Source: a virus. From it: a DNA stretch of 26,912 nucleotides. Below are positions 1-26,912 of this stretch, piece by piece. The position numbers were made by a program, and so were the translations under genes. Below the pieces are notes generated by a model, which was not told the origin of the DNA, made no database searches, and worked only from the letters and a program-made list of their open reading frames with translations. The DNA lies in IMG/VR virus record IMGVR_UViG_3300026533_000015, positions 1 through 26,912 of that record; one strand, given 5' to 3'. Within the stretch, counting starts at the first letter, position 1. Each line of letters opens with the position of its first letter.

Positions 1-189
1 TAGGGAAAAAACCATCATAACATATAAGAGCAATATACTATAACAACAAACATCTAGATTCAAGATGAATACACATTATGAATAAAGCTTAAACGAATAT
101 AAAACAAAAGTAAAAATGATAAAGGATTTAAGTGAAAAGTAAGATTTAAAGGGTAATTATAAAGAAGCCGTAGGTGTACATTCTTTCCT

Positions 190-1764
190 TTAGATTTTTT
201 CGAGAGGAATAATAAAGAAATCTTTTTTGAAAAAATTATCTTTTAGATTTGATATAAAAATAAAACTAACTTTTTCTTTAGGTTCTGTTGCAACAAAAGG
301 AATAAAATCAGCTAATGTTCTAGATTCAGAATTAAATATTTCAACTGAAGAACTGAACTCCACAGATGAAAATAAAAATGTATTTGGTGTATTGAATTCT
401 CTTTTTAAATCCTCTTTTCCACCAAATACATAACCAAACTGAGATTCTATTTTTTGCACTACATCTATAGAATCTTTGTTTAGTTTTGATTTAGGAAATA
501 ATATACCATCGTGTACATCAATAACATCTGCTCTAGTAAGACCTAAGTCTTTAAGTAAAGTATTATTAATTTCAGTTTCTACTTTCATATAATCCGTACT
601 AATTTTAACATAAGATTGTTTCATAGTTAAGTTTTCTTCTTCGCTGATGTAAGTTGCTATTGATTTTATATTTTGCATAATATGACTTAATGCTTTTGAT
701 TTGAAACCATCTGGTAAAATTAAATCTCTTGCATCAGTTGAGCCGAATAAAATTTTAAGGATTTTGATTTTTGCTTCTGTTACTGAAATATTGAATTCTT
801 CAGCTATTCTATTTCTAAAATAAGTTTTTCTTTCTAAATATTGAGTAATAGCATTAAGTTCAACTTCTTGTACTGAATTATAGGTATTGTAGATATATTG
901 CACTGCCATATTTTCAACATCTAACTCAAGGTAATCACCGAATAGTTTTGCTCTTAATCCTTTTGATATTGAATTCAGTGGGTGAAACATTCTATCTGAT
1001 TTAATTGAAGTACTTAGTTCAAAATTAAAAATTAATTCATCTCCTTGAACTTCAGTTCCTAAAAGAAGTTTCTTGAGGTCATTTTTATTTCTGTTATCTG
1101 TTTCATTTTTAAGAAGCTCTACAATTTTGCTTTTGAATTCAAGATTAAAAACTTTATGAGCTTGAGTTCTTACTGTTTTAGTTTGAGCTTTTTTGATGAA
1201 CTTTTTATCTCCGAGGAATATTTCAGGGTTCAAACCAAGTAAACCATTTACCTCTTTATTTTTAGATTTTTGTTTTGCTAATCTTCTATTATAAAATACT
1301 TCGTATTCTTCCATTGAAGTTCTACCTGAAAGAACATCTAGAATTAAGTTTTTAAATTCTTGTTCTTTGACGAATACAGTAAATTCGGGTTCTAAGATTC
1401 TTTTGTATGAAGAACATTTTTTGGATAGGTTAGTACCAATAAAAGTCTTAATCCACAATCTTTTATGGATTTGTTTTGCTTCAGTAAAATGTGAGAAGTA
1501 TTTCATAAGAAAAGGTTTAGATAAAGCATCATCTCCAGATACTTCGTGTGTGCTGTGGACTGTATAAAAAAGATTTATATTTTCTATGATTGAATCTAGA
1601 GTGTGTTCAATATAAGATTTTTTGTTGAAGTCAATGTAATTCATTAAGATAGTTTTCATAACTAGTGGTTCAGCAATAATAGAAAGTCTAGATTTTTTAA
1701 TCTGTTTAACTATGTTTTTGTGACCAGATGCTTTTGCTTTTCTAATTGTTTTATCTAAGTTCAT
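190..1764 (-). CDS. Family A polymerase-palm-like protein (putative)
   Basis: The 524-residue product is not recognised as a named phage protein, but its second half carries an ordered set of motifs like those of family A nucleotidyltransferase palms. Residues 258-271 (RMFHPLNSISKGLR) resemble the conserved segment before motif A. LDVENMAVQYI (281-291, Asp282) resembles motif A. A lysine-rich helix ending ILFG (332-341) resembles motif B. VHDG (417-420, His418-Asp419) matches the motif C His-Asp. The first ~240 residues are lysine-rich and unassigned. A strong Shine-Dalgarno (AGGAGG) precedes the ATG, and a consensus sigma-70 promoter lies directly upstream, so early expression is likely. A template-dependent polymerase or primase-like role is inference; it could be an inactive palm relative. 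No T4 replisome homologue matches. Downstream, positions 1-189 hold no convincing gene or terminator. Confidence 0.45.
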   Translation of the reverse strand: MNLDKTIRKAKASGHKNIVKQIKKSRLSIIAEPLVMKTILMNYIDFNKKSYIEHTLDSIIENINLFYTVHSTHEVSGDDALSKPFLMKYFSHFTEAKQIHKRLWIKTFIGTNLSKKCSSYKRILEPEFTVFVKEQEFKNLILDVLSGRTSMEEYEVFYNRRLAKQKSKNKEVNGLLGLNPEIFLGDKKFIKKAQTKTVRTQAHKVFNLEFKSKIVELLKNETDNRNKNDLKKLLLGTEVQGDELIFNFELSTSIKSDRMFHPLNSISKGLRAKLFGDYLELDVENMAVQYIYNTYNSVQEVELNAITQYLERKTYFRNRIAEEFNISVTEAKIKILKILFGSTDARDLILPDGFKSKALSHIMQNIKSIATYISEEENLTMKQSYVKISTDYMKVETEINNTLLKDLGLTRADVIDVHDGILFPKSKLNKDSIDVVQKIESQFGYVFGGKEDLKREFNTPNTFLFSSVEFSSSVEIFNSESRTLADFIPFVATEPKEKVSFIFISNLKDNFFKKDFFIIPLEKI

Positions 1765-1783
1765 TACATTCCTCCTTTTTAAT

Positions 1784-1819
1784 TATTTATATTATAGCAT
1801 AATAAAACTTAAAAGTCAA
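1784..1819 (-). promoter_or_regulatory. Early sigma-70-type promoter with overlapping TATAAATA box
   Basis: On the minus strand a TTGACT -35 (1814-1819) and a perfect TATAAT -10 (1791-1796) are separated by exactly 17 bp, facing the gene at 1764. A TATAAATA late-type box (1784-1791) overlaps the downstream edge of the -10, so the gene may also be transcribed late. Confidence 0.75.
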
Positions 1820-1847
1820 GTTTTTCTATGCAGATTTACAAATCTTT

Positions 1848-2213
1848 TTACCAATCATCTTCTTCATTGTAATTTATAACAATAAGAACCTTTCTAGATT
1901 TTCTTGTTTCTTGAATCATATGTTTAGTGCCTCTTGATACTCCATCCCAAAAAGCAATAACTATATCTGTGTATTCTAGCATTTGAATATTTCTTTTATG
2001 CCCAGCTCGTTTTCCATAAACTGACCATTCTGCTGGCATTATAGTTAAGTTTATATTAGTTTCTTTGGCATATTCTTCACCTAAGAAGTCTGCACCCTTG
2101 GCTCCACCTGATATTATCTCTGTTATGTTATATTTATCTATAATATCATCAAGTTCATCGAACATCAATGTTCTATTGTCGAAATCTCTAGACCCTGCTA
2201 CAACTAATTTCAT
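1848..2213 (-). CDS. SLOG-superfamily (DUF2493-like) nucleotide-binding protein
   Basis: This 121-residue protein has the SLOG/DUF2493 pattern: KLVVAGSRDF at the N-terminus (GSRDF at 7-11), the glycine-rich loop SGGAKGAD at 35-42, then a KRAGHKRN segment and FWDGVSRGT. The family adopts a Rossmann-like fold related to DprA and to the lysine decarboxylase-like LOG proteins, and it binds nucleotides or nucleotide-derived ligands. Small stand-alone copies are common in phages with no settled function. It has a good Shine-Dalgarno (AGGAGC) and starts 2 bp after the preceding gene, so it is the last gene of the topoisomerase transcript. Ligand sensing or sequestration is inference; family membership is the firm part. 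Confidence 0.8.
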   Translation of the reverse strand: MKLVVAGSRDFDNRTLMFDELDDIIDKYNITEIISGGAKGADFLGEEYAKETNINLTIMPAEWSVYGKRAGHKRNIQMLEYTDIVIAFWDGVSRGTKHMIQETRKSRKVLIVINYNEEDDW

Positions 2214-2214
2214 C

Positions 2215-2481
2215 TTAAGCTCCTATTATGATTAAGGTTCTTGTTTTGTATGTGAAAGTGTGTTTGATTGAATCAAGTTTACTTATACATATTTCTCTTG
2301 AGTGATTGGGTACTTTAATTTGTGCTTCTGTGTTATCTAGATTAATTTTTACTTCGTACTCAGGTGAAATAAAACTAAAGAAAAGCAATGCTTCATCAAA
2401 AGTTAATTTATCCTTTTGGTCTAAATCAAGAAGTGAATTAAGCATTGGTTCAGAAGTTCTATTTTTGTTTATTAGTCTCAT
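2215..2481 (-). CDS. Hypothetical protein, 88 aa
   Basis: No family recognised. The product begins MRLINKNRTSEP, has no membrane segment or cysteine-pair motif, and ends in a beta-prone TRTLIIIGA tail. It overlaps the preceding gene (2481-2795) by one base and leads directly into the SLOG gene, so it is translated as part of the same polycistronic message. The reading frame is supported by this tight packing and by codon use like its neighbours. Confidence 0.65.
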   Translation of the reverse strand: MRLINKNRTSEPMLNSLLDLDQKDKLTFDEALLFFSFISPEYEVKINLDNTEAQIKVPNHSREICISKLDSIKHTFTYKTRTLIIIGA

Positions 2482-2795
2482 TAGAAATTGAACTCCACTG
2501 AAGTTTCATACAAAGATTTATCTTCCTCTTTCATATGTTCAGTATTGACTAATGAATAAGCTATTTTGCCTTCGAACCTTTTTAGTAACTCATTATAATT
2601 TATAAAGACAGCATAGTCCCAAATTCTATTTTTTAGTTGAAATGCTCGAAGCATAGAGTTTATATCATCTTCTAGAGAACCGAGTGATTTCTCTTTTACT
2701 TTAAGTCCTTTTTTTAGTATTTCTTTTATCCCCTCAGAGAGAATATAATTAATATTCTCTTGCTGTTGTTTGGGTGATTGCAAATCGTTGAACAT
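2481..2795 (-). CDS. Hypothetical protein, 104 aa
   Basis: No family recognised. The product is mainly charged and helical in character (residues 1-60 rich in K, E and L) with no cysteines. It starts at the base next to the stop of the topoisomerase medium subunit and overlaps the next gene by one base, so it belongs to the topoisomerase operon. Whether it works with the topoisomerase cannot be told from the sequence. Confidence 0.65.
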   Translation of the reverse strand: MFNDLQSPKQQQENINYILSEGIKEILKKGLKVKEKSLGSLEDDINSMLRAFQLKNRIWDYAVFINYNELLKRFEGKIAYSLVNTEHMKEEDKSLYETSVEFNF

Positions 2796-4115
2796 TTATA
2801 TTCCTTCCATTTGGTTTAGTTCTTCAATCCAGGTTGCTTGAACTGTTTTGTTTCTTGTTTCTTCAAGATTAGAATTGGTTTCAAGGATTTTATCTTTTGT
2901 TTCTTGCAACTTTTCCAGGGTTAAATTATAGATTGGTATTCTTAGTAAGTAATCAAAAGAGCCATCCTTTTCTATTATTCCTTTATAGTCAGCTAATGCT
3001 TTATTCAAATCATCTTTCTTAGTTTTATTTACTTTTATCTTTTCTGATGTAACTCCTTCTAAGAATAAGTACTTTGATTTTAGTTCTTTAAGATAGAGCT
3101 CTTGCTTTTCAATTAGGTTATTTTTTCTTTTGATATCGTACTTTTGTTTTATATCTATATAATAATCAAGTATTTCTTCTGCTGAATTCATAACTCTAAT
3201 TCTGTTATCTTCATCTATAACAGTATAGTTCTCAGATACTTTCTTGGTTAGTTTAAGTCTATCCGAAATCATTTCATCTGAGTTCTTAAGCACTTTTCCT
3301 TCCATATGAACTTCAAACATAAAAACATCATCTTCAGACATATCTTTGTAAGATTTTATTAGTTTTTTATCTTCTAGGTCATCAAGAACCTTAGTATAAG
3401 AAGCTAAATCATATCCTATCGGTAATTCAGTTATTTGAATTCTAGTAGATGAAATTCTCATAAAAGAACCGCTGATAAGAAACTGATTAGGAGTTGCACC
3501 TTTAGATACAGAGCCTCTGAATCCGTTGAATGAAGGCATTAAAGTGAAGTTCAGTTCTTCATTATTTAATTTTGCTTTTATATATTGTATCACTTCTTTT
3601 TTGTTTCTAGGAAGTATTTTCTGTGCGAAACCTGTTGCTATTCCTTCTGACCCATTGATTAAAATCAGAGGAATAGTGGGGATATAGAACCTAGGTTCTA
3701 TAATTGTTCCCTCAAATTCTTGTTCTATCAATACATCGTTGTATTCCTTAGAAAATATATCGTCGAAGTAATCTTCTTTTTTAGTAAAAATGTATCTTGT
3801 GGCTGATGCTGTTGGTTCAAATCTAGTACCGAAGTTTCCTTCTCTTTGTAGTAGAGGAATGTTGTTGGAACCGATATGATTTTGTGCTATCTGAATAATA
3901 GAACCTGAAATTTCTCCGTGGAGATACTCAGATTTAATCATTACCAGACCTGATAAAATACTTACCTTAGTTTCTTTGTTAGGTAGAGTTCCTAAGCTAA
4001 AAACCACTTTTCTACTAGCATTTTTTAAACCATCTATGGCTGAACCTATTGCTCTTAGTGTAGAATAAGAAGCGAAATCAACCACTTCTTCATCTAAGAA
4101 TTTTTCTATTGTCAT
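2796..4115 (-). CDS. 52: DNA topoisomerase II medium subunit (T4 gp52-like)
   Basis: This is the DNA-cleaving subunit of a T4-type type IIA topoisomerase, equivalent to GyrA/ParC and T4 gp52; it makes the transient double-strand break through a tyrosine. The N-terminus has the family pattern YSTLRAIGSAIDGLKNASRK (residues 17-36). The active-site region follows REGNFGTRFEPTASATRY, with Tyr108 the expected catalytic residue after Arg107. The 439-residue length is close to T4 gp52 and lacks the GyrA C-terminal wrapping domain, as expected for the phage enzyme. A long helical coiled-coil region spans about 330-420. It lies directly downstream of the C-terminal half of the large subunit with a 10-bp gap, so all topoisomerase parts are co-transcribed. 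Confidence 0.93.
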   Translation of the reverse strand: MTIEKFLDEEVVDFASYSTLRAIGSAIDGLKNASRKVVFSLGTLPNKETKVSILSGLVMIKSEYLHGEISGSIIQIAQNHIGSNNIPLLQREGNFGTRFEPTASATRYIFTKKEDYFDDIFSKEYNDVLIEQEFEGTIIEPRFYIPTIPLILINGSEGIATGFAQKILPRNKKEVIQYIKAKLNNEELNFTLMPSFNGFRGSVSKGATPNQFLISGSFMRISSTRIQITELPIGYDLASYTKVLDDLEDKKLIKSYKDMSEDDVFMFEVHMEGKVLKNSDEMISDRLKLTKKVSENYTVIDEDNRIRVMNSAEEILDYYIDIKQKYDIKRKNNLIEKQELYLKELKSKYLFLEGVTSEKIKVNKTKKDDLNKALADYKGIIEKDGSFDYLLRIPIYNLTLEKLQETKDKILETNSNLEETRNKTVQATWIEELNQMEGI

Positions 4116-4125
4116 TTTTATCCTT

Positions 4126-4848
4126 TTATAGTTTTATGATACTGAAAGATTCATTAGCCATAATTCTTTCTTTTCTTGTGTCAGCTTTAGATTTACTGTA
4201 CCAGTCATCTATACACTCCGATGAGGATTCAGTGTGTTCTAGTTGCACTAACATATTATCTATCCCATCTTTTTCAAGGACTGCTTTCATTTGTTCAGGA
4301 GACCAAGAACCTAAGCCTTTCATATATTTCACTTCACCTTTCAGCAAGTGCATATCTTTAATATTATAAACCCAATCTGTGACTTTTTTACCTTTCTTGG
4401 AGATGCCAACTGGAGTATTAAGTCTATAAAGAAGTCCCTCTTTAAGTTCACTTTCTAGGTATGTTTTAAAGAAAGCAATCATAAGACCATTAATAGCTAT
4501 TCCATCTAAATCAGCATCAGAAGCAATAGCAATCTTAGTGTATCCTTCATTTTTAATGATATTATAAAGTTCAGTTAATTCTTTGTTTGCTACGAACTTA
4601 GAATGTGAAGATGAATAAGCATTAAGTGGTTTACCTTTCAGTTCATAGTATCCTAATCCTTTTCTACCAAGACCGGGTAGCAAGGCAGATTTCGCTGAAT
4701 TATGTGATACAATACCATTACTTAGTAAAAAAGTTTCTGAACCAGTAACTGAAATATCATAAGTGTTTTTATACTCTTTTTCTGTTTGAACTTCTTCAAT
4801 ATCTTCTAGTTCAAACATTAGTTCAAATAGTTCTTTTTCTATTTCCAT
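4126..4848 (-). CDS. 39: Split topoisomerase large subunit, C-terminal part with C-intein (gp39-like)
   Basis: Residues 1-50 form a C-terminal intein half: an acidic, helical start, then TYDISVTGSETFLL (intein block F) and the splice motif SNGIVSHN, whose terminal Asn50 is followed by Ser51 as the first extein residue. Residues 51-240 are the missing end of the topoisomerase ATPase/TOPRIM subunit: SAKSALLPGLG continues the EGLSA motif, and SDADLDG (110-116) supplies the metal-binding aspartates. LKGKPLNAYSSS and YMKGLGSW match the conserved GyrB-type segments. The ATG overlaps the end of the N-half gene by 10 bp in another frame and has its own Shine-Dalgarno (AAAGGAG), so it is translated separately. 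Trans-splicing to the N half is expected to rebuild a 600-residue subunit. Confidence 0.92.
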   Translation of the reverse strand: MEIEKELFELMFELEDIEEVQTEKEYKNTYDISVTGSETFLLSNGIVSHNSAKSALLPGLGRKGLGYYELKGKPLNAYSSSHSKFVANKELTELYNIIKNEGYTKIAIASDADLDGIAINGLMIAFFKTYLESELKEGLLYRLNTPVGISKKGKKVTDWVYNIKDMHLLKGEVKYMKGLGSWSPEQMKAVLEKDGIDNMLVQLEHTESSSECIDDWYSKSKADTRKERIMANESFSIIKL

Positions 4849-6557
4849 TCTAGTACTCCTTTTGATATAATTAAAACATCATTATTATTTAATTCGTTGT
4901 ACTGCAATCTGAAGAATTTATTATTTCTAAAAACCATAAAAAAGTCGTTATTAGTAAACTCAATAGTGCTTTGATTATCTAAGTAGATTGTTGAATTTTC
5001 AATTTTTAGTATTTTTAGACCCTCAGTTCTAGAATTAATTTTAGATTTAACTATTTTGTATTCTTTATGGTTTAGGGCTATTTCTTTTGCTTGAACAAAA
5101 TCGAACTTTTTAGTTTTGATAGAGTAACAGTAGAATCTATGCTCTTCTGAACATTCTATCTTGCCTGATTTAGTCTTAATAGTAATTACTTCTCTAAGCA
5201 TTTTACTGACTGATTTAATCTTTTGAGTACTTCCATCTCCTGAGATAATTTTATCACCAGGGTTAAAATCTTTTATTTTCTTAGGATTAAAATTCTCGTC
5301 AAGTAACTCAGTATTTTCTTCTAAACAAAGCCCCTCACATACCAGCAGAACGTCAGCTTTACCTACCGGTTTGGTGTATTTGTCGGACTTAATTCTTTTC
5401 TTGGGTTTATCTAATCCTTTGAGTTCTTGATTTTTCTTGAACTCTTCTGCAATCCTGAAGTAATCAATTATAGAATCAGTTATTGTTTTATTTTTATAGA
5501 CTCTCTCTGAGAACTTATCCAAATCAAGATCACTAAAATAATCTTTGATATTGGCAGGTGTACTAGCAATAGTATCTTTCACTTGACCTTCCCAATCTAT
5601 ATGTTTCATATTTTTACCTACAATAACAATATTGAGTTTATTTCTAATATCAGATGGTTTTATATTTTTGTACTTCTTGGATATCTTAGTTCTGAGAGTC
5701 TTTACTACTGAATCCATAATATAATCTATATGTGAACCACCTTTAGATATTTCAAGACCATTAATGTAAGATAACTGCTTGAATTCACCTGAAGGAGAAG
5801 GTGCTATTCCTATAAAGAAATCTTTTTCTTCTTGAACTACTGAATCCTCTGAAAGAAGTTTAATGAACTTCTTGGGTTCTATTCTTACTATTTTTTTGTT
5901 GAACTTGAACTTAATTTCAGGATAAGTAAGAGCCTGCATTAAGGTGTACTCGTACATTTTATCTATATGTTCTTGGTCTATTTCATCGACTTCAAAAATA
6001 CTAAAATCAGGTTCATAGTAAAGGTCGACTCCTGTTTTCTTTGTTTGTTTTAATTTTGTTGTTTTGTGTCTGAGGTTGTTTTCAGTACCAACAATCTTGA
6101 TTCTTGCATTGGTATCTTCAGAAATCACCTCAAATAATGAAGATAAAGTTGTTACTAGCTTAACTCCAATTCCATTAACACCCTTTTGTCCTTGACCTTT
6201 TTTCTCTTTGTAATTCGAGCTAGTATTGTACTGACAAAAAGCCCTAAATAGAATATCTCCATTATTTTTGGTATCTACTCCATAACCATTATCTTTAACT
6301 CTAATTGACTTAGAATCAACTGATATTTCTATGGTATCACAACCACCTTTAATAGCAACATCAATAGGATTATCTAAAGATTCCATGAATAACTTAAGCA
6401 AAGCAGGAACAGTATTAGATGTTCCGAACTGAACTTTATCTTGTGTAATATTAAATCTATCTTTTTTCACTCTTTTGATAGAACCTGCTAGATTATAGGG
6501 TCTGTTGATTATTGCTTCTCTTTGTGTTTCTACAATTATTTCTTCAGTTTTATTCAA
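4839..6557 (-). CDS. 39: Split topoisomerase large subunit, N-terminal part with N-intein (gp39-like)
   Basis: Residues 1-410 are the ATPase and transducer part of a T4 gp39/GyrB-like subunit. Glu59 with Asn63 fits the GHKL N-box, DNGYGV (89-94) is the ATP-binding G1 motif, and GQKGVNGIGVK (~124-134) is the ATP lid. The extein stops at VLLVCEGL, carrying the TOPRIM glutamate (Glu408). An intein begins at Cys411: CLEENTELL with PGDKIISGDG fits block A, and GKIECSEEHRF (~465-475) fits block B with its His. The N-intein is 162 residues, longer than the ~90-100 usual for split inteins; the extra ~60 residues resemble a second, decayed block B region. No homing endonuclease lies between the halves. 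The gene has its own Shine-Dalgarno and starts 10 bp after the preceding gene. Confidence 0.92.
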   Translation of the reverse strand: MNKTEEIIVETQREAIINRPYNLAGSIKRVKKDRFNITQDKVQFGTSNTVPALLKLFMESLDNPIDVAIKGGCDTIEISVDSKSIRVKDNGYGVDTKNNGDILFRAFCQYNTSSNYKEKKGQGQKGVNGIGVKLVTTLSSLFEVISEDTNARIKIVGTENNLRHKTTKLKQTKKTGVDLYYEPDFSIFEVDEIDQEHIDKMYEYTLMQALTYPEIKFKFNKKIVRIEPKKFIKLLSEDSVVQEEKDFFIGIAPSPSGEFKQLSYINGLEISKGGSHIDYIMDSVVKTLRTKISKKYKNIKPSDIRNKLNIVIVGKNMKHIDWEGQVKDTIASTPANIKDYFSDLDLDKFSERVYKNKTITDSIIDYFRIAEEFKKNQELKGLDKPKKRIKSDKYTKPVGKADVLLVCEGLCLEENTELLDENFNPKKIKDFNPGDKIISGDGSTQKIKSVSKMLREVITIKTKSGKIECSEEHRFYCYSIKTKKFDFVQAKEIALNHKEYKIVKSKINSRTEGLKILKIENSTIYLDNQSTIEFTNNDFFMVFRNNKFFRLQYNELNNNDVLIISKGVLEWK

Positions 6558-6567
6558 TTTGTTCCTT

Positions 6568-6822
6568 TTATTTGTGTTTTGCTCTAATTCCTGCTAATGG
6601 CGAAACTGCCTTAGGATCTCCTCCGAATATGTATTCTTTAAGGTCTTTTTTGACTTGTTCACCCTCAGGACCTTCTATGTATTCTTTAATTTCATCAGAT
6701 AACTTCTGGATTCTATAAACTGCTGATAAACCGAGATTGGTTAGTCTGTCAAGCTCTTTGTTTGCATCGTTGAGTTTATCTTCTGGTTTAGGTAGAATTT
6801 CTTCTGGTTTTTTGTTTGTCAT
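6568..6822 (-). CDS. Hypothetical protein, 84 aa, coiled-coil-prone
   Basis: No family recognised. The product starts MTNKKPEEILPKPEDKLN and continues with a heptad-rich charged helix (about residues 18-65) ending in a loop around GGDPKAVSPLAG. No signal peptide or membrane segment is seen. It has a middle-type promoter 29 bp upstream and the Shine-Dalgarno AAAGGAT, and it precedes the split topoisomerase gene by 10 bp, so it heads that operon. Its promoter, ribosome binding site and first codon are copied exactly at 7043-7112. Confidence 0.7.
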   Translation of the reverse strand: MTNKKPEEILPKPEDKLNDANKELDRLTNLGLSAVYRIQKLSDEIKEYIEGPEGEQVKKDLKEYIFGGDPKAVSPLAGIRAKHK

Positions 6823-6880
6823 TGTTTAAATCCTTTGTTTTAATTGCTTAATTATATACTATTTTACTTAAATCTTGCTT
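6811..6880 (-). repeat. 70-bp perfect direct repeat, copy 1 (promoter, RBS and start codon)
   Basis: This segment is identical base for base to 7043-7112. It holds the middle-type promoter, the Shine-Dalgarno and the ATG of the gene at 6568-6822. The absence of any mismatch contrasts with the diverged topoisomerase fragment lying between the copies, so the duplication is recent or kept uniform by recombination. Confidence 0.95.
6851..6873 (-). promoter_or_regulatory. Middle-type promoter (ATTTAAG, 10 bp, TATAAT)
   Basis: The box ATTTAAG (6867-6873) is followed after 10 bp by TATAAT (6851-6856) on the minus strand. The same arrangement occurs upstream of several other genes in the window, so it is a repeated promoter class rather than a chance -10. 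It drives the gene at 6822 and the topoisomerase operon behind it. Confidence 0.7.
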
Positions 6881-6883
6881 TCT

Positions 6884-7039
6884 CATCTAAATCTGCATTA
6901 GAAGCGATAGCAATCTTAGTGAACTTTCATTTTTAATATAAGGTTCAGTTAATTCTTTGTTTGCTATGAACTTAGAATGTGAATAAACATTAAGTGGTTT
7001 ACCTTTCAGTTTATAGTATCCTAATCCTTTTCTACCAAG
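6884..7039 (-). pseudogene. Decayed fragment of topoisomerase gp39 C-half
   Basis: About 156 bp here match 4503-4671, the segment of the topoisomerase C-half that follows the intein splice site (residues ~60-116, LGRKGLGYY through the SDADLD motif). There are scattered substitutions and three small deletions. One deletion breaks the frame before the aspartate motif, and the first Asp codon has become Asn. The fragment lies between two perfect 70-bp repeats, which explains how it was trapped. It cannot make a working TOPRIM domain. Confidence 0.88.
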
Positions 7040-7054
7040 CTCTTTGTTTGTCAT
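6887..7054 (-). CDS. Chimeric 55-aa ORF fused to a topoisomerase fragment
   Basis: The second copy of the 70-bp repeat supplies a promoter, Shine-Dalgarno and ATG. Reading continues MTNKELGRKGLGYYKLKG, in the correct topoisomerase frame, through about 35 residues of gp39 sequence. It then shifts frame and stops at TAG (6887-6889). The result is a complete small translation unit with N-terminal residues from the 6568-6822 gene. Expression is plausible because its signals are identical to those of a working gene, but it may be an accident of duplication. It could at most be an interfering peptide; no function is claimed. Confidence 0.5.
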   Translation of the reverse strand: MTNKELGRKGLGYYKLKGKPLNVYSHSKFIANKELTEPYIKNESSLRLLSLLMQI

Positions 7055-7112
7055 TGTTTAAATCCTTTGTTTTAATTGCTTAATTATATACTATTTTACT
7101 TAAATCTTGCTT
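7043..7112 (-). repeat. 70-bp perfect direct repeat, copy 2
   Basis: Identical to 6811-6880, including a middle-type promoter (ATTTAAG 7099-7105, TATAAT 7083-7088). Its upstream end overlaps the last 13 bp of the gene ending at 7100. It drives only the chimeric fragment ORF before the first copy takes over. Confidence 0.95.
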
Positions 7113-7654
7113 AATAAGAATATAGCACTTTCTATCGCTTCCTTTGCTGATACTTGAACTGTGCAAACTTCAAAAGGATAACCACAGAATAAAATAGATG
7201 TATTTTGCTTATCTGTGTTTAATCTGTGTCTTAAAGTTACTTTTTTGTTTAGCAAAAATTTTAGCTCAGGTAGCTGTTCGTGTGAGTTCTCTTCGTATTC
7301 AAATACACCCCAAGGACCTTCTTTTATTCTTCTTGTACTCGCGGCATTAGAACCAAAAGTAACATCAATATGAACTTCCTTGGTGTTTTTCAGTATTTCA
7401 TCTATTTGAGTGTACTCTTGCTCCAAAGAAGAAGTTATACAACCTGGAATATGAGTATTGAACTCGTCCATATCAGATTTAAGGTCTTCTAGTCTGTTTT
7501 CAGCATAGATATGAACATTGTATTTTGACTTCAGTTCATCTGGAGATGTCAAAAAAGAAACATCAGCTGTTCTGAAATAATCTTTATACAGAGAATGTTC
7601 TATTTGATTGGCTATTTCTAATCCTATTTTTGTGTTTTTATTAACTTTGTACAT
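7100..7654 (-). CDS. Hypothetical protein, 184 aa
   Basis: No family recognised. The product has no signal peptide or membrane helix. It mixes a helical first half with a beta-rich second half (VHIDVTFGSNAAS; WGVFEYEEN) and ends in a helical tail. It begins within the preceding small gene (14-bp overlap) and its stop codon lies in the upstream end of the 70-bp repeat copy 2, so the duplication junction may have altered the original C-terminus. Confidence 0.7.
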   Translation of the reverse strand: MYKVNKNTKIGLEIANQIEHSLYKDYFRTADVSFLTSPDELKSKYNVHIYAENRLEDLKSDMDEFNTHIPGCITSSLEQEYTQIDEILKNTKEVHIDVTFGSNAASTRRIKEGPWGVFEYEENSHEQLPELKFLLNKKVTLRHRLNTDKQNTSILFCGYPFEVCTVQVSAKEAIESAIFLLSKI

Positions 7655-7781
7655 TTTTATTATCCCATTTTTGTTTGATGTTCACCCCATCAAAATAATA
7701 TCTTCCTTTAGGTCCTACATTGTATGAATCAACTGAACCATTAGGATTAAAAACTTTAATTACTGCATTTACAAGTTCCAT
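7641..7781 (-). CDS. Small hypothetical protein, 46 aa
   Basis: A short ORF fills the gap between the CoaE-like gene and the 184-residue gene. It begins MELVNAVIKVFNPNGSVDSY, has a good Shine-Dalgarno (AAAGGAAAAAG) before the ATG, and overlaps the start of the next gene by 14 bp. The protein is compact with YNVGPKGRYYFDG in the middle and looks like a small beta-rich fold. No family is recognised. Signals and packing favour a real gene. Confidence 0.65.
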   Translation of the reverse strand: MELVNAVIKVFNPNGSVDSYNVGPKGRYYFDGVNIKQKWDNKNVQS

Positions 7782-7791
7782 TCTTTTTCCT

Positions 7792-8391
7792 TTAGATACC
7801 ATAATCATCCTTTATTGTTTGAGCTAGTGCATTAACTGTATTTTCAATGTCTTCTAACTTTAAGTTGTTTGTCATAACATAATCTACTTTATAATTCATA
7901 AGATTAAAATCATCAGAATTCTGATTTTTAATTCTTTCTTCTATTAAAGGGATAGTTAAATGAGGGTTTCTAGTTTGTATTCTTTTTATTTTGGTTTCTT
8001 TATCTGCTACAACAAGAAGAATCTTGGCTGTTTTATATAAATCCGAAGTTCTTATTGTTCTTTGCTCGAAGAATATAGGAATTTCTATGATTGTTTTATC
8101 TAGAGGGAGTGTTTTAATTTCAGCTTCTATAAGAGGAAGCATAAAATTCTCTAATCTTTTCTTTACTGTTTTATCTCCAAAGAAAAGATTAGAGAGAGTT
8201 TTCTTGAAGTAAGGATATTCTTGTTCGGGTAGATTGAATAATTCCTGGACTTCAAGATGTTTTTCTATCAGTATATTGTTAGATATGTTATCATAAGAGT
8301 AAAAATTGAAGTCTTTGAACTCCTGAGTCTTTTTAAGTAAGCTAATAACAGTCGATTTACCTGAACCTATGTTTCCTGTTATGACTAACAT
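7792..8391 (-). CDS. Dephospho-CoA kinase-like P-loop kinase
   Basis: The product (199 residues) opens with a Walker A loop, ITGNIGSGKST (4-14). It follows the layout of CoaE: a central EIPIFFE segment like the substrate-binding part of the family, a VVADKETKIKRIQTRN lid region, and a C-terminal YVMTNN motif like the conserved ad-vi-N segment. Dephospho-CoA kinase performs the last step of coenzyme A synthesis, phosphorylating the 3'-OH of dephospho-CoA. Length matches the family (~200). A deoxynucleotide kinase of the same fold, such as T4 gp1, is the main alternative. It overlaps the 51-aa gene upstream by 7 bp and so is translationally coupled to it. Confidence 0.7.
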   Translation of the reverse strand: MLVITGNIGSGKSTVISLLKKTQEFKDFNFYSYDNISNNILIEKHLEVQELFNLPEQEYPYFKKTLSNLFFGDKTVKKRLENFMLPLIEAEIKTLPLDKTIIEIPIFFEQRTIRTSDLYKTAKILLVVADKETKIKRIQTRNPHLTIPLIEERIKNQNSDDFNLMNYKVDYVMTNNLKLEDIENTVNALAQTIKDDYGI

Positions 8392-8540
8392 TCTATTTTC
8401 TCAATAGAATCTAAAACGAATTCATAGTTAGGGTTCTGGAGTGAATCCTCTGCTATTCCTACTGCTTTCATCTCTGAAGAGCATTCTAGAGTGACAGTTT
8501 TGGTTTCTTTTGTGGTTTTAAATGTTATTTTGTATTTCAT
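8385..8540 (-). CDS. Small hypothetical protein, 51 aa
   Basis: A short ORF starting MKYKITFKTTKETKTVTLEC lies between the kinase gene and a middle-type promoter. It is charged, with a beta-prone N-terminal half and an acidic helical second half ending in DSIEKIEC. Its stop overlaps the kinase start by 7 bp, and its Shine-Dalgarno (AAAAGG) sits in the middle of an 11-bp dyad that ends at the start codon. No family recognised. Position, promoter and coupling make it very likely real. Confidence 0.7.
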   Translation of the reverse strand: MKYKITFKTTKETKTVTLECSSEMKAVGIAEDSLQNPNYEFVLDSIEKIEC

Positions 8541-8568
8541 TAGTGCAAATCCTTTTAATTTGCACTAA
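8540..8568. promoter_or_regulatory. 29-bp dyad (operator or translational hairpin)
   Basis: Two perfect 11-base arms, TTAGTGCAAAT (8540-8550) and its complement (8558-8568), flank a 7-base centre that holds the Shine-Dalgarno of the gene at 8540. The outer arm touches the -10 box of the promoter at 8568-8573. The predicted transcription start falls inside the dyad, so a DNA operator fits better than an RNA hairpin, but both are possible. Confidence 0.65.
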
Positions 8569-8590
8569 TTATATATTTCTTAGCTTAAAT
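8568..8590 (-). promoter_or_regulatory. Middle-type promoter (ATTTAAG, 10 bp, TATAAT)
   Basis: ATTTAAG (8584-8590), 10 bp, and TATAAT (8568-8573) on the minus strand repeat the arrangement seen at 6851, 12561, 15988 and 18291. It drives the 51-aa gene and the CoaE-like kinase. Confidence 0.7.
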
Positions 8591-8595
8591 CCTGT

Positions 8596-9289
8596 TTAAG
8601 ACCAACCAGATTCTGTATTTCCTGAACCAGCATCTTTAAAGAAATCAGTGTGTTTGGTTGCTTTTCCTACATCCCAACCAGAAAGGTCTCTGTCTTTAAA
8701 TCCTTCTGCATTATAGAACATATAACTCATATTGGTAACCTTTGATGTGTCAAAACTTGATATGTCTTGGTTGAATTTAGTTGTATAGTAAAACATAAAA
8801 GAACAATCTTCAGGTAAAAAAAGGTTATTCAATGCTTTAATATCTGTTATAGGTGATTTATAGAACATTTTACGAACCCTGAACAGATCCTTACTCCACA
8901 TATAAACATTAGAAATACAAGATTCACCTTCCATCAAATCCTACCTTACCTGATATAGTTACTTTGTACTTAGTATCTGGGCTTCAGTATAAGTATGTTC
9001 TATATCATTAGCACCACTTTCTTTAGCACTTCCATCACCCTAATCAAACAATTACTACCAGAATCTAGGAATAACTTTACTTTTTTATCTGCATCAGAGA
9101 GTAAACCAAGGACTAAGTCTGGATTAGTGATATCTTTGTTTAGTTTTTTAAATTTGTCTCTTAAGGAATTCAGTTTCTCTTTGTATCCTTCAGGTAAAGG
9201 ATACAAAGAATCTCTGATGTTAGGAACTTTATATAGACCAGCAAGAACTTAATGATTTTAAAGTTCTTTTTTACTGAACTTAATTTCAT
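8596..9289 (-). pseudogene. Frameshifted BspA/DUF285-repeat protein
   Basis: The ATG at 9289 overlaps the stop of the upstream gene (TAATG), marking the original start. Reading down the strand, recognisable pieces lie in different frames. First comes a helical segment (YPLPEGYKEKLNSLRDKFKK), then a PKD-like GDGSAKESGANDIEHTYTE, then PDTKYKVTISGKVGFDG. Last is a BspA/DUF285 segment, FNQDISSFDTSKVTNMSYMF followed by DLSGWDVGKA. At least three frameshifts separate them. Such repeats usually occur in secreted or fibre-like adhesive proteins, so this was probably a surface or tail-associated protein. The 113-residue end piece (8596-8937) could still be made from an internal start. Sequencing error is a less likely alternative because several shifts would be needed. 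Confidence 0.75.
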
Positions 9290-9621
9290 TATAGAATTCT
9301 CCAATCACCATTACTGTATTTTAATTCAACTAATGTATTATCGATATTGATTTCTAGGTCTTCTTCTAGATTCATTATTTTCTTCCCGTTTCTTAGTACC
9401 ATCAGTGAATTAGTACCGAAAGATTCAGCAACATCAAAAATTGCAACAATATCATTTTCCTCTGGTTCTGCTGGTAAAGTAACATTAAATGAGGCTTCGG
9501 TAGTACTACAATTAACGAAATCCGGTGATTGAATACTGATGTCTGCTGTTGTAAGACTTGTGTATTTGTAGGTACTAAGACCTGTTTGAAAGCTTTTGCT
9601 TATATCTCTTATATAACTCAT
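9289..9621 (-). CDS. Putative virion/tail-fibre-type structural protein, 110 aa
   Basis: The product (110 residues) is beta-rich with no signal peptide: an N-terminal ISKSFQTGLSTYKYTSLT segment, an alternating middle (NVTLPAEPEENDIVAIFDVA), and a typical structural ending LVELKYSNGDWRIL. Endings of this GDWR type are frequent in phage tail fibre and fibrous virion proteins. A TATAAATA late promoter lies 34 bp upstream, which supports late expression. Its stop overlaps the start of the decayed BspA-repeat gene, so the two once formed a late unit. The specific role is unknown. Confidence 0.55.
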   Translation of the reverse strand: MSYIRDISKSFQTGLSTYKYTSLTTADISIQSPDFVNCSTTEASFNVTLPAEPEENDIVAIFDVAESFGTNSLMVLRNGKKIMNLEEDLEINIDNTLVELKYSNGDWRIL

Positions 9622-9654
9622 ATTTTTATTCTCTTTTTTTAAAGTATTTAAAAA

Positions 9655-9662
9655 TATTTATA
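9655..9662 (-). promoter_or_regulatory. Late promoter box TATAAATA
   Basis: A perfect T4-type late promoter box on the minus strand faces the structural gene at 9621. The window also encodes a gp55-like late sigma factor that would recognise it. Confidence 0.65.
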
Positions 9663-9680
9663 AGATTTTTTGAGGGGAGT

Positions 9681-9704
9681 GAATACTTCAAAAATGAAGT
9701 ATTC
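9681..9704 (-). terminator. 9-bp hairpin after the 9710-10096 gene (possible terminator)
   Basis: Arms GAATACTTC (9681-9689) and GAAGTATTC (9696-9704) pair perfectly around a 6-base loop, starting 5 bp past the stop codon. No T-run follows immediately on the minus strand, so it may be an RNA 3'-end stabiliser or processing hairpin rather than an intrinsic terminator. Confidence 0.4.
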
Positions 9705-9709
9705 TTGTT

Positions 9710-10096
9710 TTAGTGAAGTTTTCTTGCTTTAGCCATAGCAATTTTATCTGCTTTTGACATTCCTTTTGTGATTTTACCGTCAGAACCACAAGTAAGTTTT
9801 CCATTTGAGTTACGAACCTTATCTCCGTTTTTCTCCATACATTTTGCTTTAAGTTTTTTTGCTTTTTTAAATGCTGATGTTTTAGCATAAAGTTTCGCAT
9901 CTTTCTTGTCTTCTTTGGACATTTTCTTTTCAGACAGATCTGTTTCTAGTTCAGAATCGATGAACTCAACTATCATATTTGTTACTTCACCAATCTCTGA
10001 TTCGTGAATACCTTCTACCAATGCAACTAAATCCGATTTAGTCCATTCCTCGTTGATTCCTTCAGTAGCATTTGCCATTTCTTTAAATGTTCTCAT
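9710..10096 (-). CDS. Lysine-rich protein with capsid-targeting-like N-terminus, 128 aa
   Basis: No family recognised. The 128-residue product begins MRTFKEM and reaches GINEEW at 13-18, an I-x-E site like those cut by the T4 prohead protease gp21. T4 internal head proteins begin with a similar peptide (MKTYQEFIAE). The second half is strongly basic (KKAKKLKAKCMEKNGDKVR), as expected for a protein packed with DNA, and carries two cysteines. An internal head protein ejected with the genome is therefore a reasonable inference, not shown. It has its own Shine-Dalgarno after the Sir2 stop and ends just before a hairpin. Confidence 0.6.
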   Translation of the reverse strand: MRTFKEMANATEGINEEWTKSDLVALVEGIHESEIGEVTNMIVEFIDSELETDLSEKKMSKEDKKDAKLYAKTSAFKKAKKLKAKCMEKNGDKVRNSNGKLTCGSDGKITKGMSKADKIAMAKARKLH

Positions 10097-10098
10097 TA

Positions 10099-10872
10099 TT
10101 AACTCCTTTTTATATTATTTATTTTATTTTGTATTTTTGTTATTGCTGAAGATATATCTTCATAATAGATGTCACTGAAGAATTCTTCATTTATGTGATT
10201 TTGTTTTTCTAGATTACAAAGGATGGTATTTGTAACCAAACCGTGTTTTCTTTGAACTAAATCATTTATAGGGAGAACTTCACCTGATGTTCCTATGATA
10301 AGAACTACTGTATCAGGATTAAGATTGTATTCGAACGCCCTAAAAAGATAAGAGTACATCTGAGCAGGGCCTCCATAAAAAACCACTGCTGGTCTTACTG
10401 CTTTTTCTTTGTTGCACTTAGGACAACTATCTTCAGGGTTGAACTCTTCATATCCTATATCCCATTTGTGGTAGCACTCTGAACATTCCATCTTAGTTAA
10501 TTCTCCGTGAAGATGAAGAACTTCAGTATCTATTCTCTCGAAGAAATCAGTGACATTTTGTGTTATATTAAAGACGTTTTCCTTTCCGCATTTACTTATA
10601 ATCTCTTTTATTGCAAGATGAACTTCATTAGGTTCTTTCGTTTTTAGTTCAGTTCTTCTTTCGTTGTAGAATTTATGCACTTTTAAGTAATTATCTTTCC
10701 AGGTTTTTTCACTGCATATTTCATCTATAGAATGTCCGTTCCAAAGTCCTTTTTCTCCTCTGAATGTCTGAATTCCTGAAGGAGCATCCAATCCTGCTCC
10801 TGATAAAATAATTATCTTTTTTGAAGGATTAAGTTTTCCGTCAGGACCCATTTCTGCTCTAGGAATAAACAT
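10099..10872 (-). CDS. Sir2-family NAD-dependent protein (sirtuin)
   Basis: The 257-residue protein has the full sirtuin layout. The NAD-binding loop is GAGLDAPSGIQTFRG (25-39), followed by TQNV (104-107). The catalytic His lies in LHGE (His122). A four-cysteine zinc ribbon is at 130, 133, 150 and 153. RPAVVFYGG (160-168) and GTS (194-196) follow. Sirtuins use NAD+ to remove acyl groups and release nicotinamide. The usual Asp two residues after the conserved Asn (TQN-x-D) is Thr here, with an Asp one residue later; that Asp normally contacts nicotinamide, so activity may be altered. The gene overlaps its upstream neighbour by one base and is the last of a four-gene operon with NAD kinase. Released nicotinamide is the substrate of Nampt encoded at 16038-17465. 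Confidence 0.92.
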   Translation of the reverse strand: MFIPRAEMGPDGKLNPSKKIIILSGAGLDAPSGIQTFRGEKGLWNGHSIDEICSEKTWKDNYLKVHKFYNERRTELKTKEPNEVHLAIKEIISKCGKENVFNITQNVTDFFERIDTEVLHLHGELTKMECSECYHKWDIGYEEFNPEDSCPKCNKEKAVRPAVVFYGGPAQMYSYLFRAFEYNLNPDTVVLIIGTSGEVLPINDLVQRKHGLVTNTILCNLEKQNHINEEFFSDIYYEDISSAITKIQNKINNIKRS

Positions 10873-11414
10873 TAACTTAGTACCTTAAGAAGAAGCTTCA
10901 TAAAACCTGAATCAGGAATACAAGATTGAACTTCTATTTCATCAAGCAAATCAACTAAGAATTCAACATCGTTAATTATTGAACAACTGAAATCATATTT
11001 TTGTGAACTATACATTTCACAGAAGAATTTAAGTGATTCTTCATCTTGAACTTCCACTTGTAATTGCTGTTCAACGGCTTCAGTAAAATAACTAAATGCT
11101 TGATTATAAAGATGGTTTTCTTCGTGTGAATTATCTACTTTAATTGCTGTTTCTTTAACATAACCCTGAACTTCTGAATCTATAATTATTTCTCTTAATG
11201 AAATTTTACCTTGAGGTTTCACTTCATTATTTTGTTTGAAGTTCTCAAAACCTGCCCTTGAATTTCCTAAGGTTTTATTTAATTTTTTATTTTTAGTTAA
11301 GTTCCCTTTTTCATTAAGGTTAAAATATTCATATTCATAACTGTATGCTGTGGATTTTCTTAGTTCTTTAAGATTACCCAAACATCCTAAGAGTTTTGTT
11401 TCTGCTGAATCCAT
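10872..11414 (-). CDS. Hypothetical protein between NAD kinase and Sir2, 180 aa
   Basis: No family recognised. The product is polar, with Asn/Lys-rich low-complexity in residues 25-75 and an acidic helical C-terminal half (YFTEAVEQQLQVEVQDEESL; FLVDLLDEIEVQ). No membrane segment. It overlaps both neighbours by single bases, so NAD kinase, this protein and Sir2 are translated in a coupled series; a role in the same NAD-linked process is possible but unproven. Confidence 0.7.
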   Translation of the reverse strand: MDSAETKLLGCLGNLKELRKSTAYSYEYEYFNLNEKGNLTKNKKLNKTLGNSRAGFENFKQNNEVKPQGKISLREIIIDSEVQGYVKETAIKVDNSHEENHLYNQAFSYFTEAVEQQLQVEVQDEESLKFFCEMYSSQKYDFSCSIINDVEFLVDLLDEIEVQSCIPDSGFMKLLLKVLS

Positions 11415-12073
11415 TAAATAATCCTTTTTTGTTTGAAAGTTTTGTAGTCGTTGAAGATAATATCTATTTTATCTCCTTTTTCTATAACCAATGATTTAAC
11501 ATTGTTCACTATTGTATTTTTCCCATCTAAGAAAACTTTAATTTCTCCTCTTGATTCAAGGTTTATTTTTATTTTTCCGTAGGAGAGAACATAGTTGATT
11601 TTTCTACTTGTTTTATCTCCTGTTATAGACCAAGATTTAGAACTCAAAGGTAAAATAACACCTGAATTATTTTTGTTAATTCCTGTTGAACCTTGTGGGG
11701 TACTGAATATAAGACCTGAACCTTTGAAGTTCCCAAGTATATTATCTTTATCTTCTGTTTTAAAGTCTATCCACCCGTTTTCTTCTGAGATAAAAATATC
11801 ATTAAATGCTTGATACTCTTTGGTTCCTGTGTCTGTTGTTATGGTTGCTTTTATCAATCTGAATGTTTTTGTTTTTGCATTAGGGCTGATAGTTGCACTT
11901 TCATTCATAAGAAAATTAACAGTTCCACCAGCAACACCAAAGAATGGGAGTTCATGATGTCTGAATTTATTAATTGCTTTAAGCAGAGTTCCATCACCAC
12001 CTTGAACTTGAACTAAGTCGTGATAAACCTTAGCTAATTTATTTTTATCATATTCATCAATAAAATAATTCAT
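11414..12073 (-). CDS. NAD kinase (short phage form)
   Basis: The product (219 residues) carries the NAD kinase signatures in order. GGDGTLL (25-31) is the diphosphate-binding motif, and GVAGGTVNFLMN (46-57) matches the G-x-x-G-x-x-x-F-L motif. FNDIFI (90-95) matches the conserved Asn-Glu/Asp site. GSGLIFSTPQGSTG (118-131) corresponds to the GDGLIVSTPTGSTAY motif. NAD kinase phosphorylates NAD+ to NADP+. GGDGT lies at residue 25 rather than ~70, so the N-terminal ~45 residues of cellular enzymes are missing; no in-frame extension fits because the upstream gene overlaps by 4 bp (ATGA). It sits in one operon with Sir2 and near NMN adenylyltransferase. Activity is not certain with the short N-terminus. 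Confidence 0.88.
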   Translation of the reverse strand: MNYFIDEYDKNKLAKVYHDLVQVQGGDGTLLKAINKFRHHELPFFGVAGGTVNFLMNESATISPNAKTKTFRLIKATITTDTGTKEYQAFNDIFISEENGWIDFKTEDKDNILGNFKGSGLIFSTPQGSTGINKNNSGVILPLSSKSWSITGDKTSRKINYVLSYGKIKINLESRGEIKVFLDGKNTIVNNVKSLVIEKGDKIDIIFNDYKTFKQKRII

Positions 12074-12528
12074 ATTTCTTTCCTTTTGTTTTGTTTGAAT
12101 AACTCTTTATGCACCATTTCTATGGTTATATCCTCTTCCTTAAAAGGAACTCCTTCTGTTGTTTCTTTTAAAATCATATGTTTGTGGTCGTAGACATCTC
12201 TGAACTTAGAGAACTTGAAAAGTTTAGTCCTAACACTTCCTTTGGTTAGGACTAAATTTACTTCTACATAACCATCTAATCTACTAATTACACCCATTTT
12301 TTTTAAATTTTTAGTTTCTATTATAGTTCTTTCTACTTGAAAGAACTTAAAAGGGTATTGAGTTGATTCTCTTAAATATTCTCTGATAAGATGACCTGCA
12401 CTAGAAACAGTAACATACTTAAAATCATGCACTTTAAATAAGTATTCTGCATCTCTCTCTATTATATGTACGTCATAATCAATTTGAACTATGTGATTTT
12501 CATTTATGTATATATTATCTAAGAACAT
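12070..12528 (-). CDS. Hypothetical protein, 152 aa
   Basis: No family recognised. The 152-residue product is beta-rich at first (IVQIDYDVHIIERDAEYLFK), central segments carry basic residues, and the C-terminal part is helical and charged (ITIEMVHKELFKQNKRKEI). It is the first gene behind the middle-type promoter at 12561-12583 and overlaps the NAD kinase start by 4 bp (ATGA), so it leads the NAD kinase/Sir2 operon. Confidence 0.7.
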   Translation of the reverse strand: MFLDNIYINENHIVQIDYDVHIIERDAEYLFKVHDFKYVTVSSAGHLIREYLRESTQYPFKFFQVERTIIETKNLKKMGVISRLDGYVEVNLVLTKGSVRTKLFKFSKFRDVYDHKHMILKETTEGVPFKEEDITIEMVHKELFKQNKRKEI

Positions 12529-12560
12529 TTTATAATTCCTTTCTTGTTTAAATTTAAGTA

Positions 12561-12583
12561 ATTATACAACATCAACCTTAAAC
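12561..12583 (-). promoter_or_regulatory. Middle-type promoter (GTTTAAG, 10 bp, TATAAT)
   Basis: GTTTAAG (12577-12583), 10 bp and TATAAT (12561-12566) on the minus strand. It overlaps the stop region of the gene upstream and drives the operon of 12070-12528, NAD kinase, the 180-aa protein and Sir2. Confidence 0.65.
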
Positions 12584-12979
12584 CAAAACAATATCACCCA
12601 AAGGAACTTTTATTTCTTTTGGTTCAAGAACATTAACATATACAGTATCTTTAGAGTAATCATCTATCGTACCCTTGATGTCTTTTCTTCCTTGACGGAC
12701 TAAGCACTTTAACTCTTTATCTTGTCTGAGGGCTGTTTTGATAGTTGCTAGTTTATCATCATTTTTATCTAAGAGGACAACATCATCAATATGAACTTTC
12801 ATCTCTTTAGTTTCTTGTATTTCTACATAGACTGTATCTTTAGAGTAATCAGTTATTACACCCTTGATGTCTTTTCTTCCTTGACGGACTAAGCACTTCA
12901 ACTCTTTATCTTGTCTGAGGGCTCCTCTTATTGTATCTACAATACTATCTTCGTTTAAGTATTCTTTGAATGTTTTCAT
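12578..12979 (-). CDS. Tandem-repeat protein with capsid-targeting-like N-terminus, 133 aa
   Basis: The product begins MKTFKEYLNE, close to the T4 capsid-targeting peptide MKTYQEFIAE, and L-N-E fits the prohead protease consensus. The rest is two nearly identical 63-residue units. Each contains ALRQDKELKCLVRQGRKDIKG, DYSKDTVYV and a beta-rich end (KEMKVHIDDVVLL; KEIKVPLGDIVLV), suggesting two small SH3-like or Sm-like barrels. No named family is recognised. It may be an internal head protein delivered with DNA. It is the last gene of the operon containing NMN adenylyltransferase, and the middle-type promoter for the next operon overlaps its stop. Confidence 0.65.
   Translation of the reverse strand: MKTFKEYLNEDSIVDTIRGALRQDKELKCLVRQGRKDIKGVITDYSKDTVYVEIQETKEMKVHIDDVVLLDKNDDKLATIKTALRQDKELKCLVRQGRKDIKGTIDDYSKDTVYVNVLEPKEIKVPLGDIVLV
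12642..12923. repeat. 93-bp tandem duplication inside the 12578-12979 gene
   Basis: Segments 12642-12734 and 12831-12923 are near-identical at a 189-bp (63-codon) offset. The central ~60 bp, ending in the string that encodes the ALRQDKELK region, are almost unchanged. The spacing is a whole number of codons, so frame is kept and the protein is duplicated in-frame. High DNA identity points to a recent duplication. Confidence 0.9.
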
Positions 12980-12993
12980 TTATCTTCTCCGTT

Positions 12994-13254
12994 TTATTTG
13001 TATTTAATAATTTCATAAGTTCCATTGAACTTGTATTCTTTATTGTTTTTTATAAATTGAACTGAATTGTTTGTTTCAGTGTACTTATCAACATAGTACA
13101 TTCTAAAATCAGGAGCTGTTATGCTGTACTTCTTTGATTCTTTAACTGGAATCCAGATAATTAAAAGCATAACCAAAACCCAGATAACCATAAAAAAGAA
13201 AAAAGGGTCTTTAACTATGTCTTTAAGAGTTTCTTTAAATTTCATTTCCACCAT
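12994..13254 (-). CDS. Small inner-membrane protein, 86 aa
   Basis: One hydrophobic segment (residues ~17-36, FFFFMVIWVLVMLLIIWIPV) follows a short charged N-terminus (MVEMKFKETLKDIVKDP). The remaining ~50 residues are polar and beta-prone (YSITAPDFRMYYVDKYTETN). This fits a single-pass membrane protein with a small periplasmic domain, in type II-like orientation by the positive-inside rule. It overlaps the NMN adenylyltransferase stop by 13 bp. The role is unknown; lysis control or superinfection exclusion are only guesses. Confidence 0.65.
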   Translation of the reverse strand: MVEMKFKETLKDIVKDPFFFFMVIWVLVMLLIIWIPVKESKKYSITAPDFRMYYVDKYTETNNSVQFIKNNKEYKFNGTYEIIKYK

Positions 13255-13949
13255 CCTTTTAGGTTCTTAAGATGAATATACACTCTAGCATCAAGGTTTC
13301 TTTTTGCTGTTTCTTCATTGTTTCTTATATCAGAAGCGTGTATAACTTCTCCTTTTGAACATTGAACTTCTTGAACTTCTTGAATCCTAAAACCTTCATC
13401 TTTGAATATTTTAGTATAGGATTCGTTAGTGTACTGCTGTCCATTGAACACAAAATCTCTTTTATCTTGCTCTTTGGTGTGTTCAAATAAAGTTATTTGT
13501 TCTTTGGGAATATTAACTACATCAATTAAATTCCTGTACCACTCTGTCCAATCATCCTTATCTTCTATTCCTAGAACTTTTACAGTGGGGTATAAAAACT
13601 TGATTATTCTTTTTCTTTCCTCGAATGAAAGGGGATGTCTTTCATCAGATTTATCTGTACCACCTAAAAGAACTACTGGTTTCTTTCCTGAACGGATTAT
13701 TTCCTGAAGGATTGAATTATGACCTTTGTGGAATGGCATACATCTTCCTATAAACAAACCATATTCTATTTTAGAATCTAAGTACTTCTGAAGTTCTCGC
13801 TCGAAAGTAAGATATGCTTCATATTTGTCGAACTTAAAATTATCTCTTTTCATTGCTGTTTCTATGCTGATATAGCAATCCAACCATTTAAGGTTTTTAC
13901 CGAATTCTAAATAGAACTTTTCTATTCCTTGCATTATGTATTTTTGCAT
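13242..13949 (-). CDS. Nicotinamide-nucleotide adenylyltransferase (NMNAT, NadM/NadR-like)
   Basis: The 235-residue protein contains a nucleotidyltransferase core. GLFIGRCMPFHKGH (64-77) holds the H-x-G-H-type ATP site, ERHPLSFEERKRII (103-116) matches the family segment after the second strand, and IHASDIR (203-209) matches the C-terminal iSaTeIR motif. The enzyme joins NMN and ATP to give NAD+ and pyrophosphate, completing the step that follows Nampt. Residues 1-60 form an extra N-terminal helical region of unknown role. It lies in the middle operon from the promoter at 15988, next to the Nampt operon. Nicotinate-mononucleotide specificity cannot be excluded, but Nampt nearby argues for NMN. 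Confidence 0.88.
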   Translation of the reverse strand: MQKYIMQGIEKFYLEFGKNLKWLDCYISIETAMKRDNFKFDKYEAYLTFERELQKYLDSKIEYGLFIGRCMPFHKGHNSILQEIIRSGKKPVVLLGGTDKSDERHPLSFEERKRIIKFLYPTVKVLGIEDKDDWTEWYRNLIDVVNIPKEQITLFEHTKEQDKRDFVFNGQQYTNESYTKIFKDEGFRIQEVQEVQCSKGEVIHASDIRNNEETAKRNLDARVYIHLKNLKGWWK

Positions 13950-13959
13950 TTTTATCCTT

Positions 13960-14181
13960 TTAAATTGCTAGTTCAGGTCTATTTTTATAGATTTCATTTA
14001 AGACAATTACTCTAGATGGGATTTTGCCTGTTTTTTTATACCCGTATTCGTTTTGGTATTTAATCAAACCCTTCTCTTCATTTACTTCAGTTACAGTACC
14101 AAAATTACCTATTCCTTTTGCTGAATTCATATAGTAGATTTGGTCTCCAACCTGAATTTCTTGCTCTAGTGAATCAAACAT
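13960..14181 (-). CDS. Small SH3-like barrel protein, 73 aa
   Basis: The product is a short beta-rich chain: VGDQIYYMNSAKGIGNFGTV, then TEVNEEKGLIKYQNEYGYKK and IPSRVIVL. The GD-x-I-x-Y opening with a G-x-V turn is typical of KOW/Tudor-like or SH3-like barrels. No named family. It starts 8 bp inside the end of the preceding gene, whose product has a similar barrel pattern, so they may be distant relatives. Confidence 0.6.
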   Translation of the reverse strand: MFDSLEQEIQVGDQIYYMNSAKGIGNFGTVTEVNEEKGLIKYQNEYGYKKTGKIPSRVIVLNEIYKNRPELAI

Positions 14182-14542
14182 TTTTAGGAACCATAATCAT
14201 CTCTTCAGCAAAAATAGAAGGAGTAAGTGAACTTCTGTATTCTTTACCGTCTTGATTAAAAGTTTCTTCAAAGGGCCAAGTATCAGAAGCGAACTCAACT
14301 GTTATTTTTCTATCATTCTTCATTTCTTCTATCTCTTGAATTTCCGCAAAACCATAATCTCTGTGCCAGATAGTATCTCCTTTTTTTATGGTTTTTAAGG
14401 TTTTAGGTTTATTTGCTTTTAGTGTACTTTCTTGTAATACCAAAGATAAATCCAAGAAGAATTTCTGTTCATCTTTAAGATTTACTCCTTTTAGCACTAC
14501 TTTTACTTTCTCCATAACTTGAACTCTTTCTTCTCTGTTCAT
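14174..14542 (-). CDS. Hypothetical protein with C-terminal SH3-like barrel, 122 aa
   Basis: Residues 1-45 are helical (MNREERVQVMEKVKVVLKG) and residues ~47-115 show a barrel pattern beginning KKGDTIWHRDYGFAEIQEIE and continuing KITVEFASDTWPFEETF. The GD-x-I-W-H-x-x-x-G-x-A signature resembles CarD/Tudor-like domains that bind nucleic acids or proteins. It overlaps the next gene by 8 bp and the previous one by 4 bp. Function not known. Confidence 0.6.
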   Translation of the reverse strand: MNREERVQVMEKVKVVLKGVNLKDEQKFFLDLSLVLQESTLKANKPKTLKTIKKGDTIWHRDYGFAEIQEIEEMKNDRKITVEFASDTWPFEETFNQDGKEYRSSLTPSIFAEEMIMVPKNV

Positions 14543-14793
14543 ATTGTTTTCCTTTGTTCTCTTTTGCTGTATTCAAGAGTCTGAGTACTTAAATCATTTA
14601 CTGCAAACAAACACTCATCCTCAGTGTTGAAGTTGTAACTTGTTTCTCTTAGTGAAGTATTATGACCATTAATATATCTAGTACATACGACTATTCTTTT
14701 ACTGAAGAGGTCAGTAGTAACATAGAAATCAGCATCATCGGATATTTTTAGTGGGGAATCCCCACCCCTTGTTCCTTTAACTATTAAAAACAT
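14539..14793 (-). CDS. Hypothetical protein, 84 aa (paralogue A)
   Basis: This protein and the product of the next gene upstream (14794-15051) are tandem paralogues. They share MFLIVKGTR, GDSPLKISDDADF, an ECLFA core and DLSTQTLEYSK. The start is fixed by the identical MFLIVKGTR beginning. The middle third (residues 30-55) has diverged while the ends are kept. No family is recognised; the beta-helix-beta character suggests a small single-domain protein. It overlaps its downstream neighbour by 4 bp. Confidence 0.7.
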   Translation of the reverse strand: MFLIVKGTRGGDSPLKISDDADFYVTTDLFSKRIVVCTRYINGHNTSLRETSYNFNTEDECLFAVNDLSTQTLEYSKREQRKTI

Positions 14794-15051
14794 CTATATG
14801 CTCCTTTTTTGTAGCTCTTTCTTGCTGTATTCAAGAGTCTGGGTACTTAAATCTTTTAATGCAAATAAACATTCATTTTTGGAGTTGAACCTATAAGTTA
14901 TTTCTTTTAGAGTTAATTTTTCTCCGAATATGTATCTTATTTTAATGTTTAAGCTCATACTATCAGAATTAACTTCAACAAAGAAATCAGCATCATCAGA
15001 TATTTTTAGTGGGGAATCCCCATCCCTTGTTCCTTTAACTATTAAAAACAT
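14794..15051 (-). CDS. Hypothetical protein, 85 aa (paralogue B)
   Basis: Paralogue of the product at 14539-14793, sharing the first ~23 residues almost exactly and the ECLFAL...LSTQTLEYSK end. The two genes abut with no gap, as expected from tandem duplication, and divergence is greatest in the middle. It overlaps the end of its upstream neighbour (15035-15469) by 17 bp. No function recognised. Confidence 0.7.
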   Translation of the reverse strand: MFLIVKGTRDGDSPLKISDDADFFVEVNSDSMSLNIKIRYIFGEKLTLKEITYRFNSKNECLFALKDLSTQTLEYSKKELQKRSI

Positions 15052-15469
15052 CTGTGTATTCTTTCTTTGGAAGTTTAAAGATACCGAAAGAATCCAAAAT
15101 AAACCTAAACATCATTTCTTTATGAACATAATCTTTTGCTAGAACAATACTTTTAAGAATTGTTTTGAACTCCTGAACACTAAATGTTCTCTCTACAAAA
15201 AGGATTTTATTTTTCTTTTTCTTTCGTTTAATCTCTTCTTTAACTATTATAGAGATAACATTTCTATTATCTAAGCTAGTGCCGAAAGCAAGAACTAGTT
15301 TTTCTTTTTCGCTGTCAGCAACATTAAGACATCTAATCTCATCGTAGAATGTATCTTTTGAGAAGTTAAACGCTGATGTCCCTCTAAGAGTGTAAGTACT
15401 TCCACCTCTAATACCTTCTATATCCAATGCTTCATTAAGTAAGTCTTTTACTAATTTGTACGCTGTCAT
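15035..15469 (-). CDS. Hypothetical protein, 144 aa
   Basis: No family recognised. The product starts MTAYKLVKDLLNEALDIEGI, a helical opening. It has a beta-rich middle (KLVLAFGTSLDNRNVISIIV), a basic patch (KEEIKRKKKKNK, ~108-119) and a C-terminal helical region. The basic patch could contact nucleic acid. It follows the first gene of the operon by 3 bp. Confidence 0.65.
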   Translation of the reverse strand: MTAYKLVKDLLNEALDIEGIRGGSTYTLRGTSAFNFSKDTFYDEIRCLNVADSEKEKLVLAFGTSLDNRNVISIIVKEEIKRKKKKNKILFVERTFSVQEFKTILKSIVLAKDYVHKEMMFRFILDSFGIFKLPKKEYTDVFNS

Positions 15470-15472
15470 TTT

Positions 15473-15952
15473 TTATCCTAATTTTTTGATTTGGTCTATG
15501 ATTTTAAAATCTACTTCGAAAATATCCTCTTCGTCATCAATAGTATAATTCCACTTAACTGTATCGATGATTGAAGCTATAACTTCTATTTGTTCATCTT
15601 CAAGCTGGTACTTGTTTTCTATAAGGTTTTTGTACTCTTTATCCACCATTTTGAACCATTTTTGTTTTATTTTTTCTTGTTCTTTAACTGCTTTAATGTA
15701 ACCCTCTTCATCTTGAACTGTTGAAGATTTTAATTTGTTAAGATTATTTCTCACTTTAAGACCTAGACTTATATATTCTTCTCTAGTGTAAGTATAAGTT
15801 TTCTCCGATTCACCTGTGATAGGGTCAAGTAGTTCAAAAGTTAAAGTTTCAAATTTGGCTTTTGGTACGTAGTCTGGAGTTCCGTATCCACTTTTTTCTA
15901 CTATTGCTTTTGCTTCTTCTTTGATGCACTCTATTATTGTTTTTGTTTTCAT
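15473..15952 (-). CDS. Hypothetical protein, 159 aa, charged
   Basis: No family recognised. The product is charged and largely helical, with a YTREEYISLGLKVRNNLNKL helix in the middle and an acidic C-terminal part (YTIDDEEDIFEVDFKIIDQI). No membrane segment or signal peptide. It is the first gene behind the middle-type promoter at 15988-16010 and so heads the operon that contains NMN adenylyltransferase. Confidence 0.7.
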   Translation of the reverse strand: MKTKTIIECIKEEAKAIVEKSGYGTPDYVPKAKFETLTFELLDPITGESEKTYTYTREEYISLGLKVRNNLNKLKSSTVQDEEGYIKAVKEQEKIKQKWFKMVDKEYKNLIENKYQLEDEQIEVIASIIDTVKWNYTIDDEEDIFEVDFKIIDQIKKLG

Positions 15953-15987
15953 ATTCTATATCCTTAATTAATGTTTTTGTTGTTGTA

Positions 15988-16010
15988 ATTATATGTGCTT
16001 TAACTTAAAA
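15988..16010 (-). promoter_or_regulatory. Middle-type promoter (TTTTAAG, 10 bp, TATAAT)
   Basis: TTTTAAG (16004-16010), 10 bp and TATAAT (15988-15993) on the minus strand. The leader that follows shares the string TACAACAACAAAAACATTAA with the leader behind the promoter at 18291, so the two NAD-salvage operons start with almost the same promoter and 5' leader. Confidence 0.75.
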
Positions 16011-16026
16011 CTTTATTAACTCTATT

Positions 16027-16052
16027 AACTCTATGGCTTAAGCCATAGAGTT
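16027..16052 (-). terminator. 26-bp perfect palindrome at the end of the Nampt gene
   Basis: Arms AACTCTATGGC (16042-16052 on the minus strand) and GCCATAGAGTT pair perfectly around TTAA, giving an 11-bp stem that contains the Nampt stop codon. No T-run follows, so it may be an RNA 3'-end hairpin or a weak terminator insulating the next operon's promoter, which lies 17 bp downstream. Confidence 0.55.
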
Positions 16053-17465
16053 ATTTCTTACTTCCTCGAAATTATACTCTTTAAGGATTTCTCCATTTTC
16101 AAAAACAGTAACTAAAGCATCTTCTGCATCAGTGAACTTTTTCCCTTGAAGGTCTACAAAATAAGTTCCATCTTTTCTTCTGTAGGTGCTTACTTTACCT
16201 TTCTTAGATTTTTTATTTGGTGCTGTGATAGGGTCTTTATAAACATCTATTTCAGTTCCATCTTTAAGAGTTGCACTACTGCATTTAATAGCCCAAGCTT
16301 GAGTATCTCTGTTGTTTGAGGTAGTATCATTACCAGCCATTAAAGCGCCACCCATTCCAAACGATAAACATTCTGATGAATAACCTCTTTCTTTCAAGAT
16401 ATCTAGCATAATTTTAATTTCATCTTCACAAATTCCGTCACCCCAAATTATTGAATAAGAATCCCATACTTTAAAACCTTTATCGTTGGTTGTGAACTTA
16501 ACTTCGTTTTTCTCCATAATATCTAATGTCTGAGGAATAATCTCTGCTGGAATTCCTGAATCTGGTCTGATAACAAAGGTTGGATATTCAGGATTTTCAA
16601 TTAGTTCTCTTATCTTGAAATCATTGTAAGAAGTAACTGCATCAACAAATCTAAGATAATCATAAGAGTCAGCAACACACGCTATCAAAAGAGCACCTTT
16701 TGATTTCAGGATGAAGTTCTCTACAAATTCCATTTCACCAATGAACTTATCTTCAAAAGTTCCTGCATAAGATGTGACTTGACTATGTTCAGATGCCCGG
16801 ATACTGTGACCTATTTCTCCTTTTCTATCTTTCATTCCGTATAACTCAGCTACCCCTTTAATTGAAGTGAAGTTATCTGTTCCTTTGAACTGTGTAAGAT
16901 GAGCCATCCCTCCTAACATTGCTGATTCTGCTGATGAAGAACCTCTTGAACCGAAGTTATGAAGTGAATAATCTACATTAGGATTGTCTTGTGTTTCTTC
17001 AGCATAACCAAGCAAGATTTGTTTAATTTTATAAGATTCAGTTGCTATATTTGAAGAGTACCAACATCTCATTAATGCTGTTTCTAAGTGTCCACCTAAA
17101 GTAGGAATCCTAGGGTCCGTTGATTCTAAAGTAAAAAGGACATTTTGAGTTGGTACTTTAGTTCCTTCTGGTATTGCTCTGATTCTAATAGGTAACTTAC
17201 CCTCTAATTCAGTAGCAATATACATCCAATCATCGTATTCAAAAGGAGTACCGTGGAACTCATTGTATTCTTTAGCTTCAAGGACATCTTCAGGTGTTAT
17301 TTTTTGCTGGAGTGTTTTTAAGATAGGTTGTAAACCCATAAAAATAGTAAATTCCCCTTTAGCTCTTGCTTCTGCATAAGAGTACATAGATTCTATAGAA
17401 TCGTGTGTTTGCTGTGGGTGGCTAAATTTGTAAGAGTCCGTGTCTAAGATAATTGATGTTTTCAT
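16038..17465 (-). CDS. Nicotinamide phosphoribosyltransferase (Nampt)
   Basis: Nampt joins nicotinamide and PRPP to give NMN, the first step of nicotinamide salvage. The 475-residue length matches the family (~490). Recognisable segments follow the Nampt order: DTDSYKFSHPQQ near the start, SYAEARAKGEF, LHNFGSRGSSSAESAMLGG, AHLTQFKGTDNF, RASEHSQVTSY, FVIRPDSG, WGDGICED and LSFGMGGAL. WAIKCSS and ITAPNKKSKKGKVS come near the end. The His of ASEHS and the aspartates of RPDSG and WGDG correspond to catalytic and ribose-phosphate-binding residues. It is transcribed from the same middle-type promoter class as NMN adenylyltransferase, and together the two remake NAD+ from nicotinamide. The stop lies in a perfect palindrome. 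Confidence 0.95.
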   Translation of the reverse strand: MKTSIILDTDSYKFSHPQQTHDSIESMYSYAEARAKGEFTIFMGLQPILKTLQQKITPEDVLEAKEYNEFHGTPFEYDDWMYIATELEGKLPIRIRAIPEGTKVPTQNVLFTLESTDPRIPTLGGHLETALMRCWYSSNIATESYKIKQILLGYAEETQDNPNVDYSLHNFGSRGSSSAESAMLGGMAHLTQFKGTDNFTSIKGVAELYGMKDRKGEIGHSIRASEHSQVTSYAGTFEDKFIGEMEFVENFILKSKGALLIACVADSYDYLRFVDAVTSYNDFKIRELIENPEYPTFVIRPDSGIPAEIIPQTLDIMEKNEVKFTTNDKGFKVWDSYSIIWGDGICEDEIKIMLDILKERGYSSECLSFGMGGALMAGNDTTSNNRDTQAWAIKCSSATLKDGTEIDVYKDPITAPNKKSKKGKVSTYRRKDGTYFVDLQGKKFTDAEDALVTVFENGEILKEYNFEEVRNNSMA

Positions 17466-17492
17466 TGTTTTCCTTTGTTTTGTAAGTTGAGT

Positions 17493-17570
17493 CTATTTAA
17501 GACCGAGTGTTGATACTACCGAATAAAAATATTTAATGTTGAATTCGGTGGTTAAATAATATATTAACAT
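17493..17570 (-). CDS. Possible 25-aa leader or small protein
   Basis: A short ORF starting MLIYYLTTEFNIKYFY has a strong Shine-Dalgarno (AAAGGAG) and fills the gap between the 160-aa gene and Nampt. Its stop is 28 bp before the Nampt ATG. Good signals and placement suggest it is translated, perhaps as a small peptide or to pass ribosomes on to Nampt, but the length makes it uncertain. Confidence 0.4.
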   Translation of the reverse strand: MLIYYLTTEFNIKYFYSVVSTLGLK

Positions 17571-17587
17571 TTTTTATCTCCTTTGTT

Positions 17588-18070
17588 TTAAAATATAAAT
17601 CTATGGTCTTTAGTGGTACTGATGTTCATTGCTTCAAGTGTAAGTTCTATTTCTTTCAGGCATTCATCTACTCCTCCACCTATTATAGTGTGGTTTTTAG
17701 TTCTGTCTATACATAATATCTCTTCATATATACAAGGAAGATTAATATTTTTGATTTCTAGGTTTCTGTCTTTAATTAAAGCTTTAAGACCTCTGATGAT
17801 TTCTTCTTCATCTAGCTCTCGCATAGCATCTCTAATCCAACCATAATCTTTTTCTATAAAATCTATGTGATCCATAACATCTTCTCTTAAGTCAAGTTCA
17901 AACAGGAACTGATACATATCATCTAAAGAATCACAACCTAAGTCCTCCCCAACAAAAAAGTAATTTATTTCTTCATTGTTTTCATAAGCTAATTCTAGTT
18001 CACGAACAAAATCTAATAAATCAAAATTAATACTAGGTAAGTAAGTTGGTTGAATATCCACTACTATCAT
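17588..18070 (-). CDS. Isochorismatase/nicotinamidase-superfamily-like protein
   Basis: The 160-residue product begins MIVVDIQPTY, like the vvDvQ start of isochorismatase and nicotinamidase hydrolases, giving a candidate catalytic Asp5. A mid-protein Lys74 in FIEKDYGW and Cys137 in TIIGGGVDECLKE fit the Asp-Lys-Cys triad of that superfamily. The protein is acidic and slightly shorter than typical enzymes. Related DIQP...GGG-x-x-ECLKE proteins occur in large phages, with no settled role known to me. It is upstream of Nampt in the same operon and its ATG overlaps the previous stop (TAATG). A nicotinamide or amide substrate is a guess from context; the superfamily assignment is moderately supported. 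Confidence 0.55.
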   Translation of the reverse strand: MIVVDIQPTYLPSINFDLLDFVRELELAYENNEEINYFFVGEDLGCDSLDDMYQFLFELDLREDVMDHIDFIEKDYGWIRDAMRELDEEEIIRGLKALIKDRNLEIKNINLPCIYEEILCIDRTKNHTIIGGGVDECLKEIELTLEAMNISTTKDHRFIF

Positions 18071-18249
18071 TATTTCACCTCTCTGTAAACATTGTTTTTT
18101 AGATTTAATTCTTTAATTAATAAATCTATGCTTTTTAGTTCTGAGGAGTTCGCTAAATGAACTCTATAATAATGTTTTAGTTCTAGGAGTGTTCCTGTTA
18201 CTGAAGTTTCCTTAGTAAATCTATTTGATTTAATAGTGTATTCTTTCAT
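18070..18249 (-). CDS. Small hypothetical protein, 59 aa
   Basis: A short ORF beginning MKEYTIKSNRFTKETSVTGT is the first gene behind the middle-type promoter at 18291-18313. It has a Shine-Dalgarno (AAAGGAT), and its TAA overlaps the ATG of the isochorismatase-like gene by one base, so the two are coupled. The N-terminal half is beta-prone and the C-terminal half (ELKSIDLLIKELNLKNNVYR) helical. No family recognised. Confidence 0.7.
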   Translation of the reverse strand: MKEYTIKSNRFTKETSVTGTLLELKHYYRVHLANSSELKSIDLLIKELNLKNNVYREVK

Positions 18250-18290
18250 CTTCTATCCTTTAAAGCTTACTTAATGTTTTTGTTGTTGTA

Positions 18291-18313
18291 ATTATATGTA
18301 CTTAAACTTAAAT
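18291..18313 (-). promoter_or_regulatory. Middle-type promoter (ATTTAAG, 10 bp, TATAAT)
   Basis: ATTTAAG (18307-18313), 10 bp and TATAAT (18291-18296) on the minus strand. It drives the 59-aa gene, the isochorismatase-like gene and Nampt. Its downstream leader nearly repeats that of the promoter at 15988. Confidence 0.75.
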
Positions 18314-18370
18314 CTAGCTTAAATGGTTAATTGGTTGTAACTGAAGTTCCTGAAGTACTTTCACTAACTT

Positions 18371-18610
18371 GAATGGCTGGTTACTTAGTTCTAAATTAAA
18401 TTTATTCTTCAGTGGTTCAGTGTTTATTATATTAGATGTTTTTGGTTTTTGAATTAGTGCATCAGTGCATCAGCTTAAGTTCATTAATGAATAATTGAAT
18501 GGCTGGTTACTTAGTTGGTTTAAAGAGGTTCTAAATTAAATTTATTTTTCAGTGTTTATTATATTAGATGTTTTTGGTTTAAAATTAAATTTATTAGATG
18601 TTTTTGGTTT
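18371..18610. repeat. Degenerate nested repeats in the non-coding region
   Basis: A 20-bp string (GAATGGCTGG then TTACTTAGTT) occurs at 18371-18390 and 18498-18517, each followed by CTAAATTAAATTTATT. A second string ending TTAGATGTTTTTGGTTT occurs three times, ending near 18448, 18580 and 18610. No ORF spans the block on either strand. The pattern is that of successive partial duplications; function unknown. Confidence 0.8.
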
Positions 18611-18635
18611 TAAGAAGACCAAGGCTTCACGGACG

Positions 18636-18683
18636 CTTTATTCTAGCGAAGCGAATAAAGTAGACGTATTGCTGAAAGCAATA
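18636..18683. other. Two adjacent perfect hairpins in the non-coding region
   Basis: CTTTATTC (18636-18643) pairs with GAATAAAG (18653-18660) around a loop containing GCGAAGC, itself a known very stable mini-hairpin sequence. Immediately after, TATTGCT (18667-18673) pairs with AGCAATA (18677-18683) around GAA. The element is less AT-rich than its surroundings and may be a structured RNA piece or an acquired fragment. Confidence 0.55.
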
Positions 18684-18722
18684 AGGACTAAGTAGAATTA
18701 ATGATTTGTTTAGTGGGATTTA

Positions 18723-18922
18723 AGTCGTAAAAATGTTACACGAAGTAAAAGTGAACTTTTTTTAAAAACTTTATTTCCTAAGTGAACACCCAACTAAATT
18801 TTAGTCGTAAAAATGTTACACGAAGTAAAATAAAACTTTTTTTGTTCACTTTTACTAAGCATAACATTCAAAAACTAAATTTTTAGTCGTAAAAATGTTA
18901 CACGAAGTAAAAGTGAACTTTT
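18723..18922. repeat. Three identical 28-bp repeats with inner dyad
   Basis: Identical 28-bp copies (AGTCGTAAAAATG... ending AAGTAAAA) start at 18723, 18803 and 18895, spaced 80 and 92 bp. Copies 1 and 3 continue with GTGAACTTTTTT. Each contains TCGT and ACGA arms, extended by TTTTA/TAAAA in copies 2 and 3, so each can form the same imperfect hairpin. Candidates are iteron-like binding sites of a replication origin, an operator array, or a repeated transcript 3' end. Confidence 0.85.
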
Positions 18923-18939
18923 TTAAGTTCAATTACTAA

Positions 18940-19372
18940 GTAAAAAGTAATTAGAGATTAATTACTTTATGGCTAGTTAAAAGAGTGTGCCTGCACTTGA
19001 AAGTTTTTAGGGTTTAAATTACTAAATATCTTTTCGATAACAAAAGTTAAGACTGTTCACAAATGAATGAACTTAGATTCAGTTGGTCTCTAAACTACAA
19101 TATGCTATACCCATACCTAATACCGAAGTATCTTCCTCTCCTGTTAGAGGCAAAATGTAGTTATTTTATTTGTTTCTACTAAAATAAGTTCGTTTAAAAC
19201 GTACTTACAACATCTTAATAACGAAGTTAAGAACAAAAGTACATATGAATACTTTTCAATCTAGCTATTCCTAAAACCCAATGTACTACTTCTACATTAT
19301 CTATAAGGTTTTTAATTATCGTTTTAAGTCGAACATTTTCTATCTATAAGCAAGATACTATGCTTATTTATT
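18940..19372 (-). ncRNA. Candidate ~430-nt structured non-coding RNA
   Basis: A consensus promoter at 19379-19407 would start a minus-strand transcript near 19372, and no usable ORF follows. Instead there is a chain of perfect hairpins: 19346-19367 (6 bp), 19280-19298 (6 bp), 19236-19255 (6 bp), 19213-19232 (6 bp) and 19161-19187 (8 bp). A four-way-junction-like element follows at 19093-19162. Its closing stem AACTACA/TGTAGTT encloses CCTCT/AGAGG, a cUUCGg tetraloop hairpin (19120-19131) and TATG/CATA. Further hairpins are at 19055-19072 and 19030-19046. The chain ends in a 10-bp terminator-like stem (18944-18968). It does not match tRNA, tmRNA, RNase P or group I intron signatures known to me. 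The structure was paired by eye; there is no covariation evidence. Confidence 0.5.
18944..18968 (-). terminator. Terminator-like hairpin ending the candidate RNA
   Basis: On the minus strand AAAGTAATTA pairs perfectly with TAATTACTTT around ATCTC, and the stem runs into a short T-tract. The 10-bp stem is all A/T except one G-C pair, so it is weaker than usual, but placement at the end of the hairpin chain fits a transcript end. Confidence 0.5.
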
Positions 19373-19378
19373 AGTCGT

Positions 19379-19407
19379 ATTATAACATAAAAAGCTCTAG
19401 AAGTCAA
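19379..19407 (-). promoter_or_regulatory. Consensus sigma-70-type promoter for the candidate RNA
   Basis: TTGACT (19402-19407), exactly 17 bp, and TATAAT (19379-19384) on the minus strand. The -35 lies in the loop and stem of the terminator hairpin at 19393-19419, so termination of the upstream gene and initiation into the non-coding region use the same bases. Confidence 0.75.
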
Positions 19408-19419
19408 GCTTCTAGAGCT
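19393..19419 (-). terminator. Intrinsic terminator after the 61-aa gene
   Basis: AGCTCTAGAAG and CTTCTAGAGCT form a perfect 11-bp stem around a 5-base loop, followed on the minus strand by TTTTT. It would end transcription of the gene at 19476-19661. It overlaps the promoter at 19379-19407. Confidence 0.8.
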
Positions 19420-19464
19420 AAATTGTTAAATTCTTTTTCTACTTACATTGTAGGTAGTTATTTT

Positions 19465-19472
19465 TATTTATA
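19465..19472 (-). promoter_or_regulatory. Late-type box TATAAATA upstream of the non-coding region
   Basis: A perfect TATAAATA on the minus strand lies just after the stop of the 61-aa gene and points into the terminator and non-coding region. It could add late transcription of the candidate RNA, or be chance in AT-rich DNA. Confidence 0.35.
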
Positions 19473-19475
19473 AAG

Positions 19476-19661
19476 CTAAAAATCCAAGAATACTTGAGTT
19501 TTCTTCTTAGCAACTGCATTAACCATCTTTCTGGCTTTTTGTGTGAAATATCTAAGCTCGTAAGTCTCAACATCATAAACTAAATCTTCTTCTGTGTACG
19601 GGAACTCATTTAACTTACCTACAAATTCCATTAGTGATTGCTCTGTACTAAATTTTAACAT
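19476..19661 (-). CDS. Small early protein, 61 aa
   Basis: No family recognised. The product (MLKFSTEQSLMEFVGKLNEF...) is helical at the start, acidic in the middle and basic at the end (RKMVNAVAKKKTQVFLDF). It stands alone between a consensus early promoter (19687-19715) and a strong intrinsic terminator (19393-19419), with a Shine-Dalgarno AAGGAT. An isolated early unit of this size fits a host-takeover protein, but that is inference from position only. Confidence 0.75.
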   Translation of the reverse strand: MLKFSTEQSLMEFVGKLNEFPYTEEDLVYDVETYELRYFTQKARKMVNAVAKKKTQVFLDF

Positions 19662-19686
19662 TTTATATCCTTGTTTAATTTACAGT

Positions 19687-19715
19687 ATTATACTATAATC
19701 GGATATAAAAGTCAA
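19687..19715 (-). promoter_or_regulatory. Consensus sigma-70-type early promoter
   Basis: TTGACT (19710-19715), 17 bp, and TATAAT (19687-19692) on the minus strand, directly upstream of the 61-aa gene. The bases immediately upstream of the -35 lie at the end of the gp46-like gene. Confidence 0.8.
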
Positions 19716-19720
19716 GGGTT

Positions 19721-21778
19721 CTACAAATCTTCTACCCTTAATGCACTACTTTTATCTTTAGTGATATGAATTAATCTGTCGAACATTTCTACTTTCTCTT
19801 TAATTTGGTCATTATGTGAAATAATAATAATATCTTTAGTTTCAGAGAACTCAGATTTTAATATTTGAAGCAACTCATCTCTTCCTGAAGCATCTACTGA
19901 ACTATCTAAGATTTCATCGAGAAGTAATATATTGGTTTTGACTCCATTTCTTTCTTCGATAAGTTTTAAAAATGCAAACATAATACTAAATGAAATTCTA
20001 GCTTTTTGTCCGTTGCTTAGTGAATTAAACTCACTATCATCTTCTCTAGAAATCAACCTCTCTTTGAAGTTCTCATCTATAACAAAACTATAATCTAGCA
20101 TACTGAACAGTTCTAGGAAGTGATTTATTCCTTTGTTTAAAAAAGGAATTTGTTTTTTAATTACTGCTCCTTTAAGGTTGTTTCCATCAATAATAGTTCC
20201 TAAGTAAAGCAAATCATCTTTAATTTTTAGTTCTTTTTGTAGTGCTGTATGAACAAGTGAACTATCTTCTTTTTTCTTTATAAGAGAATCATAGTTAATT
20301 TCTATTGCTTTTATGCTGTTCAGTTTAATTAGTTCATTGTTGTAGAACTCAAGGTTCTTTTTTTGCTCTTGTAATGTTTCTTTTATTCGTTTACCATTAA
20401 GCAACTTCTCTTTATAAAGATCTTTGGTTTTTGTAGAACTTCGTATCTGTTCTTCTAAAGGTTTTACTTCATTGCTTAGTTCTTGCTCTTTTTTGCTTAG
20501 TTCTTCTTGAAGAGAATCTTTTTGTAACTGAATATTCCTTTTGTTTGCTTCTGTTGTAGAATCAATAGTATTCTTATAAACCCTTAGTTCTTGCTCTTTA
20601 GATTTAATTTCGTTGGTACAAGAAGTTATTTCCTGCATAATATCTTTAATATCTTTTTTGTAAGATTCTTTATTCTGAACTTCTTCTTTGGAAATATCAG
20701 TTAGGTAATTTATACTAGAACAATCAACACAAGATATAGAACTCTGCTCTGCTGATTCTATTATAGATATTTTAGATTCTAACTCCCTTTTTTTGGCTGA
20801 TAATAGTTGATTTTTTTGTTTAAGTTCAAGAATAAAGTTTTCTCTGAGCTGTATTTCTTTAATCTCTTCCTCTGATATAGAACATTTGCTTATTAAATCT
20901 CTGTACTTCACCATATTAAGTTCTTGTTGATTAGATATTAACTCTGTATTTTTAGTTCTAAGAAGATTCAGTTCTTCTGTTTTAATGTTTATTTCTTGGT
21001 CTAAAAAAGTATACTTCTCTCTGAGTTCTTTGAGTTTGACTAATGCACTTTTATATTTTTCGATAGTTTCTTCTGTTTTAGATATATTTGTTTTTGTTGA
21101 ACTAATATTATCCTGGTGATGTTTTTGGAAATCTTCATTTTGTTTTTCAGCCTGCTTAATCATAGATTCTTCTGATTCAAGTGAACTTTTTAGTAGTTCT
21201 TTCTTGTATTCTAGGTCTTTAATTTGTACTTTTTTATCTTGAGTTCTAACTTTAATTGCATTTTTCAAGTGTCCGAATATAGATGTATCAGTTATCACTT
21301 GAAACAGAGATTCTTTTTCTTGTGCTGATAGTTCCATAAATGGTTTTGAGTTAGATTGATTTGCTCCTAGGATTATTAGTTGTCTAAAAATAGTTTCATT
21401 AAGAGTAAGAATCTCTTCTTCTAGCATTTTCTGGTAATCTTTAGTCGCGGCTCTTTGTTCAATTAAAGTATCATCGAGAAATATTTCAAATCTATTAGGT
21501 TTTTGCCCTCTTATGATTTTGTACTGCTTATTGTTCACTTTTAAGTTTAACTCTACTAGAAGTCCTTTCTTTGTTATTCGATTAATAAGACTAGAAGTCT
21601 TTACTTTTCTGTACGGTCTGCCAAATAAAACATAGAAGAGGGAATCTGCTATGGTTGATTTCCCAGATCCGTTTCTTCCAAGAATTAAATCAATTCCTTC
21701 ACTAAAATCTAGTGAAGAGAACTCATTTTGGTAAGACATTATATTTTTAAATTTAATTTGTTGAAATTGTATATTCAT
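19721..21778 (-). CDS. 46: Recombination nuclease ATPase subunit (T4 gp46, Rad50/SbcC-like)
   Basis: The 685-residue protein is an SMC-type ATPase that works with the gp47 nuclease to process DNA ends for recombination-dependent replication. Walker A is GRNGSGKST (34-42). Long coiled coils (~170-345 and ~365-530) flank a zinc-hook-like CVDC (350-353). The ABC signature is LSNGQKARISF (587-597), Walker B is ILLLDE (617-622), and the switch His is in ISHN near 655. Length is somewhat above T4 gp46 (~560), mostly in the coiled coil. It follows the nuclease gene by 9 bp with a clear Shine-Dalgarno. Assignment is secure. Confidence 0.95.
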   Translation of the reverse strand: MNIQFQQIKFKNIMSYQNEFSSLDFSEGIDLILGRNGSGKSTIADSLFYVLFGRPYRKVKTSSLINRITKKGLLVELNLKVNNKQYKIIRGQKPNRFEIFLDDTLIEQRAATKDYQKMLEEEILTLNETIFRQLIILGANQSNSKPFMELSAQEKESLFQVITDTSIFGHLKNAIKVRTQDKKVQIKDLEYKKELLKSSLESEESMIKQAEKQNEDFQKHHQDNISSTKTNISKTEETIEKYKSALVKLKELREKYTFLDQEINIKTEELNLLRTKNTELISNQQELNMVKYRDLISKCSISEEEIKEIQLRENFILELKQKNQLLSAKKRELESKISIIESAEQSSISCVDCSSINYLTDISKEEVQNKESYKKDIKDIMQEITSCTNEIKSKEQELRVYKNTIDSTTEANKRNIQLQKDSLQEELSKKEQELSNEVKPLEEQIRSSTKTKDLYKEKLLNGKRIKETLQEQKKNLEFYNNELIKLNSIKAIEINYDSLIKKKEDSSLVHTALQKELKIKDDLLYLGTIIDGNNLKGAVIKKQIPFLNKGINHFLELFSMLDYSFVIDENFKERLISREDDSEFNSLSNGQKARISFSIMFAFLKLIEERNGVKTNILLLDEILDSSVDASGRDELLQILKSEFSETKDIIIISHNDQIKEKVEMFDRLIHITKDKSSALRVEDL

Positions 21779-21787
21779 TGTTTTCCT

Positions 21788-22939
21788 TTATATTTCAGTA
21801 GAAACTGTTCTGTCTATATCATTAAAGATACTCATTAGAAGAGGTAATATATCTTCTTTGTTTTCTTTTATTGCATTAACTACTAGAGTCCTGGTATCTG
21901 ATAACTCTTCTAATCCTGAACTAGAGTCTGTATAATCAGTACCTATAATTTCAGTTAGTTCTTTGTTATTAATCACTGTTGATTGTATCCCATTCTCTTT
22001 CATAGTATAGAGTATTTCATCAAAATGTCTATCTTTGGCTTTATTAATGAAAAACTTTATTTCGTGCTGTTCTAGTGAAGGAAGTAAGTCCTCGAATTCT
22101 GAATCAGTAAGTAGCAATCTGTGACTTCTAAGTCCTTGAACTTCTATATTTCTGTCTGTATTTTTTTCATCGTTGTATTTCACTTTAATATATTTTCTTG
22201 TAGAAGTGTTTTCTATGAACTCAAGAAAATCATCTTCATCCCAAACATAGAATCCTTTTTCTTCTTCATAATCAGAGAAGTTAATCTGCCAAGGAGTTCC
22301 TAGATATTTAACTAGACCTTTAGTATCTTTGATGTGATAATGACCTGAAAATACATTTTTTACTGCTGTATTTTTAGTGAAAAAATCAGTTGTTAGTTTT
22401 GCATTCTCATCCATATGACCCTTAACCAAAGCAAAATGTCTAATCTCAAAGTGACCAAGGATATTATGACAATCTTTAATTTCATCATAAGTTAAATCTT
22501 CATCTTTGGTAATCCAAGGAACAATATATGTTTTTCTGTTGTTAATGTCTATATAGGTTCTATCTTTGTACAAAATAAAATTATCAGGATATAAATCTTT
22601 AAAGAATTCAACTAGAGAAACATCACGAGATTCTCTATGGAATATATCGTGGTTTCCTATAAGCGAATGCAGGATAATATCTCTTTTCTTCAGTTCATCA
22701 AAAAATAACTTCCTTAGTTCGTGAATAAAATTAATATCAGTAGTGGTTCTGTTATCGAATAAATCACCTAACTGAATCATTATTTTAATGTTGTTTTCCT
22801 GCATATAAGGAAATATTTGCTCTGTGAATAGTTTAATTTGGTCTTCTAAGACACTGATATTAAATCTACGAACCCCAAAATGCAAATCTCCTAAAACTAT
22901 TGCTTTTCCTTCTATCTTACCATTCTTTATCGAATTCAT
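21788..22939 (-). CDS. 47: Recombination nuclease subunit (T4 gp47, Mre11/SbcD-like)
   Basis: The 383-residue product shows all metallophosphoesterase motifs of Mre11-type nucleases: GDLH (17-20), GDLFD (58-62), GNHD (95-98), LGHFE (161-165) and SGHYH (198-202). These bind two metal ions for nuclease activity, and the partner is the Rad50-like protein encoded next. Length fits T4 gp47 (~340) with a modest C-terminal extension. The ATG lies 23 bp inside the end of the late sigma gene and has the Shine-Dalgarno GAGGAG, so sigma factor, nuclease and ATPase are expressed from one transcript. Confidence 0.95.
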   Translation of the reverse strand: MNSIKNGKIEGKAIVLGDLHFGVRRFNISVLEDQIKLFTEQIFPYMQENNIKIMIQLGDLFDNRTTTDINFIHELRKLFFDELKKRDIILHSLIGNHDIFHRESRDVSLVEFFKDLYPDNFILYKDRTYIDINNRKTYIVPWITKDEDLTYDEIKDCHNILGHFEIRHFALVKGHMDENAKLTTDFFTKNTAVKNVFSGHYHIKDTKGLVKYLGTPWQINFSDYEEEKGFYVWDEDDFLEFIENTSTRKYIKVKYNDEKNTDRNIEVQGLRSHRLLLTDSEFEDLLPSLEQHEIKFFINKAKDRHFDEILYTMKENGIQSTVINNKELTEIIGTDYTDSSSGLEELSDTRTLVVNAIKENKEDILPLLMSIFNDIDRTVSTEI

Positions 22940-24164
22940 CTATTTCTCCTCTTAGTGATTTAATTATATATCTTATTTTTCCTTTGTTATCTTCCTTTTG
23001 GTTTCTGTTGATATAAGTGTACTTCCTTTTATTTGTTATTACTAGTTCTATACCACGGAGTTTTTCTTTTTCAGGCATTTTAAAGTCCAAGAGTGACATC
23101 TCATCAGGTTTCATTATAACTAAAGTATCTATAATATTGGGTTCTAGGTAAGGGAGAACTTCTTTGTTTAATTCCATAATATAATCTTCATAATCTTCAT
23201 TCTTATCTTGTTCAGGGGTTGTTTTTTCAAGATGTTCTATCTCAGAGATGAAGGTTTTATTGTTGTTGAATATTTTATTGCTTAGTGAAATATGAGTTAT
23301 AGATTTATGGAGAATACTCTCAAAATCATTTATATCCGTTACTTGAACTTTATATTTTGTTGAACCTATATAACCTGAACTTCCTAGTGCATTAGAAGCA
23401 TCCGATATATGTGAAGTGTCGTAGTATTTCACTCCTTCAAGATTAGAACTCTCGAATGATATAGCATCTTTAAGGAATCTAGCTTCCTTTTTTCTTATGT
23501 TAATTATATTAATGAAAGCATTAAAGCATATCTGAGTAATATAAGCAAAGGCATTAGATTTATTTCCTGTTCTTTTTGAAAGAAGGTCTTCATCAAAATT
23601 ATCTAGATAAAGAAGTGTTTTTTCAATAGCATTAGAGAAAAAATCAGTTTTCCAGTTATCTGAGTAACCACTGAATGAAGGCATTGTGGCTAAATTTTTA
23701 ATCATAAGAAGTAGCATCTGTCCGAATCTTTCTTTTTTAACATCTGATGTTAAAACAACACTTTCTGCATATCTAAGTAAACTTCTATCGTTTTCTAGAG
23801 TTGCTGTTTGGTTCTCTTTTATTCTGTTTTTTAGAGTTTCAATATAAAGACTTCTTCTGTACTCAAACTTCCTATGAATTTCTTCGACTTCAATTAAAGG
23901 TTCTGTGCTTTGAACATATATAATATTCTTCTTGATTGCTAGTTGAGCTATCTCATTAGAGAACTGAGGTTTAGATGAGTCGTTAATAAACCTTCTTATT
24001 CTTTTCTTTTTATCTTTTTCACTCTTGAAGATTATTTCATCTTTAGTTTTTTCTTTGATATATTTTAGTGCATTGCTGTATTTAAGAAGATATAATTCAA
24101 ATTTTAATCCATCTTCTTGTATAAACTCTCGTATGGATCTTTTTTTTGGTTTTTTTGGTTTCAT
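22917..24164 (-). CDS. 55: Late transcription sigma factor (T4 gp55-like, enlarged)
   Basis: The core at residues ~145-235 matches T4 gp55, the sigma factor that directs RNA polymerase to TATAAATA late promoters: FGQMLLLMIKNLA, FSGYSDNW, then NAFAYITQICFNAF followed by IRKKEAR. T4 gp55 has ~185 residues, so this 415-residue form carries ~140 extra residues at the N-terminus (very basic, KPKKPKKRSIREF) and ~180 at the C-terminus, which match nothing I recognise. In T4 the very end of gp55 binds the sliding clamp; the equivalent end here is RGEIDEFDKEW. Consensus early-type promoter signals and a late box lie upstream. The start has a good Shine-Dalgarno (AAAAAGGAT). Confidence 0.9.
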   Translation of the reverse strand: MKPKKPKKRSIREFIQEDGLKFELYLLKYSNALKYIKEKTKDEIIFKSEKDKKKRIRRFINDSSKPQFSNEIAQLAIKKNIIYVQSTEPLIEVEEIHRKFEYRRSLYIETLKNRIKENQTATLENDRSLLRYAESVVLTSDVKKERFGQMLLLMIKNLATMPSFSGYSDNWKTDFFSNAIEKTLLYLDNFDEDLLSKRTGNKSNAFAYITQICFNAFINIINIRKKEARFLKDAISFESSNLEGVKYYDTSHISDASNALGSSGYIGSTKYKVQVTDINDFESILHKSITHISLSNKIFNNNKTFISEIEHLEKTTPEQDKNEDYEDYIMELNKEVLPYLEPNIIDTLVIMKPDEMSLLDFKMPEKEKLRGIELVITNKRKYTYINRNQKEDNKGKIRYIIKSLRGEIDEFDKEW

Positions 24165-24184
24165 TTTTATCCTTTTTATACTGT

Positions 24185-24218
24185 ATTATAATATAAATTT
24201 ACTTAACTTTTGTGTCAA
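24185..24218 (-). promoter_or_regulatory. Early promoter for the sigma-gp47-gp46 operon
   Basis: TTGACA (24213-24218), 17 bp and TATATT (24190-24195) on the minus strand, with a second TATAAT at 24185-24190. A variant middle-type box AGTTAAG also stands 11 bp upstream of that TATAAT. Both early and middle use are possible. Confidence 0.65.
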
Positions 24219-24221
24219 GCA

Positions 24222-24233
24222 TATTTATAAATA
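24222..24233. promoter_or_regulatory. Bidirectional late promoter (palindromic TATTTATAAATA)
   Basis: The palindrome contains TATAAATA on the plus strand (24226-24233), facing the gene at 24262, and the same box on the minus strand (24222-24229), facing the sigma gene at 24164. It lies between the only divergent gene pair in the window. Confidence 0.6.
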
Positions 24234-24261
24234 TTTTTATTAATAAAAAGGAGCAAAAAAT

Positions 24262-24729
24262 ATGACTAATAGAAATTTTACACACAATAGCAACTTCACA
24301 TTCCAAACTAATTTATTTGGTGAAGATTCTAACTACGGTATTCAAAGTGTTCAACTACCAGGATTAAGTTTTTCACACATAGAAATATCTAGGCACTCTA
24401 TAATGGGTGGTATTCAAGGAGATACTATAAACTACAATAATTTATCTTTGGATTTGATTATAGATGAAGAATTAAAAATATGGAAGGATATGGTGCAAAA
24501 ACTGCAAGAAATGAGGAGTCCTGACTCAGGAACTTCAAAGCAGATAGAGGAATTTGGTTACTTGGAAATCCACGATGATAACACTAAAAAAGTCCTTAAG
24601 TTGGAGTTTAAAGGGATGATGCTTGAATCTATCGGGGATATGAACTATAATACAACATCCGAAGATGAAGTATTAACTTTAAATGTAACAATCAAGTATG
24701 ATTATTTTAGGGTTCTAACTCCAGATTAA
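24262..24729 (+). CDS. Virion structural protein, tail-tube/baseplate-like
   Basis: This is the only plus-strand gene. The 155-residue product begins MTNRNFTHNSNFTFQTNLFG and contains VQLPGLSFSHIEIS, DTINYNNLSLDLIIDEELKIW and a C-terminal VLTLNVTIKYDYFRVL. The LPGLS segment followed by strand-rich D-x-L-x-V/L-x-F/I-x-V-DE-x-L-x-x-W resembles T4-like tail tube and baseplate tube-end proteins, which share one fold. I cannot say which gene product it is. A late promoter box and a Shine-Dalgarno (AAAAAGGAG) precede it. Its 3' end overlaps the convergent lipoprotein gene by 23 bp. Confidence 0.6.
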   Translation: MTNRNFTHNSNFTFQTNLFGEDSNYGIQSVQLPGLSFSHIEISRHSIMGGIQGDTINYNNLSLDLIIDEELKIWKDMVQKLQEMRSPDSGTSKQIEEFGYLEIHDDNTKKVLKLEFKGMMLESIGDMNYNTTSEDEVLTLNVTIKYDYFRVLTPD

Positions 24730-25528
24730 CATTTAAAATAAATGAGGCATTATGCTTATTTAATATATTCATATTAACAAGATCTAACGATACAGTTATT
24801 TTATTGTTTGTATTGGATATTATTAATGTTCCGTTATTTGAATTTGCATTGCTTTGAATTAAAGGGTTATTTGTCTTCTGGACAAGAACAGTAGAACTTC
24901 CGTTTAAAGATGGAGTAACAAAAGTGATAGGAAAATAATCCTTATCTTTTGTGTAACCTACTGTTTTGATTAGATACCCTGAACTCACTTCCTTAATTGT
25001 AGTATCCTCTTCCTCTATAGAAAAAACATAAAGCTTAGTTCTTAAAACAACCCTAATCTGTTTTGGTTTTTCAGATTCTTCATTTTCTATTTCTAGAATA
25101 AATTTAGAGAAGTCAGGGACTGTTTTATTATCTTCATCTTGAGGTTCTTCATCAGGTTCCTGAACTTCAGGTTCTGATGTTTCTTTGGGTTCAGTGCTGT
25201 TATCTTCATCTTCTGTTTCTTCTTCGGATTCATTATTCTCTTTTTGGGAGTTTGAAGTGTTTGTCTCATTAGAATCACTTTCTTCGTTTGTTTCACTTGT
25301 CTTATTAGAATCTTCACCCATCATAGATTCCATATCTATGGCTTTTCTTGTTCTTGGTATAATTTCTAATTCAATGAGGTCATTGAAGTAAGAACTGTCC
25401 TCTGTTATGTTGGGTTCATTCGTAAAAACTTCACTTATTTCAGTAGGGTTATTTTCTGTTTGTTCATTGTTTAAATCAGCTTGACATCCAGACATCATAA
25501 CTAAAATAATTAAATATATATAATTCAT
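24707..25528 (-). CDS. Acidic low-complexity lipoprotein (putative)
   Basis: The N-terminus MNYIYLIILVMMSGC has a hydrophobic core and a lipobox-like MSG-Cys15, so the mature protein is probably lipid-anchored. Residues ~60-150 are dominated by Glu, Ser, Asn, Thr, Asp and Pro (for example SDSNETNTSNSQKENNESEE), a flexible acidic linker. The C-terminal ~120 residues are beta-rich (KPKQIRVVLRTKLYVFSIEE; GTLIISNTNNKITVSLDLVN), suggesting a small folded domain held away from the membrane. Possible roles are superinfection exclusion, envelope modification or an unusual outer-membrane spanin; none is shown. The ATG overlaps the stop of the upstream membrane-protein gene (ATGA), and the 3' end overlaps the convergent structural gene by 23 bp. 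Confidence 0.65.
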   Translation of the reverse strand: MNYIYLIILVMMSGCQADLNNEQTENNPTEISEVFTNEPNITEDSSYFNDLIELEIIPRTRKAIDMESMMGEDSNKTSETNEESDSNETNTSNSQKENNESEEETEDEDNSTEPKETSEPEVQEPDEEPQDEDNKTVPDFSKFILEIENEESEKPKQIRVVLRTKLYVFSIEEEDTTIKEVSSGYLIKTVGYTKDKDYFPITFVTPSLNGSSTVLVQKTNNPLIQSNANSNNGTLIISNTNNKITVSLDLVNMNILNKHNASFILNVNLELEP

Positions 25529-25731
25529 CTTAATTTCCTTTTCTTTAGTATTTGTTTCATATTTCCTAAGATTCGTTTGCTGAACTTAGTATCATTTTTC
25601 TTGAACCAATGTCTTCTATATCTAGGTTTGTATCTCCACTTATCTTCAAAAACCATCTCTTTGAGCCTAATAAATGCAAACACACTAGAACCTATCAATA
25701 AACCAAAACCTACTATTTCTGCTAATGTCAT
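25525..25731 (-). CDS. Small membrane protein with basic tail, 68 aa
   Basis: Residues ~3-22 (LAEIVGFGLLIGSSVFAFIR) form one membrane segment. The rest is strongly basic (YKPRYRRHWFKKNDTKFSKR, then KKRKLR), so the tail should be cytoplasmic. It overlaps the lipoprotein start by 4 bp, and a 9-bp hairpin lies just before its Shine-Dalgarno (GGAGG). The pairing of a membrane protein and a lipoprotein recalls spanin pairs, but an i-spanin would have a periplasmic coiled coil, which is not seen. Confidence 0.65.
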   Translation of the reverse strand: MTLAEIVGFGLLIGSSVFAFIRLKEMVFEDKWRYKPRYRRHWFKKNDTKFSKRILGNMKQILKKRKLR

Positions 25732-25741
25732 ATTCGCCTCC

Positions 25742-25766
25742 AGAGAGAAGAATCAATCTTCTCTCT
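25742..25766 (-). promoter_or_regulatory. Intercistronic hairpin before the membrane-protein gene
   Basis: AGAGAGAAG and CTTCTCTCT pair perfectly (9 bp) around a 7-base loop. On the mRNA the stem covers the last codons and stop of the 288-aa gene and ends directly against the GGAGG Shine-Dalgarno of the next gene. It may control reinitiation or stabilise the RNA; no T-run follows, so it is not an ordinary terminator. Confidence 0.6.
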
Positions 25767-26619
25767 TATGTTTATCTACAATATCTGCTATTTTTACTTC
25801 TCTTTCAAATAATTTATCTATAAGATTAGTTCCTTCAGTTGCTAGTTGTCTATCACCTCTAGTTTCTGTTGTCATCCATTTAGAAGTAGCATAATCTATA
25901 ATTGCTTTTTGTTCTTTAGGGAGTTCATCTTTTGCTTCATCAGGAGTTACTGAATAGATTGCTGTTACGAAAGACATCAATAAAGCGTTCATCTTAGCAA
26001 GGTCAGCAATAGAATCTTCAGCTGTTCTAACATTAAGGTCTCTTTCGTGTTTGATTAGTTCTTTAGCTTCTTTCTTTTGAACTTGTGGTTTTTTAACTTC
26101 AGGTCTAGGTTCAGTCCCTTCTCCTCTGTATGTTTTAAGCCAAGAGTCTTTTTCTAGTGATTCTCTTTCTTCCAACAATGAAGTTATTTTTCCTGGTTTT
26201 ACTTGAACTTCAGGTTCATCAGGTATTCCTGTTTCAGTTATGATTTCTTCATCTTTGAGTTCCTGAAGTTCTTTGTTTAGTTCAGTTAATTCTGGTTCTT
26301 GTGCTTTTGGAATTCCTTTCTTTAGGACTTCTTCTGTTTCAAGGTCTAAGATATCTTCAGTTCCGTTGATTAAATCTAAGATTTCCTGTTCTCTTCTTAG
26401 GGCTTCTTGAACCTCTGTGTTTTTGAAGAACCACTCTTCCTCTTTTTTGATTAGTGCTTCTTGTTCCTGTCCTTCTAGAGCTTCTAAGTATTGCATTTTA
26501 ATAAGGTCAGCATTTCTTTTCTCTGTCAGACCACGAGCAAGAATATCCATTTCAGGATATTCTTTAACTTGTGTTCTTTCTGTTTTACCGTCTATAAATT
26601 CGTATTTGTATAAAATCAT
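25753..26619 (-). CDS. Hypothetical, probably virion-associated protein, 288 aa
   Basis: No family recognised. The 288-residue product is highly charged and mostly helical. Residues ~45-140 are Glu-rich coiled-coil-like (LEALEGQEQEALIKKEEEWF; LTELNKELQELKDEEI). A proline-rich stretch follows (GTEPRPEVKKPQVQ, ~175-190), then a more globular helical end (DLAKMNALLMSFVTAIYSVT). The layout resembles scaffold, chaperone or tail-assembly proteins of large phages. It overlaps the next upstream gene by one base (26619), and that product looks structural, which supports a late assembly role. Confidence 0.6.
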   Translation of the reverse strand: MILYKYEFIDGKTERTQVKEYPEMDILARGLTEKRNADLIKMQYLEALEGQEQEALIKKEEEWFFKNTEVQEALRREQEILDLINGTEDILDLETEEVLKKGIPKAQEPELTELNKELQELKDEEIITETGIPDEPEVQVKPGKITSLLEERESLEKDSWLKTYRGEGTEPRPEVKKPQVQKKEAKELIKHERDLNVRTAEDSIADLAKMNALLMSFVTAIYSVTPDEAKDELPKEQKAIIDYATSKWMTTETRGDRQLATEGTNLIDKLFEREVKIADIVDKHKRED

Positions 26620-26912
26620 TATTCATCTCCTATGAAGTAAGGTACATTGAAACTTTTCTGTCCATAAAGAACATCAGTACCATTATCATTTTTTCTTGTG
26701 TTTATCTTATCTATAACCTGGAATTTGTTGTCATCTCCATAACTACTGTGAGTTCTAGGTAAATAAGAATCTACTTTTATTCCGTCATCTCCTATAACTC
26801 TGAACTGTTCTATGTAGAGTGCTTCATTATTATTATGTTCGAATTTAATTCTACCCAACCAACCCATATAAGTTGGTATTCTGAATCTCTTTTTTTTCTC
26901 TGAACTATAAAC
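26619..26912 (-). CDS. Partial gene, probable structural protein (5' end outside window)
   Basis: The frame is open from the ATG at 26867 upstream to the window edge (VYSSEKKKRFRIPTYMGWLG), with no stop, so the true start probably lies beyond 26912 and the visible 97 residues are its C-terminal part. The visible sequence is beta-rich and polar (ALYIEQFRVIGDDGIKVDSY; GQKSFNVPYFIGDE) with no membrane segment. Such a chain before a coiled-coil assembly-type protein fits a tail or neck protein, but no T4 homologue is recognised. Confidence 0.6.
   Translation of the reverse strand, partial: VYSSEKKKRFRIPTYMGWLGRIKFEHNNNEALYIEQFRVIGDDGIKVDSYLPRTHSSYGDDNKFQVIDKINTRKNDNGTDVLYGQKSFNVPYFIGDE

What the first reader, a model, noticed from the sequence alone, without database searches (positions are those of the whole stretch)
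4126..6557. Naturally split intein interrupts the TOPRIM motif of the phage topoisomerase
The N-half gene ends its topoisomerase part at VCEGL and continues as an intein starting with Cys411. The C-half gene starts as an intein ending SHN and resumes topoisomerase at Ser51 (SAKSAL). Joining gives EGLSA, the form I recall at this site in T4 gp39. The TOPRIM Glu and the Asp residues sit on different polypeptides, so activity should depend on trans-splicing. A Cys1/Ser+1 pair and a CSEEH block B resemble gp41-1-type split inteins. The second gene has its own Shine-Dalgarno inside the overlap, so this is a true split and not just a frameshift. No endonuclease gene lies between the halves.
Basis: partly seen in the sequence, partly recalled or inferred. 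Interest (0 to 1): 0.93.

Follow-up and report, generated by a model that had tools for sequence, protein, structure and literature searches.

The report
Split intein in phage topoisomerase's catalytic site
This T4-like phage makes the large subunit of its type II topoisomerase as two separate proteins, cut next to a catalytic residue, that a two-part self-excising protein (a split intein) very probably stitches together; at least 14 other phages carry the same arrangement at the same place, and their split inteins have an extra module that I did not find described.

Summary
The topoisomerase II large-subunit gene is in two overlapping genes (4839-6557 and 4126-4848, minus strand). A 162-residue N-intein follows the TOPRIM Glu (E408-G-L|C) and a 50-residue C-intein precedes the SA exon (HN|S); the DADLD aspartates lie on the second chain. 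Uninterrupted relatives read straight through the site. Motif scans that do not depend on splitting found the same insertion site in at least 14 other phages; in every one the C-half starts on its own Met after an in-frame stop. In most, a free-standing endonuclease-like gene separates the halves (the 'fractured gene' layout). In one 158-kb contig the halves lie about 79 kb apart, which excludes frameshifting there. The window's copy has no endonuclease. Its intein groups with inteins of distant topoisomerases while its exons group with intein-free Vibrio phages, so the element is sporadic or mobile. All the N-inteins carry an extra module of about 65 residues, a duplicate of the Hint block-B/N4 segment (profile score 40.6; best of 200 shuffles 13.6). 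Trans-splicing is inferred, not shown. Verdict: a genuine natural split intein; new insertion site and architecture within a known kind.

The parts
4839..6557 (-). N-half gene: topoisomerase II large subunit ATPase/transducer part plus N-intein, 572 aa, TTG start
5328..6557 (-). N-extein, residues 1-410, ending ...VCEGL; TOPRIM catalytic Glu408 codon at 5334-5336
   Evidence: alignment to uninterrupted relatives
4842..5327 (-). N-intein (IntN), 162 aa, Cys1 to Lys162
5043..5327 (-). IntN Hint core (residues 1-95): block A CLEENT, block B SEEH (His63 invariant in 13 of 13), block N4
4842..5042 (-). Extra IntN tail (residues 96-162): degenerate duplicate of the block-B/N4 module (TNND in place of TxxH)
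   Evidence: repeat score against shuffles; folds alone, pLDDT 90
4856..4861 (-). Shine-Dalgarno-like AAGGAG of the C gene, inside the N gene
4839..4848 (-). 10-nt overlap ATGGAAATAG: C-gene ATG overlapping the N-gene TAG stop; no slippery heptamer near the stop
4126..4848 (-). C-half gene: C-intein plus TOPRIM and C-terminal part, 240 aa
4699..4848 (-). C-intein (IntC), 50 aa, block F YDISV, block G NGIVSHN
4129..4698 (-). C-extein, Ser51 (+1) onward; TOPRIM Asp111/113/115 codons between 4504 and 4518
2796..4115 (-). gp52-like topoisomerase II medium subunit, uninterrupted, expected partner of the spliced product

Best explanation
The two genes make two precursor proteins. IntN on the first and IntC on the second find each other and fold into one Hint domain. 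By the class 1 reaction (Cys1 N-S acyl shift, transesterification to Ser+1, Asn50 cyclisation) they excise themselves and join Leu410 to Ser51, giving a 600-residue large subunit with an intact EGLSA TOPRIM motif that pairs with the gp52-like subunit. Because Glu408 and the DxDxD aspartates are on different chains, topoisomerase activity should depend on splicing. Shown here: gene structure, motifs, family-wide conservation, recurrence of the split. Inferred: the splicing reaction and dependence of activity on it. Origin (inferred): a mobile split intein with a free-standing endonuclease (fractured gene) entered the TOPRIM site; in this phage the endonuclease gene is gone and the two half-genes now overlap, probably translated in a coupled way.
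For: Gene structure and motifs. Empty-site homologues. At least 14 other distinct phages with the same site, found mostly with C-terminal motif scans that do not depend on whether the intein is split, and all split. Cys1 13/13 and His63 13/13, which were not used to find the loci; Asp31 14/14; His49, Asn50 and Ser+1 14/14, but these were in the search motif. Halves about 79 kb apart in G001. Endonuclease-like genes between halves in most relatives. gp41-1 intein as best PDB profile hit. Discordant intein and host-gene trees.
Against: No splicing data. The N-part scores below the curated cut-offs of PF14890 and TIGR01445. The -1 residue (Leu) and block B Ser instead of Thr differ from textbook inteins, though Ser and Gly are common at that block B position in this family. 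No close relative was available for a selection test.
Confidence: 0.88

Rival explanations
1. The halves are not spliced: the two chains associate non-covalently and work as a multi-subunit enzyme, as T4 does after mobA split its large subunit, or the enzyme is dead.
For: T4 topoisomerase works with its large subunit in two genes (PMC2988022); split nrdA and gene 43 also work without splicing (same paper).
Against: Intein catalytic residues are conserved in all members examined; the joint leaves 212 foreign residues beside the catalytic Glu unless removed; exons remain intact and match phrog_543 end to end.
Confidence: 0.07
2. Ribosomal frameshifting at the overlap makes one chain with a contiguous intein that splices in cis.
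For: The two frames overlap by 10 nt with an offset of -1.
Against: The only X-XXY-YYZ heptamer in the N frame is at codon 124, none near the stop; the C gene has its own ATG and Shine-Dalgarno; in relatives the halves are 1.1-1.4 kb or about 79 kb apart.
Confidence: 0.03
3. A contiguous intein split by a sequencing error or a recent decay mutation in this contig.
For: Single contig; no read data seen.
Against: The break falls at the same point of the intein as in at least 14 other phages, and the C gene has a well-placed Shine-Dalgarno.
Confidence: 0.02

Closest known systems
Fractured-gene split inteins with free-standing endonuclease (Dassa et al. 2009; gp41-1, gp41-8, NrdJ-1, IMPDH-1; later AceL NrdHF, PMC7891396)
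   Same: Phage gene in two pieces, each with half an intein; endonuclease-like gene between halves in most relatives found here; gp41-1 is the best PDB match.
   Different: Host gene is topoisomerase II; window copy has no endonuclease; IntN is 162 aa against 98 in AceL NrdHF, with a duplicated Hint module. The Dassa paper was not held, so its full gene list was not checked.
GyrB inteins (e.g. Ssp GyrB, Desulfonema GyrB mini-intein, PMC6390638)
   Same: Intein in the type II topoisomerase subunit that carries TOPRIM; from memory, the Ssp GyrB intein sits at the same EGD|SAGG position.
   Different: Those are contiguous and cellular, with no extra module known to me. The site identity is from memory, not tested.
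MIJ3 split DNA polymerase B intein with HNH endonuclease (PMC6892783)
   Same: Jumbo-phage replication gene split by an intein around an endonuclease gene.
   Different: Different gene and site; endonuclease still present.
T4 gp39/gp60 split by mobA (PMC2988022)
   Same: The same enzyme's large subunit made in two pieces through a mobile endonuclease.
   Different: No intein; subunits stay separate.
Uncultured 462-kb phage LR756500.1 (L008)
   Same: Same gene, same insertion site, same split; IntN 31% identical, endonuclease-like ORF between the halves.
   Different: Endonuclease-like ORF present; its gp52 gene is also split by an intein.

Membership tests
Class 1 intein | Nucleophile Cys1/Ser1 at the N-terminus | tested here: met
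   Cys in 13 of 13 N-inteins
Class 1 intein | Block B T/S-x-x-H | tested here: met
   SEEH in the window; His63 in 13 of 13; the Thr position is S, T or G
Class 1 intein | Block G His-Asn and C/S/T at +1 | tested here: met
   HN|S in the window, in 14 of 14 (part of the search motif, so its frequency is biased); TIGR01443 30.1 bits against a 15.6 cut-off
Class 1 intein | Hint fold | tested here: inconclusive
   IntN alone models well (pLDDT 86.5) and its pieces align to solved inteins at Z 5-5.7, below the clear range; the assembled IntN+IntC was not modelled
Class 1 intein | Protein splicing | not testable with these tools
   needs expression
Natural split intein | N and C parts encoded by separate genes with their own start and stop | tested here: met
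   relatives separated by 1.1-1.4 kb or about 79 kb
Natural split intein | Trans-splicing on mixing | not testable with these tools
   needs expression
Fractured gene (Dassa 2009 type) | Free-standing homing endonuclease gene between the halves | tested here: not met
   10-nt overlap in the window leaves no room; an endonuclease-like ORF is there in L008, L013, L015, L019, L023, L024, L027, L028, L036, L039, L062
gp41-1-type split intein | Sequence relationship to gp41-1 | tested here: met
   profile match E=1.8e-6 to 6qaz, profile positions 18-68
gp41-1-type split intein | Minimal Hint length (gp41-1 128 aa in total) without extra module | tested here: not met
   162+50 aa with a duplicated module
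T4-type topoisomerase II large subunit | GHKL ATPase, transducer and TOPRIM matching phrog_543 | tested here: met
   1.2e-73 (N) and 3.6e-33 (C), contiguous model positions; PDB phage T4 topoisomerase match

The most novel reading that the evidence does not exclude
The topoisomerase TOPRIM-site split inteins are a distinct lineage in which the N-fragment gained a duplicated Hint block-B module at the point where cis inteins carry their endonuclease domain. The module is a working adaptation to life as two chains (for example it shields the unpaired N-fragment, or recruits and times the C-fragment), so that topoisomerase activity during infection is gated by assembly of the two chains.
Probability: 0.3. 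Interest if true: 0.75.

Novelty: new variant of a known kind. Interest (0 to 1): 0.62.

Why it matters
It puts a recurrent natural split intein at the catalytic Glu of a phage replication enzyme, in both endonuclease-bearing and endonuclease-free forms, and in one phage with the halves far apart in the genome. That allows a direct test of how a split intein persists once its endonuclease is lost. The family (at least 15 members with the window's; the others' IntN are 22-33% identical to it) is a source of new natural split inteins, and its conserved duplicated module asks what an N-fragment needs in order to wait for its partner.

Tried and rejected
Two-sequence alignment scans (A1, A2) of IMG/VR found nothing; a degenerate C-terminal motif did. 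The genome-contig scan with the C-intein profile gave inteins in archaeal genomes, in proteins other than topoisomerase, so no cis version at this site was found there. Of the 50 loci from the profile scan of viral contigs, most were inteins in other proteins or loci already held; L062 was the one new topoisomerase case. Structure comparison of the tail alone put an intein at the top (5bkh, Z 5.5) but tied with unrelated beta folds, so it is not used as evidence; the sequence-profile repeat is. Foldseek gave no match at E<=0.001 for either model. The endonuclease-like ORFs had almost no Pfam match (DUF559 in L015 only) but nine of ten match phrog_22677, a family of unknown function. Literature: no held paper was found that describes a split intein in phage topoisomerase; Dassa 2009 is not held.

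Full report
Observation. The window is a 26.9-kb phage contig. On its minus strand the topoisomerase II large-subunit gene is in two genes. The N gene (4839-6557) has residues 1-410 of topoisomerase, ending VCEGL, then 162 residues from Cys411 to the stop. The C gene (4126-4848) has 50 residues ending SHN, then topoisomerase from Ser51. phrog_543 matches the two proteins at positions 23-444 and 445-639, so nothing is missing between the exons. Joined, the exons give 600 residues. The C gene starts inside the N gene's stop (ATGGAAATAG) with AAGGAG 7 nt upstream. The C-terminal intein model scores 30.1 bits against a cut-off of 15.6; the N-terminal models are positive but below cut-off.

Site. 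Uninterrupted homologues read EGASA, EGRSA or EGQSA here, and human TOP2B reads EGDSAKS. The insertion falls two residues after the TOPRIM Glu (E408), and the DADLD aspartates are on the other chain. The closest topoisomerases, from Vibrio phages (58% identity over the N exon) and IMG/VR contig L002, have no intein. That T4 gp39 reads EGLSA was not verified.

Relatives. The annotated-phage search gave one record with the same arrangement, LR756500.1 (462 kb): N gene, an ORF of 373 aa, then C gene, cut at the same site. A degenerate motif for L-x-NGI[VI]-x-HN-S-A, which says nothing about splitting, was scanned through IMG/VR. It returned 26 loci, of which 15 (12 clearly distinct phages; three are near-copies of others) have a TOPRIM exon after the intein; a profile scan added L062. 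In all of them the reading frame upstream of the C-intein is closed by a stop within about 70 codons, with a Met 43-50 codons before the junction. In at least 11 loci the N half and the ORF behind it are both visible; where both junctions lie in one locus the gap is 1.1-1.4 kb. Nine of ten of these ORFs tested match phrog_22677. Their nuclease nature is inferred from recurrent motifs (IEFNG..H / DH..IKFGF) and from the known fractured-gene layout; Pfam is nearly silent.

Separate halves. In the 158-kb contig G001 the N gene is at 104017-105726 and the C gene at 24731-25084, both on the minus strand, with no endonuclease-like ORF beside either. If the contig is rightly assembled, only joining in trans can make the protein there. 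This argues against frameshifting for the family; in the window itself there is no slippery heptamer near the N stop.

Conservation. Cys1 and His63 are invariant in 13 N-inteins that were not selected for them. Asp31 of the C-intein is invariant in 14, as are His-Asn-Ser, but those were in the search motif. The best PDB match of the N-intein profile is the gp41-1 intein, E=1.8e-6.

Extra module. After the usual blocks A, N2, B and N4 every N-intein continues for about 65 residues. Profile comparison of residues 40-95 with the tail gives score 40.6 (E about 1e-8); 200 column-shuffled tails reach at most 13.6, and the reversed tail 6.1. Seven of 13 tails keep the block-B His; the window has Asp. 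The tail alone models at pLDDT 90, pTM 0.74. So the N-intein holds a duplicated Hint segment, at the place where cis inteins hold their endonuclease. The gp52 split intein of the same LR756500 phage ends right after block N4, without such a tail. What the tail does is unknown; shielding the unpaired N-fragment or helping it find its partner is a guess.

Descent. On the N-exon tree the window joins two intein-free topoisomerases (100/100). On the N-intein tree it joins G002 and G001 (100/99). Intein-bearing topoisomerases are not one clade (AU p=0.002; at least three changes forced by starred branches). The element is therefore gained or lost repeatedly. In the window's intein clade G002 still has the endonuclease-like ORF, G001 has scattered halves and the window has overlapping halves: three states after one origin, with loss of the endonuclease the simplest reading.

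Mechanism. Most likely class 1 trans-splicing as set out in Best explanation. Gene structure, motifs and recurrence are shown; the reaction and the dependence of topoisomerase activity on it are inferred.

Known or new. The kind (natural split intein, fractured gene) is known since Dassa 2009. No held paper was found describing it in phage topoisomerase, or the duplicated module. Subscription papers and the Dassa paper itself could not be read, so priority is uncertain.

Noticed in passing
window 6811-7112: A 70-bp perfect direct repeat (upstream and start region of the 6568-6822 gene) brackets a decayed copy (6877-7039, 153 of 177 alignment columns identical) of the window's own TOPRIM exon, starting 27 nt downstream of the intein insertion point and readable as a 55-aa ORF.
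   Followed up: partly
L015 (IMGVR_UViG_3300014838_001158): Topoisomerase in three genes with two split inteins, at EG|SA and at DAD|CDG: both TOPRIM metal motifs are interrupted.
   Followed up: partly
L012/L048 and L022/L046: The TOPRIM exon is broken a second time, by a non-intein-looking insertion (GDFYKI..MIVNENDEIKID..WVLVKDL); in L012 a GIY-YIG-like gene follows.
   Followed up: no
L008 7634-9127 and L062 8615-10070: The gp52 medium subunit is also split by an intein (after HHGD) with a nuclease-like ORF behind it.
   Followed up: no
window 10099-17465: A group of NAD-related genes: Sir2 (10099-10872), NAD-kinase-like (11414-12073, just below cut-off), nucleotidyltransferase-like (13242-13949), nicotinamide phosphoribosyltransferase (16038-17465).
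   Followed up: no
window 18388-18934: Several short direct-repeat families (55 nt x3, 33 nt x3) in a stretch between 18070 and 19721 with no ORF of 80 aa or more listed.
   Followed up: no
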